Source: Prochlorococcus sp. AG-355-A18 (GTDB lineage: Bacteria; Cyanobacteriota; Cyanobacteriia; PCC-6307; Cyanobiaceae). From it: 56,059 bases of DNA. This document shows, in pieces, positions 1 to 56,059 of the stretch. The notes under the pieces are model-generated. The model did no database searches and was not told where the DNA came from. It saw only the letters and a list, made by a program, of their open reading frames with translations. The DNA is taken from the NCBI GenBank assembly GCA_003280985.1, contig QCDH01000006.1, forward strand, positions 1 to 56,059, written 5' to 3'. Made by a program: the position numbers and the translations under genes. Position 1 is the stretch's first letter, and the number at the start of each line of letters is the position of its first letter.

Positions 1-666
1 TGTACTATAGAACCTAATAAAGGCATAGTTTCAGTCCCAGATCATAGGTTGCAAGAGTTAGGTAATTTAAGTTCTAGCCAAAATATTATCCCAACAAAAA
101 TTGAATTTGTAGATATCGCAGGACTAGTAAAAGGAGCTAGTAAAGGCGAAGGTTTGGGAAATAAATTTTTATCAAATATTAGGGAGGTTGATTCAATAGT
201 TCATGTTGTGAGGTGCTTTGAAGATAGTGATGTAATTCATGTTTCCGGTAAGGTAGATCCCTTGGATGACATTGAGATAATTAATCTGGAATTGAATTTA
301 GCTGATTTATCCCAACTCCAAAAAAGAAGAGAAAGAATTAAAAAACAGGTTAGAACTAGTAAACAAGCAGCAAAAGAAGATAATTTACTAGAAAAAATTG
401 AAGAAGAGCTACAGAAAGGACATTCAGTTAGATCAATATCTTTGAGTGAAGAAGAAAATTTAATAATTAAGCAATTAGGCTTCCTCACTGCTAAACCAAT
501 TATTTACGCAACAAATTTGAATGAAAATGATTTAGCTGAAGGTAATGATTTCTCATCAAAAGTAAAGAGTTTTGCGTGTACTAGAACATTAGAAGAAGAA
601 GAAAAAATACTAAGTTGGATTTCTAATTATGATCCTGACCAACTTATTTCAATATCAATGGAATAA
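1..666 (+). CDS. ychF: Chimeric ORF: YchF GTPase middle part joined to C-terminus of MSMEG_0570-like protein (5' end outside window)
   Basis: The frame is open from base 1. YchF (OLA1-type GTPase/ATPase of the ribosome cycle) is about 363 aa; here its first ~35 residues, with the P-loop, lie upstream. Visible YchF hallmarks are CTIEPNKG, the G3 motif DIAGLVKGASKGEG, HVVRCFED and the YchF-type G4 motif NLNE. After about residue 187 (KVKSFA) the sequence stops resembling YchF: the expected PV/IxAxxEAEL segment, TGS domain and FLFNV terminus are absent. The tail FACTRTLEEEEK...DPDQLISISME resembles the end of MSMEG_0570-family proteins (FACSRAL...). The missing YchF C-terminus lies at 3318-3812 on the other strand. 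Whether this chimera exists in the cell or is an assembly product cannot be told from the sequence alone. Confidence 0.8.
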   Translation, partial: CTIEPNKGIVSVPDHRLQELGNLSSSQNIIPTKIEFVDIAGLVKGASKGEGLGNKFLSNIREVDSIVHVVRCFEDSDVIHVSGKVDPLDDIEIINLELNLADLSQLQKRRERIKKQVRTSKQAAKEDNLLEKIEEELQKGHSVRSISLSEEENLIIKQLGFLTAKPIIYATNLNENDLAEGNDFSSKVKSFACTRTLEEEEKILSWISNYDPDQLISISME

Positions 667-963
667 GCTATTCAAAATTAGATTTACTTAAGAAAATAGA
701 AGCCTAAATCAAGCCTTTCCTAACTAGACCTACTAATAAAACTTTTAAAAAAGTATTTTTTTCTCATCTCTTAAACAGAATACTTGCCTATTTATGATGC
801 CAAGAAAATAAAAAAAGCAATCCGCAAAAACAACTATTTAAAGAGTTATGTCACGGTTATGATACACTTATGTAGTAAATATCTTGAAAATAACTTAATT
901 TGGGCTTGATACTTTACATTTGTTAATAGTAGTGTTACATTAATTAACAATTACACAACTTCA

Positions 964-1170
964 ATGGCTAATTCAAACGTTACTACTGAATCAGGCGGCA
1001 GGCAGAACATGTTCCCTACTGAAACACGTCCTTACATAGATGAGTCTGTTTCATACGACAGCTACCCACAAAATGCAGAAAAAGTTAATGGTCGTTGGGC
1101 AATGATTGGCCTTGTTGCATTGGTAGGTGCTTACGTTTCAACTGGACAAATTATTCCTGGCATTTTTTAA
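964..1170 (+). CDS. hli: High-light-inducible protein (Hli/HLIP), 68 aa
   Basis: A single-helix chlorophyll-binding stress protein of the thylakoid membrane. The core is AEKVNGRWAMIGLVALVGAY with the E..NGR.AM.G chlorophyll-ligand pattern, followed by the usual short end STGQIIPGIF. The N-terminal ~40 residues are hydrophilic and variable, as in other Prochlorococcus Hli. It is the first gene of a run of three hli genes plus a small companion, and its stop codon overlaps the next start by one base (TAATG), so the two are probably translationally coupled. Confidence 0.93.
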   Translation: MANSNVTTESGGRQNMFPTETRPYIDESVSYDSYPQNAEKVNGRWAMIGLVALVGAYVSTGQIIPGIF

Positions 1171-1430
1171 TGAGTCCACTCTCAGTTTTTTTAGCTGTAA
1201 TTGTATTTTTTACAGCCATCCTAGTTGCTTATTTAACCAAGCAATTTCAAAACGAAAATTTAAACTATTCATCTTCTAATCAAATGAAAAACACAAACAC
1301 AAAAGTCAAAACAATCGAAAAGGAAAAAGTTGTTGCTGAAACTCTTAACGGCAGATTCGCAATGCTTGGATTAATTGCTGCTGTTGGAGCATACCTAACA
1401 ACAGGTCAAATAATTCCTGGTTTCGTTTAA
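1170..1430 (+). CDS. hli: High-light-inducible protein with N-terminal membrane anchor, 86 aa
   Basis: The ATG overlaps the previous stop by one base (TAATG), which fixes the start against a longer upstream frame. Residues 1-25 (MSPLSVFLAVIVFFTAILVAY) form an extra hydrophobic helix. A charged linker follows, then the Hli helix TLNGRFAMLGLIAAVGAYLTTGQIIPGFV. The protein therefore has two predicted membrane helices. Function by family: pigment binding and photoprotection. It shares the operon of the flanking hli genes. Confidence 0.9.
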   Translation: MSPLSVFLAVIVFFTAILVAYLTKQFQNENLNYSSSNQMKNTNTKVKTIEKEKVVAETLNGRFAMLGLIAAVGAYLTTGQIIPGFV

Positions 1431-1465
1431 AAATCTATTATTTAACAATTCTTTAAATCAGAAAA

Positions 1466-1594
1466 ATGGAAAATTCAAAAACAACTTATTGGCAAAACGC
1501 CGAAAGAACTAATGGAAGAATGGCAATGATGGGCTTATTTGCATTAGTTGTAAATTACGGCCTATTCGGCTGGATAATCCCAGGAATTTTTTAA
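1466..1594 (+). CDS. hli: Short high-light-inducible protein, 42 aa
   Basis: Starts MENSKTTYWQNAERTNGRMAM and ends NYGLFGWIIPGIF. The AERTNGRMAMMG segment is the Hli chlorophyll-binding signature, and the VVNYGLFGW variant matches the longer Hli at 40435-40689. It lies 35 bases after the previous hli and only 1 base before the next small gene, in one apparent operon. Confidence 0.88.
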   Translation: MENSKTTYWQNAERTNGRMAMMGLFALVVNYGLFGWIIPGIF

Positions 1595-1595
1595 A

Positions 1596-1775
1596 ATGAA
1601 TTTAGGCTTACTTTTTCTTAAAGTAAATACTTTGGGAGTTATAACTCTTTCTGAACTTGATTGGATAACTAACCATCAATCTGAATTTTCAAGACTAGAT
1701 ATGGCTCTAGTTATTAAAATCGGCCGTCTTATGGATTCTGGAGTAGTAGAAATTGATAATAGATTGCCTGTTTAA
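1596..1775 (+). CDS. Small conserved-type protein of the hli operon, 59 aa, function unknown
   Basis: ATG lies one base after the hli stop. The product MNLGLLFLKVNTLGVITL...RLPV has a central ITLSELDWITNHQSEFSRLD segment, is mostly hydrophilic and has no clear membrane span. The predicted terminator 23 bases downstream closes the operon, which supports this being its last gene. I cannot assign a function. Confidence 0.7.
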   Translation: MNLGLLFLKVNTLGVITLSELDWITNHQSEFSRLDMALVIKIGRLMDSGVVEIDNRLPV

Positions 1776-1797
1776 CTTTTAATAATTGATCGTCATG

Positions 1798-1834
1798 AGT
1801 GTTTGTCAATAGGGATACTGACAAACACTTTTTT
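1798..1834 (+). terminator. Rho-independent terminator of the hli operon
   Basis: A perfect 11-bp inverted repeat (AGTGTTTGTCA / TGACAAACACT, loop ~10 nt) is followed by six T. It sits just after the last gene of the four-gene hli run. Confidence 0.85.
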
Positions 1835-1981
1835 ATGAGAAAAAATATTTTACAAAAAAGAGAGTGTTTCTTAGCTAAAAACAATCTCTCAATTACCTAA
1901 TTCTTACATGAAAATTTCAGTAAGTTTTCAGATCTTAACTGATTTGTTTTTTTAATAAATCCGTAAAAATGCTTTTGTAAT

Positions 1982-2197
1982 TTATCTTTTTAAACCACCT
2001 CTTTTTATCCAAAGGAACCATGTAATCCAAATAGGAGGAAGAAATCTGATTAAAAAAGAAATTTTATATATATAAAATGGGGCATTTTCACTTTGAAATA
2101 AATTCATCATAAAGGAAGATATAGTTACCCAAAGTAAAATTATGAATATATTTGCTCCCAACAAAGCGAACTTATTTTGTTTGAATATTTTTGGCAT
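1982..2197 (-). CDS. Small membrane protein, 71 aa, unknown
   Basis: Two hydrophobic segments (about residues 11-31 and 45-63) are followed by a basic end (IKRGGLKR). The ATG is preceded by an AT-rich stretch without a strong ribosome-binding site. I do not recognise a family. It is on the opposite strand to the hli operon. Confidence 0.55.
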   Translation of the reverse strand: MPKIFKQNKFALLGANIFIILLWVTISSFMMNLFQSENAPFYIYKISFLIRFLPPIWITWFLWIKRGGLKR

Positions 2198-2255
2198 AAG
2201 GTAAATTTTTTATAATCTTAATTTTAAATAATCTCCTGAAATAAATTATACATTT

Positions 2256-2507
2256 TCAAAAAAACTTCAAATTTAAAATCCATATCCAAATAAAAAAAGT
2301 ACTAAATTTCAATCCCTCCCCAAATAACAATCCAAAAGCGATAGGAGGAGAAAATATTAAAAAAAGAATAGAGAATAAACTTAATAACGCAAATGATCCT
2401 CTTAGAAAAAAATTCTTTCTTTTTGTTCTTCTTAGAGTTTTTAAGGTATTCCACTCCCATTCGATAAACTTATAGAACTTTTCTGATAATAAAAAAAAAT
2501 ACTTCAT
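2256..2507 (-). CDS. Small membrane protein, 83 aa, unknown
   Basis: A basic amphipathic N-half (KTLRRTKRKNFFLRG) is followed by two hydrophobic stretches (SFALLSLFSILFLIF and FSTFFIWIWILNLKFF). It looks like a small inner-membrane or thylakoid protein of the type common in Prochlorococcus. No family assigned. Confidence 0.5.
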   Translation of the reverse strand: MKYFFLLSEKFYKFIEWEWNTLKTLRRTKRKNFFLRGSFALLSLFSILFLIFSPPIAFGLLFGEGLKFSTFFIWIWILNLKFF

Positions 2508-2560
2508 TAATATTATTAATTTCTATCGGCTTTTCTTATTTATAAAATTAATTTCATCTG

Positions 2561-2845
2561 TTAGCAATAAACCTTATCCCCTTCTTCAGAAAGATAGTAA
2601 ATTTTATTTTCTGAACTTACAAAAAAAGTTAATCCCTTATATTGTGATCTTTTAAATTTATCTAATCTAAGTTTGTGTAAATCCCAATTATCAGTACTTA
2701 TGTCAGGATTAAATTCTTGTTCTTTTAAAAAACGTACATAAGTTGGAATAATTTTTGTTTTTTTTGCTACCTTATTTTTTCGTTTTGAATAAAAAAATAA
2801 TAAAAATAAAAGTACCAAAAAAAGAATTAATAATATATTTGTCAT
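2561..2845 (-). CDS. Membrane-anchored small protein, 94 aa, unknown
   Basis: The ATG at 2845 gives MTNILLILFLVLLFLLFFYSKRK, a single N-terminal anchor followed by positive charges. The frame also opens at a TTG two codons upstream, but ATG is preferred. The soluble part (TYVRFLKEQEFNPDISTDNWDLHKLRLDKF..YKGLTFFVSSENKIYYLSEEG) looks like a compact alpha/beta domain. No family recognised. Confidence 0.6.
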   Translation of the reverse strand: MTNILLILFLVLLFLLFFYSKRKNKVAKKTKIIPTYVRFLKEQEFNPDISTDNWDLHKLRLDKFKRSQYKGLTFFVSSENKIYYLSEEGDKVYC

Positions 2846-2989
2846 TGTCAATTTTTCTAATTTGAAAAAACTTTATTTTGGAGAATCAAGAACTTTTTAC
2901 AATAAATTTCTTAATAAGTAAAAAATCCTATTTTTATATTCTTGTATTTTTGAATACTTATCAAGGGTTTACCTAAATCAGATTATAAA

Positions 2990-3151
2990 ATGAGTCGCAT
3001 TTTCAACATGACTCAAAATTCCATGAATACTCCTTATGCCAAAAGAGTAGCTGAAAAATTTAGAGAGGCTCAAAACTATTTAAAAACTAATGGTTTTAGT
3101 AGATCAACTAAACATTTACTGGAAGATATTGAAAATTCTGTTGAGAAATAA
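2990..3151 (+). CDS. Small protein, 53 aa, unknown
   Basis: Product MSRIFNMTQNSMNTPYAKRVAEKF..., basic and probably helical. Its stop overlaps the next ATG by one base (TAATG), the same coupling seen in the hli operon, which favours both being genes. Alternative starts at internal Met codons are possible. Confidence 0.55.
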   Translation: MSRIFNMTQNSMNTPYAKRVAEKFREAQNYLKTNGFSRSTKHLLEDIENSVEK

Positions 3152-3309
3152 TGCCAATCCCCCCTCACTTACCACAATTACAATATGGCTACGATGATGG
3201 TTTTACAACCATTGTTTTTGGGTTAATAGGAAGTTGCTTAGGATGTATCTTAATTTTATTAATTTCATTTTTTGAATTTAAATTCAAAAAGCAAAATAGT
3301 AAACCTTGA
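3151..3309 (+). CDS. Small single-pass membrane protein, 52 aa, unknown
   Basis: Begins MPIPPHLPQLQYGYDDG, then one hydrophobic helix (IVFGLIGSCLGCILILLISFF), then a basic end FKFKKQNSKP. Coupled to the upstream small gene by a TAATG overlap. It converges on the chimeric gene at 3318-3812. Confidence 0.55.
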   Translation: MPIPPHLPQLQYGYDDGFTTIVFGLIGSCLGCILILLISFFEFKFKKQNSKP

Positions 3310-3317
3310 GAGACTTA

Positions 3318-3812
3318 CTAAACATTAAATAAGAACTCCATCACATCACCTTCGTTAACGATATATTCCTTACCTTCACTTCTTAAAAGACCTTTAGTTT
3401 TTGCATTGGCAATTGAACCTGAATCAATTAAATTTTGATATGAAATAGTCTGAGCTCTTATAAATCCTTTTTCAAAATCAGTATGAATTACTCCTGCTGC
3501 CTGTGGCGCAGTCATCCCATCTTTTATTGTCCATGCTTTTGTCTCCTTTTCTCCTGTAGTGAAATAAGTTTTTAATCCCAATAATTTATATGTTGACCTA
3601 ATTAAAGAACTTAATCCCCCTTCTTCTACTCCTAAGCCAATAAGGTAGTCTTTTTTATCTTCTGGTTCTAACTCTATTAGTTCAGATTCGACTTGCGCTG
3701 ATATTTTCAAGGAATCTCCAGGTTTCAAATATTCTAAAATTACTGTAGAAGGTGAATATAGAGATGCTTTTTTACCGTCAGGTAAATTTATTTGAAAATT
3801 AATTTCTGGCAT
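3318..3812 (-). CDS. Chimeric ORF: MSMEG_0570-like N-terminus joined to YchF C-terminal (TGS) part, 164 aa
   Basis: Residues 1-35 (MPEINFQINLPDGKKASLYSPSTVI...KPGDSL) match the start of MSMEG_0570-family nitrogen-starvation proteins (MPEM.F...WPDG....YSPS.VI), a standard Nit1C cluster member and the gene expected here after the GNAT/AIR gene. From about residue 36 (KISAQVESELIELEPEDKKDYL) to the end it is YchF: GLKTYFTTGEKETKAWTIKDG, APQAAGVIHTDFEKGFIRAQ and EGKEYIVNEGDVMEFLFNV. The junction stays in frame. The matching halves are at 1-666 on the other strand. The protein has a TGS-type domain but no GTPase domain. Confidence 0.85.
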   Translation of the reverse strand: MPEINFQINLPDGKKASLYSPSTVILEYLKPGDSLKISAQVESELIELEPEDKKDYLIGLGVEEGGLSSLIRSTYKLLGLKTYFTTGEKETKAWTIKDGMTAPQAAGVIHTDFEKGFIRAQTISYQNLIDSGSIANAKTKGLLRSEGKEYIVNEGDVMEFLFNV

Positions 3813-3871
3813 TTTTAAATTAGTTTCCTTTGTTTTGTATAAAAATTTTAGTTGATTGGAGCATTATTGAT

Positions 3872-5500
3872 TTAATTTGTATGAGTAAATCCAGTGAGAG
3901 GAGTATCTTCTGCCCAAAGTAATTTTGCTCCATTTGAATTTTTGATATAAACACTGCTATTCCCGTTTTTAAAGTTGCCGACATGGCAGCAAATTAGTTC
4001 TTCATATGCTCTTAAAGCTTCCTTTAAAAAAGGAACTTTAGATGGCTTGATAGCACAAAGAAATCCATAGCTGGGGAAACAAGTAAGCCAGTCGAATTCT
4101 GTTACTCCTTCAGGGCGTTGAATTTTCTCAAGATCAATTTCAATTGTTTTTCCAGCAGATTCAGCAAACATAACTGCAGTACCTGTTATACCGCCCATGC
4201 TTATGTCCTTGGCTGCATGAATAATATTTTTTTTAGCAAGAAACGGTATCAATGAAAAATGTTTTCTAAGTAAAGTTGCAGATGCCTTCGTAGCAGCATC
4301 CCAAAAGGGATAATCTTTAAAAAAGCATCCATCTTTGTTGGCTATTATCCATAATTCATCTTCAGACTCTGCGAATCTTGAAGAAAGAATAGGACCATCT
4401 ACCAGTCCAAGAATTGATACTGATAAAGCAGAATAAGGACTTTTTTGATTTGAGTGACCTCCAACCATTGGTACATTAAATTTTTCACAGGCAAAATTCA
4501 TACCAGAAAGAATTTGATTGTGTTTTTCTAAATCATTTTTGTCACTCCAAATACTGTTAACTAAAGCTAAAGGTTTACCACCCATCGCAGCAATGTCACT
4601 GATATTTACTAATACACTGCTCCAGCCTGCGAACCAAGGCTCTTTCTCTACTAAGCTTGGACTAATTCCCTCACTTGCCATTAATAACAAACCTGATTGT
4701 TTAGGGATTACTGCAGCATCATCTCCAAGCATTGCAGATTTGCCAAGTTGACTGAACGGGCTGTGAGAGAAAGTTTTTGCAGCACTTTGAATATCTTTTT
4801 TAGATTCAATACCACTATGTGTTTGCAATTTTTTAATAAGTTTATCTAACATTTTTTTGTGGTCACTTCCCACTAGATATGAGCCTGGTCTGCTTAATTT
4901 TGGTGGCTTGTAATAATTTAAGTCAGCCTCCATTAAGTGATGTTTAATTCCTTTGATTTCAATTTGTTTAATTGAATTCCACTTAAGTCGTCTAAAAAAC
5001 CTTACATTTTGTATCTGAACGGTGGCTAAAAATTGATCGCATCCCCATCCATTTGCTGTAGTTACTGCTTTCCAGATCAATCCTTTTCCTATTTGGTTGA
5101 ATTTACGGAAACTGTAATCAACACCTAGTCTTCCTCCGTACCATTTTCTTTTTTCTGTTTCGTAAATTCTCACGACGCCAACGACTCTCTCTTTAGAGCC
5201 ATATCCATAATTCAAAGAAACTATTGGGTACGCAACTTGATCAATTTCATCAATATCTGATTCAGCAAAAATATTTTGTTCCTCGCAAAATATTTTTTTT
5301 CGTAATCCCCAGTAGTCTTTAATAAGGGGAGAATTCTCTTCAAGCAAATGAAATGAAAAGTTTTCTGAATTTGAATTTGGAGATAGCATGAAATCTTCTT
5401 CTTCAATCCCGATACCTGATCTTACAGAGGGTGTGAAATAGTAAGGCGCAGAGCTAAAGCTTCTGCCTATATCCTTACTTGAGGGGTCAATAAAAAACAT
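3872..5500 (-). CDS. GNAT acetyltransferase / AIR synthase-like fusion of the Nit1C cluster (MSMEG_0567 / sll0787 type)
   Basis: 542 aa. Residues ~50-200 are GNAT-like (YWGLRKKIFCEEQNIF, then VVGVVRIYE, IGKGLIWKAV and FLATVQIQNVRFFRRLKW). Residues ~210-530 resemble AIR synthase/PurM proteins: SAMLGDDAAVI, WAGWSSVLVNISDIAAMGGKPLALVNS, GGHSN and KDISMGGITGTAVMFAESAG. PurM relatives bind ATP and make phosphorylated intermediates; the substrate here is unknown. In many bacteria the two halves are separate genes. It lies 5 bases after the radical SAM gene in a minus-strand operon with nitrilase. Confidence 0.88.
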   Translation of the reverse strand: MFFIDPSSKDIGRSFSSAPYYFTPSVRSGIGIEEEDFMLSPNSNSENFSFHLLEENSPLIKDYWGLRKKIFCEEQNIFAESDIDEIDQVAYPIVSLNYGYGSKERVVGVVRIYETEKRKWYGGRLGVDYSFRKFNQIGKGLIWKAVTTANGWGCDQFLATVQIQNVRFFRRLKWNSIKQIEIKGIKHHLMEADLNYYKPPKLSRPGSYLVGSDHKKMLDKLIKKLQTHSGIESKKDIQSAAKTFSHSPFSQLGKSAMLGDDAAVIPKQSGLLLMASEGISPSLVEKEPWFAGWSSVLVNISDIAAMGGKPLALVNSIWSDKNDLEKHNQILSGMNFACEKFNVPMVGGHSNQKSPYSALSVSILGLVDGPILSSRFAESEDELWIIANKDGCFFKDYPFWDAATKASATLLRKHFSLIPFLAKKNIIHAAKDISMGGITGTAVMFAESAGKTIEIDLEKIQRPEGVTEFDWLTCFPSYGFLCAIKPSKVPFLKEALRAYEELICCHVGNFKNGNSSVYIKNSNGAKLLWAEDTPLTGFTHTN

Positions 5501-5505
5501 ATTTT

Positions 5506-6594
5506 TTAACTCTCAAATAGGGATAAAGCTGAGCAGGCACCGCATTTGGCACAACCAGCTGACATTTCATCGGATTTTATGTTGCCTTCATTTAGTAAAT
5601 GCGAGACTGATTGATAAATATCAATCATGAAATCAGTGCTTGGGGAGGGATGATGTTCTAGAGGAGTTCCTGCTATTGGCACAAATGGAACTATAAAAGG
5701 ATAAACTCCTATAGATATCAATTTTTTACTGCAATTTATTAGAGATTCTTTGCTATCACCTAATCCTGCTAATAAATATGTAGAAACTTCTCCCCTTCCA
5801 AATACTGCGACACTTTCTTCAAAGGATTTGTAGTATCTTTCAAGAGGAATTTCAGATTTGCCGGGAAGAATTTTTTTTCTTATCTCCTCCTCTACAACCT
5901 CTAAATGCATGCCTAAACTATCTACACCTGAGTCTTTCATTTTTTGAAACCAAATAGGATCATCAGGAGGTTCGCATTGACCTTGGATTGGAATATCAAC
6001 TTTAGCCTTAACTGCCTTAGCTGCTTCTGCCATTATTCTCGCTCCCCTATCGCTAGTATTGGGGGTCCCTGTTGTCATTACTAATTGCTTTATTCCATCA
6101 AGTCTTACAGCTGCTTCTGCAACTTCAGCAATTTGATCTGGAGTTTTTCTTACGATGGTTTGTTCATTTTTCAGAGATTGTTCTATTGCACAAAACTGGC
6201 AAGATTCTTCTTTATTTCTGAAACGAATACATTTTTGGAGAATAGTTGTGGCTAATACATCCTTGCTATGAAGAAGAGCAATCGATTTATAAGGTATACC
6301 ATCTTTTGTTTTTAAAGAATAAAAATTTGGTTCTTTTGTTGTAGATAATTCCTTGATGTTTGAATCTTCACTATTTTGGAGAATAAATTGTCCGTCAGAC
6401 TCCTCTGAAAGTTGATAATTAGACTTCTTAGATACGTGATTATAAACGGGAACCATTACAGTTTTTCCTTCAATTGTTAAAGCTCTATGATCAGATGGAC
6501 CAGCTCCTCCTTTCCTACCTCTGTTGCCCTTTTTAGGAGTTGAACTTATCCCATTAACTTGCAAATCAGTAATAATTTTACCTATTTCAGACAT
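5506..6594 (-). CDS. Radical SAM protein of the Nit1C cluster (MSMEG_0568 type)
   Basis: 362 aa. The 4Fe-4S/SAM cysteines are in C-x9-C-x2-C spacing (KCIRFRNKEESCQFC), the arrangement of the MSMEG_0568 family rather than the classic CxxxCxxC. Further features are VMTTGTPNTSDRGARI, IPIQGQCEPPDD, GMHLEVVEEEIRKKI and a C-terminal Cys-rich AGCAKCGACSAL that may hold an auxiliary cluster. Substrate unknown. The cluster has been linked to use of cyanide/nitrile nitrogen in other bacteria. Spaced 12 bases from the nitrilase and 5 bases from the next gene. Confidence 0.9.
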   Translation of the reverse strand: MSEIGKIITDLQVNGISSTPKKGNRGRKGGAGPSDHRALTIEGKTVMVPVYNHVSKKSNYQLSEESDGQFILQNSEDSNIKELSTTKEPNFYSLKTKDGIPYKSIALLHSKDVLATTILQKCIRFRNKEESCQFCAIEQSLKNEQTIVRKTPDQIAEVAEAAVRLDGIKQLVMTTGTPNTSDRGARIMAEAAKAVKAKVDIPIQGQCEPPDDPIWFQKMKDSGVDSLGMHLEVVEEEIRKKILPGKSEIPLERYYKSFEESVAVFGRGEVSTYLLAGLGDSKESLINCSKKLISIGVYPFIVPFVPIAGTPLEHHPSPSTDFMIDIYQSVSHLLNEGNIKSDEMSAGCAKCGACSALSLFES

Positions 6595-6606
6595 GATTGA
6601 TTTCCT

Positions 6607-7578
6607 CTAAATAGTCTTTTCACTTAGATCTTTTGGGATGAAATTTTTCTTATTTGTCATCTCAAATACCTTGTTAGGGGATGTATTTAGTTTTAGAGAA
6701 AGAAGATCTGGACGACTGTAGTGACCAACACTATCCATCATTCTTTTCCTTTTAGTAATCAGTGATAAATTAATTTCTGCTATTGCTAATCCTTCTCCTT
6801 CATCAAGTGGTCCTGCTAAATATTTGCCTTCTGGACTGATAATTGCTGTGTGACATCCTCCCTGAAATGCTTTGTGAAGATTGGTATCGGACGTTATCTT
6901 TTCATAATCTTCTGAATCTAACCATCCTGTTGAGCAAATCACAAAACAGCCAGCCTCTAAAGCGTGATGTCTCATTGTGACTGCAGTTTGCTCGGTAAAT
7001 ATTGGACCAACTAATGAACCAGGAAATTGAGCACAATGTATTTGTTCCCCTTTAGCCATAAGAGCAAATCTAGCTAAAGGGTTATAGTGCTCCCAACAAG
7101 CCAAAGATCCTATTTTGCCAAGTTGAGTATCTACAACTTCTAGGCCAGAACCATCGCCTTGACCCCAAATCATTCTTTCGTGAAACGTAGGAGTTATTTT
7201 TCTTCTTTTTAGAATAATTTCACCTTTTTCGTTGAAAAGAATTTGAGTGTTGTACAAACTTCCACCATCAAGTTCATTAACTCCTAAAAGAACTTGGATA
7301 TTATTTTTTTTAGCTGATTTCCCAACTATGTCTGTAACTGGACCTGGGATTTCTACTGCTTGCTCATATAGCTTCATATGAGATTTACCTATAAGAACTG
7401 GCGGCTCTACAAATGAAAAATATGGGTAGTAAGGAAGAAAAGTTTCTGGAAAGACTATCAACTTTACATCTTTTGTAGCTGCCTCTTGGATCTTTAAAAT
7501 AACTTTATTCAATGAACCATTTAAGTCAAAAAGTACAGGTCTAACTTGAGCAGCAGCTACTTTAAATGTTTTAGTCAT
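6607..7578 (-). CDS. Nit1-family nitrilase
   Basis: 323 aa, carbon-nitrogen hydrolase fold, hydrolysing C-N triple bonds (nitrile to acid plus ammonia). The catalytic triad is visible: Glu45 (IVFPETFLPYYP), Lys127 (LKRRKITPTFHERMIWGQGDG) and Cys161 (GSLACWEHYNPLAR). Length and motifs fit true nitrilases rather than amidases. Together with the radical SAM, GNAT/AIR, MSMEG_0572, MSMEG_0570 and flavoprotein genes it makes a Nit1C cluster. Symbol left blank because Prochlorococcus has no fixed name for it. Confidence 0.93.
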   Translation of the reverse strand: MTKTFKVAAAQVRPVLFDLNGSLNKVILKIQEAATKDVKLIVFPETFLPYYPYFSFVEPPVLIGKSHMKLYEQAVEIPGPVTDIVGKSAKKNNIQVLLGVNELDGGSLYNTQILFNEKGEIILKRRKITPTFHERMIWGQGDGSGLEVVDTQLGKIGSLACWEHYNPLARFALMAKGEQIHCAQFPGSLVGPIFTEQTAVTMRHHALEAGCFVICSTGWLDSEDYEKITSDTNLHKAFQGGCHTAIISPEGKYLAGPLDEGEGLAIAEINLSLITKRKRMMDSVGHYSRPDLLSLKLNTSPNKVFEMTNKKNFIPKDLSEKTI

Positions 7579-7596
7579 TTTCTTGGATCTTATGTC

Positions 7597-8079
7597 TTAC
7601 AGAGTCCAAGTATCTAAAATAAATGCCCCCTCTTTGCGATGCATTAAAACGATATCTAGAACATCTAAAGGACTTATTGGTTTTATCCCTGGAGTAAGAG
7701 CTCCTTCTCCATGTCCGTATAAAGCTTGTAGTGCAAATCGGCAGGCATAAACTTTTCCGCCTTGACCCATAAATTTTTCTAAGCGAGCATTAAAATTTAA
7801 ATGACCATCAAATGCTGCATCCCCAAGCTTTGGAAAGCCTCTTTGTAGTCCTAATGTCACTCCAGGACCATATAGCAATATTGAAGTTTCAAAACCCTTG
7901 TTTATAAGACGACTAGCTTGCAAAAGATTAACAAGACCAATAGATCCCTCAAAAGCGACAGTATGAAAAGTTAGTAAGGCTTTCTCACCTGGTTCGGCTT
8001 TAACATCTGGGAATACTTTTTCTTCATAATCGACTAAGAATTCTCCAGGCTGATTTGCGGGACGAGTTACGGATGGCAT
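7597..8079 (-). CDS. MSMEG_0572 / Sll0783 family nitrogen-starvation protein
   Basis: 160 aa. N-terminal [53 protein letters not shown] is characteristic of the family, related in fold to DsrE-like proteins, with a conserved Cys in [14 protein letters not shown]. First gene of the minus-strand Nit1C operon. In Synechocystis the homologue responds to nitrogen starvation. The biochemical role is unknown. Confidence 0.87.
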
Positions 8080-8131
8080 GAAAATTTAAAAAAAACTTAA
8101 AACATTCTCTGACTTGATTTTCAAAAAGAAT

Positions 8132-8145
8132 GTAACCGATATCAC
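8132..8145. promoter_or_regulatory. Possible weak NtcA box between divergent Nit1C genes
   Basis: GTAaccgatatCAC matches GTA-N8-TAC at five of six fixed bases. It lies in the 168-base region between the divergent MSMEG_0572-like and flavoprotein genes, a sensible place for nitrogen control. I do not see a well-spaced -10 box on either side, so this is only a candidate. Confidence 0.3.
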
Positions 8146-8247
8146 CAAATTAGTTAACTTAAGATTTCAGATCAAAAAATTTTTTAGTGAGTTTGATAAC
8201 AAATTGAATCTCATAAATATGACAAAATTTAATTAATAACAAAAAAG

Positions 8248-9549
8248 ATGGCTGAAGAATTTTTAAATCAAATTTCTGCTAAATGTTCTGTCATTATTAT
8301 TGGTGCGGGACAAGCAGGGTTGTCTATTGCTCATTCACTCCAAAAAAAAGGGATAAAACCTCTTATCTTAGAAAAAAATTATGTAGGTTTTTCTTGGAAA
8401 GAACAACGTTGGGATTCTTTCTGCCTTGTGACTCCAAATTGGCAATGCACACTTCCTGATTATCAATATTCTGGTAAAGATCCTAACGGTTTTATGGATA
8501 AAGAAAATATAGTTAAGTATTTAAAAAAATATTCTGAATTTGTAAAGGCTGATATTCTTGAAGGGATTGAAGTAAAACATTTAGTTAAAAAAAATGAAAA
8601 ATATTTTATTTCAACTAACCGTGGAAATTTTGAAGCTGATCAAGTTGTAATAGCTACTGGAGCTTATCATGTTCCTAACCGACATCCTCTTTCTGAGAGA
8701 TTACCAACTAATATCCTGCAAATTGATGCGAGAGAATATAAAAATGCAAATACATTACCAGACGGACCTGTCCTAGTTGTTGGCAGTGGTCAATCAGGTT
8801 GTCAAATAGCTGAAGATCTTTTTTTTGAAAAAAGAAAAGTTCATCTAAGTGTTGGGAGTGCTCCAAGATCTCCCAGAATGTATAGAGGAAGAGATGTTGT
8901 AGATTGGCTTGACAGAATGGGTTATTATTCAATGCCTATTGGTGAGCACGATGATCCTAAAAGTGTAAGGAATAAAACTAATCATTATTTAACTGGAAGA
9001 GATAATGGAAGAGAAATAGATCTTAGAAAGAGAGCAATAGAAGGGATGAATCTTCATGGGCGACTTAAAGAGATAACAATTGATAATATTCAATTTTCAA
9101 ATGATCTTTCTAAAAATCTTGATGGAGCAGATTCTGTTTACTGTAGAATAAGAAATAGTATTGATGAGTGGATTTCAAAAAATAATATAGAAGCTCCTAA
9201 AGGCGAAATATATACTCCATGTTGGGAACCAACTGAAGATGTCAAAGGCACTCAACTTGAATGCAAAAACTTAGCAGTAGTGATTTGGTGTACAGGATAT
9301 AAAAGTGATTTTAGTTGGGTAGATATCTCAGTTTTTGACGGAACTGGGATCCCTGTTCATGAAAGAGGTGTGACACAAACTCCTGGGTTGTATTTTATTG
9401 GTTTGCCTTGGCTTTATACATGGGGCTCAGGACGTTTTTGTGGAGTAAAAGATGATGCAAACTTTTTAGCGGATATTATTTCATTGAGATCAAATAAATC
9501 AGCTGCTGCTAAAGAAATGCTGGAGTGCAAAGCTCTTTTAGGTTCTTAA
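8248..9549 (+). CDS. MSMEG_0569-family flavin-dependent oxidoreductase (Nit1C cluster)
   Basis: 433 aa. Two Rossmann dinucleotide sites are visible: FAD site VIIIGAGQAGLSIAHSL near residue 15 and NAD(P)H site VLVVGSGQSGCQIAEDL near residue 173, with the ATG hinge VVIATGAYHVPNRHP. This is the layout of flavin monooxygenases. It is read divergently from the rest of the Nit1C cluster, and the shared 168-base region probably holds both promoters. The substrate is unknown. Confidence 0.9.
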   Translation: MAEEFLNQISAKCSVIIIGAGQAGLSIAHSLQKKGIKPLILEKNYVGFSWKEQRWDSFCLVTPNWQCTLPDYQYSGKDPNGFMDKENIVKYLKKYSEFVKADILEGIEVKHLVKKNEKYFISTNRGNFEADQVVIATGAYHVPNRHPLSERLPTNILQIDAREYKNANTLPDGPVLVVGSGQSGCQIAEDLFFEKRKVHLSVGSAPRSPRMYRGRDVVDWLDRMGYYSMPIGEHDDPKSVRNKTNHYLTGRDNGREIDLRKRAIEGMNLHGRLKEITIDNIQFSNDLSKNLDGADSVYCRIRNSIDEWISKNNIEAPKGEIYTPCWEPTEDVKGTQLECKNLAVVIWCTGYKSDFSWVDISVFDGTGIPVHERGVTQTPGLYFIGLPWLYTWGSGRFCGVKDDANFLADIISLRSNKSAAAKEMLECKALLGS

Positions 9550-9683
9550 ACTTCTAGTACTACTAAATAAAAAATAAATTAAAAATTAAATTCTAAGAAA
9601 AAAAGTGATTTAGGTATGAAACACTACAACATTTAACTTTTGGGAATAATTAATTTAAAGATATAAATCTATTTCGAATAATT

Positions 9684-9812
9684 ATGGAATTTGCAAAAAA
9701 AATCATGACCGAAAAAGCTGAAAAGCTTAATGGTAAAGCAGCAATGCTTGGAATGTTTGCTCTCGTAGGAGCCTACTATTTTACTGGTCAAATTCTTCCA
9801 GGTATTTTCTAA
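9684..9812 (+). CDS. hli: Short high-light-inducible protein, 42 aa
   Basis: MEFAKKIMTEKAEKLNGKAAMLGMFALVGAYYFTGQILPGIF carries the Hli pattern, with NGK in place of the more usual NGR. It stands alone and is followed 25 bases later by a clear terminator, so it is probably monocistronic. Confidence 0.9.
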   Translation: MEFAKKIMTEKAEKLNGKAAMLGMFALVGAYYFTGQILPGIF

Positions 9813-9837
9813 TAAAAATCCTTTTTAAATTTTTTGA

Positions 9838-9859
9838 GGGCTTTATCAAGCCCTTTTTT
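9838..9859 (+). terminator. Rho-independent terminator after hli
   Basis: GGGCTT-tatc-AAGCCC followed by six T. It lies between the hli gene and the convergent amidotransferase gene. Confidence 0.8.
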
Positions 9860-9996
9860 GCTGGATTATTATCCCTTTTTAATTATCTAATAATTCAAAT
9901 AATTTACTTATTAGAAGTTTTCTTTTGAAAAAAGTTTTATCAATATATTTTTTATTCTCTTCTTTTAAAATTTCCTGACCATTTAAGCCTAATCCT

Positions 9997-10614
9997 TTAA
10001 GGACAAACTCTTTGTCTTTTAATCCAGTTATTTATCATTACCCCCGTCGTCTCTATATGGAATTGTAATCCGTAAGCAAAATTACCAATCCTAAAAAACT
10101 GTTCCTTACAACGTGCACTACTAGCAATGAGTACTGCTTTATTAGGTAATAAAATCCTATCTCCATGCCAATGCAGTACATGAAAGGGGTCTTTAAAAAG
10201 TGCTTTAAAGTCTTTATTTGATTTATTAATAAAAATTTGAGACCATCCAATTTCCGGAAATGCTTTTGGAGGTGATCCATATTTAAGAATTTCAACATCT
10301 CCTCCAGCAGCACTCGCAAGCAACTGAGCACCTAAGCAAACACCGATTATAGGTCTTTCATTTGCTAATTCTTTTTTTATAAAATCTCTTTCTAACTTAA
10401 GCCAGGGATATCTGTCGCTTCCAATATCTTTAACTCCCATTGGTCCACCCATAATTAGAATTAAGTCACCTTTTTTTGTTTGCGGCAGAGCATTTTTATT
10501 ATCTAAACGAATAATTTCTATTTTTAAATCTCTTTCTTTAGCAAATTGTTCAAAAAGACCTGGCCCCTCTATTTCTAAATGCTGCAAAACTAATAGGCGT
10601 TTTATTTCCTTCAT
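9997..10614 (-). CDS. Class I glutamine amidotransferase-like protein, C-terminus shifted out of frame
   Basis: 205 aa in this frame. It has the nucleophile elbow VCLGAQLLASAAGG (Cys near residue 94) and the catalytic His in YGLQFHIETT, so a GMP-synthase-type glutaminase domain without a synthetase domain. After NNWIK the frame ends quickly (RQRVCP). Removing one A from the AAAA run at 10018-10021 would restore a plausible tail (KDKEFVLKGLGLNG...SKLFELLDN) ending at 9879 and give a normal ~244-aa protein. The loss is therefore a frameshift or sequencing error outside the catalytic core. Its start overlaps the stop of the next gene by 4 bases. Confidence 0.85.
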   Translation of the reverse strand: MKEIKRLLVLQHLEIEGPGLFEQFAKERDLKIEIIRLDNKNALPQTKKGDLILIMGGPMGVKDIGSDRYPWLKLERDFIKKELANERPIIGVCLGAQLLASAAGGDVEILKYGSPPKAFPEIGWSQIFINKSNKDFKALFKDPFHVLHWHGDRILLPNKAVLIASSARCKEQFFRIGNFAYGLQFHIETTGVMINNWIKRQRVCP

Positions 10615-10907
10615 TCACTTTCCATTATTTCAGCTGATTCAGAACAGACATTAACGCTAAACCACTTCATTGCCGACCAAGTATCTTCTTGGGATGTACC
10701 TGCAGCAATACTTACAAAACAATCATTTTCATACCAACTTCGATAACTGGGAGTTACTCCCGTTCCTTTTAATCTATTTTCTAAGCCTTTCCCATATTTT
10801 TTAATAACAAGATTTATAGCTTCATTCTCAATTTCTCTTTGCTTTTCATCAGCAAAACCTCCTAGTGGAGTAAAAAAAAGAATTGATGCAATAAGTAAAC
10901 GTATCAT
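10611..10907 (-). CDS. Exported small protein, 98 aa, unknown
   Basis: N-terminal signal peptide MIRLLIASILFFTPLGGFADE with a likely cleavage after GGFA. The mature part has two Cys (NDCFVS and VNVCSES) and a Trp-rich segment (SYRSWYEND, TWSAMKWF). The stop overlaps the amidotransferase ATG (ATGA), so they are probably cotranscribed. Confidence 0.65.
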   Translation of the reverse strand: MIRLLIASILFFTPLGGFADEKQREIENEAINLVIKKYGKGLENRLKGTGVTPSYRSWYENDCFVSIAAGTSQEDTWSAMKWFSVNVCSESAEIMESE

Positions 10908-10919
10908 TGAGTCTTTAGT

Positions 10920-11210
10920 TTATATGTAGCTAATTTGATATCGATTAATTAATTTTTTAAAATCATCTACTCTACTTTGTCCATTTTTTAATGGTCTTGA
11001 GGAGTCAAGAACAGCTGCACAACATAATTGCCAGCAAGATTTTTCATCTAGTCCCAATTTTTTGCATATATTTTTTGGTGCTTTGATAACTGTATTTATT
11101 TCTGCAATATGTTGAGTGGTTTCCCATAATTCTCCTTCAAGAAAATCAATTTCAATACTTGATAATAATTCTGTAGCAACGTAATCCTTAATTAGCTCAG
11201 TTAATTCCAC
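10920..11210 (-). CDS. Small soluble protein, 96 aa, paralogous to the product at 29267-29566
   Basis: GTG start at 11210; no in-frame ATG is available nearby. The C-terminal half (KAPKNICKKLGLDEKSCWQLCCAAVLDSSRPLKNGQSRVDDFKKL) aligns by eye with SAPTHICEGLNLKKDTYWIMCLAEILD...GKTKSVEVFDLL of the gene at 29267, sharing an IC..L.L....W..C.AE/AVLD core. Acidic N-half. Function unknown. Twelve bases before the exported-protein gene. Confidence 0.65.
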   Translation of the reverse strand: MELTELIKDYVATELLSSIEIDFLEGELWETTQHIAEINTVIKAPKNICKKLGLDEKSCWQLCCAAVLDSSRPLKNGQSRVDDFKKLINRYQISYI

Positions 11211-11322
11211 GATATTTTATTAAAGCAGAGAAGTTAAATAATCTCTTAGTATTTTTATAGCAGGATAAAGAAAAAGGAACTAGTTTCTACCTCATCTTGA
11301 ATATCTTGTAGATTTTAAGAGA

Positions 11323-11460
11323 CTACATCATTTCGTATTGATCAAGTTTGGTTTTTAATTTTGTTGCTTGTTTAATCAATGACAAAGCTTCTTTTCTGCC
11401 AGTTGAATTATTAGCCTGGACTAGAAGATCGGCGTATTTCTTTGCGATTTTTTTTCCCAT
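11323..11460 (-). CDS. Small basic protein, 45 aa, paralogue of 31170-31304
   Basis: MGKKIAKKYADLLVQANNSTGRKEALSLIKQATKLKTKLDQYEMM. A second copy of the family (MKKINKKYAEIMRQADNAVGRKEVVSLLKKAA...) is at 31170, with conserved KKYA..(M/L)..QA(D/N)N..GRKE..SL(I/L)K.A. Two diverged copies with the same length strongly support a real gene. Predicted helical. Function unknown. Confidence 0.75.
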   Translation of the reverse strand: MGKKIAKKYADLLVQANNSTGRKEALSLIKQATKLKTKLDQYEMM

Positions 11461-11670
11461 AATTTATGATATAAAACCGTTTTTGAATCTTGAAACTAGC
11501 GAGTCACAACTAGAACTAGATAAGGAGTCAACGGTTAAAACCTCAGAGTCAACAAATTGGAACGGGTTAACTCGTGTGTTTAATTTATAATCAATTAATA
11601 AAAAAGCTGTTGGTATCTACGATTACATTGTTTTCAAACCCTGATTTAATTTATAATTATCCATGAATTG

Positions 11671-11697
11671 GATTGAAAATTTTCAATCATCTTTTTT
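11671..11697 (+). terminator. Possible + strand terminator
   Basis: The perfect 18-base palindrome GATTGAAAATTTTCAATC is followed three bases later by six T. It implies a short + strand transcript ending here, but I see no convincing gene for it. Confidence 0.45.
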
Positions 11698-11708
11698 ATG
11701 CAATTAAT

Positions 11709-11733
11709 AAAAAAAAGGGGGTTAAAAACCCCC
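11709..11733 (-). terminator. Terminator of the 11760-12065 gene
   Basis: On the minus strand GGGGGTT-ttt-AACCCCC is followed by eight T, 27 bases after the stop codon of the riboswitch-controlled membrane-protein gene. Confidence 0.85.
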
Positions 11734-11759
11734 TTCGGTTTATTAAAAGACCTAATTTA

Positions 11760-12065
11760 CTAATTACCTAAACCTAGAGGAGCCCAAAGAGTTGCTTCCG
11801 AACCTATAACAGGTACAACGCCTGTAGTTTTTGCATTAGAAACTTTATTTTTAACAATAGGAGTATCTTGTTCCCCTAAAGCTGCCCATAAAGTTGATTG
11901 ATGAGCGATAACTGGTTGAACTTTTAATGGTTGAGATTGAAAAGAAGGCTTTTGGGTTCTTACAAGTTGGACTCCAAGAGAACCAACAATAAATGCTCCA
12001 AGAAAACCTGCAAATACAGCAGTAATATTGTTACTACTTACTGAGGTAGATACGTTATTAGACAT
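11760..12065 (-). CDS. Small membrane protein downstream of an NtcA box and a glutamine-riboswitch-like leader, 101 aa
   Basis: From the ATG at 12065: MSNNVSTSVSSNNITAVFAGFLGAFIVGSLGVQLV, one hydrophobic helix near residues 16-36, then a Gln/Pro/Ser-rich region with two near-repeats, QSTLWAALGEQD and EATLWAPLGLGN. A second ATG at 12089 (adding MKFSHITI) is only 7 bases from the RNA structure and is the main alternative start. I do not recognise the family. The upstream region (12096-12189) joins an NtcA operator and a Downstream-peptide RNA, pointing to tight nitrogen control. A strong terminator follows. Confidence 0.7.
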   Translation of the reverse strand: MSNNVSTSVSSNNITAVFAGFLGAFIVGSLGVQLVRTQKPSFQSQPLKVQPVIAHQSTLWAALGEQDTPIVKNKVSNAKTTGVVPVIGSEATLWAPLGLGN

Positions 12066-12095
12066 AATAGTTATGTGACTAAATTTCATTTTTGA

Positions 12096-12152
12096 CTGAA
12101 GTCCCCGTTCCTTGGCTTCAATCTTAATGCGGCTCGAAAAACGAGATGAACG
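12096..12152 (-). promoter_or_regulatory. Glutamine riboswitch, Downstream-peptide / glnA RNA type
   Basis: On the minus strand: P1 CGTTC (12152-12148) pairs with GAACG (12110-12106). P2 CTCG-ttttt-CGAG lies at 12145-12133. A CCGCATTAAGA core follows, then TTGAAGCC..AAGGAACGGGG and CTTCAG. TGAAG (minus strand, 12120-12116) can pair with CTTCA (12101-12097), giving the pseudoknot expected of the Downstream-peptide motif. A second copy at 32060-32117 keeps every pairing with different bases. These RNAs bind L-glutamine and in cyanobacteria precede short ORFs, as here. Confidence 0.72.
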
Positions 12153-12157
12153 TTTAT

Positions 12158-12189
12158 GTAGTCTACGCTACATTTTTACTATAAGTATA
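12158..12189 (-). promoter_or_regulatory. Promoter with perfect NtcA box overlapping the start site
   Basis: TGTAgcgtagacTACA (12157-12172) is a perfect NtcA site with the preferred T and A flanks. Minus-strand -10 candidates TATACT (12189-12184) and TATAGT (12183-12178) lie upstream of it, so transcription should begin inside or just before the box. An NtcA site at the start point is typical of repression, as known for the gifA/gifB genes of other cyanobacteria. The glutamine riboswitch begins 5 bases further on. Confidence 0.65.
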
Positions 12190-12250
12190 ATTTAATTTAC
12201 AAGTTGTTAATGGCAATACAAAAAGTTATTAAAAAATAAGAAGTTAAATT

Positions 12251-12391
12251 TTAAAGTGAAGAAAATATATTTGAATTTTTTTGAGTAAAGAATAATTGAT
12301 TATTTTCATAATTGTTTGCAGAATAACTTTCGGAAACAACAGTTCCGTGAGTTACCCCCAAAATAAAACCAAGTAAGATCGCTAAACGCAT
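12251..12391 (-). CDS. Possible small exported protein, 46 aa
   Basis: MRLAILLGFILGVTHGTVVSESYSANNYENNQLFF...: a basic start and a hydrophobic stretch that looks like a signal peptide, then an Asn-rich tail. No homologue recognised. Supported only by an intact frame and the signal-like N-terminus. Confidence 0.4.
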   Translation of the reverse strand: MRLAILLGFILGVTHGTVVSESYSANNYENNQLFFTQKNSNIFSSL

Positions 12392-12466
12392 CCAAAAATA
12401 TAAATTTGAAGTTACTTTCCCTCGAATTAAGAATATATGATGTTGTTATTTATACTAAATAATTTT

Positions 12467-13528
12467 TTATCCCCCAAGATATGACATTGATGGATGAATT
12501 TTTTGATTTTTGTCAGTTGTTTTCTCTAATATTTTAAATCGATCTTCACTATAGTTATCTTCTCTAGCTTCCCAAATGCTCTTGATTTTATTTTCCAATT
12601 CATGGAGATTAATTGGTAGAGACAACCATGGGTTTAGATTTATACCTTCATTAGAAAAAAGACATGTATAAGCATAACCATCGCTAGTTATCCTTAATCT
12701 ATTACAGTCTGAACAAAAAGGATTACTTATTGAAGAGATTGTACTTACAAAACTATTTGAATCACTCATGTACCATCTATTAGCAGTTTGTCCCTCCTTT
12801 CTTCCGTAGTCTTTTAATCGATGTTTCTTCTTTAATAGCCTAATAATTCTTTCAGAGAAAAAAACATCTGATGGCTGCCAATTATTAGATATCCCTACGT
12901 CCATATACTCAATGAAACGAATTTCTATAGACCTCTTTTTTGCAAAATCAACTAATTCAAAAATTTGATTATCATTAATCTCTTTTTTTATAACTGCATT
13001 TATTTTTAATTTCCCCGCCTTTGGATTAAATCCAGCATTAATTGCATGATCTATTCCTTCAAGGACATTAAATAATTTTTCTTTGCCAATAATTTTATTT
13101 TCCTCTCCAATCATGTTTGAAAAAATATCAGGATCAATCGCATCTAAACTTACTGTTATGCGGTCTAAACCATTTTTAAAAAGCTCATTAGCTTTCTTCT
13201 TAGAGAGCAAATATCCATTTGTGGTTAGAGAAATATCCTGTAAATTAGCTACTGGATTTGATTCTTCTAATCTTTGCGATTTAATTTCATAAAGAAGCTC
13301 ATCTAATTGAGAACTCAATAAAGGTTCTCCTCCAGTGATTCTTAAAGAATTTACCCCTAATCGACAACTGACTAAAATTAACTTTTTAAATTGTTCAATA
13401 TTTAAAACGTCCAAACTATAGTTCTCAGGCTTACAGTAAATACACGAAAAATTGCAATTTTGTTTAAGAGATAACCTTAAAACTTTTAACTTTCTTTTTT
13501 TATTATCCTCCAATTGCTTAAATCCCAT
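12467..13528 (-). CDS. moaA: GTP 3',8-cyclase MoaA (molybdenum cofactor step 1)
   Basis: 353 aa radical SAM enzyme; with MoaC it converts GTP to cyclic pyranopterin monophosphate. The N-terminal cluster ligands are Cys25, Cys29 and Cys32 (CNFSCIYC), followed by RITGGEPLL. The second 4Fe-4S site is FCSDCNRLRITSDGYAYTCLFS (C-x2-C-x13-C), and the C-terminal GG (SYLGG) needed for catalysis is present. Its start overlaps the mobA stop by 11 bases, so both are read as one operon pointing away from the nitrate permease. Confidence 0.96.
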   Translation of the reverse strand: MGFKQLEDNKKRKLKVLRLSLKQNCNFSCIYCKPENYSLDVLNIEQFKKLILVSCRLGVNSLRITGGEPLLSSQLDELLYEIKSQRLEESNPVANLQDISLTTNGYLLSKKKANELFKNGLDRITVSLDAIDPDIFSNMIGEENKIIGKEKLFNVLEGIDHAINAGFNPKAGKLKINAVIKKEINDNQIFELVDFAKKRSIEIRFIEYMDVGISNNWQPSDVFFSERIIRLLKKKHRLKDYGRKEGQTANRWYMSDSNSFVSTISSISNPFCSDCNRLRITSDGYAYTCLFSNEGINLNPWLSLPINLHELENKIKSIWEAREDNYSEDRFKILEKTTDKNQKIHPSMSYLGG

Positions 13529-14123
13529 TATTCATATTTAAGAATTCTCTCTTGGAATTTATATTAATTAAATCTCCATTTTTTGCATAGAAATATTTAT
13601 GGGGAATTTGATCAACCCATCCGAGAAAATTTTTATTCCCAGAGAATAACTTTTTTTTTAATTTAAAATGATTTTCTTCATTGATGGGATAAATTCCGAA
13701 TAATGGTTGTGCAAAAATTCCATCATGGGATATTAACGCAAAATTTTGATTTTCTTCCCATGATTTAAAAAGTGAATAAATTAATTTTGTATTCAAATTA
13801 GGCATATCGACTGGGACAATTAGGATATTTTTAGTAGTTTTTTTAAAAGATGAAAAAATTTGTTCTATACAAGTTAATGGTCCATCAAAGGGTTGGGCAT
13901 CTGAAATAAACTCAACATTATTGCTTTTATCAACTTCCTTTAAATGAGAAGTATAATTTGTTATTACAAAAGTCTCTAAATTAAGATTATTTAATATTTC
14001 TATTTTGTGAGTCAGCCAATTTCCTCCTTCATGATGTTTAATTAGTGCTTTATCAGATCCCATCCTTGAACTCTTGCCACCAGCCAAAATGAATGCTTTA
14101 AATTTTTTAAGTTTTATTTCCAT
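13518..14123 (-). CDS. mobA: Molybdenum cofactor guanylyltransferase MobA
   Basis: 201 aa. Transfers GMP from GTP to Mo-molybdopterin, giving the (bis-)MGD cofactor used by NarB. The nucleotide signature LAGGKSSRMGSDKAL is at residues 13-27, with VPVDMPNL near residue 100. Slightly divergent but full length. First gene of the mobA-moaA operon. A perfect NtcA box lies 33 bases upstream of its start. Confidence 0.93.
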   Translation of the reverse strand: MEIKLKKFKAFILAGGKSSRMGSDKALIKHHEGGNWLTHKIEILNNLNLETFVITNYTSHLKEVDKSNNVEFISDAQPFDGPLTCIEQIFSSFKKTTKNILIVPVDMPNLNTKLIYSLFKSWEENQNFALISHDGIFAQPLFGIYPINEENHFKLKKKLFSGNKNFLGWVDQIPHKYFYAKNGDLININSKREFLNMNNGI

Positions 14124-14155
14124 AACTTAGGCAATATTTTCCACGAGTACTTTAT

Positions 14156-14169
14156 GTATCGGTTAATAC
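14156..14169. promoter_or_regulatory. Perfect NtcA box between mobA and the nitrate permease
   Basis: GTAtcggttaaTAC matches GTA-N8-TAC exactly. It is 33 bases from the mobA start, too close for the standard activated geometry unless the mobA leader is very short. It may assist the permease promoter or act on mobA-moaA. Confidence 0.6.
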
Positions 14170-14269
14170 CAATAATCAGATTACTAATTTTCCTCAATTT
14201 TGATTTTATTAGTGCTGACTATTAATTCTAGCCTTTTAAAAAAGTTGTATTTCTTAAAAACCAGATTTC

Positions 14270-14312
14270 GTATTAAATAATACAAATGAATGCATTGATC
14301 GAAATATAAATT
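14270..14312 (+). promoter_or_regulatory. NtcA-activated promoter of the nitrate permease gene
   Basis: GTAttaaataaTAC (14270-14283) is a perfect NtcA box. A TAAATT -10 box (14307-14312; overlapping TATAAA at 14305) follows after 23 bases, the classical spacing for NtcA-activated promoters. The ATG of the permease is 27 bases further. Confidence 0.8.
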
Positions 14313-14339
14313 GCTTAAAAATTAATCTCTAAAATTTTC

Positions 14340-15893
14340 ATGTTAAGTGACGTTTGGTCTTTAAATGGTAGATATAGAACTCTTCACCTCACCTGGTTTG
14401 CCTTTTTCCTTACTTTTGTTGTTTGGTTTAACCTCGCACCTCTTGCAACTACTGTTAAAGCCGATTTAGGTTTATCTGTTGCTCAAATTAGAACAGTAGC
14501 AATATGTAATGTCGCTTTGACTATCCCTGCAAGAGTTTTGATTGGAATGTTATTGGATAAATTTGGCCCAAGAAAAACTTACTCAACAATTTTGATATTT
14601 TCTGTCGTGCCATGTTTATTATTTGCTAGTGCTCAAGACTTCAATCAACTTGTTATTGCGAGATTGCTTTTATCAATAGTAGGAGCAGGTTTTGTTATTG
14701 GAATAAGAATGGTCTCTGAGTGGTTCCCTCCGAAAGAAATTGGTTTGGCTGAGGGAATATATGGAGGATGGGGAAATTTTGGATCTGCTTTTTCTGCTCT
14801 TTCTCTTGTTGCCGTAGCTGGATTCTTGTCTTTTTCAGGAGGCTTTGAGTTGCCTACTGGAGCTGTACTTAATTGGAGGGGAGCTATTGCTCTTACAGGA
14901 ATTATTTCTTTCGTTTATGGCATTATTTATTTCTTTAGTGTGACTGATACACCTCCAGGAAAACCTTATCAAAGGCCTGCAAAAACAGCTGGTTTAGAAG
15001 TAACGAGTATAAGAGATTTCTGGGGTTTAATTGGAATGAATGTCCCATTCGCAGCAATTCTTTCAGTCCTATGTTGGAGACTTCAAAAAGTAGGTTTCCT
15101 TACTTCATCTACTTATCCAATAGCCTTAATCGCAGTTTTAGCTTGGTTTATTTTCCAAACTTGGGGAATTATAAGAACGAATATTGAATTATTAAATGGA
15201 ACTAAAATTTACCCTAAAGAAGATAGATATGAATTCAAACAAGTAGCGATCTTGGAATTAACTTACATCGTAAATTTTGGATCAGAATTGGCAGTAGTTT
15301 CAATGCTTCCTAGTTTCTTTGAATTTACATTTGATTTACCTAAAGCTATAGCCGGAATTCTTGCATCATGTTATGCATTTGTGAATTTAATAGCTAGACC
15401 TGCCGGAGGATTGATATCTGACAGAACAGGCAATAGAAAAAATACAATGGGATTCCTAACTATGGGATTAGGTTTTGGATATCTATTGATGTCTTTAATA
15501 AAACCTGGAACTTTTACAGGGTCAGCAGGAATTCTTATGGCTGTATTTTTAACGATGCTTTGTTCATTTTTTGTACAATCTGGAGAGGGTTCAACATTTG
15601 CTTTAGTACCCTTAGTTAAAAAAAGAGTAACAGGACAAATAGCTGGATTGGTTGGGGCTTATGGAAATGTTGGAGCGGTAACTTATTTAAATATTTATAG
15701 CCTTTTACCTTTATGGATGGGTGGAGGTAAAGATCCTTCTCCGGAAATAATTGCTGCTTCAAATAGTGCCTTTTTCCAAGTTTTAGGTATAGCAGGATTA
15801 ATAGTTGGATTCTTCTGTTATTTCTTTTTAAAGGAACCTCAAGGATCATTCGCGGATGCTTATGAAGGCGAAAAAGCTGAAAATTATGTTTAA
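14340..15893 (+). CDS. napA: MFS nitrate/nitrite permease (NrtP/NapA type)
   Basis: 517 aa, twelve predicted membrane helices, nitrate/nitrite porter family. Signatures: GMLLDKFGPRKTY (MFS loop motif), GGWGNFGSAFSAL (nitrate signature 1) and AGLVGAYGNVGAVTY (nitrate signature 2). Marine cyanobacteria use this single-protein porter in place of the NrtABCD ABC transporter. In Prochlorococcus it is called napA, elsewhere nrtP; it is not the periplasmic nitrate reductase of that name. narB follows after 35 bases, and the NtcA promoter is directly upstream. Confidence 0.95.
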   Translation: MLSDVWSLNGRYRTLHLTWFAFFLTFVVWFNLAPLATTVKADLGLSVAQIRTVAICNVALTIPARVLIGMLLDKFGPRKTYSTILIFSVVPCLLFASAQDFNQLVIARLLLSIVGAGFVIGIRMVSEWFPPKEIGLAEGIYGGWGNFGSAFSALSLVAVAGFLSFSGGFELPTGAVLNWRGAIALTGIISFVYGIIYFFSVTDTPPGKPYQRPAKTAGLEVTSIRDFWGLIGMNVPFAAILSVLCWRLQKVGFLTSSTYPIALIAVLAWFIFQTWGIIRTNIELLNGTKIYPKEDRYEFKQVAILELTYIVNFGSELAVVSMLPSFFEFTFDLPKAIAGILASCYAFVNLIARPAGGLISDRTGNRKNTMGFLTMGLGFGYLLMSLIKPGTFTGSAGILMAVFLTMLCSFFVQSGEGSTFALVPLVKKRVTGQIAGLVGAYGNVGAVTYLNIYSLLPLWMGGGKDPSPEIIAASNSAFFQVLGIAGLIVGFFCYFFLKEPQGSFADAYEGEKAENYV

Positions 15894-15928
15894 CTAATAA
15901 CTATTTAGATATTTATAAAAGAAATTTT

Positions 15929-18040
15929 ATGAATTTTACTAAAAGCCAATGCCCATATTGCGGTGTTGGCTGTGGTTTAAAAATGAAGCCTAAAAGTTCG
16001 GTTTCTGATGATAAATGGTTAGTAAGTGGAGATAGGGATAGTCCTTCAACTCAAGGTAAATTATGCGTAAAAGGAGCAACAGTATGTGAGACTTTAAAAG
16101 ACGGGAGATTAAAAGAACCACTTTATAGGGAAAATTTAAATGAAGAATTTAAAGAAATTTCCTGGGACGAATCATACGAAATTCTGAAAGAGAATATTTT
16201 GAGTTCTATAAAAAATTATGGACCTGATTCAATAGCTATGTATGGCTCAGGTCAATTTCATACTGAAGATTATTACGTAGCCCAAAAGCTTCTCAAGGGA
16301 GCAATAGGCACAAATAATTTTGATGCTAATTCAAGACTATGTATGAGCTCAGCAGTAGCTGGATATAACAGAAGTTTTGGCTCTGATGGCCCACCTTGTT
16401 GTTATGAAGATATTGATCATTGCTCTTTAATTTTATTAATAGGGACAAATACTGCAGAATGTCATCCCGTTCTTTTTGATCGAATTAAAAAACGTAAAAG
16501 AAATGTAAATGATAATTTAAAAGTAATAGTAATTGATCCAAGAGAAACTGAAACTTCATCCATAGCAGATTTTTACTTACAAATTTCTTCTGGAACAGAT
16601 CTATTTTTATTTATAGGGATTGCGAATTATCTTTATAAGAATCAATTAACTGATCAAAATTTCATTGATAAGTCGACAGAAAGCTATTTTGATTTTGTAA
16701 AACATATACAAAAATGGGATTTAAAAAAAATAAGCGAAATTTGCAATATATCCGAGAAAACAATTATTGATATTGCAAAATTATGGGGTGAAAGCAAAAA
16801 TGTTCTAAGTCTTTGGTCGATGGGTTTGAATCAAAGGCAAGAGGGTACAGCAGCAGTAAATGGGCTAATAAATCTTCATTTAATGACCGGCCAAATAGGC
16901 AAAGAAGGTTCTGGTCCTTTTTCCTTAACTGGCCAACCAAACGCTATGGGCGGGAGAGAAGCAGGAGGACTATCGCACCTTCTTCCAGGATATAGGTTTG
17001 TAAAAAATAAAATAGATAGGAATGAAATTGAAAAAATATGGGGGTTCCCTGAGGGAAAGATATCTGCAAAACAGGGTCTATCTGCATTTGAACAAATAGA
17101 AGCAATAAAAAAAGGATCTGTGAAAATTTGGTGGATTGCAGCTACGAACCCTTTGGTTAGCATGCCTAATTTAAACTTTGTAAAAAAAGCACTTTTAAAA
17201 TGTCCTTTAATTATCCTCAACGAATCTTATGAACAAAGTGAATCAATTAAATATGCTCATCTAGTATTGCCCGCAGCTCAATGGAGCGAAAAAGATGGAG
17301 TTATGACAAATTCAGAAAGAAGAGTAACCCTTTGCCCATCTTTCAGAGAATCGAATAAAAATTCAAAACCAGATTGGCAAATATTTGCTGAATTAGGGCA
17401 GAAGATAGGCTATCTCAAACAATTTGAATATGAATCTTCATCGGAAGTTTATGATGAATTTTTAAAAACTACTACAAAAAGATTATGCGATATGAGCGGA
17501 TTATCATATCAATTATTAAAAAATCATGGTCCTCAACAATGGCCCTATCCTAAAGGCAGCGTACCTAGTACATCTTCAAAAAGATTATATGAAGATGGTT
17601 ATTTCCCAACTGAGACTGGCAAAGCAAATTTTTGTATTGATGATCCTATAGGGTTGGCTGAACCCCCTTCAGATGAGTACCCACTAATTTTGACAATTGG
17701 AAGATATCTAAGTCAATGGCATACAATGACAAGAACTTCTAAAGTTCAAAAACTTACAAAAAAGAATCCAGAACCGTTATTGGAAATTAATTCTAAAGAT
17801 GCTTTATCTTTAAAAATCAAAAATGATGAAATAGTAAAAATTAAATCCAAAAGAGGGGAAGTTAAAGCAAAAGTTCAGATTACTGACAAAATTAAAGTAG
17901 GTACAGTTTTTTTACCAATGCATTGGGGTTTTAGTCAAAAAAATATGTGTGAAGTAAACTCTTTGATGCATGAAAAGTCATGCCCGATATCAAAACAACC
18001 GGAATTAAAAGCATGCTCAGTAATAATTGTTCCAAACTAG
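15929..18040 (+). CDS. narB: Ferredoxin-nitrate reductase NarB
   Basis: 703 aa molybdopterin oxidoreductase reducing nitrate to nitrite with ferredoxin. 4Fe-4S ligands Cys8, Cys11, Cys15 (CPYCGVGC) and Cys46 (GKLCVKG). The likely Mo ligand is Cys138 in NSRLCMSSAVAGY. Other marks: GLNQRQEGTAAVNGLINLHLMTGQIG, GQPNAMGGREAGG, and a C-terminal molydop-binding domain (RYLSQWHTMTRTSKV). Length fits cyanobacterial NarB. Cotranscribed with the permease and dependent on the adjacent Mo-cofactor genes. Confidence 0.97.
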   Translation: MNFTKSQCPYCGVGCGLKMKPKSSVSDDKWLVSGDRDSPSTQGKLCVKGATVCETLKDGRLKEPLYRENLNEEFKEISWDESYEILKENILSSIKNYGPDSIAMYGSGQFHTEDYYVAQKLLKGAIGTNNFDANSRLCMSSAVAGYNRSFGSDGPPCCYEDIDHCSLILLIGTNTAECHPVLFDRIKKRKRNVNDNLKVIVIDPRETETSSIADFYLQISSGTDLFLFIGIANYLYKNQLTDQNFIDKSTESYFDFVKHIQKWDLKKISEICNISEKTIIDIAKLWGESKNVLSLWSMGLNQRQEGTAAVNGLINLHLMTGQIGKEGSGPFSLTGQPNAMGGREAGGLSHLLPGYRFVKNKIDRNEIEKIWGFPEGKISAKQGLSAFEQIEAIKKGSVKIWWIAATNPLVSMPNLNFVKKALLKCPLIILNESYEQSESIKYAHLVLPAAQWSEKDGVMTNSERRVTLCPSFRESNKNSKPDWQIFAELGQKIGYLKQFEYESSSEVYDEFLKTTTKRLCDMSGLSYQLLKNHGPQQWPYPKGSVPSTSSKRLYEDGYFPTETGKANFCIDDPIGLAEPPSDEYPLILTIGRYLSQWHTMTRTSKVQKLTKKNPEPLLEINSKDALSLKIKNDEIVKIKSKRGEVKAKVQITDKIKVGTVFLPMHWGFSQKNMCEVNSLMHEKSCPISKQPELKACSVIIVPN

Positions 18041-18049
18041 CCAATAATC

Positions 18050-18511
18050 TTATTTCAGAATCTCATCAAATGCTCTATCCAAATTGTTGTGTTCATGACT
18101 TGGTCTAACTAATTTGCAAAAAGCAAATCTATCTAATTCGCTTAAATTTCTCCATTTTTCAACTGAAATATTAATTCCCCTTGCTAGTGCAGATTTTAAA
18201 ACTTGGTCAGGAACTTTATTTTTATTTTGCCAAGGTTGATTAATTGAAATTTCTATTTCTTTTGCTTCTCCATATTTTGAATTAGATGTAATTTCTTTTA
18301 AAAAAGTTTTTAAATCAATGAGATCGTTTTTTGAATCTGGCCAATGTACTATCTTATTTTTTTCAATTAAATTAAAATCTTGCCAATGAGTAAGTTTTAA
18401 TTTTATTCCAATCAAATCAAGTTTCCTTCTTACACATAAAGGAATGCATCTTAAGTCTTTAATAAAATCATCCTCGAAATTAAAATAATGATTTGATTGA
18501 TTTTTAACCAA
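18050..18511 (-). CDS. Nitrate reductase associated protein
   Basis: 153 aa, recognised as the cyanobacterial nitrate-reductase-associated family from FNFEDDFIKDLRCIPLCVRRKLDLIGIKLKL and the neighbourhood of narB. The start is TTG at 18511, since no in-frame ATG lies before the conserved region. It is read convergently towards narB, 9 bases from its stop. The biochemical role is not established. Confidence 0.82.
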   Translation of the reverse strand: MVKNQSNHYFNFEDDFIKDLRCIPLCVRRKLDLIGIKLKLTHWQDFNLIEKNKIVHWPDSKNDLIDLKTFLKEITSNSKYGEAKEIEISINQPWQNKNKVPDQVLKSALARGINISVEKWRNLSELDRFAFCKLVRPSHEHNNLDRAFDEILK

Positions 18512-18612
18512 AACTAAATTGATATTTTATTAATAAATTAATGCTAAGTATAAAAAATTGATATTAGCTTTATTAAAAATTTTATTTTTTGTATTATTGA
18601 ATAAATTGCTAA

Positions 18613-19098
18613 ATGGAAATGGATAAATCTTTAACTCATATTAATGAAAGGGGAGAAATGAACATAGTTGATATTTCAGATAAAATAGAAACTAAAAGAG
18701 AGGCTTTAGCAGAAGGATATATTAATTTAAACAAAGAAATATTAGAAAAAATAAAAAATGAAAAAATTAAAAAAGGTGATATTTTTGCAGCGGCTAGATT
18801 TTCTGCAATAAATGGTGCAAAAAAAACCTCAGAACTTATCCCTCTCTGTCATAATTTATCATTGAATAAAATCACAATTGATTTTGAAATTTGTGAATCA
18901 ATGAAAGCAATTAAAATTATTGCTTTTTGCAAATCTCATTCTAAAACAGGCGTTGAGATGGAGGCTCTTACATCAGTTTCAATTGGTCTTCTCACTCTAT
19001 ATGACATGCTCAAAGCTTTAGATCCTTTTATGACTATTGATAATATTCGCCTTTTAGAAAAAAAAGGTGGTAAAAATGGAATATTAAAAAGAAGTTAA
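18613..19098 (+). CDS. moaC: Cyclic pyranopterin monophosphate synthase MoaC
   Basis: 161 aa. Completes formation of cPMP after MoaA. Motifs: LTHINERGEMNIVDISDK, IFAAARFSAINGAKKTSELIPLCHNL and KTGVEMEALTSVSIGLLTLYDMLKA. The ATG at 18613 or the one two codons later could be used. moeA follows after 12 bases. Confidence 0.96.
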   Translation: MEMDKSLTHINERGEMNIVDISDKIETKREALAEGYINLNKEILEKIKNEKIKKGDIFAAARFSAINGAKKTSELIPLCHNLSLNKITIDFEICESMKAIKIIAFCKSHSKTGVEMEALTSVSIGLLTLYDMLKALDPFMTIDNIRLLEKKGGKNGILKRS

Positions 19099-19110
19099 GT
19101 ACACACAATA

Positions 19111-20373
19111 ATGGAAATTGATATCAATAATCAGGGTCTTTATTTAAACGATGCTATTAAAAAAATCTTGGAAGAGATGGATACTTTAATAGTGAATAAT
19201 GAAATTTTACATAAGGAAGAGATCATTTTAGACGAAGCACTTGGAAAAGTTTCTATGGAGGAAATCTTATCTGAGGAAGATATGCCAGGTTATAGATCAT
19301 CAGTTATGGATGGATATGCGTTAGGAGAATCAACTAAAGGGAATAAATGGAAAATTGTAGGAGAGTCTTTTCCCGGAAAGCCATTTAATGATCTTCTTAA
19401 AGAAGGTGAAGCTGTAACTATTAGCACAGGTTCATTTGTTCCAGATAATTGTTTTTCTGTGATACCGCAAGAACAAGTTTCTTTAGAATTTTTAAACGGA
19501 AATGAGTATATTGTTAAAAAAGAAACATCATCTAATAACTCTTGGATTAGAGAAAAAAATGATCAAGTATTTAAAGGTGAAATATTAATTAAGAAGGGGG
19601 TAAAGATTACACCTGGGATTTTAAGTAAATTAGCAAGCTGTGGGATAAAAACTATAAAAGTTAGTAAAATTTCTAAATTAGGTTTACTAATTACTGGAGA
19701 TGAACTTATCAAATCAGGGACTGCAAGAAAGAAAGGAGAAATATGGGAAAGTAATAGTATTTTGATAAAATCAATTGCAAAAAATCTTGGATTTGAAATT
19801 AATGAAATTCATATAGAAAAAGATAATTATCAAAATATTAAAAATTCTCTTAGAAATATTTCTGAATTTAATGATGTGGTTATTTCAGTTGGTGGGATAT
19901 CAGTGGGTAAAAAAGATTTTTTAAAAGATATTATTAACGAGTTAGGAGAGATTAAATTTTGGAAACTATTTTTAAAGCCAGGAAAACCCTTTGCTTTTGG
20001 ATTGATAAACAAAAAAATTCCCTATTTTGGATTACCTGGGAATCCCGTTTCAGCAGCTATTACTTTTATCCAACTTGTTTGGCCCGCACTTCAGAAACTT
20101 GAAGGAATTACTAATATTGAATTCCCTCTTAGGATTAAGGTTAAGCTGAATTCTGATTTGAAAAGAAGAAAAGGGAGACCCGAATTGCTTAGAGGAAAAC
20201 TTATCGTTAATGAAGAAGGTGAATTAATTGCAGATATTTCTGAAGAACAATCCTCATCAAAGATTAGTTCAATATCTAATTCAGATTTATTAATAGAAAT
20301 ACCTTCTGAAATTGATTTTTGTCAAAAAGGAAATTTATTATGGGCACAACTTTTAAAAAATAATTTTTTATAA
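19111..20373 (+). CDS. moeA: Molybdopterin molybdenumtransferase MoeA
   Basis: 420 aa. Inserts molybdate into adenylated molybdopterin. Motifs in order: GYRSSVMDGYAL near residue 65, LLITGDELI near 192, VVISVGGISVGKKDF near 252 and FGLPGNPVSAA near 308. Forms a pair with moaC. Its last 6 bases overlap the end of the convergent moaE. Confidence 0.96.
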   Translation: MEIDINNQGLYLNDAIKKILEEMDTLIVNNEILHKEEIILDEALGKVSMEEILSEEDMPGYRSSVMDGYALGESTKGNKWKIVGESFPGKPFNDLLKEGEAVTISTGSFVPDNCFSVIPQEQVSLEFLNGNEYIVKKETSSNNSWIREKNDQVFKGEILIKKGVKITPGILSKLASCGIKTIKVSKISKLGLLITGDELIKSGTARKKGEIWESNSILIKSIAKNLGFEINEIHIEKDNYQNIKNSLRNISEFNDVVISVGGISVGKKDFLKDIINELGEIKFWKLFLKPGKPFAFGLINKKIPYFGLPGNPVSAAITFIQLVWPALQKLEGITNIEFPLRIKVKLNSDLKRRKGRPELLRGKLIVNEEGELIADISEEQSSSKISSISNSDLLIEIPSEIDFCQKGNLLWAQLLKNNFL

Positions 20374-20820
20374 TTTAAATCCTAAGTCAGTATTCTTTTT
20401 TACCCATGAGGATCCTTTGAAAGTCCATTCTTTTTTCCAAAAAGGAACTTTGTATTTTGTAAATTCAAGTATTTCTTGGAGATATTTATTTGCAAGGCCT
20501 CTATGATTAGCACTTACTGCTATTAAAATAATAGGCTCGTTAGGGTAAATGAAACCTATCCTGTGCAAGAGAAAAATACATAAATCATCCTGTTTTTCAG
20601 AAATTTTCATTAAATATCTTTTAATATAATTTTCGGTCATTCCTTTATAATGAACAATTTCTAGTTTCTTTAAATCATTTCCAAATTGATCAAAGGGCCT
20701 TACTCTCCCAATAAAAAATGAGTTTGCTGAATTTTTATTTACCTTTTCCCAAAGTTCGAATTCTTTATAAGGATTAAAAGTCTCTTCTAGGATTTTAAAT
20801 TTTATTCTTAAATTATCCAC
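20368..20820 (-). CDS. moaE: Molybdopterin synthase catalytic subunit MoaE
   Basis: About 150 aa, the usual size. FIGRVRPFDQFG, LEIVHYKGMTENY, HRIGFIYPNEPIILIAVSANHR and KVPFWKKEWTFKG (active-site Lys) identify it. I prefer the GTG at 20820, which overlaps the moaD stop by 8 bases and gives a standard N-terminus. The next ATG (20853) would add 11 unlikely residues and a 41-base overlap. With MoaD it adds the dithiolene sulphurs to cPMP. Confidence 0.93.
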   Translation of the reverse strand: MDNLRIKFKILEETFNPYKEFELWEKVNKNSANSFFIGRVRPFDQFGNDLKKLEIVHYKGMTENYIKRYLMKISEKQDDLCIFLLHRIGFIYPNEPIILIAVSANHRGLANKYLQEILEFTKYKVPFWKKEWTFKGSSWVKKNTDLGFKL

Positions 20821-21064
20821 CGGTAAACATTGGCATAAATGCCACCTCATCATCCGGATTAATCATCGCATCCATATCTGTAATTTCTTGATTAATAGAA
20901 ACGATAATATTATCTTGCGGTAAATTAGAATTAATTAAATTCCATACAGAAAAAACCTTCATTTGAGACCCTTCAATTGTAAGAAATTTTTCATTCCATC
21001 CTAGATCTTCAGCGATACTAGATAATAAAACCACCTTAATTTTGTTAGATTTTTTAGTTTCCAT
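20813..21064 (-). CDS. moaD: Molybdopterin synthase sulphur carrier MoaD
   Basis: 83 aa, ubiquitin-like fold, ending FMPMFTGG; the C-terminal Gly-Gly is thiocarboxylated and delivers sulphur to MoaE. The stop overlaps the GTG of moaE. Divergent from moaB, with 35 bases between the starts. Confidence 0.94.
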   Translation of the reverse strand: METKKSNKIKVVLLSSIAEDLGWNEKFLTIEGSQMKVFSVWNLINSNLPQDNIIVSINQEITDMDAMINPDDEVAFMPMFTGG

Positions 21065-21099
21065 CTATAGTGATCTAGTAACTAATGGTTTAATTTTAA

Positions 21100-21594
21100 G
21101 TGGTTTCTATAGCTTTGCTTACTGTTTCTGATACTCGTAACACAAAAAATGATGAGAGTGGAAATTATCTCCTTCACGAGGCTGAGAGATCAGGACACAA
21201 TGTCGTTGATAAGATAATTTGCAAAGATGATATTTATTTAATTAGAAAATATACGAGCGATTGGATCTCAGATCCAAATATTGATGTGATTATTACTACA
21301 GGTGGGACAGGAATTACAGCTAGGGACGTTACTCCTGAAGCTATTAGACCTTTATTAGATAAAGAGATTGATGGTTTTGGGGAGACTTTTAGATTTTTAT
21401 CATTTAAAAAGATAGGAACTAGTACTTTACAAAGTAGGTGTATTGCGGGGTCTGCAAATGGTAAGTTTTTATTCGTTTTGCCAGGATCTAAGGATGCTGT
21501 TATGACAGGTTGGCAAGATATAATTTCTTATCAACTTAATCAAAATACAAAACCTTGTAATTTAATAAATCTCATTGATAAGTTAAAAAAATAA
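21100..21594 (+). CDS. moaB: Molybdopterin adenylyltransferase-type protein MoaB
   Basis: 164 aa. ALLTVSDTRNTKNDESGN at the N-terminus, VIITTGGTGITARDVTPEAI near residue 65 and PGSKDAVMTGWQDII near the end are typical MoaB/Mog motifs (adenylation of molybdopterin before MoeA). It starts with GTG; the nearest ATG upstream runs into a stop. Confidence 0.94.
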   Translation: MVSIALLTVSDTRNTKNDESGNYLLHEAERSGHNVVDKIICKDDIYLIRKYTSDWISDPNIDVIITTGGTGITARDVTPEAIRPLLDKEIDGFGETFRFLSFKKIGTSTLQSRCIAGSANGKFLFVLPGSKDAVMTGWQDIISYQLNQNTKPCNLINLIDKLKK

Positions 21595-21603
21595 TTCTCT
21601 AGT

Positions 21604-22332
21604 TTATTTATTTATTAGAAATTGATTTGAGATCAATTTTTGATTTTTTATGCATTTAAGTAGAAAAGGATCTTTTATCTCATTTTCTAATTTTGATAAT
21701 TGTTCAAAACTATTATCATTCCAAATGCTCCCTAAAGAAAAAATTGCATATTTAGCGATTTCTAATTCTTTATTTAAAGAATATTCATAGAGTAATTTAC
21801 AAACTATTTCACTTTCTCTTCTTTTTAAAATAGAGATTATCTTGTAGTTGATTTTGAGATCATCGTAAATTTTTATTTGATCAATAAAAGATAATAATAT
21901 TTCATCAGTTAATTGATGAGCTTTGAAATGGAGAATATTAAGGCCTGCAATCCAAAAATCTATTTCGCAAATATCGAATATTTCTCTAATTAATGTAAGT
22001 TCGATTTCTCCTCCCCAGGGCTCTAAAGCATTAATTATATGAATATTTATATTATTATTTTGATAGAGATTTTTTAGTAAAAGATCTTTTGCATCTTTTT
22101 CATTTGTTAATTTAAGGGCCTCAATAAATTCAACTTTAAGGCCAAATTTTTTTATCATCTTTTCAAGCAAAAAATAGCCTTTCCTTTCTTGCATTCCTAT
22201 CTTTTCCGCAATAACTTTGCGAATCTCAAAAGATAATTTCAATGAATAGTAGGAAAAAAGAATATCAAGATCTAATTTTTTTGAACCTAATCCATTTAAG
22301 ACTTCTAATATTTCAGATTCACTTTTGCTCAT
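21604..22332 (-). CDS. HEAT-repeat-like protein of the nirA operon, 242 aa
   Basis: Predicted all-helical, with repeating helix pairs and motifs such as EIAKYAIFSLGSIWNDNSFEQLSKLE that suggest HEAT-type repeats. No catalytic motif. It lies 9 bases after nirA on the same strand, the position of the accessory gene called nirX in Prochlorococcus nitrate clusters. I make that link from position and do not assign the symbol. A role in nitrite reductase maturation or regulation is possible but unproven. Confidence 0.7.
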   Translation of the reverse strand: MSKSESEILEVLNGLGSKKLDLDILFSYYSLKLSFEIRKVIAEKIGMQERKGYFLLEKMIKKFGLKVEFIEALKLTNEKDAKDLLLKNLYQNNNINIHIINALEPWGGEIELTLIREIFDICEIDFWIAGLNILHFKAHQLTDEILLSFIDQIKIYDDLKINYKIISILKRRESEIVCKLLYEYSLNKELEIAKYAIFSLGSIWNDNSFEQLSKLENEIKDPFLLKCIKNQKLISNQFLINK

Positions 22333-22341
22333 TAATATATT

Positions 22342-23865
22342 TTAGGTTTTTAACTTTGCATTAAACTTGTTGATTAAAATTTCTTTGATTAAATTATAAA
22401 TTTCATGTTTACTAACTTTTTTAAATTCGGTTTCACCTAAAGTTTGCAGGTGATCTTGTCTTCCTCCAATACTGACATTATATCCATCCTCAGTTCCTCC
22501 CCCCTCTTTTTTTACCTTTGTACCAGTCATACCAATACCACCCATATGAGCTTGTCCACAATTATTTGGACATCCTGTCCAGTGGATTTTAACCTCCTCT
22601 GATAATTCAAGTTCTCGATCTAATTTTTCAGAAATATTCCTTGCTATATCTTTGGTATTTGCAAGAGCAAAGCTACAATAACTACTCCCTGTACATGAAA
22701 CAGTACTCGATGAAAAATGGGATGGATTTAATTTGAATTTATTAATAATTTCTTCATTACCAAATTCTTCTAAAATATTATCTTTCAGGCCAACAATAAT
22801 TAGATTTTGATCTTCGGTTAGTCTTACTTCGCTCTGACCATATTTTTCACTTAACCTTGCAATTTCTTGTATGTCTTCTACACATAATCTTCCTACCGGA
22901 ATGTGTAATCCAGCAAAGTAAAGATTATTCTGTTTTTGTTTATTAATCCCAAATAAACTTCTTTGTCTTTCGTTGAAAATTGAGCCTGGATCGTTGGATA
23001 AAGTTCCAAATTTTTCTTCTACAAGTTCTCTAAATTTTTCGATACCTATAGAGTTCAAATAATATCTAAATCTTCCTTTATTTCTTAGAAATCTATCTCC
23101 ATTATCTCGCCAAAGGGAACAAATAATTCCAGTTATTTTGCATATATCTTTTTCTTCTACCCAGACATCTAGAGGTATAGCATAAGCATTCAAAGTTGCT
23201 GATAAAATTCCTCCTACCCAGACACCAAAGCCTAATATTCCATTTTTAAAAACAGGATGAAAGATAAGATCATTATGTAGAAGAAAATTATCTTTTGCTC
23301 CTGCAACTGCAGTATTCCACTTCCTTGGTAAATTCGAGAATTCGGGGTTGCCATTACCAGAATTTGTTAAGTAATTTTCTAATTCAGAAGTATATTTTCT
23401 TGTATCTATAATTTCTTCGGGATCAATTCCCGCTAGTGGATTACCAGTAACATTCCTTGGATTATCCATTCCAGACTGAACGGATGTAATATCAACCTCT
23501 CTAAGTCTCTTAATAATATCTGGTAGATCATTTATCAAAACCCCCCTTAATTGAATATTTTGCCTAGTTGTTATATCTGCAGAACCGTCTTCTCCATATC
23601 TAGCGACTATTGACGCGATTACTTTCAACTGATTAGAGTTCAGAATTCCATTGGGAACTCTAAGCCTCATCATAAATCTTCCAGGAGTTTTTGGTCTCCA
23701 AAAAAGGCCATACCACTTTAAGCGCATTTGCAAATCTACTTCATCCATCTCTTCCCACCCTTTAAGAGCGTAATCATCTAACTCTTCAAAAATTTTCAGA
23801 CCATCTTTCTCAGCCTTTTGCTTTTCAATCTTATTTAATTTTTTATCATTTAAATAATATTGCAT
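22342..23865 (-). CDS. nirA: Ferredoxin-nitrite reductase NirA
   Basis: 507 aa from the ATG at 23865 (MQYYLNDKKLNKIEKQ); a longer frame to 23961 exists but adds a non-homologous leader. Reduces nitrite to ammonium using six electrons from ferredoxin. Siroheme/4Fe-4S ligands are in SCTGSSYCSFA (C-x5-C) and HWTGCPNNCGQAHMGGIG (C-x3-C). N-terminal ferredoxin-sulphite/nitrite reductase domains are complete (GRFMMRLRVPNG, ITTRQNIQLRG). First gene of a two-gene minus-strand operon. Confidence 0.97.
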   Translation of the reverse strand: MQYYLNDKKLNKIEKQKAEKDGLKIFEELDDYALKGWEEMDEVDLQMRLKWYGLFWRPKTPGRFMMRLRVPNGILNSNQLKVIASIVARYGEDGSADITTRQNIQLRGVLINDLPDIIKRLREVDITSVQSGMDNPRNVTGNPLAGIDPEEIIDTRKYTSELENYLTNSGNGNPEFSNLPRKWNTAVAGAKDNFLLHNDLIFHPVFKNGILGFGVWVGGILSATLNAYAIPLDVWVEEKDICKITGIICSLWRDNGDRFLRNKGRFRYYLNSIGIEKFRELVEEKFGTLSNDPGSIFNERQRSLFGINKQKQNNLYFAGLHIPVGRLCVEDIQEIARLSEKYGQSEVRLTEDQNLIIVGLKDNILEEFGNEEIINKFKLNPSHFSSSTVSCTGSSYCSFALANTKDIARNISEKLDRELELSEEVKIHWTGCPNNCGQAHMGGIGMTGTKVKKEGGGTEDGYNVSIGGRQDHLQTLGETEFKKVSKHEIYNLIKEILINKFNAKLKT

Positions 23866-23911
23866 ATTAATTTTTATTCTTTTATTCTTATGAGATTTTA
23901 GACAATTTAAT

Positions 23912-23925
23912 GTTTCCTCATATAC
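23912..23925 (-). promoter_or_regulatory. Near-consensus NtcA box upstream of nirA
   Basis: On the minus strand GTAtatgaggaAAC matches GTA-N8-TAC at five of six positions. It lies 47 bases before the nirA start, and a TAAGAA sequence follows about 21 bases downstream as a weak -10. Plausible because nirA is an NtcA target in all studied cyanobacteria, but the sequence support is modest. Confidence 0.4.
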
Positions 23926-24026
23926 AAATGTCAATAAATATTGATTATTTATTTTTAACACCGAATTCTATATTTAGGAAACTCTTAAGCTCAAAAAACA
24001 TAAAGGCTTTTTCTTATTTGGATCCT

Positions 24027-24296
24027 TTATCCGTAATTATGAGATACTTCTGTCCACCCTTTTTGGTGAAGTTCGTGCCACTTTTCCCAGGCTGAATCTA
24101 TATTGAGTTTTTCAGAAGATTTATACCCTCCAGGTTCTCCGAGGTGATTTGTGTAGAAAAGATGAGTATGAATTTTTAAATTAGGTTTAGGAGAATTTTT
24201 GCATTCTTCGAAAAAGATAATTCTGCTGCCTTCGGGATTTAGTAGGCATCCGCTTGGCTTGCTAGTGCTACAACCAAATAAGTACTTAGGCTCCAT
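24027..24296 (-). CDS. Small protein, 89 aa, DUF1651-like
   Basis: MEPKYLFGCSTSKPSGCLLNPEGSRIIFFEEC... ends with IDSAWEKWHELHQKGWTEV. The terminal A..W..L...GW pattern is like the picocyanobacterial DUF1651 group, and similar endings occur in the genes at 36403 and 39172. Function unknown. Upstream of nirA on the same strand, with its own 161-base gap. Confidence 0.6.
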   Translation of the reverse strand: MEPKYLFGCSTSKPSGCLLNPEGSRIIFFEECKNSPKPNLKIHTHLFYTNHLGEPGGYKSSEKLNIDSAWEKWHELHQKGWTEVSHNYG

Positions 24297-24445
24297 GCTT
24301 TTCCCTTAATAGGCTATGTAGATTTTAATACATTTGTACTATAAATTATATCCTCCTTGTTTTGCTGCCAATCTTTTTAAGGTTAAGTACTTATTTACTA
24401 ATAATTATTTTGTTTTTTAATAAATAAGATAATTTCTTTAAGCAT

Positions 24446-24628
24446 ATGAATTACAGGGAAGATTTAGAAATCAAACTACAAAAAGTAACACTTGCAATGC
24501 AGGAAGTTGTAGATGATATCCATAAAACTGATCCTGAGAAGCAAAGAATAATTTCCAAACTTATTGAATTTAAAGAAGCAATCATTTCAAAGGAAATTGA
24601 ACTTAACATTGAATTAGAGGCAGCCTAG
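24446..24628 (+). CDS. Small helical protein, 60 aa, unknown
   Basis: MNYREDLEIKLQKVTLAMQEVVDDIHKTDPEKQR... is charged and strongly helical, probably a coiled coil. The intact frame and acidic/basic helix pattern support a gene. No function assigned. Confidence 0.6.
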   Translation: MNYREDLEIKLQKVTLAMQEVVDDIHKTDPEKQRIISKLIEFKEAIISKEIELNIELEAA

Positions 24629-24701
24629 AAATTTTGAATATCTCATGAATGTTAAAAAACTTTTAGAATAATATTATTAACTAAGAAGGATTATTTTTCA
24701 A

Positions 24702-24863
24702 ATGCAGCCGGGTACTTTTGAATTATTGATCCTAGTATTTATCTTTTTAGGTCTTCAAGCCTGGTGGATTATCCCAATAGTTATTAAGAATAATAAATTA
24801 AATAATAGAGGTAAGGATTTAAGAGAGGAAATTAAGCAATTAGAAAAGTTATACAAAAAATAA
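24702..24863 (+). CDS. Small single-pass membrane protein, 53 aa
   Basis: MQPGTFELLILVFIFLGLQAWWIIPIVIKNNK has one N-terminal membrane helix, then a basic coiled-coil-like tail (DLREEIKQLEKLYKK). Typical for a short conserved cyanobacterial membrane protein. No family assigned. Confidence 0.6.
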   Translation: MQPGTFELLILVFIFLGLQAWWIIPIVIKNNKLNNRGKDLREEIKQLEKLYKK

Positions 24864-24916
24864 ATTAGTTTATTATTTTTGCAAACTACCTATTATTAGT
24901 GAAACTCAAATATCTA

Positions 24917-25339
24917 ATGAAATTAAAAAAATTTATTCCATTTTGCTTCCTTTTTATTGGAACTTTAGCTTTACCACAACTTTCTCTTGCTGAAGAAAAG
25001 ATTGAAGTTATACCTATTATTCAAAGTTCAAAAGGACTAAGTGGTAAAAATTTTAATTATCTCGAGGGTAAGCCTGAATTAAGACTCTTAAAAGTAAAAA
25101 TTCCAGTTGGCTTGAAAACTCCAATTCATACTCATCCTTCCCCAATGTTGATTCATGTTACTAGAGGAAGATTAAAGCATGTGAGGGGTGAAAAAATTAA
25201 TTTCTTTAAAGCGGGTGATGCATTTATAGAGAGTAATAATGGGGCCCCCCACTATGTGAAAAATGTTGGAAAGAAGCCGGCCATACTTCATGTGGGAGTT
25301 GTATCAGTAGTTGGAATGCCTACGGCCATAAATAAATAA
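24917..25339 (+). CDS. Secreted cupin-domain protein, 140 aa
   Basis: The ATG at 24917 gives a signal peptide (MKLKKFIPFCFLFIGTLALPQLSLAEE). The frame extends to a GTG at 24899, but that N-terminus is worse. The small beta-barrel carries cupin motif 1 (PIHTHPSPMLIHVTRGRLKHVRG) and motif 2 (AGDAFIESNNGAPHYVKNVG). The histidines suggest a bound metal. Periplasmic, substrate unknown. Confidence 0.8.
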   Translation: MKLKKFIPFCFLFIGTLALPQLSLAEEKIEVIPIIQSSKGLSGKNFNYLEGKPELRLLKVKIPVGLKTPIHTHPSPMLIHVTRGRLKHVRGEKINFFKAGDAFIESNNGAPHYVKNVGKKPAILHVGVVSVVGMPTAINK

Positions 25340-25381
25340 GATTTTTCTCAAATTTGTTCTATCAGTATGAGGATTGAACTT

Positions 25382-27085
25382 TTATGATGAACAGCTGTAG
25401 TGAGATACTCCTCCATAGTTAAAAAACTGGCTTGGCTTTAGTTGATTATATTTTTGATCTATTTCTGAGGGTTGTTCTATATATGGATTGCTAAAGACAT
25501 CCTGTAATTCTTTGATTTTTTTGTAATTTCCTTTTTCAGCTTCTTCATATGCTGGAACGACCATCCATTCGCGCCAAGTATAGACTGGATTAAGGGATTT
25601 CATTGATGCTGATTTTGCTTTAATATTTCCCTCTTTCTTCAAGATTGATTGCCAGTTTTTAAGCCATACTTCCCATTTATTATTGAGCTCATCATTAATT
25701 GGAAAATAGAAACTGTCTTTTAAAGAATCTAAGTTATCAGGTATTTCAGAGAGTTTGCGGAACAAAATTGTATAGTCTGCTTTTGAAATAACCATGAGAT
25801 TAAAAAATTCATTTATTAGACTTTCGTTGTAATGTTCTAAACCAAGCTTGTTTGCCCACATTTTCTTCAACTCTTTGTTCATCAATTCTGAAAAATCCTT
25901 TTCGATTTGATCTAACTTTTCTTGATCTTGTTTGTTTTCTGAAAGTAACGGACTAAGAGAGGAACAGAATGTTTTAAAGTTGATTGCCGCAGCAGAAGGT
26001 TGGTTGAAAAATGAGAAATGTTCACCTCCACCTATCCATGGTTGAAATCTTGGATCAAATAATTCACAGAATCCAAAGGGGCCATAATCCAAGGTATAAC
26101 CACCAGCAGCACAATTATCACTATTGAAGTTACCCTGGCAATAACCAACTCGCATCCAGTTGGCTATTAGTGATATAAGTCTTGATCTGTATAAAGAAGC
26201 CAGTTTTATTATCTTACTTTCAATTTTAATCTCATATTCAATTTCATCTTTATAATTTCTATCAATAAGATGTTGAACTATCATCTTTAGTTCATTGAGT
26301 GCCTCATCATGCGCATTATTGCGAACTCGTCTTGCAAAAAGTTCAATCTGGCCTACACGTAAAAAAGATGGAGCGACTCTCGTAGTAATTGCCGCTAGAT
26401 TATCAATCATGATGTCAGGCTCAAAATACCTGGACCCTTTGGAATACCATGGTCTTCTAACTATTTCTGAACGTGAGACATAAAGTGTTAAAGATCTTGA
26501 GGTAGGGACTCCCAAGGCATCCATTAATTCCTGTGCGAGAAATTCTCGAACGCTAGATCTTAGGACAGCTCTACCATCTGCTCCTCGACAATAGGGAGTT
26601 GGACCTCCTCCTTTAAGTTGCATTTCCATTCTTTTCCCATTGAATAAACCTTCAAAAACAGAAATTGCTCTACCATCGCCATAACCATTGCCAGTTCCAA
26701 AAGGACATTGTTGGGTATATTCAGTCCCGTAAATTGATAATGCATAACCTGTTGCCCAACCAACAGGACTCATTGGATAATTAGCAACAGAAATATCCCC
26801 TGAGAAAAAACGACAAAAATTTTGGTCTTTAGTAAGATCTGAGCTTAGATTTAGTTCTTTAAAAAGTTTGTTGCTATGGGAAATATATTCTGGTTCTGGA
26901 ATAGCGGTTGGAACAACTGGTACGTAATGACCTGAATATACTGAACGCGGCTTATGATCATTTCCATCTTTTGTTGATTGAGGATCTGCTTTAAGAGAAT
27001 TTATAAAAGAATAGTCAGATAGTTGAGAAAATTCAGAAAAATTTTCTGTAAGCTTTCCCTTTAGTGAATCAGATTTTGTTGACAT
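25382..27085 (-). CDS. selO: SelO/YdiU family protein adenylyltransferase (AMPylator)
   Basis: 567 aa from the ATG at 27085. A pseudokinase-fold enzyme that transfers AMP to proteins in redox stress. Family motifs: GTGNGYGDGRAISVFEG, ELKGGGPTPYCRGADGRAVLRSS-type glycine-rich segment (GGGPTPYCRGADGRAVLRSS), VREFLAQELMDALGVPTSRSL, YCQGNFNSDNCAAGG with the metal-binding Asn/Asp, and LDYGPFGFCELFDP. Full length. Followed upstream by a 400-base gene-free gap. Confidence 0.9.
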   Translation of the reverse strand: MSTKSDSLKGKLTENFSEFSQLSDYSFINSLKADPQSTKDGNDHKPRSVYSGHYVPVVPTAIPEPEYISHSNKLFKELNLSSDLTKDQNFCRFFSGDISVANYPMSPVGWATGYALSIYGTEYTQQCPFGTGNGYGDGRAISVFEGLFNGKRMEMQLKGGGPTPYCRGADGRAVLRSSVREFLAQELMDALGVPTSRSLTLYVSRSEIVRRPWYSKGSRYFEPDIMIDNLAAITTRVAPSFLRVGQIELFARRVRNNAHDEALNELKMIVQHLIDRNYKDEIEYEIKIESKIIKLASLYRSRLISLIANWMRVGYCQGNFNSDNCAAGGYTLDYGPFGFCELFDPRFQPWIGGGEHFSFFNQPSAAAINFKTFCSSLSPLLSENKQDQEKLDQIEKDFSELMNKELKKMWANKLGLEHYNESLINEFFNLMVISKADYTILFRKLSEIPDNLDSLKDSFYFPINDELNNKWEVWLKNWQSILKKEGNIKAKSASMKSLNPVYTWREWMVVPAYEEAEKGNYKKIKELQDVFSNPYIEQPSEIDQKYNQLKPSQFFNYGGVSHYSCSS

Positions 27086-27088
27086 CAA

Positions 27089-27487
27089 ATTTGTTATCTA
27101 TTCTTGTAGGCGTTCAAATTTCTTTAAATTAAACATCTAAATGTATTTTATATAGATTCTATTAGGGATGGTTTTTGCCGACACGTTTGAGAAAAAATTG
27201 AAGTTAAAATTTAATACTTCATTAAAAAAAGTTCTGCAGTATATTTATTGTCTTGAAAAAACTTTTTGCCTCTGAAAAATTTCAAAAGGAAATTTTCATA
27301 ATATTTAGCCTTTAATAGAAGTCATTGGTAATACTTGTTTTTTTGATTAATTTTTTTATTTTGCTCAAAATTCTCAAAAAACATACAAGAAATTTAATAG
27401 CTTAAAGCTTTGGGCCTACCCCCTTATTTTTGCACTATATCGCAGTAAATTAATTCAATTTTATACATTATTATTTTTAATATATTT
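27089..27487. other. Gene-free intergenic region
   Basis: About 400 AT-rich bases between two minus-strand genes. I see no ORF above ~30 codons with sensible composition, no tRNA-like fold and no strong hairpin with a T-run. It probably holds the selO promoter and the 3' end of the transporter transcript. Confidence 0.5.
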
Positions 27488-28831
27488 TTAATTTACCCAG
27501 CCTTTGAGCAAATCGAACACACTAATAAATAGTCCAAAACCAATAATTGGGGGCGCAACCCACCTTGTCATAAATTTCAAATAACGTGTCGTTTTGATGC
27601 CTACTTTTGAATCACTAAGTTCTTCATTAAACTTTCCAGGTACTACCCATCCCATAAAGAAAGTAACCAAGAATCCACCAAAGATAAGTAATACACCTCC
27701 AAAAATCGAATCAATAGTTCCAAGAATGTTTAAGTTCAATGCAGAAGGTATGCCTGCTAAAAATAGGAAAAGAGTTATCAGCCAAACAGATTTTTCTCTT
27801 TTAAAACCAAATTTATCCATTAAAGAGGAAACTGGAACTTCCAATAATGAAACAGAGGAAGTTATTGCTGCTATATAAGCTAGTGCAAAAAATGCAACAG
27901 CTACTATTCTTCCAACCGCTCCATATGAACCAAGGCCCGTAGGAATTGATATAAATAAGGCACCAACTGTTGATTCAGAAATAGCATCACTTAAACCAAA
28001 TGTTAAAACAATAGGAAAAGTAATAAGTCCTGCCATAAGACCCACCAAAGTATCCAATGAAGCAACTCCAACACTTAGTTTTGGAAGGTTACTCTTTTTA
28101 TTTAAATAAGAAGCATAAGTCACCATAACTCCTATTCCTAAACTTAAAGAAAAGAAAGCTTGTGTAAAAGCATTTCTTATTGTTTGAGGGTTCCTTAATT
28201 CATCAAAGTCAAACTTAAACAAAAATGTTTTGTATCCTTCCCATGCGCCTGAAAGTGAAGTGGCCCATATTGCTAGCAATAGAAGAATTATAAAAAGTAT
28301 AGGCATAAAGAATCGTGTCACCTTTTCGATTCCTTTTTTTATCCCTGATGAAACTATTATTGCTGTAAGGACAAGACTTAATAGGTGCCCTAATAAAACA
28401 CTGCTACCACTACTAATTGAACCAAAGAAAGCTTCTGCTTCACTTAAATTTTTTGGTAATCCAAAAAATAATGAATGGAACAAGGTATCTGCGGTCCACC
28501 CCATTATGACTGAATAATATGATGCTATTCCCAAGGGAGCTATAAAGAAAAGAATTCCTAATGGATACCAATTTTTTCCAGCTAACTTTACTGGTGCAAG
28601 CAATGTGCTGGCAGTAGCGTTTCTTCCTAAAGCCATTTCAGCAACGAATACAGGAAGGCATACAATTAAAACGATTAGTATGTATAAAAGTACAAAAGCA
28701 GCACCTCCACCTTGAGAGGCTCTGTAGGCGAAACCCCAAAGGTTACCAAGACCTACTGCGCTACCAGCAGCTGCAAGAATGAATCCCAACTTACTAGTCC
28801 ATTGTTCTCTTGGAGAAATTTTTGAGTCCAA
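27488..28831 (-). CDS. Sodium-dependent symporter (SNF/NSS family)
   Basis: 447 aa with about eleven membrane helices. The N-terminal signature SPREQWTSKLGFILAAAGSAVGLGNLWGFAYRASQ with GGGAAFVLLY is diagnostic for bacterial neurotransmitter:sodium symporters (LeuT/TnaT type), which usually carry amino acids. The frame starts with TTG, and no ATG is available before the conserved region. The substrate cannot be read from the sequence. Confidence 0.9.
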   Translation of the reverse strand: MDSKISPREQWTSKLGFILAAAGSAVGLGNLWGFAYRASQGGGAAFVLLYILIVLIVCLPVFVAEMALGRNATASTLLAPVKLAGKNWYPLGILFFIAPLGIASYYSVIMGWTADTLFHSLFFGLPKNLSEAEAFFGSISSGSSVLLGHLLSLVLTAIIVSSGIKKGIEKVTRFFMPILFIILLLLAIWATSLSGAWEGYKTFLFKFDFDELRNPQTIRNAFTQAFFSLSLGIGVMVTYASYLNKKSNLPKLSVGVASLDTLVGLMAGLITFPIVLTFGLSDAISESTVGALFISIPTGLGSYGAVGRIVAVAFFALAYIAAITSSVSLLEVPVSSLMDKFGFKREKSVWLITLFLFLAGIPSALNLNILGTIDSIFGGVLLIFGGFLVTFFMGWVVPGKFNEELSDSKVGIKTTRYLKFMTRWVAPPIIGFGLFISVFDLLKGWVN

Positions 28832-28970
28832 ATTAAAATCTATTTTTTATAGTTGATTTATAACCCATAAATAATAATTAGTTAATACATTGCTTAATAA
28901 AAACTAATCTTTATTGAATTATTTTTTTTTGAAAAAAGATTTAAAATCTAAGAAACATTTTATTGCTGCT

Positions 28971-29252
28971 ATGACCATTGAAACGACTATTCTAGATTTT
29001 CAACTAAGTAATACGTTCGAACAATATGAATCTCACATGAATGCTGAGGAACAGCAGTCGATGTTTAAAGAAATGGGAGTTAAAACATTTTATATTGGGA
29101 AATCATTAGATGATCCTCAAAGGGCAACTGTAATTTTTCAAGGACCAGAAAATGTTCTTTACGATATTTTTATGAATCCTGAAACAAAACCTATTGTTGA
29201 AGCTTCAGGGCATATTTATGCGGGCACAAAAATAACTCGATGGATTTCTTGA
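28971..29252 (+). CDS. DUF3764 family protein, 93 aa
   Basis: The ATG at 28971 gives MTIETTILDFQLSNTFEQYESHMNAEEQQSMFKEMGVKTFYIGKSLDDPQRATVIFQGPENVLYDIFMNP. This is a small alpha/beta-barrel (antibiotic-monooxygenase-like) protein of marine cyanobacteria. The gene at 55964 is clearly the same family, and that at 41622 may be a distant relative. Function unknown. Confidence 0.75.
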   Translation: MTIETTILDFQLSNTFEQYESHMNAEEQQSMFKEMGVKTFYIGKSLDDPQRATVIFQGPENVLYDIFMNPETKPIVEASGHIYAGTKITRWIS

Positions 29253-29266
29253 AAAATAAATCTTTT

Positions 29267-29566
29267 ATGAATTATCAACTTTTAATTGAATCATATTCTT
29301 TTGGAACATCCCTTTCTGAGCAAGAAATAGAACTTTTAAGTCTTGAACTTGAAACTCAAATCATGAATATTAATATATCAACAGATTTTGGCTGTTTTAA
29401 ATCGGCCCCCACACATATTTGTGAAGGTCTAAATTTAAAAAAAGATACTTATTGGATTATGTGCCTTGCTGAAATATTAGATTTACATAAGCCCCCCCAA
29501 TTTGGAAAAACGAAAAGTGTGGAGGTTTTCGATTTACTTCTTGAAAAAGGACTTGTTATTGGTTAA
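29267..29566 (+). CDS. Small soluble protein, 99 aa, paralogue of 10920-11210
   Basis: MNYQLLIESYSFGTSLSEQEIELLSLELETQIMN... with a C-half (APTHICEGLNLKKDTYWIMCLAEILDLHKPP) matching the gene at 10920. An alternative ATG at 29240 overlaps the upstream DUF3764 gene by 13 bases. Probably in one transcript with DUF3764. Function unknown. Confidence 0.65.
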   Translation: MNYQLLIESYSFGTSLSEQEIELLSLELETQIMNINISTDFGCFKSAPTHICEGLNLKKDTYWIMCLAEILDLHKPPQFGKTKSVEVFDLLLEKGLVIG

Positions 29567-29634
29567 TTGTTTTAGTATTAAAAAAGTTGTCTTTTCTTTA
29601 TTTTGATAGCATTAACCTAGTGTCAGATAAATAA

Positions 29635-29990
29635 ATGAAAGATTCTAATGAATTGATATTGGGAGATATTATTAAGCTAACGAGATCAAGTGAAAAGAAA
29701 TTTAAACTAGGAAATTTTAAAGGGGCAATAGATGACAAAATGAAGGCTAATGAAATATTGAAATCCAAATCTTGTGATGAAAAAATTATTGAAAATATAT
29801 AGAAGAATTATCTAGTTTATATTCTTCAAAATTTGATCTTATATTCGATCATAAGCTGAAAATTGATGAAATAAAGAGAAATGAGATAGTAAAAATGTTG
29901 GAACAAAAAAGTAAGGAAATATTAAAAAATCTTGATTATAAAGGAGCAATAAAAGCCATTAGAAGGGCAGAAAAATATTTTTCAAATTAA
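29635..29990 (+). pseudogene. Small helical-repeat protein gene broken by a 2-base frameshift
   Basis: The first frame (55 aa, MKDSNELILGDIIKLTRSSEKKFKLGNFKGAIDD...) stops at TAG 29800-29802 inside ATATATAG. Dropping one TA unit would fuse it to a second frame ending at 29990 (EELSSLYSSKFDLIFDH...NLDYKGAIKAIRRAEKYFSN), giving ~117 aa. Both halves carry the same TPR-like phrase (GNFKGAIDDKMKA / LDYKGAIKAIRRA), which argues they belong together. It is either a real slip in a dinucleotide repeat or a sequencing error. Confidence 0.6.
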
Positions 29991-30119
29991 TATCAACCTA
30001 AATCTCTAAGTTTTTATAAGAGAAATTAAATTTATAAGTTTGAGTATAAAAAATAATGAAAGGGTTGATTTTTTTTCAGAATTCGTTTCTCTAAAGATAT
30101 ATCATTTTTGCTACTACTC

Positions 30120-30233
30120 ATGGTTATGCCCCAATCCACTTTGGAAAGCTTATTATTTTTTTTGATACTTTCTCTCGTTGCAACTTACATTGTTAATTTA
30201 AAGTATTCTTCAAAATTAAAAATACAGAAGTAG
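30120..30233 (+). CDS. Tiny membrane protein, 37 aa
   Basis: MVMPQSTLESLLFFLILSLVATYIVNLKYSSKLKIQK: one hydrophobic helix and a basic tail. Supported only by composition and an intact frame. Confidence 0.4.
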   Translation: MVMPQSTLESLLFFLILSLVATYIVNLKYSSKLKIQK

Positions 30234-30262
30234 TTTTAATTTATCTTTTGTCTTAATTAGAT

Positions 30263-30460
30263 TTATTTCCTTGGATCACTCCAAGTTTCTTTGTATAACC
30301 AGCTCAAAAAAGTAAGAGTAAGTATATTCCCAAATGCATAACTTATTCCTAATAATGGGTCATAAATATTGGCAATAATCGTCGACATTATAAAGATTAT
30401 TAACCCTGAAACAACCAAATCCTGAATAGGCAAATGGCTAAAATTTACCGAATTAATCAT
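30263..30460 (-). CDS. Small membrane protein, 65 aa, unknown
   Basis: Two hydrophobic segments (LVVSGLIIFIMSTIIANI and ISYAFGNILTLTFLSWLY) separated by YDPLLG, and a hydrophilic end KETWSDPRK. No family recognised. Confidence 0.5.
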   Translation of the reverse strand: MINSVNFSHLPIQDLVVSGLIIFIMSTIIANIYDPLLGISYAFGNILTLTFLSWLYKETWSDPRK

Positions 30461-30542
30461 TTGATAATTGTTTTTAATAGTTTAAATTAATTATAAAACC
30501 AACAAGTACCTTATTTATTTATAAGGCAATATCATCTAAGAT

Positions 30543-30773
30543 ATGAATAATTTTAGGATTGCTAAAATAATTGTAGTTTTTTCATCATTAACGTATTTGA
30601 GTGTTTCTTTTTTAAGAAATTATAATTCTCAAGAAAATATAGAAAAAAGATGTATCCTTAAATTTGAAAAAGATTTTACAAATAATTTGGAAACATCTCA
30701 TGAAGAATGGAATCAAATTTTAGATTTAGCTGATAACAATTATTTAAAATGTATGGGAATACCTCATTTTTAA
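30543..30773 (+). CDS. Small anchored or exported protein, 76 aa
   Basis: An N-terminal hydrophobic segment (RIAKIIVVFSSLTYLSVSFL) is followed by a soluble part with two Cys (EKRCILKF, YLKCMGIPHF) and acidic helices. It lies two bases upstream of the DUF2839 gene, suggesting an operon. Function unknown. Confidence 0.55.
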   Translation: MNNFRIAKIIVVFSSLTYLSVSFLRNYNSQENIEKRCILKFEKDFTNNLETSHEEWNQILDLADNNYLKCMGIPHF

Positions 30774-30775
30774 TT

Positions 30776-30991
30776 ATGGGAGAGGCAAAGAGAAGAAAAA
30801 ATTTAGGTATTCCGCCTAGAAAAAAAACTGAAGATATAAAATTGCCTCAACTTGATAAAAAAGCCATACAACAAAAAGTAAGGTCTACTTTGTATAAATA
30901 TCCAATTATCCCTTTTCTTTTTTATGGAGCTGCAATATTGATCCTAATCGGAGGTTTATTTTATGTTTTTAAATCCTTCAATATAGCTTAA
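30776..30991 (+). CDS. DUF2839 family membrane protein, 71 aa
   Basis: The start at 30776 is set by the family signature MGEAKRRKNLGIPPR at the very N-terminus. One membrane helix (IIPFLFYGAAILILIGGLFYVF) follows at the C-terminus. A paralogue is at 33196-33396. Restricted to cyanobacteria, function unknown. Confidence 0.8.
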   Translation: MGEAKRRKNLGIPPRKKTEDIKLPQLDKKAIQQKVRSTLYKYPIIPFLFYGAAILILIGGLFYVFKSFNIA

Positions 30992-31169
30992 TTCAAAGGA
31001 TTATTAATTTTGATATTTATGATTTTTTGGCATCATTAATAAAAAAACTTGAAGGATAATAAATGAGCAATTTTTATTGTGAAAATAATCAAAGAAATAA
31101 TATATAATAATTATTTACGATTGACACCATCTTTAGGTGCTGTAATTTTAGATTAAATTAAAACTATTT

Positions 31170-31304
31170 ATGAAAAAAATAAATAAAAAATATGCTGAAA
31201 TAATGCGTCAAGCTGATAATGCAGTTGGAAGAAAAGAAGTAGTTAGTTTATTAAAAAAAGCTGCAATAATTATGTCTAAATCTGAGGAAAACTTAGCTGC
31301 TTAA
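31170..31304 (+). CDS. Small basic protein, 44 aa, paralogue of 11323-11460
   Basis: MKKINKKYAEIMRQADNAVGRKEVVSLLKKAAIIMSKSEENLAA. Conservation with the copy at 11323 (KKYA, QA.N, GRKE..SL.K.A) supports a genuine gene. Helical, function unknown. Confidence 0.72.
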   Translation: MKKINKKYAEIMRQADNAVGRKEVVSLLKKAAIIMSKSEENLAA

Positions 31305-31313
31305 GTTAGAAAA

Positions 31314-31445
31314 CTATTTTATTAGGATAAATAAAACACCATAAAGAATGATTGATGAGGATGCAGCCATAATGATAAATGGTAGTATCATACCTGAGTT
31401 TAACCATCTTAAAAGTCTAATTTTTTTGTTAATTACTCTTGGCAT
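31314..31445 (-). CDS. Tiny membrane protein, 43 aa
   Basis: MPRVINKKIRLLRWLNSGMILPFIIMAASSSIILYGVLFILIK: a basic N-terminus and one long hydrophobic region with good positive-inside bias. It converges on the small gene at 31170. No family known to me. Confidence 0.5.
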   Translation of the reverse strand: MPRVINKKIRLLRWLNSGMILPFIIMAASSSIILYGVLFILIK

Positions 31446-31669
31446 TTTTTCTGAATCCCTTTATTGCAACCTAACTAGTAAATAAATGGTGTAAATGATT
31501 AATTAATCTTTTTAAATATCATTCTTTGGCTATTTTGGAATTTAATTTTTTAAAGAAAATTATTTTAATTTCGTACGAATTTTTATTTTGAAAGAAATTT
31601 TTAGGTAATTAATACCTTGTATTCTTCAAATTTATTATGCAAGATTTAGAAACATTAGATTTCTAAATA

Positions 31670-31945
31670 ATGATTGAAAATTTAAAAGATAGCCCTGAAG
31701 AATTTAAAGAATATGATTCGGAACTGTTACTTAAAATTCTAAATAAGACATCACTGGAGAATGAAAAAGGTGATGATAAAGAACTCTTTGTTGATGAAAA
31801 TTGGAAAATTAATTCAAAAAATATGAGTAATATAATTCCTTCAGATAATTCAAATTTGAAAAGAATATTATCGAATATTTTCCCAAATAAAAAAATAGTG
31901 ATTCAGGATAATAATGATGGGTCGCAAACAATTTTCTTATCCTAA
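31670..31945 (+). CDS. Small acidic protein, 91 aa, unknown
   Basis: Hydrophilic and Asn/Asp/Lys-rich (MIENLKDSPEEFKEYDSELLLKILNKTS...NIFPNKKIVIQDNNDGSQTIFLS). The last 25 residues look like a beta hairpin. No family assigned. Confidence 0.55.
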   Translation: MIENLKDSPEEFKEYDSELLLKILNKTSLENEKGDDKELFVDENWKINSKNMSNIIPSDNSNLKRILSNIFPNKKIVIQDNNDGSQTIFLS

Positions 31946-32059
31946 TTTAGGAAATATTAAAAACTTATTTATACTATCTATTCAATATTTATTTTTTTGA
32001 GAAAAATTTAGTAAAAATTACTCTCGCGGAATTTTTTTAAAGATGTTAATGTTCAATAA

Positions 32060-32117
32060 CGTTCATCCAAGTTTATATCTCTGGACGCATGAAATGGGAG
32101 TAGGGAACGGGATTCTC
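32060..32117 (+). promoter_or_regulatory. Glutamine riboswitch, Downstream-peptide type
   Basis: P1 CGTTC (32060-32064) pairs with GAACG (32105-32109). P2 TCCA (32066-32069) pairs with TGGA (32082-32085). The core GGACGCATGAAA follows. GGGAGT (32096-32101) can pair with ATTCTC (32112-32117) as the pseudoknot. Core bases CGTTCATC, CGCAT and GGGAACGGG match the copy at 12096-12152, while the paired arms differ in sequence but stay complementary. It ends 17 bases before a short ORF, the usual Downstream-peptide arrangement. Confidence 0.75.
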
Positions 32118-32134
32118 ATTAACTGCAAAAGACC

Positions 32135-32305
32135 ATGAATAACCTCTTACAAATAAGAGAAAAAATCAAAAGAGCCAATAGGGTATATGAAGCCCAACTT
32201 TTGGCTACTAAAAATGGAGAAGTTACTCCATACAGAAGATCCGTCTTTGAAGAAAGAATCAGGAAAACACAAAAAGAAATGAAATTGAAAGACTCAAAAA
32301 ATTAA
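32135..32305 (+). CDS. Short peptide downstream of a glutamine riboswitch, 56 aa
   Basis: MNNLLQIREKIKRANRVYEAQLLATKNGEVTPYRRSVFEERIRKTQKEMKLKDSKN: basic, helical, with a TPYRRSVFEERI segment. Short basic proteins behind this RNA class in cyanobacteria include the glutamine synthetase inactivating factors and PirA-like regulators. I cannot decide between these or something new. A terminator follows 25 bases after the stop, so it is monocistronic. Confidence 0.75.
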   Translation: MNNLLQIREKIKRANRVYEAQLLATKNGEVTPYRRSVFEERIRKTQKEMKLKDSKN

Positions 32306-32330
32306 ATTCTTTTTTGAAACTGATCAATTA

Positions 32331-32358
32331 AGAGGGGGTTTTAGCTCTCTCTTTTTTT
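32331..32358 (+). terminator. Terminator after the riboswitch-controlled peptide gene
   Basis: AGAGGG pairs with CTCTCT (one G-T pair) around an 8-base loop and is followed by seven T. Confidence 0.75.
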
Positions 32359-32497
32359 ATTTTTATAAAAACAAAGTAATCATTAATTTATTTTTTCGAT
32401 TATCGATTATTAAAAACAACATAATTTTGATGCTTTTACTATTGATTTAATTTATATAAATGGCAAATTTAATTCAGTAATTAAGAGTTAAACAAAT

Positions 32498-32788
32498 ATG
32501 TTTAAAGAGAAAAATAAACAAATTAAAATCTCACCCAATAAATCAAATTTAGATCAAGTTTTATGGTTTATAGAAAATTATTTGCCCCAAAAGAAAGATC
32601 AAGGTGTTCAAAAAAAATTGTATATGGATAATCTAGAAGCAGAGACTATTAATATATTTTCTAAATTAGCCTCTTCACGTTCTAAAACATTATTACCAAC
32701 TACAAAAAATACTACAATCTCTTTTACCTTTGGTAATTGGGCCTTGCCTTATCTGAAATTGCTGAAGAAAATAGGAATAGCTAAGTAA
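32498..32788 (+). CDS. Small basic protein, 96 aa, unknown
   Basis: MFKEKNKQIKISPNKSNLDQVLWFIENYLPQKKDQGVQKK...FTFGNWALPYLKLLKKIGIAK. Soluble, with aromatic residues near both helices. No family recognised. Confidence 0.5.
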   Translation: MFKEKNKQIKISPNKSNLDQVLWFIENYLPQKKDQGVQKKLYMDNLEAETINIFSKLASSRSKTLLPTTKNTTISFTFGNWALPYLKLLKKIGIAK

Positions 32789-32942
32789 GAAAATTGTAAT
32801 CCGATAGAACTAGATTTATCCCGCAAATAAAAATAAATAAAGATTAAAAAGTCTCAAAAAGTTCTTTTTGAAATTTAAGGAGGAATACTTACTTTACATA
32901 AAAAATACAATTGCTAAGTTTAAAATAAGAGATCTATTGATT

Positions 32943-33089
32943 ATGTTTCTAAATTATCTGCCCAGTGAAATGGTTGAAGTTGTTGGTTTGACAATGATTT
33001 TTTCATTTCTAGTTGGAACTATATTAATTTTGTTATTTACATCAGATCAGGCAAACACAAAGAATCTATATTTAAAGAAGGCTAAATAA
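32943..33089 (+). CDS. Small membrane protein, 48 aa
   Basis: The ATG at 32943 gives MFLNYLPSEMVEVVGLTMIFSFLVGTILILLFTSDQANTKNLYLKKAK with one membrane helix. The frame is open upstream to a TTG at 32868, and an AAGGAGG sequence at 32876-32882 is badly placed for either start. The exact N-terminus is unsure. Confidence 0.5.
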   Translation: MFLNYLPSEMVEVVGLTMIFSFLVGTILILLFTSDQANTKNLYLKKAK

Positions 33090-33195
33090 ATTTTAAATAA
33101 TTTATTTTTCTATAAAGGACCTCTGTTCTTAATAAAGTTTACTCGCAGGTGTAGAACATAATTTTTAATATTGATAAATAAATAAATTTAAGATT

Positions 33196-33396
33196 ATGGG
33201 CGAAGCTAAAAGAAGAGAAGAATTAGGATTACCACCTAGACCAAAAAAAAATGAATTAAATAAATCTGATAGATACCTTTCATGGCTTCCAATTACTAAA
33301 TCAAGAATTAAGAAATACCCTTATATGGGTGTAGCAACAATGGCACTAGGAGCGATAATTTTCTTAGTAAGTGGGGGAGCAAATAGGATTAATTAA
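33196..33396 (+). CDS. DUF2839 family membrane protein, 66 aa
   Basis: MGEAKRREELGLPPRPKKNE at the N-terminus is the family signature. A C-terminal membrane helix (YMGVATMALGAIIFLVSGG) follows. Paralogue of 30776-30991. Function unknown. Confidence 0.82.
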   Translation: MGEAKRREELGLPPRPKKNELNKSDRYLSWLPITKSRIKKYPYMGVATMALGAIIFLVSGGANRIN

Positions 33397-33428
33397 TTAA
33401 TTAAATTTTGGCTTGGCTTAGAATATAT

Positions 33429-33689
33429 CTAAGATTTTTTTTGTAATAGTTTAACGCCAGATATTATTGAGATTATTGAAGTTATACCTAGAAAAATCGA
33501 GTAAAAAGGTTGCAAATTAATAATGCCAAAATTACCTGTATGCCATTTTATTAACCAAAAAGCATCTATTCCTAGTGGCTGAAGAATACTATAAATAGTT
33601 CCAGATAAAATAGTAATTAGTAATGGGATTGCTGAAATTGCGGTTATTTTTCTGTGAATTTTTCTTTGATTTGCTTTTAATTTTTCCAT
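33429..33689 (-). CDS. Small membrane protein, 86 aa, PepSY-helix-like
   Basis: KIHRKITAISAIPLLITILSGTIYSIL is like the first helix of PepSY-associated membrane proteins (H-R/K.....PLL...SG). A second helix is FYSIFLGITSIISIISGVKLL. It starts directly after the stop of the DUF3721 gene. Family assignment is tentative. Confidence 0.6.
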   Translation of the reverse strand: MEKLKANQRKIHRKITAISAIPLLITILSGTIYSILQPLGIDAFWLIKWHTGNFGIINLQPFYSIFLGITSIISIISGVKLLQKKS

Positions 33690-33911
33690 CTATTTCCTCA
33701 AATAGATATGTAATTCTTTTTCGTTTTTGCACGGCATCCATTTATCTTGATTCTTATGTATTCCTTCGCAACCAAGTTCTAAAGATCTATTCTCGGCCTC
33801 CTCTTCAGAAAGAAATGTACCCCTCATATGTGCATGCGAATAACTATTGAAATTTAGAGATAAGGAAAATAAAAAAATAAAAAATTTAAAATTTCTAAGA
33901 AAAATATGCAT
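33690..33911 (-). CDS. DUF3721 family exported protein, 73 aa
   Basis: Signal peptide (MHIFLRNFKFFIFLFSLSLNFNSYSHA) followed by FLSEEEAENRSLELGCEGIHKNQDKWMPCKNEKEL. The EAE..A..LGC.G.H.....WMPC pattern is that of DUF3721, with two conserved Cys likely bonded in the periplasm. Sits in a minus-strand run with the DUF411 and MauE-like genes. Confidence 0.78.
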   Translation of the reverse strand: MHIFLRNFKFFIFLFSLSLNFNSYSHAHMRGTFLSEEEAENRSLELGCEGIHKNQDKWMPCKNEKELHIYLRK

Positions 33912-33932
33912 TATTTCAAATAAGTATTTGTA

Positions 33933-34451
33933 TTAAGGAGAGATTTTATCAAATATTTTTGTTTTGCCAGTTTTACTAAATGAAACTACTTTGTAGTTCT
34001 CATAATCATGAGAGTGCGATTGGTGAGAATGTATTTCCATCCCTGGAGAGCCAATTGGCATGCCCGGAACTGCTATCCCATTAATATTTGGTTTTTCTAT
34101 AAAAAGTTTGTTGATTGATTCAATCGGGACATGTCCTTCAATCGTATAGTTAGCTATTTGAGCAGAGTGACATGATCTCAGATTATTGGGAATTTGATAT
34201 TGGTTTTTAATTGCTGAAACATCTTCAACTATATTATCAACAACTTGTAATCCATTATCTCTTAAATGATTGATCCATTTTTTGCAACAACCACATGATG
34301 CTGATCTGTAAGAAACAACTTTTGGGATATCTATATTTTCTAACGTTTCTGCACTAATCCTATGAACGTTATTTGTATTTGCAAAAAGCATTCCAGAAGC
34401 AATTAGATAATTTAAAAATCTGGTTTTTATAAGTACTTTATTAATTGCCAT
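33933..34451 (-). CDS. DUF411 family metal-binding protein, 172 aa
   Basis: An N-terminal export segment is followed by VVSYRSASCGCCKKWINHLRDNGLQV, a CxCC motif in a thioredoxin-like context, then RSCHSAQIANYTIEGHVP and GIAVPGMPIGSPGMEIH. DUF411 proteins bind copper or other soft metals in the periplasm and often accompany copper genes. A His-rich stretch (HSHQSHSHDYE) near the C-terminus adds possible metal sites. Confidence 0.87.
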   Translation of the reverse strand: MAINKVLIKTRFLNYLIASGMLFANTNNVHRISAETLENIDIPKVVSYRSASCGCCKKWINHLRDNGLQVVDNIVEDVSAIKNQYQIPNNLRSCHSAQIANYTIEGHVPIESINKLFIEKPNINGIAVPGMPIGSPGMEIHSHQSHSHDYENYKVVSFSKTGKTKIFDKISP

Positions 34452-34511
34452 AAAATTAAGACGATTAAATTCTATTTTTTAATTAACAATAAATGAAAAT
34501 TTGTAAAAGTG

Positions 34512-34964
34512 CTATTTAATCAAAAGCAGGACACTCATAATTGCCATTAAAAGATTTTCGATAAAACTAATAATTCCCAAAGGAGTTTTTGCATATCCAC
34601 CGATACATGCACAATTTAATTTTAACTTATCCAAATAAACAGCCTTAAATACTGAAATCATTCCAGAAATCCCTAAAATTAGGGCAATAAAAATAATTAA
34701 AGAGGGTGGAGAAGATTTAAGAAAACTTATTCCAATTAATAATTCGCAAAAAGGATAAATATATATCCAACCATTAAATTTAGAAGATATTAAATCATAT
34801 TTCTTATAACTTGTTCCAAAAGCTTCAATATCCATAAGCTTGAGCATTGCTAAAAGACAAATTGATATCCCCATAAAAATTTGGAAACTTTTAAGCAATG
34901 AAATGGTTATCAGAAATGAAGTACCAAAGACTGCAATTAAGGGGGTAAATGACTTAATCTTCAT
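34512..34964 (-). CDS. MauE/DoxX-like redox-associated membrane protein, 150 aa
   Basis: Four predicted membrane helices. FMGISICLLAMLKLMDIEAFGTSYKKYDLI with a later CELLIGISFL and LNCACIGGYAKTPLGIISFIENLLMA match the MauE/DoxX group, where the CxC pair takes part in disulphide exchange. With DUF411 next to it, a periplasmic metal or thiol pathway is plausible. Confidence 0.75.
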   Translation of the reverse strand: MKIKSFTPLIAVFGTSFLITISLLKSFQIFMGISICLLAMLKLMDIEAFGTSYKKYDLISSKFNGWIYIYPFCELLIGISFLKSSPPSLIIFIALILGISGMISVFKAVYLDKLKLNCACIGGYAKTPLGIISFIENLLMAIMSVLLLIK

Positions 34965-34966
34965 TT

Positions 34967-35197
34967 TTAACTTTTAAAGATAGAGTCACAAATACTAGAT
35001 GGATTTGCTTGTTTAACTATTTTTAGTCTTTTGATAAGTTCGTCTCGATCTATTTGATGTTTTAAATATTTAATACATAAATTTTTTTCCTGATATATCA
35101 CTGCTATTGGAGCGATCTTTAAAGCAATAGAAAAAGTACCAATAACTAAAAGAATGTTTGTAGCTAGTCGAATATTTGGTCTAAAATTTGATCTCAT
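34967..35197 (-). CDS. Small anchored protein, 76 aa, unknown
   Basis: N-terminal helix (ATNILLVIGTFSIALKIAPIAVIY), then a basic soluble tail with two Cys (KNLCIKYL, SSICDSIF). Two bases before the MauE-like gene and overlapped by the upstream small gene (ATGA), so part of one operon. Confidence 0.55.
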   Translation of the reverse strand: MRSNFRPNIRLATNILLVIGTFSIALKIAPIAVIYQEKNLCIKYLKHQIDRDELIKRLKIVKQANPSSICDSIFKS

Positions 35198-35310
35198 TCG
35201 TATTCTTTATTTCTGCCAATAACTTCTCTTAAATATATATCTTTTAGCTCGTCATTGTATCCATTTTCTTCTGCAAATTTCTCTAATTCCTTCAACTCTT
35301 TTTCTGTCAT
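35194..35310 (-). CDS. Tiny acidic protein, 38 aa
   Basis: MTEKELKELEKFAEENGYNDELKDIYLREVIGRNKEYE. Its stop overlaps the next ATG (ATGA) and its own ATG overlaps the stop of the gene before it, so it sits in a tightly coupled three-gene string. Helical, function unknown. Confidence 0.6.
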   Translation of the reverse strand: MTEKELKELEKFAEENGYNDELKDIYLREVIGRNKEYE

Positions 35311-35453
35311 TAAGCAGATTTGGAGATATTGTTTTTCATATTTTCAATTTGGTTGATTAATTCATCTAACCATTCTGTATTATTTTCGAATCTTTTATGA
35401 AAATATGTAATTTTAGGTTGATTGATTTCTAGTGTCTCATAATCCCCACTCAT
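35310..35453 (-). CDS. Tiny protein, 47 aa
   Basis: MSGDYETLEINQPKITYFHKRFENNTEWLDELINQIENMKNNISKSA. Likely helical. The stop overlaps the next start by one base (TAATG). First gene of the coupled string leading into the MauE/DUF411 operon. Confidence 0.55.
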   Translation of the reverse strand: MSGDYETLEINQPKITYFHKRFENNTEWLDELINQIENMKNNISKSA

Positions 35454-35598
35454 AAATTACCCCTATATTTATACTCTGCATAATTTATCTATAGAGATTA
35501 TGCACATCAATAGGTTCTATTACTTATTAGACATTTACCATACGTAATAAGTCGCTTTTTTAATATTATAAATATCAAGGAATTTATCATTAAAAAAT

Positions 35599-35703
35599 AT
35601 GGCAACTAATGAAAAACTAGAAAAAAGAATTGAAACATTAGAAAAAGAAGTACAACATCTTAAAGCTGTTCTGCAATATCAAATGAGAAATAAGAAAAAG
35701 TGA
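35599..35703 (+). CDS. Tiny coiled-coil protein, 34 aa
   Basis: MATNEKLEKRIETLEKEVQHLKAVLQYQMRNKKK shows perfect heptad spacing (L/I at a and d). It resembles short SlyX-like coiled coils, but the family is not certain. Confidence 0.5.
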   Translation: MATNEKLEKRIETLEKEVQHLKAVLQYQMRNKKK

Positions 35704-35882
35704 TTCTTATTATATAGCAATTACTTTTGGTCAGATAAGCATTTTCTTTTGGTTGTTTTAGGTACCTAATGAAAAAAGCTAAATATTAAAAATTAGTCCA
35801 TAATAAATCACTTTTTGAAAAAATAACTTTAGTCATTGATATTTAGAACATATTTGTTTTTATATATATAAAACTACTTGAA

Positions 35883-35999
35883 ATGATTAACTCAATAGCG
35901 TTTACATTGTTATTATTAGGCTCTTTAGTCGCTTACAAAAGACTCAAAAGAAAGAAACGACAATTTCACGCACCACCTACAAATCAGCTTCCTAGTTGA
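35883..35999 (+). CDS. Tiny membrane protein, 38 aa
   Basis: MINSIAFTLLLLGSLVAYKRLKRKKRQFHAPPTNQLPS: one hydrophobic helix, a strongly basic stop-transfer region and a Pro-rich tail. Confidence 0.5.
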   Translation: MINSIAFTLLLLGSLVAYKRLKRKKRQFHAPPTNQLPS

Positions 36000-36002
36000 A
36001 GA

Positions 36003-36116
36003 TTAAATTCCGTCTTCGTCTTCTCCAAAAGGATTGTATCTAATATCCCAGATGAGAACTACTGCTATAGATAAAAGCAATAGACCAAAAATAACTTGAG
36101 GAGGTGGGAATAACAT
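36003..36116 (-). CDS. Tiny membrane protein, 37 aa
   Basis: MLFPPPQVIFGLLLLSIAVVLIWDIRYNPFGEDEDGI: one helix and an acidic end. It converges on the preceding tiny gene with 3 bases between stops. Confidence 0.5.
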   Translation of the reverse strand: MLFPPPQVIFGLLLLSIAVVLIWDIRYNPFGEDEDGI

Positions 36117-36149
36117 CAATGAAATTTAACAATTATCAATAAGTTTTGC

Positions 36150-36317
36150 TTATGAAAATTTTAAAGGATAATCAATATTGTTTGGTTCTAAATGTTTTAC
36201 ATAACATGCTGTTGTGCAATCTACTCCCTCACTATTGATGCTACAAGAAGTTATACATTCAAAAAAACTTTCCAAAGCATCTGAATCTTTAATATTTGAA
36301 TAAATTTCATTTTTCAT
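36150..36317 (-). CDS. Small Cys-rich protein, 55 aa
   Basis: The ATG at 36317 gives MKNEIYSNIKDSDALESFFECITSCSINSEGVDCTTACYVKHLE. Four Cys in C-x3-C...C-x3-C spacing suggest two disulphides or a metal site in a helical hairpin. A TTG 11 codons upstream is less likely as start. Confidence 0.6.
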   Translation of the reverse strand: MKNEIYSNIKDSDALESFFECITSCSINSEGVDCTTACYVKHLEPNNIDYPLKFS

Positions 36318-36402
36318 GTTCAATCTTCCATCCTGAAGCTTATCTAGCAATTAATTTTTAATAATGTCAAATTTTAGGTAAAGTACCTATTCACCATTTT
36401 TT

Positions 36403-36651
36403 TTAAAAAAAACTATTGAATCTATAAGTTTTTTTCCACCCTTGCTCTAAAAGTTTTTTATATTCGTTTCTCGCTTCTTCGATAGATTCAACTCTAGAGC
36501 CTTTCATAACTGGCTTACTTGATCGCTTAAAAACGCAACCATAAGAGATTAAAATTGCATTAACCATATAAAAGTTCTTAGAACTATCTTCAAAAGGTTC
36601 AAATACTTTAATCCTCGATTTTGCTTTATTGATTAAAGTAAATTTTTCCAT
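36403..36651 (-). CDS. Small protein, 82 aa, DUF1651-like
   Basis: MEKFTLINKAKSRIKVFEPFEDS...SRVESIEEARNEYKKLLEQGWKKTYRF. The final EAR..Y..LL..GW+K is shared with the gene at 39172 (LAREIYERLLSKGWRKIE). Its start codon directly follows a terminator-like hairpin (36652-36675). Confidence 0.62.
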   Translation of the reverse strand: MEKFTLINKAKSRIKVFEPFEDSSKNFYMVNAILISYGCVFKRSSKPVMKGSRVESIEEARNEYKKLLEQGWKKTYRFNSFF

Positions 36652-36675
36652 AAAAAAAGGGCGTTAGCTTCGCCC
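36652..36675 (-). terminator. Terminator-like hairpin abutting a start codon
   Basis: On the minus strand GGGCG-aagctaa-CGCCC is followed by seven T and immediately by the ATG of 36403-36651. It either ends an upstream minus-strand RNA or acts as an attenuator for this gene. Confidence 0.55.
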
Positions 36676-36713
36676 CAATCAAAAAGCGGGATAATCCCCA
36701 TCACCCAGCCTTT

Positions 36714-36845
36714 TTAAAATCTTAGCACTACATATGGTGTTTGTAAGTATTTAAAATTACCTATTGATGGGGTTGTTTGTTTCTGTTTAATTTGTCATTA
36801 TAGGAGTCCCCATCACCTAGGCTCGTAAGAGTCTTTTTTTTTGTT
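36714..36845 (+). ncRNA. Candidate small noncoding RNA
   Basis: TAAAAT at 36714-36719 could be a -10 box. The expected transcript has CCTATTGATGGGG (36760-36772) able to pair with CCCCATCACCTAGG (36808-36821): 7 bp, an internal loop, then 4 bp. It ends with a small CTC-gtaa-GAG hairpin and a run of nine or more T. No ORF of note. Strand and ends are predictions. A near-copy of its CCCCATCACC(T/C)AG element is at 36695-36710. Confidence 0.4.
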
Positions 36846-36943
36846 TTCTTGCCCTTAGGTTAATGAGTTTTTAATTAGTGTTTAAAGACTTTTTATTTAA
36901 TTTTTAAATTTGATAATTAATAATTAAAAAAATAATTTTATTC

Positions 36944-37255
36944 ATGCAAACTTACATCGTACACTGGCAATTTCCAGATCAAGAAAGTCATATGCAAGGG
37001 GCTGAAGCTTTTGCGGGTTTTGTGGAAGGAGGATGCGAAGGTGATGAATTTGATGGGTTTAAAGTTCTTAATCGAGTAGTAAATCCTGAGGGAGCTAATG
37101 GTTGGGCAATAGTTGAATCTTCAAACCATCAGAACATTTGGAAATGGAGTAGTATCTGGGTCGATAATTTTGGTGTGGAAATTGAAGTTACACCAGTTCT
37201 AACAGACAAAGAATTTCTTTCTGTCCATAAAGAAATTGCAGCAGCATCTAACTGA
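36944..37255 (+). CDS. DUF3303 family protein, 103 aa
   Basis: MQTYIVHWQFPDQESHMQGAEAFAGFVEGG...GFKVLNRVVNPEGANGWAIVESSNHQNIWKWSSIWVDNFGVEIEVTPVLTD. This is a small dimeric alpha/beta-barrel-like family with W..FP / GW.(I/V)V / W....E..P marks. Paralogues lie at 40818 (minus) and 41299 (plus). Function unknown; common in picocyanobacteria. Confidence 0.8.
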   Translation: MQTYIVHWQFPDQESHMQGAEAFAGFVEGGCEGDEFDGFKVLNRVVNPEGANGWAIVESSNHQNIWKWSSIWVDNFGVEIEVTPVLTDKEFLSVHKEIAAASN

Positions 37256-37272
37256 CAATTAATTTTTGAGTA

Positions 37273-37314
37273 ATTGACTGTTGATCTAAAATAAAGGGGT
37301 AGGAACTATTTTTT
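37273..37314 (+). promoter_or_regulatory. Promoter-leader cassette, copy 1
   Basis: ATTGACTGTTGATCTAAAAT followed by AAAGGGGTAGGAACTATTTTTT and the ATG. It shares ATCTAAAATAA.GG and the position just before a start codon with the copies at 38430, 39494, 41577, 44071 (minus) and 55919. TAAAAT is the presumed -10 box. Confidence 0.5.
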
Positions 37315-37482
37315 ATGGGAAAATTTTCTTCTGAAGAAATCGAAAGTCAATACAATTTAATAAAAATGCTTTTAGCAGAACTTGAAAAGTATAGAGATGC
37401 CATTAATGCAATAAAAAAAGATATTGCCTATATGCCTATAGAACTTAAAAAAAAACTTGATGAAGAAAATATTATCTTATGA
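37315..37482 (+). CDS. Small helical protein, 55 aa
   Basis: MGKFSSEEIESQYNLIKMLLAELEKYRDAINAIKKDIAYMPIELKKKLDEENIIL: coiled-coil-like. It follows the promoter-leader cassette by no spacer. Function unknown. Confidence 0.6.
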   Translation: MGKFSSEEIESQYNLIKMLLAELEKYRDAINAIKKDIAYMPIELKKKLDEENIIL

Positions 37483-37550
37483 ATGAATCGTAAATGACAT
37501 TCATAATTATCCTTAATTTTCAAAAATCAGTAAATAGCCATCTTAGTAAA

Positions 37551-37715
37551 CTAACCAAGAGAGTCTAAATCTCTACGGTGGTGAACTGTATTTCCATCAT
37601 CATGTTGAACTTTCTGTTCTTTCATTAAATCTGCAATTGTTGGATAATCTTTTGCATTATCAAGATCTCTTGCATTTTTATCTTGAATTGCAAATGGTGA
37701 TCTTTTTAAATTCAT
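37551..37715 (-). CDS. Small protein, 54 aa
   Basis: MNLKRSPFAIQDKNARDLDNAKDYPTIADLMKEQKVQHDDGNTVHHRRDLDSLG: hydrophilic, with a His/Arg-rich end. The sensible composition over the full length argues for a real gene. No family. Confidence 0.6.
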   Translation of the reverse strand: MNLKRSPFAIQDKNARDLDNAKDYPTIADLMKEQKVQHDDGNTVHHRRDLDSLG

Positions 37716-37726
37716 AATTAATTCCC

Positions 37727-37912
37727 TCAAAATTTTTGTTGGATTCTGATTACAGATCCTGGATTGTCATGTACGTAAGAGTTGAATTCTCTCGCAAGCA
37801 TTATGCAATCGTATGCATCGCGTGCGTAGAAGCCAACTTCATGCGTCTTATTTGATGAATCTTTGTAACTCAATACATATTTATTACAAGATTTAATCGG
37901 TGTTGAAGGCAT
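37727..37912 (-). CDS. Small protein, 61 aa
   Basis: MPSTPIKSCNKYVLSYKDSSNKTHEVGFYARDAYDCIMLAREFNSYVHDNPGSVIRIQQKF. Beta-strand/helix/beta-strand pattern. It is 11 bases upstream of the 37551 gene on the same strand. No family known to me. Confidence 0.58.
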   Translation of the reverse strand: MPSTPIKSCNKYVLSYKDSSNKTHEVGFYARDAYDCIMLAREFNSYVHDNPGSVIRIQQKF

Positions 37913-38162
37913 TTAATTTATTTCTGATACCACTAAGTTCTAACTAGGTATGCTCATCAAACGACTCATAAAAATGTACGGTTTTAGGCACAAATATATA
38001 CGGATAGAGGACCAACAACTAAATTTAAAAATGGATATGGTAGTTTGGTAATTTACCTTAAAAATAGAAAATATTTCAGTTACTCCAATAAAAATTATTT
38101 TCAATGGTAAACTTCTTTTGAAAGCACTTTTTCATAAAATTAATGCTTTATAAATACATAAA

Positions 38163-38309
38163 TTATCTTGCTAAATTAGTGTGTTCAAGATTGTAAATAT
38201 ATTTTTCTCCATCATCATCACCATCGTCATCATCATGGAAGGAAGAGATTAATACATAAACTCCTCCAAGTCCCAATAACATAGATAAATAGAGAACAGG
38301 ATCTGTCAT
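38163..38309 (-). CDS. Small membrane protein with Asp-rich stretch, 48 aa
   Basis: MTDPVLYLSMLLGLGGVYVLISSFHDDDDGDDDGEKYIYNLEHTNLAR: one membrane helix followed by an Asp cluster that could bind a divalent cation. Encoded by a GAT-rich (ATC on +) low-complexity run. Confidence 0.58.
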   Translation of the reverse strand: MTDPVLYLSMLLGLGGVYVLISSFHDDDDGDDDGEKYIYNLEHTNLAR

Positions 38310-38429
38310 AACTTTAGTTTGAAACATTCAAATTAAATTTGAGGAAGCTTTTCAATATCTATATTTTCTTTTAATTATTTAGATAAAAAAACTTTCTACG
38401 ATCAAAAGAATCTTTTTTATTTGAGAAAA

Positions 38430-38452
38430 CTGAAAGTAGATCTAAAATAAGG
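38430..38452 (+). promoter_or_regulatory. Promoter-leader cassette, copy 2
   Basis: CTGAAAGTAGATCTAAAATAAGG; the GATCTAAAATAAGG core is identical to that at 41577. It lies about 50 bases upstream of the SRAP gene, with TAAAAT as presumed -10. Confidence 0.5.
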
Positions 38453-38500
38453 TAAATTTGCTGTCTTTTTAAGTGAATTTTAAAAATATTTTAAAAATCA

Positions 38501-39139
38501 ATGTGCGGAAGATTTGAGCTGAAAACTAAATTTCAGAAGTTGCCAAAGGTTTTGAAACAATACTATCCAAGAGGACTTGATTCAAAATATGATACTCAAA
38601 GTCTAATAAGACCTAATGATCCTGTTCTTGTAATTAAAAACGAAGGAAGAATTAAAACTACTTTTATGACATGGGGCTTTATTTCTCCTTGGGCCAGAGA
38701 CCCATTTGATAAAGAGAGACCAAGACCATTTAATGCAAGATCAGAAACCGTAGAAGAAAAAAAATTATTTAGTGGAAGTTGGAAACATAAAAGGTGCCTA
38801 ATACCTGCGAGCGGTTTTTTTGAAAAAAAATATCGTGTTCGAAAATCGAATTATGAGACTTTTTGGTTGGGCGGAATTTGGAGTAAGTGGACTTCACTAG
38901 ATGGAGTAGAACTTGAGAGTTGCTGCGTTTTAACAACTGAACCAAATGATTTAATTAAACCTTTACATCACCGCATGCCTGTGATCGTTCCTAATGGATA
39001 TGAGGAACAATGGACAGAGCAAGTTAAAGATGCTGATGAATTAAGAGGATTGTTTTCAATCATGATGAGTTGCCCCCCCGATGGTTGGCTAGTAGAGGAA
39101 GTAAAGAAAAAAGAAACTGATCAAATGAGTTTGTTTTAA
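38501..39139 (+). CDS. SRAP-domain protein (HMCES/YedK family), abasic-site DNA-protein crosslinker
   Basis: 212 aa. Begins MCGRFEL with the catalytic Cys2, which bonds to abasic sites in single-stranded DNA. NARSETVEEKKLF, CLIPASGFFEKK (catalytic Glu) and LHHRMPVIVP (catalytic His) complete the active site. Protects replicating DNA from abasic lesions and strand breaks. Full length. Expressed from a cassette-type promoter in the small-gene island. Confidence 0.92.
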   Translation: MCGRFELKTKFQKLPKVLKQYYPRGLDSKYDTQSLIRPNDPVLVIKNEGRIKTTFMTWGFISPWARDPFDKERPRPFNARSETVEEKKLFSGSWKHKRCLIPASGFFEKKYRVRKSNYETFWLGGIWSKWTSLDGVELESCCVLTTEPNDLIKPLHHRMPVIVPNGYEEQWTEQVKDADELRGLFSIMMSCPPDGWLVEEVKKKETDQMSLF

Positions 39140-39171
39140 ATGAAACGATTACTAATTCCAAGGTTAGATTA

Positions 39172-39417
39172 ATGGCTAAATCTTATTGGTTGATTAATTC
39201 AAATAGGTCAGAAGTTAAAAGATTTATGAAAAACGATAAGAGTATTGATGGAGTTTTTGAATATATGTTTATAGATACTGGAAAAATAGTGGGGGGATTA
39301 GGAAACAAACCACCAGTAATGACAAATACAGTTTCTGTTGAAATAGATTTAGCTAGAGAAATTTATGAAAGATTACTTTCTAAGGGATGGCGGAAAATTG
39401 AAAAAAATTGGAATTAA
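39172..39417 (+). CDS. Small protein, 81 aa, DUF1651-like
   Basis: MAKSYWLINSNRSEVKRFMKNDKSIDGVFEYMFIDTG...SVEIDLAREIYERLLSKGWRKIEKNWN. C-terminal A(R)..Y..LL..GW+K is shared with 36403-36651. Only 32 bases after the SRAP gene, possibly cotranscribed. Confidence 0.62.
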   Translation: MAKSYWLINSNRSEVKRFMKNDKSIDGVFEYMFIDTGKIVGGLGNKPPVMTNTVSVEIDLAREIYERLLSKGWRKIEKNWN

Positions 39418-39493
39418 AAATAAAGTTAGATCTGTGCGGTATAGATTACTGATGAAAATAATCTGAAATTTAATAATGAGAATACTAACTAAT

Positions 39494-39519
39494 ATTGACA
39501 ACCTATCTAAAATATGAGG
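39494..39519 (+). promoter_or_regulatory. Promoter-leader cassette, diverged copy 3
   Basis: ATTGACAACCTATCTAAAAT then ATGAGG: same spacing between TTGAC and TAAAAT as in the other copies, with four changes in between. Lies about 50 bases upstream of the pseudouridine synthase gene. Confidence 0.4.
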
Positions 39520-39568
39520 AGATTAGAAAATTACTTTATTTAGTGTAGATAAAAATGAAACATCCAAA

Positions 39569-40291
39569 ATGACTACCAGAATAAATAAATATTTAAGTGA
39601 AGTCGGTTATTGTTCTAGAAGAGAAGCAGATAGATTAATCCTAGAAGGAAAAGTAACAATTAATGGCAAAATTCCAGAAATTGGAACCAAAGTAGAAGAT
39701 AGTGATCAAGTAGAAGTTAAAGGTCAAAGAATAGAAAAATCAAAGAGATTAAAAAACATATACCTAGCCTTTAATAAACCCGTAGGGATTGTTTGCACAA
39801 CAGATAGAAAAGTAGAACCCAATAATGTCATAGATTTCATCAAATATCCTAAGAGAATTTTTCCCATCGGAAGATTAGATAAGCTCAGTGAGGGATTGAT
39901 TTTTTTAACTAATGATGGAGATATCGTAAATAAAATACTCAGAGCAAGAAATAATCATGAAAAGGAATATATTGTAAAAGTTAATCGTCCAATTAATAGT
40001 GACTTTATTAAAAACATGAGTAATGGAGTCGCAATATTAGACACAATAACTAAAAATTGTATCGTAAAACAATTGGGTCCAAGAAATTTTAAAATAATAC
40101 TCACACAAGGACTTAACCGCCAGATTAGAAGAATGTGTGAGGCCTTGGGATATAGAGTCAGATCATTAAAGCGTGTAAGAATTATGAATATTAAATTAGA
40201 CGTGCCGACAGGAAAATATAGAGAACTTAGTAAAGAAGAACTCTGGGAACTAAATAGATTACTCCAAAACTCCTCAAAAACATATGAATAA
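39569..40291 (+). CDS. rluF: RluF-type 23S rRNA pseudouridine synthase
   Basis: 240 aa. S4 domain at residues 1-60 (INKYLSEVGYCSRREADRLILEGKVTINGK), then the RsuA/RluB/E/F catalytic domain with FPIGRLDKLSEGLIFLTNDGD (catalytic Asp) and LTQGLNRQIRRMCEALGYRVRSLKRVRIMN. It looks closest to RluF (KPVGIVCTT, RARNNHEKEYIVKV), which modifies U2604 and tRNA-Tyr in E. coli. It lacks the long basic tail of the E. coli enzyme. An RluF-like gene among island genes suggests transfer. Confidence 0.88.
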   Translation: MTTRINKYLSEVGYCSRREADRLILEGKVTINGKIPEIGTKVEDSDQVEVKGQRIEKSKRLKNIYLAFNKPVGIVCTTDRKVEPNNVIDFIKYPKRIFPIGRLDKLSEGLIFLTNDGDIVNKILRARNNHEKEYIVKVNRPINSDFIKNMSNGVAILDTITKNCIVKQLGPRNFKIILTQGLNRQIRRMCEALGYRVRSLKRVRIMNIKLDVPTGKYRELSKEELWELNRLLQNSSKTYE

Positions 40292-40320
40292 TCAAAAGGT
40301 AATAAAAGAAATTGGGAAGT

Positions 40321-40434
40321 TTAAGTTAATTGGCTAAAATAAATAGCAAATACAGTTACAACAAACGCAGCATATTGAATCAAATGTGTTCCAGATTTAT
40401 CTAAACCATTTTTGTTTGAATTAGACTTTCTCAT
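40321..40434 (-). CDS. Tiny membrane protein next to hli, 37 aa
   Basis: MRKSNSNKNGLDKSGTHLIQYAAFVVTVFAIYFSQLT: basic N-terminus and one helix. The ATG directly abuts the hli stop on the same strand, so probably cotranscribed. Function unknown. Confidence 0.6.
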   Translation of the reverse strand: MRKSNSNKNGLDKSGTHLIQYAAFVVTVFAIYFSQLT

Positions 40435-40689
40435 TTAAAGGATTGGATAAGCTATCCATCCAAACAAGGCATAGTTAATAATGACAGCCATGAAACCTAT
40501 CATTGCAAGCCTTCCATTTGTTCTTTCAGCAATGAACCAATAGGTATTCGGCCATTCAAAACTCCCCTCTATCTTCGATTTTTGATCTTCTGTAATTGGA
40601 TCCTCTTTGGGAGCATTATCTTGGTCAAGATAATAATTACTATCTGGGTAAAAGCTTTCACTTGAAAAGTTATCTTTAAATTTACTCAT
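40435..40689 (-). CDS. hli: High-light-inducible protein, long form, 84 aa
   Basis: A hydrophilic N-terminal ~50 residues, then FIAERTNGRLAMIGFMAVIINYALFGWIAYPIL with the Hli ERTNGR.AM.G signature and the NYALFGW ending seen in the gene at 1466-1594. Confidence 0.9.
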   Translation of the reverse strand: MSKFKDNFSSESFYPDSNYYLDQDNAPKEDPITEDQKSKIEGSFEWPNTYWFIAERTNGRLAMIGFMAVIINYALFGWIAYPIL

Positions 40690-40817
40690 TATTATTTAAA
40701 AGGTTAATTTCTCATATATTAAAAAATAAAAAGGCTAAATAGGTAAAAAAGCATTATTTTTTGAATAGCTGCATAATTGCTAAGTCTTATATTTTTATAC
40801 AAGTAAAAAGTTTTTCA

Positions 40818-41099
40818 TTAACAATATAAAGCTACTGTTTGATCTAAATCCGCACATGGTTCAATAGTAAATTCCAATAATTCTCTCCAAGGACTCCACT
40901 GTTTCCATATAGTTTCTAAAGAATCAGCATCTACAACAGAGTAACCATTGCCATGTTGAGGTAAGAAAATCCAAGATTTAACTTCATAACCCTCTGGTCT
41001 ATTTTGTGGCCCTCCTTTGTCGTACCATTCTTTTAACATTTTGGATCCCTTGTCTTGGGCGTTTGCATCAGTGAATTTATAAGAAATTAGAAACAGCAT
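40818..41099 (-). CDS. DUF3303 family protein, 93 aa
   Basis: MLFLISYKFTDANAQDKGSKMLKEWYDKGGPQNRPEGYEVKSWIFLPQHGNGYSVVDADSLETIWKQWSPWRELLEFTIEPCADLDQTVALYC. Shares the G.GY.VV / W..W...LEF.I.P frame with the two other DUF3303 copies. Function unknown. Confidence 0.75.
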   Translation of the reverse strand: MLFLISYKFTDANAQDKGSKMLKEWYDKGGPQNRPEGYEVKSWIFLPQHGNGYSVVDADSLETIWKQWSPWRELLEFTIEPCADLDQTVALYC

Positions 41100-41298
41100 A
41101 AAAAGGTGCTAATTTCCCCTTATTTTAGTTTGAGTTTAAATTAAAAGTAGCTTTAAATAACAGTTGAATCGGTAATATGACCTGCACTCTCTATTAATGG
41201 TTTCTAATGGATCTTCAAAAATGGGCAATTAAAACTATTTATTTTCAATAATTATTTTTTTTGCTAGTAATAGAAAGCCAATAAAAATAAAAAATAAA

Positions 41299-41571
41299 AT
41301 GCTTTATGTTCAGCATTGGTCATTTAAGGCCGGATATCATCAAAAAGGTGCAGAAAAATTTCTTGGTGGTGGGGGAGATTATCCTGGAGTTGAGATGATT
41401 GGAAGATATCACGCACCCGGTTCTTTAGAGGGCTGGATAGTTTTAAAGACTGATGATCCAAAAGCAATATATCAACATGCCGCTGAATGGGGTGAATTTC
41501 TCAATTGGGAAACCACACCTGTATTTACTGATGAAGAAGCTGGTCCAATAGTTGCCAAAGTCTACTCATAG
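41299..41571 (+). CDS. DUF3303 family protein, 90 aa
   Basis: MLYVQHWSFKAGYHQKGAEKFLGGGGDYPGVEMIGRYHAPGSLEGWIVLKTDDPKAIYQHAAEWGEFLNWETTPVFTDEEAGPIVAKVYS. Third DUF3303 copy in 5 kb, closest to that at 36944. Followed immediately by a promoter-leader cassette for the next gene. Confidence 0.82.
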   Translation: MLYVQHWSFKAGYHQKGAEKFLGGGGDYPGVEMIGRYHAPGSLEGWIVLKTDDPKAIYQHAAEWGEFLNWETTPVFTDEEAGPIVAKVYS

Positions 41572-41576
41572 AACGA

Positions 41577-41621
41577 GATTGACAGTCGATCTAAAATAAG
41601 GGGCAATTAGCTCCTTTTTTA
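41577..41621 (+). promoter_or_regulatory. Promoter-leader cassette, copy 4
   Basis: GATTGACAGTCGATC (a near-perfect dyad, GATTGAC-A-GTCGATC) abuts the -10 candidate TAAAAT (41592-41597). AAGGGGCAATTAGCTCCTTTTTTA and the ATG follow. About 40 of 45 bases are identical to the copy at 55919-55963. Confidence 0.6.
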
Positions 41622-41885
41622 ATGAACACTCTCATCATCTCAACTTTTAGCTGTACATTTGAAGAATTTAAAAATGATGTAACGACATTATTTCTTGAAG
41701 AAATGTGCAAAGATTTTGTAACTGATTATGAGTTTGTAAAAGTGAATGAACATAAATCTCATTTATTAATGAACTGTACCGACTTAGAAAAATTAGGTGC
41801 AGAGATGCAGTCTCCTTTCGCAAAGGAATGGGATAAAAAAAATAATTGTAAGGATGCCGTATATTCGATCAAACTTGTTGCGTAA
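41622..41885 (+). CDS. Small protein, 87 aa, possibly DUF3764-like
   Basis: MNTLIISTFSCTFEEFKNDVTTLFLEEMCKDFVTDYEFVKVNEHKSHLLMNCTDLEKLGAEMQSPFAKEWDKKNNCKDAVYSIKLVA. The order of strands and helices and the F...F..F/Y....... opening resemble the DUF3764 proteins at 28971 and 55964, and it shares a cassette with the latter. Family membership is an inference. Confidence 0.65.
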   Translation: MNTLIISTFSCTFEEFKNDVTTLFLEEMCKDFVTDYEFVKVNEHKSHLLMNCTDLEKLGAEMQSPFAKEWDKKNNCKDAVYSIKLVA

Positions 41886-41897
41886 ATATAACGCTTA

Positions 41898-42122
41898 CTA
41901 ATTTTCTATAAAACCCGCTACTTTTCCTTCCGCTAGTCGTTTTTTTAGAATTAAATAATTTTGTGAAGCCCATTTTCGCGAAATATCCAGTTCAGTATCT
42001 AAATTCTCTTTAAGTAATTTGCCAATTTTAAAAATTTCTACGAAGCCTAGATAAATTATTACCAGCCCCTTAGTTATGTTTACTGCAACAGTTGCTATTT
42101 TTTCGATTTTTTGATCTTGCAT
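41898..42122 (-). CDS. Small protein with one hydrophobic segment, 74 aa
   Basis: MQDQKIEKIATVAVNITKGLVIIYLGFVEIFKIGKLLKENLDTELDISRKWASQNYLILKKRLAEGKVAGFIEN. A hydrophobic helix lies at residues ~18-33, and the rest is amphipathic. No family assigned. Confidence 0.55.
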   Translation of the reverse strand: MQDQKIEKIATVAVNITKGLVIIYLGFVEIFKIGKLLKENLDTELDISRKWASQNYLILKKRLAEGKVAGFIEN

Positions 42123-42166
42123 TTGAATTTATTGAAGCCCACTAAAATTACCAGTTGTAAGAAATT

Positions 42167-42352
42167 ATGCAAATTAATTAGAGAAAAATCTTATGGGTGC
42201 TATTCTCATTGGGTATTGGATATGAAGTATTGAAGGGATTTTTAAAGGAGCTTTGGCAGAGTCATCACGATCCATTCCATGCAATTTATGGAATAGCTGG
42301 GTTAATGGTATTGTTGGTAATTTATAACCGTTTACTAAATAAATATCAGTAA
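42167..42352 (+). pseudogene. Small membrane protein gene with an early in-frame TAG
   Basis: ATG at 42167 is followed after four codons by TAG (MQIN*), then an open frame RKILWVLFSLGIGYEVLKGFLKELWQSHHDPFHAIYGIAGLMVLLVIYNRLLNKYQ with two helices. TAG may be a changed TGG. Alternatively translation starts at the GTG at 42197 (51 aa). The composition is much more protein-like than the antisense frame. Confidence 0.5.
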
Positions 42353-42506
42353 CAAGAAACCCTTCCAGAAATTCCAACTACTGAAAGGGTTATTAAATCG
42401 ACTCGCAACTATATAGAATCAATTTATGTCTTGCAGCAAACGTAGAGTGTGCTGACGAGGTTTGGCCTCAATTAATTTATAGCAAAAAAATATAAAATAA
42501 ACTTAT

Positions 42507-42692
42507 TTAAACTTCCCAATCTATGTCATAGTTGTCATCAATATCTTTTTCATAAACTCTCGCAAGTTCTCTAAGTAAAGTTTTTACTTCCATATCTGTT
42601 GCTCCAGATTCGTCTTGGAACTTGGTGCAAATTGCCTTTAGTTCGTCATAAGCTTGTTCTAGCAATATTGTTTTTTGATCTGGATTTGCCAT
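42507..42692 (-). CDS. Small acidic helical protein, 61 aa
   Basis: MANPDQKTILLEQAYDELKAICTKFQDESGATDMEVKTLLRELARVYEKDIDDNYDIDWEV. Helical, acidic C-terminus, possibly a small regulator or binding protein. Directly adjoins the next minus-strand gene. Confidence 0.62.
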   Translation of the reverse strand: MANPDQKTILLEQAYDELKAICTKFQDESGATDMEVKTLLRELARVYEKDIDDNYDIDWEV

Positions 42693-42842
42693 TTAGTTTT
42701 TGTTAACTACTTCTCCGCCATACTCTCTTGCATTTACATCTAAACACCTAAGAATATCCCTGTTTTTAAATAAATCTGTTTGCTCTAAATAATTAAGAAG
42801 AGTTCTTATTTGTTCAATAGTATTTTCTTCTAATTCCTTCAT
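42693..42842 (-). CDS. Small protein, 49 aa
   Basis: MKELEENTIEQIRTLLNYLEQTDLFKNRDILRCLDVNAREYGGEVVNKN. Its stop immediately precedes the start of the 42507 gene, so the two form a pair. No family. Confidence 0.58.
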   Translation of the reverse strand: MKELEENTIEQIRTLLNYLEQTDLFKNRDILRCLDVNAREYGGEVVNKN

Positions 42843-43029
42843 TAGTCTTTTTCTATTAACTCTATCTTATATCCAACGGTATCTTTTACGAGCGCTAAGA
42901 CTGTTGATCTAGTTGCTTTTTTTTTCAGTCTTGCTTATTCAACTATTAAAAAATACCTCCAATGGGGGCGTCTAAAAAATTGGCAGTTTTAATGAAATTT
43001 GCTTTTATGAGTGTAGAGTTATTTTTATT

Positions 43030-43155
43030 ATGCAAATCTCATTTTTTGCAAAAGTAGTTTTGTTTTTAACTCTTTTTTTTATTTCTGATTTATCAATTAA
43101 AAATAATATTTTGAGAAAAGTTATGAATAGAGCTAATAGAGCTAAAAAAATTTAA
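43030..43155 (+). CDS. Tiny protein with hydrophobic N-terminus, 41 aa
   Basis: MQISFFAKVVLFLTLFFISDLSIKNNILRKVMNRANRAKKI: a membrane helix or signal followed by a very basic helix, like small membrane-active peptides. Supported by composition only. Confidence 0.45.
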   Translation: MQISFFAKVVLFLTLFFISDLSIKNNILRKVMNRANRAKKI

Positions 43156-43167
43156 ACTTCCCAATCA

Positions 43168-43281
43168 ATGGAATTTTTAACTAATTTTTGGAATAATCAA
43201 CCCACCACAGTTATGGGAATAGGTGTAGCAATATTTGTATTATTAGGAATTTATATATCTTTACTTCAGACATATCAATAA
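43168..43281 (+). CDS. Tiny membrane protein, 37 aa
   Basis: MEFLTNFWNNQPTTVMGIGVAIFVLLGIYISLLQTYQ: a single membrane helix. Size and shape resemble small photosystem or NDH subunits, but I do not recognise one. Ends one base before the convergent gene. Confidence 0.5.
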   Translation: MEFLTNFWNNQPTTVMGIGVAIFVLLGIYISLLQTYQ

Positions 43282-43282
43282 A

Positions 43283-43597
43283 TTAGTTAATTATTTTTTT
43301 AATTTTTTCTAGATTCCATTTATCAAATATTAATTTCATTTCTCTTTCGTAGTATCTTACTTTCTTCGCAAAAGGTAGTTGTTGAATAATTATCCCAAAG
43401 GGAAATTTAAAAAAAGAAGAGACATAAACAATATAAAACTCGACAAAAGAAGGCTTTGGTGGGAGAGGTAAATTTTTTATATATGCCCAATCAATGCAAG
43501 GTTTTAGTTGCTTATCACTAGCGATAATATTTTTTTTACATCTCCACCAAGAAAATAGATAAATGCAAATAAAAATCGGTAACGGAAGAAGTCGCAA
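43283..43597 (-). CDS. Membrane protein, 104 aa, unknown
   Basis: Starts with TTG (no ATG available): MRLLPLPIFICIYLFSWWRCKKN, then IDWAYIKNLPLPPKPSFVEFYIVYVSSFFKFPFG. Two hydrophobic regions and a basic end. No family recognised. Confidence 0.55.
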   Translation of the reverse strand: MRLLPLPIFICIYLFSWWRCKKNIIASDKQLKPCIDWAYIKNLPLPPKPSFVEFYIVYVSSFFKFPFGIIIQQLPFAKKVRYYEREMKLIFDKWNLEKIKKIIN

Positions 43598-43686
43598 AAT
43601 TAATTAAAAAGGTATTTCTTCAGGAATTATTTATTAAAGATAACCTAGCCTTAACTTAATTGCGGTGTAGTTAGTAAGCGTTTTAT

Positions 43687-44070
43687 TTATTCCCAAGTTT
43701 TCATATCTGTAGTTCCTTGTGATCTTTGCATCCAGGCATATTTCCATGTACCGTTTTCATTTTTAAATATGCAAGTGTAAGTTGAAAGATCTATATTTTT
43801 ATTTCCTTTATAACTGAAGATTTCATTCAAAGTGAAAACCGCGTATGCCATATCACCGTAAATTTCAATTTTATGTGTTTTGATTAATTCTGAGGATTCT
43901 GCAACTAAGTCTTTACTATCAAACATTCCCACTAATCCCTCCGCAGAGATTGGGTTTCCACTTGGCCTTACAGCCAAAAAATCTTCAGTTGCATTCGGTA
44001 TTAGAAAAGAAGAATCTTCACTGGTTGCATAACCATTAATTAAATTTTCTATGGCTTTAGTACTTGACAT
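43687..44070 (-). CDS. NTF2-like (SnoaL-type) protein, 127 aa
   Basis: The ATG at 44070 (MSSTKAIENLINGYATSEDSSFLIPNATEDFLAVRPSGNPISAEGLVGMF) is placed right after a cassette-like leader. The C-half HKIEIYGDMAYAVFTLNEIFSYKGNKNIDLSTYTCIFKNENGTWKYAWMQRSQG is the cone-shaped NTF2 barrel with its typical W.....RS end. Ligand unknown. Four such residues upstream in frame (QLFPILM) would be an alternative start. Confidence 0.72.
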   Translation of the reverse strand: MSSTKAIENLINGYATSEDSSFLIPNATEDFLAVRPSGNPISAEGLVGMFDSKDLVAESSELIKTHKIEIYGDMAYAVFTLNEIFSYKGNKNIDLSTYTCIFKNENGTWKYAWMQRSQGTTDMKTWE

Positions 44071-44113
44071 TAAAATAGGAAATAATTGCACCTTGATTGT
44101 AGATCGACTTTCA
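44071..44113 (-). promoter_or_regulatory. Promoter-leader cassette, copy 5 (minus strand)
   Basis: On the minus strand: TTTTGAAAGTCGATCTACAATCAAGGTGCAATTATTTCCTATTTTA, then the ATG. GTCGATCTA.AAT.A.GG.GCAATTA is shared with the copies at 41577 and 55919. The first bases fall just inside the AT-rich region at 44113. Confidence 0.5.
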
Positions 44114-44165
44114 AAAAAATAAATTTTGGATAACTGAAATTTTAAGAAAATCTCAAATTGAAATC

Positions 44166-44195
44166 AAATTGACATCAAGAGAGTGATGTCAATTT
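44166..44195. terminator. Strong 12-bp hairpin, possible bidirectional terminator
   Basis: AAATTGACATCA and TGATGTCAATTT form a perfect stem around AGAGAG. T-runs on either side are short, so termination is likely but not certain. It separates the NTF2-like gene from the tRNA remnant. Confidence 0.45.
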
Positions 44196-44202
44196 TCCTA
44201 TT

Positions 44203-44228
44203 AAAAAAAGCGAGTCTGGGTAACTCGC
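44203..44228 (-). terminator. tRNA-Pro terminator, first copy
   Basis: On the minus strand GCGAGT-taccca-g-ACTCGC-like stem (GCGAGT / ACTCGC) followed by seven T. The same terminator recurs at 44903-44927, in the same position relative to the tRNA-Pro remnant. Confidence 0.75.
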
Positions 44229-44250
44229 TAGTATGACATGCTTTTTAAGA

Positions 44251-44293
44251 GTCGGGGCGACAGGATTCGAACTTGCGACCTAGTGCTCCCAAA
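44251..44293 (-). other. Partial tRNA-Pro (3' end), attachment-site remnant, copy 1
   Basis: 43 bases match the copy at 44951-44993 with one change. They cover the acceptor 3' strand CGCCCCG, the T-arm (TTCGAA) and part of the anticodon arm. The D-arm and 5' acceptor strand are absent, and the 3' end reads ACT rather than ACCA, so this is not a working tRNA. Such 3'-end duplicates are left when an element integrates into a tRNA gene. Confidence 0.8.
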
Positions 44294-44308
44294 TCACTTG
44301 GGAAAATA

Positions 44309-44773
44309 CTAAATAAATCTAAAAAGAATATTCCTCATAAATGGGAATAATCTAAACCCTTTTTTGGTCTTTTCTTTTGGAAGAAGAAAATTCTCGCAAT
44401 ACTTATCACTATCTCCAACAAGCTTTTCTAATTCCAATTTTGATTCTCTATAGCTTTGACTTCTTTTATCACCAAGTTGATAAGTACATAAATATTTCAA
44501 TCTTTCATTTCTGATCACTGGTTGTAATTGCCTTATAAGAAAAAATATTGTGAGTGAAAGGCTTATAAAACCGGTGAAAATAATAATTGAGGGGAAAATA
44601 GATGAAGAAAAGGAATCATTATTTTTCCTTTTTACTATTTTTCTAGATTTGGAATGAACTTTTTTTCTTCCCTTTACACTATTTCGAGATAATCCTTTAG
44701 TTCTTTTTTTTAACAAACTTCTTAAGGAATATGCGCATATGTTTCTTGTATCGCTTAGAAGGTGGCAAGACAA
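44309..44773 (-). CDS. Basic membrane-anchored protein between the two tRNA-Pro remnants, 154 aa
   Basis: A very basic N-half (KKRTKGLSRNSVKGRKKVHSKSRKIVKRK), one membrane helix near residues 60-80 (IIIFTGFISLSLTIFFLI), then YLCTYQLGDKRSQSYRESKLELEKLVGDSDKYCENFLL. TTG start; the true start may be internal. The gene fills the ~700-base segment bounded by the duplicated terminator plus tRNA fragment. Function unknown. Confidence 0.55.
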   Translation of the reverse strand: MSCHLLSDTRNICAYSLRSLLKKRTKGLSRNSVKGRKKVHSKSRKIVKRKNNDSFSSSIFPSIIIFTGFISLSLTIFFLIRQLQPVIRNERLKYLCTYQLGDKRSQSYRESKLELEKLVGDSDKYCENFLLPKEKTKKGFRLFPFMRNILFRFI

Positions 44774-44857
44774 GTTATGAATACATAAAAAGTTTTATAA
44801 GGTATTTAAAAACAACTCATTGTAAAGTTATTTATTTTTGATCGACTTTTACTAAAG

Positions 44858-44890
44858 TTGACCACTATTTGACCACATTTCGATTGGTCA
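44858..44890. repeat. Repeated TTGACCAC sites near the attachment region
   Basis: TTGACCAC occurs at 44858-44865 and 44869-44876, 11 bases apart (one helical turn), with an inverted TGGTCA at 44885-44890. It could be a binding site for the recombinase or a directionality factor. Confidence 0.4.
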
Positions 44891-44902
44891 TATTTTTGTA
44901 AT

Positions 44903-44927
44903 AAAAAAGCGAGTCTTGGTAACTCGC
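44903..44927 (-). terminator. tRNA-Pro terminator, second copy
   Basis: GCGAGT / ACTCGC stem with a T-run on the minus strand, 22 bases beyond the 3' end of the tRNA-Pro fragment at 44949. Nearly identical to 44203-44228. Confidence 0.75.
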
Positions 44928-44948
44928 TAGTATTGATTGGTTTTGAGA

Positions 44949-45000
44949 TGGTCGGGGCGACAGGATTCGAACCTGCGACCTAGTGCTCCCAAAGCACTGA
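44949..45000 (-). other. Partial tRNA-Pro (3' end incl. CCA), attachment site next to the recombinase
   Basis: Minus-strand reading: anticodon arm AGTGC-TTTGGGA-GCACT with anticodon TGG (Pro), variable loop, T-arm GCAGG-TTCGAAT-CCTGT, acceptor CGCCCCG, then ACCA. The 5' half (D-arm, acceptor CGGGGCG) is missing: sequence beyond 45000 is unrelated. It lies 90 bases from the recombinase start, the usual att-int layout. The complete tRNA-Pro gene is not in this window. Confidence 0.85.
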
Positions 45001-45056
45001 GGTCATATTAGTGAGACAAAGGGATTCAAGCTATAACTTAAGTCATACTCTGAATA

Positions 45057-45075
45057 AGACTGCACGAGACTGCAC
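45057..45075 (+). repeat. Tandem AGACTGCAC repeats upstream of the recombinase
   Basis: AGACTGCAC at 45057-45065 and again at 45067-45075, a 10-base period, between the tRNA remnant and the recombinase start. Fits an arm-type recombinase-binding site or an autoregulatory operator. Confidence 0.45.
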
Positions 45076-45089
45076 ACTTTTGCATTTAT

Positions 45090-46397
45090 GTGTTGAAAAT
45101 CCACGGATTTCCGTGGACGATAGATAGAGCACTAGGTTGGTTGGTGACACAAACAAACAGTTGGGTAAGGGATTTTAGAAGGGCAATAAAAACTTCTGTT
45201 GGGTCTGGTTGGACAGTTGAAAATGACAGGGGAAATATGCGTCTAATAGTTGGAAAAAAAACAGAAGGTAGAACATCCGTTAGCCTTCCATATGCTTGGA
45301 AAGAATCACAATGGCTTGAAGCTGCACAGTTTATAAAGGTTGGAGCAGATGCTTATAAGGCAAATAATGGATTAATTTCTATAAGAACTGCTTTAAGAAA
45401 CACTAAAAATTCTTCTTCTGAACGCCAACTTGATTGGGAGGGTGCTCTTATTCGTTATAGAAAAACCAATATAAGAACAATAAAAGAACCAACTTGGAAG
45501 AAAAAGCATTTGCCTGTTTTAGAGGGAGTTATGTTTTATATGAATAAGGCAAACTATAAGCCACAAAATTCAAAGACACTTCATAAGAAAGTTCTTAATG
45601 AATATGTTCATGGAAAGTACAAACAAATAACTGGTTGGGAGTTGGGTACAACTCAAAGAAGACACATGAGATTGGCCTTTAATAAATTTCTGGATCATTG
45701 CTGTAACCATGAAGAATTTCCTTCATATTGGCGCCCTATTGATCCAATAGTCGCAGGGGAAAGAGATGATTTGATCGGAGATAACAAGAGAATTGGTTAT
45801 CCACTAACAGATGCCCAGATTGGAAGATTGGTTGATGGCTTTGGAGATCATGATCAAGCCCAAAGATGGAAATTTGCTGTTCAAATTTGTGCAGTATATG
45901 GTTTAAGACCAGAAGAACTTAATCATTTAGTTCTAAGAAATAACAAGTCAGAACTTTGGTGTACTTATCGGAAGACAAATTCTAATTTCAAAGAAAGAAA
46001 ATTATTACCTTTATTGGTTAGAGATATAGATGGGAAAGCTTTTGATTGGTGTTATAACTTGGTTCAAAGATTGGCAGCGGGAGAAAAATTACCAGAAATA
46101 CCTAAAGGAAAAGGAGGACAGAATTTTGGTGATTACTTGAGAAGGAAAAGTATTCGGAATATATGGAAATCTATTTGTGCTGAAGCTAGAGCAGAAGGTT
46201 TGGAATGTGTTCCATATTCCTTCCGTCATAGATATGCGTATGTTGCTCACACCAAGCCACAACAAGATGGAACCATGAGAACAATTAAACAAATTGCTGA
46301 TTTAATGGGACATGATCCAGATACCAACCTAAAAAGTTACGCTAGATTCCAAACTAAGGACCTGGAGAAAGCATCTGACTTGGCGGAAATAGAATGA
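45090..46397 (+). CDS. int: Tyrosine recombinase / integrase of a tRNA-Pro element
   Basis: 435 aa, GTG start (the ATG two bases earlier is out of frame). N-terminal ~200 residues form arm/core DNA-binding domains. The catalytic domain shows Arg in CAVYGLRPEELNHL, a box resembling HxxR with Tyr in the first place (PYSFRHRYAY), His in LMGHDPDTNLKSY and the nucleophile Tyr in KSYARF. Size and position beside a tRNA 3' fragment match the large recombinases of Prochlorococcus tycheposons. It would cut and rejoin the element at tRNA-Pro. Confidence 0.92.
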   Translation: MLKIHGFPWTIDRALGWLVTQTNSWVRDFRRAIKTSVGSGWTVENDRGNMRLIVGKKTEGRTSVSLPYAWKESQWLEAAQFIKVGADAYKANNGLISIRTALRNTKNSSSERQLDWEGALIRYRKTNIRTIKEPTWKKKHLPVLEGVMFYMNKANYKPQNSKTLHKKVLNEYVHGKYKQITGWELGTTQRRHMRLAFNKFLDHCCNHEEFPSYWRPIDPIVAGERDDLIGDNKRIGYPLTDAQIGRLVDGFGDHDQAQRWKFAVQICAVYGLRPEELNHLVLRNNKSELWCTYRKTNSNFKERKLLPLLVRDIDGKAFDWCYNLVQRLAAGEKLPEIPKGKGGQNFGDYLRRKSIRNIWKSICAEARAEGLECVPYSFRHRYAYVAHTKPQQDGTMRTIKQIADLMGHDPDTNLKSYARFQTKDLEKASDLAEIE

Positions 46398-46504
46398 GCA
46401 CCTATCCAGAGGAAAGAATTAAAGAAGAGAGAATTGAATTTGAAAAATATAAATTAGAGGACCAAAAAATAAAGCAGATTTACATAATCTCAGATTCCAT
46501 GATT
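46394..46504 (+). CDS. Tiny charged ORF overlapping the recombinase stop, 37 aa
   Basis: The ATG overlaps the recombinase TGA (ATGA). MSTYPEERIKEERIEFEKYKLEDQKIKQ... is a charged helix, then IYIISDSMI, where it runs across the start of the second recombinase relic in another frame. It could be a small coupled factor or the tail of a fused, decayed gene. Confidence 0.35.
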
Positions 46505-46626
46505 TAAGGCATATAGCAATAAGTAGAATGTGGTCCTATGGAATGAACGCTCTTGAGATAAGTGCATGCAGCGGACATAGAGATTTAAAAATGTTGATGC
46601 GTTATAGCCACTATGAATTAAGTTAA
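46471..46626 (+). pseudogene. C-terminal relic of a second tyrosine recombinase
   Basis: A 51-residue frame without its own start: KADLHNLRFHDLRHIAISRMW...EISACSGHRDLKMLMRYSHY. This holds the HDLRH box and the GH...M.RYSHY nucleophile box of phage-type integrases, quite different from the intact recombinase upstream. The N-terminal three quarters are gone. It indicates an earlier element at the same site. Confidence 0.75.
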
Positions 46627-46638
46627 TAAATTTAAAAG

Positions 46639-46658
46639 TAATCCCACTGGGGGGATTA
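46639..46658. repeat. Hairpin between recombinase relic and defence operon
   Basis: TAATCCC-actggg-GGGATTA, a perfect 7-bp stem, without a clear T-run. It may stop transcripts coming from either side. Confidence 0.4.
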
Positions 46659-46720
46659 TCAGATGGATAGTACGTATAAAGGTATAAGAAAATCTTTCAC
46701 TAAATTTTTAGTTTTTTTGC

Positions 46721-48820
46721 TTATATTTCCCCTTCAAATCCAAAATCTTTAACCAATTTATAAATATCCAATAATCTTTGAGATTGTCCTATTGTTGGTG
46801 CAAAAATATCATTCATGCCTTTTGCATCGCGCAGTAATATTGAATCAGAACTTTCAAGTTTAACAACATTTTGATTGCCAACCCAGTCCTCGATTTCTTG
46901 CCAAATTTTGACTGGAGCATTAGAAATCTTATTTAATAAATCATATTGCTCAATTTTTGCTGTTTTTTCTTTTTCAATTTTTTCAAGTCTATTGTAATCG
47001 GTGGCAGAAATAAGATAATCATCTAATTTTTTTGACCATTGAATAGCTGAAAGTTGAATATTTTCCCAACATTTCTTATTTCTTGCATACTCACGAGCAT
47101 CTCTATTCATTCCTTCAGGTGGATTCATTATTAGGAAATTTATATCTTTAGCTACTCGCAATAATTCATCAACAAGATTCTGGTTTATAGACTGTTCAGA
47201 CCAAACTTTCATGAAATTAAATTTTAGTTTGGCCTTCTTAAGCTTCAAAGTTAATAAACCAATAGTAAATGCCACTACAGTACTTTTGAAATCGCTTATA
47301 CTTTCTCTTCCCATTTCTCTATAAAAATCTTTGTATATAATCGCCTTCGCAACTAACTCTTTAAAATATTTTTCATTAATTTGATCACTTTTCTTTGACC
47401 ATAATTCTTCAATTCCATTAAAAAATTCTACATAACTTGCATTACCTTTCCCCCTCATTATCGCTTCAATTTTGCAATCCCATAAGTTTTGATAAAGCGC
47501 TAAATTGACTTTATCTATTTTTTGCTTTGAAGGAAATTCTTTATCAAAATTTTTCCTTTGTGCTTTAGTTTTATTTTTACTTTTTGCATATTTATATTGA
47601 CCTCTAGATCTTTCATAAAACCAATGTGATGACCTTATAGAATTTGGAGCAGGGGGAGCAGATATCTTTTTTGACAAATTTTCAATCTGAATATGAAAAG
47701 AATGATTTGAAGAAAAATCAGAAACATTTACTGTATTTTGAGTATTTGCAAAACGGGAAACCTTTGAAACAAAACTATCTGCATCCTCCCAATCTTTTGT
47801 AACTTCAGACAATTTCATTTGTACAAAAACTTTACTCAAATCAGCACTACTAAACTTATTAGCAAATTTTGATGCTGCATAAATTGAAGAAACTGTTTGA
47901 CCTCCATTAACTATTTGTAAATTAATTATTTTAGTTATTGCTCTTACTCCAGTATCTAAAGTTTTAACTTCAACCTTATCTGCAGTAGCTGTAATACCAT
48001 TATTGTATGCAAAAAACATTGAGGGCGTATCTTGAATCGTATCTCTAATTCCTCTATTGATTTTTGATGTTGCCTGCAAAAAAACTCTTACATTTTTTTC
48101 TAATAATCTATTCCCCCAATTATCGAAGATTTCAGCTATTAGATCTCCAGGCAAAACTGTTAAATAAGATTGATAGGAACTATCAAAACTATGAGCAACT
48201 AAAACTGGTAATGATTTCTTATGCTCTTCTAAATCTATAATAATTTCTGGTTTTTCTTCTACCCCACTTTCAAGGAGTTCAATCCTTTCATAATCACAAA
48301 TAATAATTTGAGCTTTAATATCTCCAATCTTTGGTGCACTTAAACTATCAGATCTAATTTTTATAACTTTATTTGTTAGCACAATTATCCTAATCTGAGA
48401 TAAAAGATCCATTTTCCCTGAAAGAGTTTGTATAGCAGAGAAGACAGGATTACTTTCTTCAATCTGTAAAAATTCTTTTGAATTAATTTTAGATATAAAA
48501 TTTGTACCTCTCTTGAGCAAAGCCTCTAAATCCTTTAAGTAAAGACCCTCTAACTCTTCAGATTGAGTAAAATCTGTCAGAAAAACTGTAAGCTTTCTAT
48601 TATCATCAAGTGGGTTTCCACCATATCCAGCAAATTGTAATCCAGGTCTTTTAAAAGGAGCAAAGATAGCATCTTGTATTTCGCCTTCCTCTATTAATAA
48701 GTTTGTAACTCTATAAAAAAAAGCTTCATAGGGTTCTTGTCCACAATCAATAGCAGTATTACTTATCTCATAAAGAAATTGCTCATAAGAATTATCTTCT
48801 AGATGCTCTTCTTCATTCAT
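46721..48820 (-). CDS. AIPR-family protein (abortive infection phage resistance)
   Basis: 699 aa. The AIPR core is seen near residues 245-320: MFFAYNNGITATADKVEV and IINLQIVNGGQTVSSIYAASKFA, then VQMKLSEVT and FANTQNTVNVSDFSSNHSFH. AIPR proteins occur in Abi and restriction-like operons; the activity is not firmly known, and a nuclease or effector role is usually proposed. Last gene of the minus-strand defence operon, overlapping the PD-(D/E)XK gene by 4 bases (ATGA). Confidence 0.9.
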   Translation of the reverse strand: MNEEEHLEDNSYEQFLYEISNTAIDCGQEPYEAFFYRVTNLLIEEGEIQDAIFAPFKRPGLQFAGYGGNPLDDNRKLTVFLTDFTQSEELEGLYLKDLEALLKRGTNFISKINSKEFLQIEESNPVFSAIQTLSGKMDLLSQIRIIVLTNKVIKIRSDSLSAPKIGDIKAQIIICDYERIELLESGVEEKPEIIIDLEEHKKSLPVLVAHSFDSSYQSYLTVLPGDLIAEIFDNWGNRLLEKNVRVFLQATSKINRGIRDTIQDTPSMFFAYNNGITATADKVEVKTLDTGVRAITKIINLQIVNGGQTVSSIYAASKFANKFSSADLSKVFVQMKLSEVTKDWEDADSFVSKVSRFANTQNTVNVSDFSSNHSFHIQIENLSKKISAPPAPNSIRSSHWFYERSRGQYKYAKSKNKTKAQRKNFDKEFPSKQKIDKVNLALYQNLWDCKIEAIMRGKGNASYVEFFNGIEELWSKKSDQINEKYFKELVAKAIIYKDFYREMGRESISDFKSTVVAFTIGLLTLKLKKAKLKFNFMKVWSEQSINQNLVDELLRVAKDINFLIMNPPEGMNRDAREYARNKKCWENIQLSAIQWSKKLDDYLISATDYNRLEKIEKEKTAKIEQYDLLNKISNAPVKIWQEIEDWVGNQNVVKLESSDSILLRDAKGMNDIFAPTIGQSQRLLDIYKLVKDFGFEGEI

Positions 48821-49839
48821 AATTCATTAAAAATATAGTCAAGACTTTCTAGTGCATTATCTTTCAAACCTTCAAGTGATAATTTATATTTTACTTCTCT
48901 TATAAAAGTACAATTAACTTTTTTAGGTGTGATCCCTGGGCATTTGTCATCAATTAAAAAAAGCTGATAGGGTTCAACATATATCCAGAAATCGTCCTTG
49001 TAGTTATGTTGTTCATCATATTTACTCTTATATAATTCACCAAGAAATTGATCTAGGTAATTGCTATCGTTTTGCAAAATAAACTCTTTGATTTCTGTAA
49101 CCTTATCTGTAAGAGTGAAGCTATTTGGTTTTAATTTTGTAGAAGCATCAATAGTAAAAACTAGTAAAAATAATTTAGATAAACCATCCATGCTAAGTTG
49201 ATCTTCTGAAGATATTTGAACCTCCCCTTTTAATCCTCCTTGCTTTGCTTTAACTTCTATTCCGACAGAGCTTAAAAGAAAATCCTTTGAAAGTTTATCT
49301 TGACCTTTCCAAGATTCTAATGAATTCTTGATGCCAATTTCCTTCATTAAAAGTTCTAAAAAAATTAATTCCCCAATTAATCCTTTTTGTTCAAATGCCT
49401 TTAATTTATCAACTTTTTTATTCCTCATAAAAAGCTTCCATTGATTACATTTCATAAAAATGTTGTTTAATAGATCAGGCTCTGAAGAACAGGTATCCGC
49501 TCCCGAAACAATGTTTCTAGAGAAGATATCAAAAGGCTCAAGAAACATTGAATTTATAATTCTTATATCCATACAAAGTCTTTTATTATTTTTAATTATT
49601 AATGGTTTAATTTTAATTTCACTCCACTCAGGAAATTTCTTAGCTTCTAATTTTTCTATATTTATTTTTTTAAAAAATATTCTCATACCATAGTCTCCAT
49701 TATTATCTTTGAAATGAACCATATCCCATCCTTTTTTTGAATAAATTGTCCTATATTCAATATCATCAAGAGGAGGCCTTTTAGCCATTTGCAAACTTAT
49801 CAAGTTTTCATCAATGCCCCTAACTATTTCTTTATCCAT
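48817..49839 (-). CDS. PD-(D/E)XK motif protein, DUF4420 family
   Basis: 340 aa. The nuclease-like core is GLIGELIFLELLMKEIG (conserved Glu), then SKDFLLSSVGIEVKAKQG, the Asp...ExK signature of PD-(D/E)XK enzymes. DUF4420 proteins are found with Z1 ATPases and are the likely DNA-cleaving subunit. It overlaps the Z1 gene by one base and AIPR by four, so the subunits are probably made in fixed ratio. Confidence 0.88.
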   Translation of the reverse strand: MDKEIVRGIDENLISLQMAKRPPLDDIEYRTIYSKKGWDMVHFKDNNGDYGMRIFFKKINIEKLEAKKFPEWSEIKIKPLIIKNNKRLCMDIRIINSMFLEPFDIFSRNIVSGADTCSSEPDLLNNIFMKCNQWKLFMRNKKVDKLKAFEQKGLIGELIFLELLMKEIGIKNSLESWKGQDKLSKDFLLSSVGIEVKAKQGGLKGEVQISSEDQLSMDGLSKLFLLVFTIDASTKLKPNSFTLTDKVTEIKEFILQNDSNYLDQFLGELYKSKYDEQHNYKDDFWIYVEPYQLFLIDDKCPGITPKKVNCTFIREVKYKLSLEGLKDNALESLDYIFNEL

Positions 49840-52706
49840 TAATCATCTCCATCATCATAATCTTCACTAATTCGATCAATATCGGCATTTCTATAAACTT
49901 CTTTTGGGAATTCCTCAATCCCACTTTCAGGCAAACGATAACTAAGTGAACAGCATACATCGATATCCTTTGAATATCCCAAGAATTCCTCGTATTGCTT
50001 ATAAAAAGGACTATTCTCTTTTAAATCATCTAATACAAGCTTATAAATTGTTATGAACAATAAAGGTCTTGAAGTAACCATTGAAATTGCTTTTGATAAA
50101 CCTAGTTTCCCATCACATTTTTTAATTAAATCTTTTGCTCTATCCAATTCTTCTTTGGATGCAGTTATATTCTCAACATCATTTGACCTTATAAGATTAT
50201 TCTGACCAACTGCAGTAGTAATTGATTTTGTATTATTCAAAAACTTTTCATCTATTCTGGTTAATCTATTCACAGGTCTTATATTCAAACCTCCGACATC
50301 GATCCCGCCAGGCTTTTTGTATGAGTTGGTGTCAATAATTACATCCCAATTAGAAAGTTCTGATTTCCTTTCTTTTAAATAATTAAAAAATGATTCTTGG
50401 TCTATTTGTACATTGTCGGATGAAATAATATGTTTTTCAGTAATATCAAAAATTTCATCAAAAGGAATTTTCCTAAATGCATACGAGCTATTCAAATTCT
50501 CATTTATTTCAGAACTTAATATATTTTCTGAATAATTAGTTGCTAACTTTTTAACGAATTTTAGTCCCTCATCAGTATTTCTTTTTATACTCAACTTATC
50601 TTTTGGAATTAGATAATTGCTTATCAATTTACCAGAATAAGTAAGGGTGATCCTTACCTTTTCTGCTGCACCCATCTTTGGTCTAGATGTAATCATTAAC
50701 CTTTTAGCATCAGGATGACTTCTCACATATAAAGCAAATTCTCTAGGAGTTTTTCTTTGGGTTTCTAAAATTTTTATTTGACTATTTAGATGATTAATAA
50801 CTTCTGCAATATGTTTGAAATCCTCTACTGCATTTTCAGTCATATAAAGTCTACAAATATTTTCATAATCATCTCTATAACCAAACCAACGTCCCATCTG
50901 CAAAATAGTATCGTACATCCTTGAAGTTCTTAAGTAATAAGAGGAAATCAATCCTTTTAAAGTAAGTCCCCTTGATAACGAATAACCTCCAACGGCTATT
51001 ACAACTCTTCCATTGGGGTATTCATCATAATTTAATCTTTCAGAAACACCTTTTATTCTATTAACGACAATTACATCAATCTTATTAGCAACCATATGAA
51101 TCAAAGGTTTCAAATCTTTCCAAGAAATATTTGGCTTATCTTCTGAAAAATTACTTTCCCAAAAATTTTTCATTTCTCTGTAATATCTGTAATTTTTTTC
51201 AGCCTTTTTATCATCTAATCCCGCTGATGCTTTTAGAGAATCGGCAACTAGATTTTTATATGAATTTATTACATTAGCAATTGAGACTTGAACATCTGAA
51301 TAACAAGATGCATTTACCAGCATAGATGAGTGTTTATTTTTATAACCTTCAGACCAACGAATTGTTGTTGCAATGATAAAACTTTTTATTGCGTTCTGAA
51401 GAGATTCCGGTACTTCATCTAATTCGAAATCTTTCTTATGAGGGATAGTAATACCCGTTCCATCTAGTGTTTCTTCAATATCTATTTTTTTTATAAAATT
51501 TTTATATCTTCTTGTAAGAAAAGATTGAGTTGGTCCAAAATAATTGTCTGCAGGATCAAGATAAGAAATAAAATCCCTTGGGAAAAGATCTTGTTTTAAA
51601 ACATCATCAAAAGTTTTTGGACTAATAAAAATATTTGCAAAGGGTGTTGCCGTATATCCAATGTAGGTGCAAGTAGTAAATTTTTTTAAAATAAGTCTTA
51701 AATTCCTGTTAATAGCAGTAACGTTAAAGTTCTCTGGATTTTCCTCTGGATAAAGATTCTGAACTGGATCATCTTTTTTATTTTGATTTTTAGTCGTATT
51801 TTTTTTCCTTCTACTTTTTATATCAATTGAGGCATTATCTGCTTCATCATCAATCAATAATAATGGAAGAGGGATCCTATCATCATCATAATTTTTTCTA
51901 ATTTTATTTAGCCAAGTATTTAAATGCTTTAATGTATTAGTATTTTTTTTAACAACTATTACATATGGAGCAGATTGAGTAATATTAATTAAATCTGAAT
52001 TAGTTTTTGATTTCGTAAAATCATTTTCTCTATCAGTTACACAAATCGGCTTATATTTCTCATCCCTCTCAGAAAAATTACCAATACCCACTTTTTCACC
52101 TTTAATATCATTTACACCAACAAAACTTTCTTCTAATCTTTCTTGTGTTTGTCTTCTTAAATCCTCTAGCATTCCAGCTATAACAATAATTACCTTATAA
52201 CCAGCATCAGCTGCTTTACAGATTAATCCAAGGTAATTAGCAGTTTTACCAGATTGGACATTACCAACAACCATTCCTTTCCTTGTAGTAAGGCTTTTTT
52301 GTGGATCAGCACAATATTCAAGGATTGATTCTGTATTTCTATCTAAAGCATTAATAGGTCCTTTTAATGTATCTGGCCAATCCTCATTTATTTTTAAATG
52401 CCTTCTGTAGTCGTCCCAATATATACTTTTTATTTCTCCTTTTCTATCTTTGTACCAAGGCTCAAAAGTTGAAGAATCGACAAGTACAACTCCATCTTCC
52501 ATAGTTCTACTTAAATTTGAAAAAACCTTTCTAATAACAAAATCTTTTTGTTCCTCAGTTGCATAATCTTGAAAAAGATCCTCTAAGTTTTTTATTTTGT
52601 TCATTACCACTTCTGTTAGCTTTTCACCTCCAGTCAAATCTTCATAATCTTGAAGAATAAGTCCTTGGATCATTGTGATGGCGAGAGCAATATTGTCTTG
52701 TTTCAT
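49839..52706 (-). CDS. Z1-domain ATPase
   Basis: 955 aa, superfamily-2-like motor. Walker A GNVQSGKTANYLGL near residue 148, motif Ia VIIVIAGMLEDLRRQTQERL, Walker B LLLIDDEADNASID near 285, TATPFANIF (motif III-like), and the Z1 region GGYSLSRGLTLKGLISSYYLR...QMGRWFGYRDDY near 575-615, with the arginines expected of motifs V/VI. Proposed to move on DNA or remodel it for the partner nuclease. Central gene of the operon. Confidence 0.92.
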   Translation of the reverse strand: MKQDNIALAITMIQGLILQDYEDLTGGEKLTEVVMNKIKNLEDLFQDYATEEQKDFVIRKVFSNLSRTMEDGVVLVDSSTFEPWYKDRKGEIKSIYWDDYRRHLKINEDWPDTLKGPINALDRNTESILEYCADPQKSLTTRKGMVVGNVQSGKTANYLGLICKAADAGYKVIIVIAGMLEDLRRQTQERLEESFVGVNDIKGEKVGIGNFSERDEKYKPICVTDRENDFTKSKTNSDLINITQSAPYVIVVKKNTNTLKHLNTWLNKIRKNYDDDRIPLPLLLIDDEADNASIDIKSRRKKNTTKNQNKKDDPVQNLYPEENPENFNVTAINRNLRLILKKFTTCTYIGYTATPFANIFISPKTFDDVLKQDLFPRDFISYLDPADNYFGPTQSFLTRRYKNFIKKIDIEETLDGTGITIPHKKDFELDEVPESLQNAIKSFIIATTIRWSEGYKNKHSSMLVNASCYSDVQVSIANVINSYKNLVADSLKASAGLDDKKAEKNYRYYREMKNFWESNFSEDKPNISWKDLKPLIHMVANKIDVIVVNRIKGVSERLNYDEYPNGRVVIAVGGYSLSRGLTLKGLISSYYLRTSRMYDTILQMGRWFGYRDDYENICRLYMTENAVEDFKHIAEVINHLNSQIKILETQRKTPREFALYVRSHPDAKRLMITSRPKMGAAEKVRITLTYSGKLISNYLIPKDKLSIKRNTDEGLKFVKKLATNYSENILSSEINENLNSSYAFRKIPFDEIFDITEKHIISSDNVQIDQESFFNYLKERKSELSNWDVIIDTNSYKKPGGIDVGGLNIRPVNRLTRIDEKFLNNTKSITTAVGQNNLIRSNDVENITASKEELDRAKDLIKKCDGKLGLSKAISMVTSRPLLFITIYKLVLDDLKENSPFYKQYEEFLGYSKDIDVCCSLSYRLPESGIEEFPKEVYRNADIDRISEDYDDGDD

Positions 52707-54127
52707 AACAGCTCAATAATTTTCTCTTTGGAAAATGTGATATTACTATTTTGCAAAAACTTCAAAACTAAACCCACAATTAATTGATTTTCAATATTAC
52801 TTTCCTTTAAATCCGATATAAATTTTTTAATTAAATTTAGTGATTCATCTTCGTTATCATTCCATTTAATAACAACCTCTTTGCCATCACTCATTAATCT
52901 AAAAATCTCTTCATAGGGTAATGTATTTTCAATTAATCGAATAGCATCCAAATTTTCATCTGATTTGCTAATGAACTTCTTAATTATTGGATTATTTATA
53001 TTTATTGAAAAATATGCTTGCGAGTCCTTACTCATCTTTTTCCATACATCTAAATGATTTGTCTCAAAAGTAGTAACAGGTTTTCTTGTATAAACTTTTA
53101 CTCCTTGCTTCTCAAGTTTAGAAAGATAGTTATCTAACATATCTCTTATTTCTTTTGGCGGTGAAGCATTACTTTTTTTAATATCAATCTTCCAATCAGT
53201 ATCCTTCTCATTACTTATGTCAATTTTAACTCTGCAAAATTTTGTATATTCTGTTTTCTTTAAAAGCCCAAACCAAGTTCCATTAATTATTAATCGTCCT
53301 TCTCTATAAACATAAAACCCTTGATTTTTTGTATACCCACCATTACCTTCATATTTTTCCCACTCTTCTAATTTGACCTTCGTTTTATGAGGCAAAATAA
53401 ATGATTGAATCTTAATTTTTGAATCTTGATATTTATGTTCAAAAGGTTCATGTCTTATGGTTGCAAAATTATTTTCATTAAAAGGATTAAAAGCATCAAT
53501 AAAAATATTATTAAACTTAATTTTTATATTTCTTTGTTGATTATTTCCGATATCAATAAATCTATGAAAAACCAAACCAAGATGCTCTCTAATATTTCTA
53601 ATGGTTGCATTTGTTGAGGGAGTGTCTATTTCTAAATTTGCCCTATCAATTTTTTTCCAGATAACTTTAGTGCCTTGTTTTTTATTTGCAATAAAATTTT
53701 TTCTTACAGACCAATCATTTTTGCTTTTAACTTCATCAAGATCCCATGTCATTGAACTTGGTAATCCATGCATAGTAGTTTCTACTGTTAATTGCCTGCA
53801 TTGCGAAAGAGAAGAAGTTTTAAGTCCCATGCCAAAACGCCCAAGATCATTTTTGCTCCTTACTAAATTCCTATCCTTTGAACATAAACGCATTGCTTGC
53901 AATAATTCATCTTCAGTCATTCCAAAACCATCATCATCAATAGTCAACATTGGTTGACCATTTTCGTCTTTATCTAAATTAATTTCAATATTAGAAGCCT
54001 CTGCAGATATTGAATTATCAACTAAATCAGCAATAGCAGTTTCGATAGTATACCCAAAATCCCTGATACTTTCCATAAGAAAAGCAGCGGAGGGAGATGC
54101 ATCAATATATTCTGGTTCAATTCCCAT
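52703..54127 (-). CDS. GHKL (HSP90-like) ATPase, MORC/MutL-related
   Basis: 474 aa. Bergerat-fold motifs: N box IETAIADLVDNSISA (residues ~30-45), G1 TIDDDGFGMTEDEL, G2 DLGRFGMGLKTSSLSQC, then an S5-like transducer domain with IKKSNASPP. Such ATPases clamp around DNA and are known in R-M-type operons with Z1, DUF4420, AIPR, Vsr and C5-methylases, where bacterial relatives of MORC were first described. It overlaps the Z1 gene by 4 bases. Confidence 0.9.
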   Translation of the reverse strand: MGIEPEYIDASPSAAFLMESIRDFGYTIETAIADLVDNSISAEASNIEINLDKDENGQPMLTIDDDGFGMTEDELLQAMRLCSKDRNLVRSKNDLGRFGMGLKTSSLSQCRQLTVETTMHGLPSSMTWDLDEVKSKNDWSVRKNFIANKKQGTKVIWKKIDRANLEIDTPSTNATIRNIREHLGLVFHRFIDIGNNQQRNIKIKFNNIFIDAFNPFNENNFATIRHEPFEHKYQDSKIKIQSFILPHKTKVKLEEWEKYEGNGGYTKNQGFYVYREGRLIINGTWFGLLKKTEYTKFCRVKIDISNEKDTDWKIDIKKSNASPPKEIRDMLDNYLSKLEKQGVKVYTRKPVTTFETNHLDVWKKMSKDSQAYFSININNPIIKKFISKSDENLDAIRLIENTLPYEEIFRLMSDGKEVVIKWNDNEDESLNLIKKFISDLKESNIENQLIVGLVLKFLQNSNITFSKEKIIELL

Positions 54128-54223
54128 ATATTGTTCTAAGAATCATCAAATAAATTTGAAAATAATACTCTATTTTTAAAAATCATTTTGTATTATTTGT
54201 TGTCTCACTAACAAATCTATTTT

Positions 54224-55345
54224 TTAAGCACAGATTGGTAATGTGATTTTTTCTTTCAAAATATCTTTTTGAAGGATATATTCACTCATAGCTTTAGCAA
54301 TTTCTTTAATAACAGGAACAACTACAGAATTACCAAATTGCCTATAGGCCTGCGAATCAGAAACTGGAATTATAAAATTTGATTCCCCAGTTTTATCAAA
54401 GCCCATCAACCTTGAGCATTCTCTTGGAGTTAATCTTCTTGGATTCTTTTTATCTCCCTGATGTATTAATATCTCAGCACCATCCTTGTGGTATCTTGCA
54501 GACAATGTTCTAGCAACATCTTCATGCTTACATAAGCCAAAACCAAATCCATTACCTCTTGCTCTATGCTTTTTTTCATACATCCTTAAATAGTCCCATA
54601 ATCTATTCGTGATGGTGTATTTCTCATTCACTTTTGAAAGATGCGGAATAGTGTATGGTTCTTCAAAAGTTTCAGATCCATCTTCAGAATGAAGTACTGA
54701 AGATAATGTTGGACCATCTGATATTTCCGGAATAATTAAATCATCAAAATTAAAATTGTTTTCTTCCCTAAAACCGACAATATAAATTCTCTGTCTATTT
54801 TGAGGAACATAAGATTTTGCATTTATTACGCGATATTGAACTTTATAACCAAGCTTATTTTTTAATACGTCAAGAATAGTTTTAAAAGTCTGACCTTTAT
54901 CATGACTTTTCAGATTTTTTACATTTTCCAGAAGAAACGCTTTGGGTCTATGGTGCTCGAGAATCCTTGCTATTTCGAAAAATAAAGTCCCCTGGATCTT
55001 ACAATCAAAGCCATGAGATTTACCAAGTGAATTTTTTTTACTTACTCCTGCAAGACTAAAAGGCTGGCATGGAAATCCCGCTAAGAGCACATCATGACTT
55101 GGGATGTATTTTGTATCTACTTCTCTTATATCTCCAGCCAGTTCATGATCTATTACAAAATTAGCTTTATATGTTTCTTGAGCATATTTATCAATTTCAC
55201 TTGTAAAAACACAGTTACCTCCAATAGATTCAAATCCTTTTCTAAAGCCACCTATGCCCGCAAAGAGATCAATAAAATCAAAATGTTTTTGAACAATATT
55301 TAATTGTTTAAATTTAGATTTTCTAATCTGTAATCCCTTTAATTC
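54224..55345 (-). CDS. DNA cytosine-5 methyltransferase; start codon not resolved
   Basis: All C5-MTase motifs are present: [32 protein letters not shown] with catalytic Cys, [43 protein letters not shown] and [14 protein letters not shown]. The frame runs open from 55345, yet has no ATG, GTG or TTG before motif I; the first candidate is a GTG at 55090, after motif I and just before motif IV. Upstream, another frame ([16 protein letters not shown]) looks as if it should join at about 55340, so a one- or two-base frameshift is likely. Otherwise a rare start such as ATT is used. Role: protects self DNA. Confidence 0.88.
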
Positions 55346-55387
55346 TTATTAAATATGGCACTGAGATCTTCAAAGTCAACCAATTCA

Positions 55388-55804
55388 TTAACTAAAGATA
55401 TCAAATATTTTCGCTTTTAAGTTTTCAACATCCTTAGTTTCACATTCCCAGATAACTACAGATCTCCATTCGATGTTTTTAATTTTTTCCTGAATTTCTA
55501 AGTCTCTTTTAATATTTGCTTTGAATTTATTTTCCCAGAATTCTTTCCTTGTTTTTGGATTGGAGGCATATTTGCAGTTTTCATGCCTATGCCAGAAACA
55601 TCCGTGGACAAAGATAACTGTTTTATATTTTGGTAGAACAATATCAGGGGACCCAGGTAAATCTTTCCCATGCAATCTGAATCTATATCCCATTGAATGT
55701 AAAAGTTTCCTCACTGCAATTTCAGGCTTTGTATTCTTAGATTTAATTGCAGACATATTCCTGGACCTCTGCTCAGTAACCTTATGTAAAACTTCCCTGC
55801 TCAT
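55388..55804 (-). CDS. vsr: Very short patch repair endonuclease Vsr
   Basis: 138 aa from the ATG at 55804. Nicks DNA 5' of T in T:G mismatches made when 5-methylcytosine deaminates. Motifs: RSRNMSAIKSKNTKPE, GYRFRLHGKDLPGSPDIVLPKYKTVIFVHGCFWHRHENC (catalytic Asp in SPDIV, zinc ligands His/Cys) and WRSVVIWECE. First gene of the defence operon, upstream of the methyltransferase it serves. Confidence 0.94.
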   Translation of the reverse strand: MSREVLHKVTEQRSRNMSAIKSKNTKPEIAVRKLLHSMGYRFRLHGKDLPGSPDIVLPKYKTVIFVHGCFWHRHENCKYASNPKTRKEFWENKFKANIKRDLEIQEKIKNIEWRSVVIWECETKDVENLKAKIFDIFS

Positions 55805-55918
55805 CAAACTTAATAGTTTCTAAACAATATACTCACAATCAAAATATAGGTACTTTATTGCTTTATTTAATCTGAAGGTTTGGTAAAGTTTTTTAGCCGT
55901 TATATCTATATTTAATAC

Positions 55919-55963
55919 GATTGACAGTCGATCTAAAATGAGGAGCAATTAGCTTCTTTTTTT
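55919..55963 (+). promoter_or_regulatory. Promoter-leader cassette, copy 6
   Basis: GATTGACAGTCGATC dyad, TAAAAT -10, then GAGGAGCAATTAGCTTCTTTTTTT and the ATG. Nearly identical to 41577-41621, 14.3 kb away in the same orientation. The few changes lie mainly in the GG(A/G)GC...GCT(C/T)C part. Confidence 0.6.
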
Positions 55964-56059
55964 ATGTCTCTTGAAACTACTGTTTTTAAATTCAAAATTA
56001 GTGTCCCTTATGAAGAATGGGCTGCTGTTTATGACAGCGAAGAAAATATAAAAATGATG
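55964..56059 (+). CDS. DUF3764 family protein, 5' part (runs off the window)
   Basis: MSLETTVFKFKISVPYEEWAAVYDSEENIKMM is visible. The opening (ETT.(F/L).F..S..(Y/F)E.(W/Y)) matches the DUF3764 protein at 28971. Driven by the cassette promoter. It lies just outside the defence operon, divergent from vsr. Confidence 0.78.
   Translation, partial: MSLETTVFKFKISVPYEEWAAVYDSEENIKMM

Follow-up and report, generated by a model that had tools for sequence, protein, structure and literature searches.

Two tRNA-Pro halves in Prochlorococcus sp. AG-355-A18 as probable remnants of insertions at a tRNA-Pro(TGG) hotspot

Two tRNA-Pro repeats and their surroundings

The window, i.e. the whole analyzed stretch of 56,059 nucleotides from Prochlorococcus sp. 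AG-355-A18, is the entire contig C6 of an assembly that comprises 1.18 Mb in 33 contigs and is 70% complete. It contains two partial copies of a tRNA-Pro(TGG) gene, a recombinase gene, and genes of defence systems.

39569 to 40689, both strands: distal anchor, consisting of an rsuA-like gene (39569–40291, plus) and an hli-like gene (40435–40689, minus), located downstream of the tRNA in relatives; both names are our assumption, assigned by eye from the sequence rather than by a search
44204 to 44245, minus strand: terminator that would have stood behind the tRNA gene when copy 1 was its 3' end; the stem is the same as that of the third partial copy on contig C8
44251 to 44297, minus strand: copy 1, displaced 3' half (nt 29–75) of tRNA-Pro(TGG) with two substitutions, a probable older att remnant; the repeat spans 44251–44298
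44309 to 44773, minus strand: 154-aa ORF, probable cargo of an older unit that runs from copy 2 through the ORF to copy 1; without a match in Pfam or PHROG at E 0.001
44903 to 44944, minus strand: terminator attached to copy 2
44951 to 44997, minus strand: copy 2, displaced 3' half (nt 29–75), identical to the intact gene, the probable distal att of the integrase-bearing element; the repeat extends to 44998
44998 to 45089, no strand assigned: att arm from the core to the integrase, conserved in near integrase relatives and containing a direct repeat
45090 to 46397, plus strand: tyrosine recombinase of 435 aa, directed away from copy 2, with the frame open from 45054; matches PHROGs integrase, no Pfam match at E 0.001
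46721 to 54127, minus strand: Mza-type defence genes (AIPR, DUF4420, Z1, HATPase), identified as MzaB–E by PADLOC, MzaD weakly
54224 to 55807, minus strand: cytosine-5 methylase and Vsr endonuclease; the methylase frame is open further upstream

Both repeats correspond to nt 29–75 of tRNA-Pro(TGG), and lie on the minus strand as direct repeats 700 bp apart; a terminator-like hairpin comes after each. Identity is 96% over 48 nt for the tRNA parts (spacing 700) and 86% over 42 nt for the terminator parts (spacing 699). Strong similarity is limited to these two elements, and the 154-aa ORF is not duplicated. A 45-nt pattern of the half, with up to three mismatches allowed, matched exactly these two places in the window and had no matches in 100 shuffles of the window, and ARAGORN identified no complete tRNA in the window.

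The original prediction, made from the sequence of the window, described a terminator with 43 bases of tRNA-Pro occurring twice in the same orientation. The repeats are indeed there, but the shared tRNA part is 47 nt long (nt 29–75). The prediction also assigned the CCA end and the anticodon stem to the second copy only. While this holds for the CCA, copy 1 does retain the anticodon arm, with one change in the stem. By hand count, the two changes in copy 1 are at nt 32 of the anticodon stem and nt 53 of the T-stem. After the acceptor stem, copy 1 reads ACTC, and copy 2 encodes CCA. The missing CCA had been explained by decay of copy 1; we rejected this, since 54 of the 59 intact tRNA-Pro genes in the fetched stretches (see below) also read ACTC at this place, and CCA is encoded in four.

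A weak second repeat is seen past each terminator, at 44093–44118 and 44831–44856 (26 nt, 77% alike). It contains GATCGACT; the same word recurs on the opposite strand of the window, at 41584 and 55926, and has a single occurrence on C8.

The intact gene on another contig

Locating the intact tRNA-Pro elsewhere in the genome had been proposed as a check, and we found it on contig C8 (C8:49096–49170), which ends at 53373. This gene has no encoded CCA and has a different terminator (an AGACAGG stem, by eye). A different terminator at the intact gene had been considered in advance as an argument against repeated integration at one tRNA-Pro. Literally, this is what C8 contains, but the model is not refuted: it predicts another terminator at the intact gene, since a new 3' half arrives with its terminator at each insertion. 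Among the 59 intact genes in the fetched stretches, the terminator stem of copy 1 is present at 21; the stems comprise ten strings, some of them length variants, and a simple rule detected none at four genes.

Two additional partial copies are located on C8. The third partial copy, 2.3 kb downstream of the intact gene, covers nt 2–75 with 91% identity, and its 3' half is exact (by eye) and bears the terminator of copy 1. The other one, 2.9 kb upstream of the intact gene, is a 5' half (nt 1–42, 88%). Immediately beyond the third partial copy, at 7591–7917 of the stretch fetched from C8 (L004), there is a 108-aa ORF with no Pfam or PHROGs match, which, by eye, we take to be similar to a small terminase subunit.

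As the hli-like and rsuA-like genes lie to the left of copy 1, we read the window as an island's distal end. Judging from synteny, C8 would represent the proximal end of the hotspot and face the window across an assembly gap. The assembly does not connect C8 with C6, which counts against this explanation. The last ∼150 bp of the window (55908–56059) match DNA inside the tRNA-Pro islands of two relatives, L047 and L117 (84–91% in translation), and we count this match for the tRNA-Pro hotspot.

Halves of tRNA-Pro across the genus

A 129-bp query, covering the intact gene plus DNA downstream of it, had a match in 249 of 266 genomes of the genus. Full-length tRNA-Pro(TGG), with at most three mismatches, was found in 168 of the 266 genomes, as a single copy in each but one; the gene, the only proline tRNA that the search covered, is presumably essential. 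The exception, G007, has two intact matches, at C2:595952 and C3:12471. The latter is 17 bp from the contig end, and the second copy may be an assembly overlap. The number of 3' halves, with the same mismatch cutoff and the intact gene counted, reaches 16 per genome. By a hand count of the table, the 5' half matches more than once in 41 of the 266 genomes, with the intact gene counted among these matches. Some genomes have halves on both strands, the strand being relative to each contig.

We fetched 61 stretches around these genes, and the 59 that contain exactly one intact gene form the basis of the survey. All 204 partial copies in these stretches have the orientation of the intact gene. The 5' halves are upstream of it (18 out of 18) and the 3' halves downstream (168 out of 178), as are seven long copies and one of another form. 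The remaining ten 3' halves, from six loci (L054, L123, L125, L127, L130, and L148), lie upstream, against the rule. They need an extra event, perhaps integration of a 5'-side element into a displaced 3' half, making a new intact gene. Longer stretches, available for some genomes, yielded 245 partial copies, three of them inverted, all in G006. With these longer stretches included, a 5' half is present in 19 of the 59 stretches and at least one downstream 3' half in 51. Three or more downstream halves are found in 28 stretches, most of them without an integrase of their own. The start points of 3' halves are concentrated at nt 25–30 (146 of 178), and in relatives the 3' halves adjoin many different sequences. 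The surveyed loci are related to each other, and these counts are not independent. The relatives show that this tRNA-Pro gene is one insertion hotspot.

Probable insertions from both sides of the gene

The upstream anchor of the site is a 170-aa gene which we take to be apt. In all 16 stretches containing both apt and a 5' half, the distance between them is 144–359 bp, while the intact gene in the same 16 genomes is 1283–21411 bp away from apt. In 19 stretches without a 5' half, the distance from apt to the intact gene is 179–1279 bp (median 342). Of the 59 stretches, apt was not reached in 22; in another two, an integrase or 3' half lies upstream, and no 5' half is visible. Therefore, judging from the distances to apt, the 5' halves mark the native place of the gene. 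On the other side, 20 of the 59 stretches contain an rsuA-like gene downstream of the tRNA, at a distance of 4.7–37.5 kb; in G023 it is inverted.

The 5' halves mostly end at nt 40–44 (19 of 22), and three end at nt 33–35. The two kinds of halves overlap at about nt 29–42, the anticodon stem-loop, and we infer that the crossover occurs there.

We then compared DNA upstream of the gene and its halves. The 200 bp preceding 5' halves match the upstream DNA of native genes in 22 of 22 cases, and native genes match each other in 32 of 32 (self excluded). For displaced intact genes, a native-like match is seen in 18 of 26 cases and none in eight. All these eight genes adjoin an integrase of the 468- to 476-aa type, and two displaced genes with a 430-aa integrase type match the native upstream region weakly. 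Because the upstream DNA of the eight genes has no native match, some elements probably bring their own promoter, as far as comparison of upstream sequences can tell. Upstream units without an integrase (L004 2200–5096 on C8 and others) have a native-like region before the displaced intact gene. Several of such units share a common left end after the 5' half (TACCTTTTTA...).

Hence the site is two-sided, with 5' halves upstream and the intact gene moved by 1.3–21 kb, which goes beyond the original prediction. A two-sided tRNA-Pro site is not named in the surveyed literature, which comprised titles and abstract openings, with key Prochlorococcus papers outside the survey.

Given these data, the repeats of the window are very probably att remnants marking the distal end of an integration hotspot at tRNA-Pro(TGG), where successive insertions displaced the halves and other elements entered from the 5' side. 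This explanation is backed directly by the anatomy and orientation of the halves, linkage to the integrase, synteny, and the order of decay. The earlier idea of repeated integration at one tRNA-Pro, with an old att left behind, is borne out by the halves and integrases of relatives and by the decay order.

The 154-aa unit

At E 1e-5, the 154-aa gene has relatives in 25 of 266 genomes, own genome included; some of the weaker ones contain stop codons. At least one side of this gene is flanked by a tRNA-Pro half in 15 of 20 fetched loci (own locus included), and no halves were seen in five. In seven of the 20 loci, the gene is located between halves on both sides, and these are about 630–700 bp apart. 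In 15 of the 20 loci, rsuA is found downstream in the same stretch. There is no integrase in the 700-bp unit between copies 1 and 2.

The flanking halves in relatives support the suggestion that the 154-aa gene was the cargo of an earlier event. Alternatively, the gene could be an old resident, and copy 1 could have come by some other rearrangement, copy 2 being the only true integration. The presence of rsuA downstream in most loci, that is, a single place, agrees with this scenario, whereas the halves flanking the gene in 15 loci, their occurrence on both sides at similar distances in seven, and the presence of the gene in just 25 of 266 genomes argue against it, making it unlikely. It is likelier that the 154-aa unit is an old integrated unit now kept near rsuA; having no integrase and residing mostly in one place, it may have been immobile for a long time. 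We also considered the segment as a currently mobile cassette, given seven loci with the gene between halves, and rejected this, as the wider context is mostly fixed near rsuA.

Decay and the probable order of insertions

The identity of 3' halves drops with rank in the 28 stretches that have at least three downstream 3' halves (169 halves in total). The within-locus Spearman correlation has the mean of −0.54 and is negative in 25 of the 28 stretches; none of 5000 within-locus permutations were as low, yielding p = 0.0002, which is optimistic, as the loci are related to one another. The mean identity decreases from 98.2% in the first halves to about 92% in the seventh and beyond. The window fits this order, as copy 2 (100% identity) is nearer to the intact gene in the inferred layout than copy 1, which has two changes.

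Alternatively, the halves could be retained because they play a role themselves, such as that of terminators or of tRNA-like RNAs insulating the cargo genes. A terminator is kept in 98 of 239 partial copies according to a simple hairpin rule, but the halves decay away from the intact gene, as would be expected without selection, and we consider such retention very unlikely.

The integrase family

Relatives of the 435-aa protein were identified in 86 of 266 genomes at E 1e-10. A tRNA-Pro 3' half lies beside the integrase gene in all 30 fetched loci, taken one per genome from the best-scoring genomes, with own locus included and several loci identical. In 83 stretches, many of them chosen for tRNA or integrase content, so that the linkage sample is biased, we found 25 ORFs of the family, of which 13 face a 3' half and ten face an intact tRNA. 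All these 23 ORFs have their start side toward the tRNA and lie on the opposite strand. The other two ORFs are short (176 and 197 aa) and have no tRNA or half nearby.

The 435-aa integrase has generic integrase PHROG matches only. Its active-site-like motifs are YGLRPEEL, YSFRHRYAY, and LMGHDPDTNLKSYARF. The first His of the HxxR motif, usual in tyrosine recombinases, is replaced by Tyr. The direct repeat in the att arm probably represents arm-type binding sites. The integrases of two genomes, G121 and G093, are near-identical to that of the window (97%), each with one stop codon. In the integrase tree (44 rows, seven of them of the intact-facing type), the intact-facing type is found in two places. 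As the program warns that long branches meet there, we do not claim two origins of these integrases.

Integrases of one family at a fixed side also argue against a local tandem duplication of the 700-bp segment with its tRNA fragment, by slippage or unequal crossing-over and with no site-specific integration, which is extremely improbable: it agrees with the same orientation of the copies, 96% identity of their tRNA parts, and 77% similarity over 26 nt past the terminators, but not with strong likeness being limited to the half and the terminator, with the unduplicated 154-aa ORF, or with the non-random starts at nt 25–30 of 146 of the 178 3' halves in relatives, beside many different sequences.

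Cargo of the outer element

The outer element extends off the contig end. Of 200 genomes drawn from the genus, 16 contain relatives of its Z1 gene, own genome included. The cargo of the window was found neither in 29 integrase loci, each with a flank of about 1.5 kb, nor in 82 other stretches, except for ∼150 bp of the right end in L047 and L117. It is also absent from the examined stretches of G121 and G093, the genomes with the near-identical integrase.

Halves and integrases in viral contigs

The exact 45-nt half is present in eight IMG/VR contigs. An integrase ORF of the same family adjoins the half in all six viral contigs with the 3' half alone. Two contigs hold the whole tRNA: in L191, a partial integrase ORF is 6.5 kb off, and in L190 there is no integrase within the examined 10 kb of 76 kb. 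L195 carries genes for a sigma factor and Erf-like and RusA-like proteins, and L196, a minor tail gene. In L195, the sigma factor gene is followed by the tRNA-Pro 3' half and the integrase gene; the order in L196 is similar, and the ORF at the place of the sigma factor reads like one by its sequence. This arrangement fits a phage att site, and we regard L195 and L196 as temperate cyanophage-like contigs. The integrase of L195 is 29% identical to the one in the window. The latter had no match among deposited phages, and a search of viral contigs with peptide patterns of the integrase matched one stretch and confirmed none.

Comparison with known systems

Arrays of tRNA-Pro fragments in Prochlorococcus islands, as well as tycheposons, have already been published, the tycheposons of Prochlorococcus reportedly by Hackl et al. 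in 2023. Thus the repeats themselves belong to a known kind; what may be a variant is that one core is used from both sides. For the small integrase-less units, we have considered an analogy with integrons.

According to the Islander study (PMC4383910), islands in tRNA genes are recognized by a regenerated tRNA gene and a displaced fragment in the same orientation, and the crossover is centered on the anticodon in 2083 of 3919 islands. The displaced fragment is a 3' one in 3760 islands and a 5' one in 159 of the 3919; there are four tandems of three or more islands, with an own integrase in each member. The rebuilt tRNA, the same-orientation fragment, and the presumed anticodon crossover are similar here. 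Unlike those islands, 28 of the 59 stretches have at least three downstream halves, mostly without integrases, and halves of both kinds occur at one gene. A rebuilt tRNA with a downstream 3' fragment is seen on C8 and in relatives, and for the window itself only via the assembly gap. The outer element contains a tyrosine integrase, and the 700-bp unit does not. Compared to the Islander length range of 2–200 kb, the inner unit, at 0.7 kb, is below the 2-kb limit, while the outer element exceeds the contig end.

Tycheposons, as summarized in PMC10872708, also carry cargo and have a tyrosine recombinase, residing at tRNA genes within genomic islands; a tyrosine recombinase at an island tRNA gene, with cargo, is what we observe here. 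For pTN3-like archaeal integrases, PMC8371274 states that a tRNA rebuilt under the promoter of the element is seldom met in bacteria; in contrast, here one integrase family occurs with either half, in bacteria. At the site of cyanophage P-SS2 in MIT9313 (PMC2784084), a phage integrase adjoins an att that matches a tRNA, and five pseudo-tRNA genes lie close by in a genomic island. This resembles our locus, but the tRNA is tRNA-Met rather than tRNA-Pro, and no two-sided layout is described in the section consulted. Similar repeats at other tRNAs are described in PMC2784084 and PMC10872708, and there is nothing on tRNA fragments in the consulted part of PMC2441476.

Proposed mechanism

In the mechanism that we propose, a tyrosine recombinase would insert a circular element into the chromosome at the anticodon stem-loop, with the shared core GTGC-TTTGGGA-GCA. 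The att of the element would carry a tRNA 3' half with a terminator, so that the gene would be rebuilt, and the old half and terminator would be pushed to the far end. Copy 2 would then be the half expelled by the element with the 435-aa integrase and the Mza, methylase, and Vsr genes, and copy 1 would have been expelled earlier, by the small unit with the 154-aa gene. C8, which holds the intact gene, would also hold the proximal end, beyond the assembly gap. Elements entering from the other side would bring a 5' half and the DNA preceding it, possibly replacing the promoter; the native 5' half would stay by apt, and the intact gene would shift downstream. The 5'-side unit of this genome would be the one on C8. 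Movement of these elements was not observed; we have seen neither an excised circle nor an empty/filled pair, and this counts against the proposed explanation.

A broader generalization is possible, although we offer it only tentatively and consider it somewhat doubtful. A single recombinase family, found in islands as well as in temperate cyanophage-like contigs, could provide two-sided, cassette-like capture at a single-copy, presumably essential tRNA gene via one core in the anticodon loop. The att would be either a 3' half with a terminator or a 5' half with a promoter, integrase-less units as small as about 630–700 bp with one gene could be moved in trans, and the decaying halves would date the insertions.

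Displaced tRNA halves provide a readable order of insertions at the hotspot, and a single genome could suffice to tell in which order defence and other cargo genes were acquired. The setting is Prochlorococcus, which is among the most abundant kinds of cells in the ocean. The tRNA-Pro-specific integrase family, common to islands and temperate cyanophage-like contigs, provides a traceable link between islands and viruses. If the site is indeed two-sided, mobile DNA would, in many lineages, have been the source of both halves of the sole copy of this tRNA gene, of its terminator, and, at least in some cases, of its promoter.
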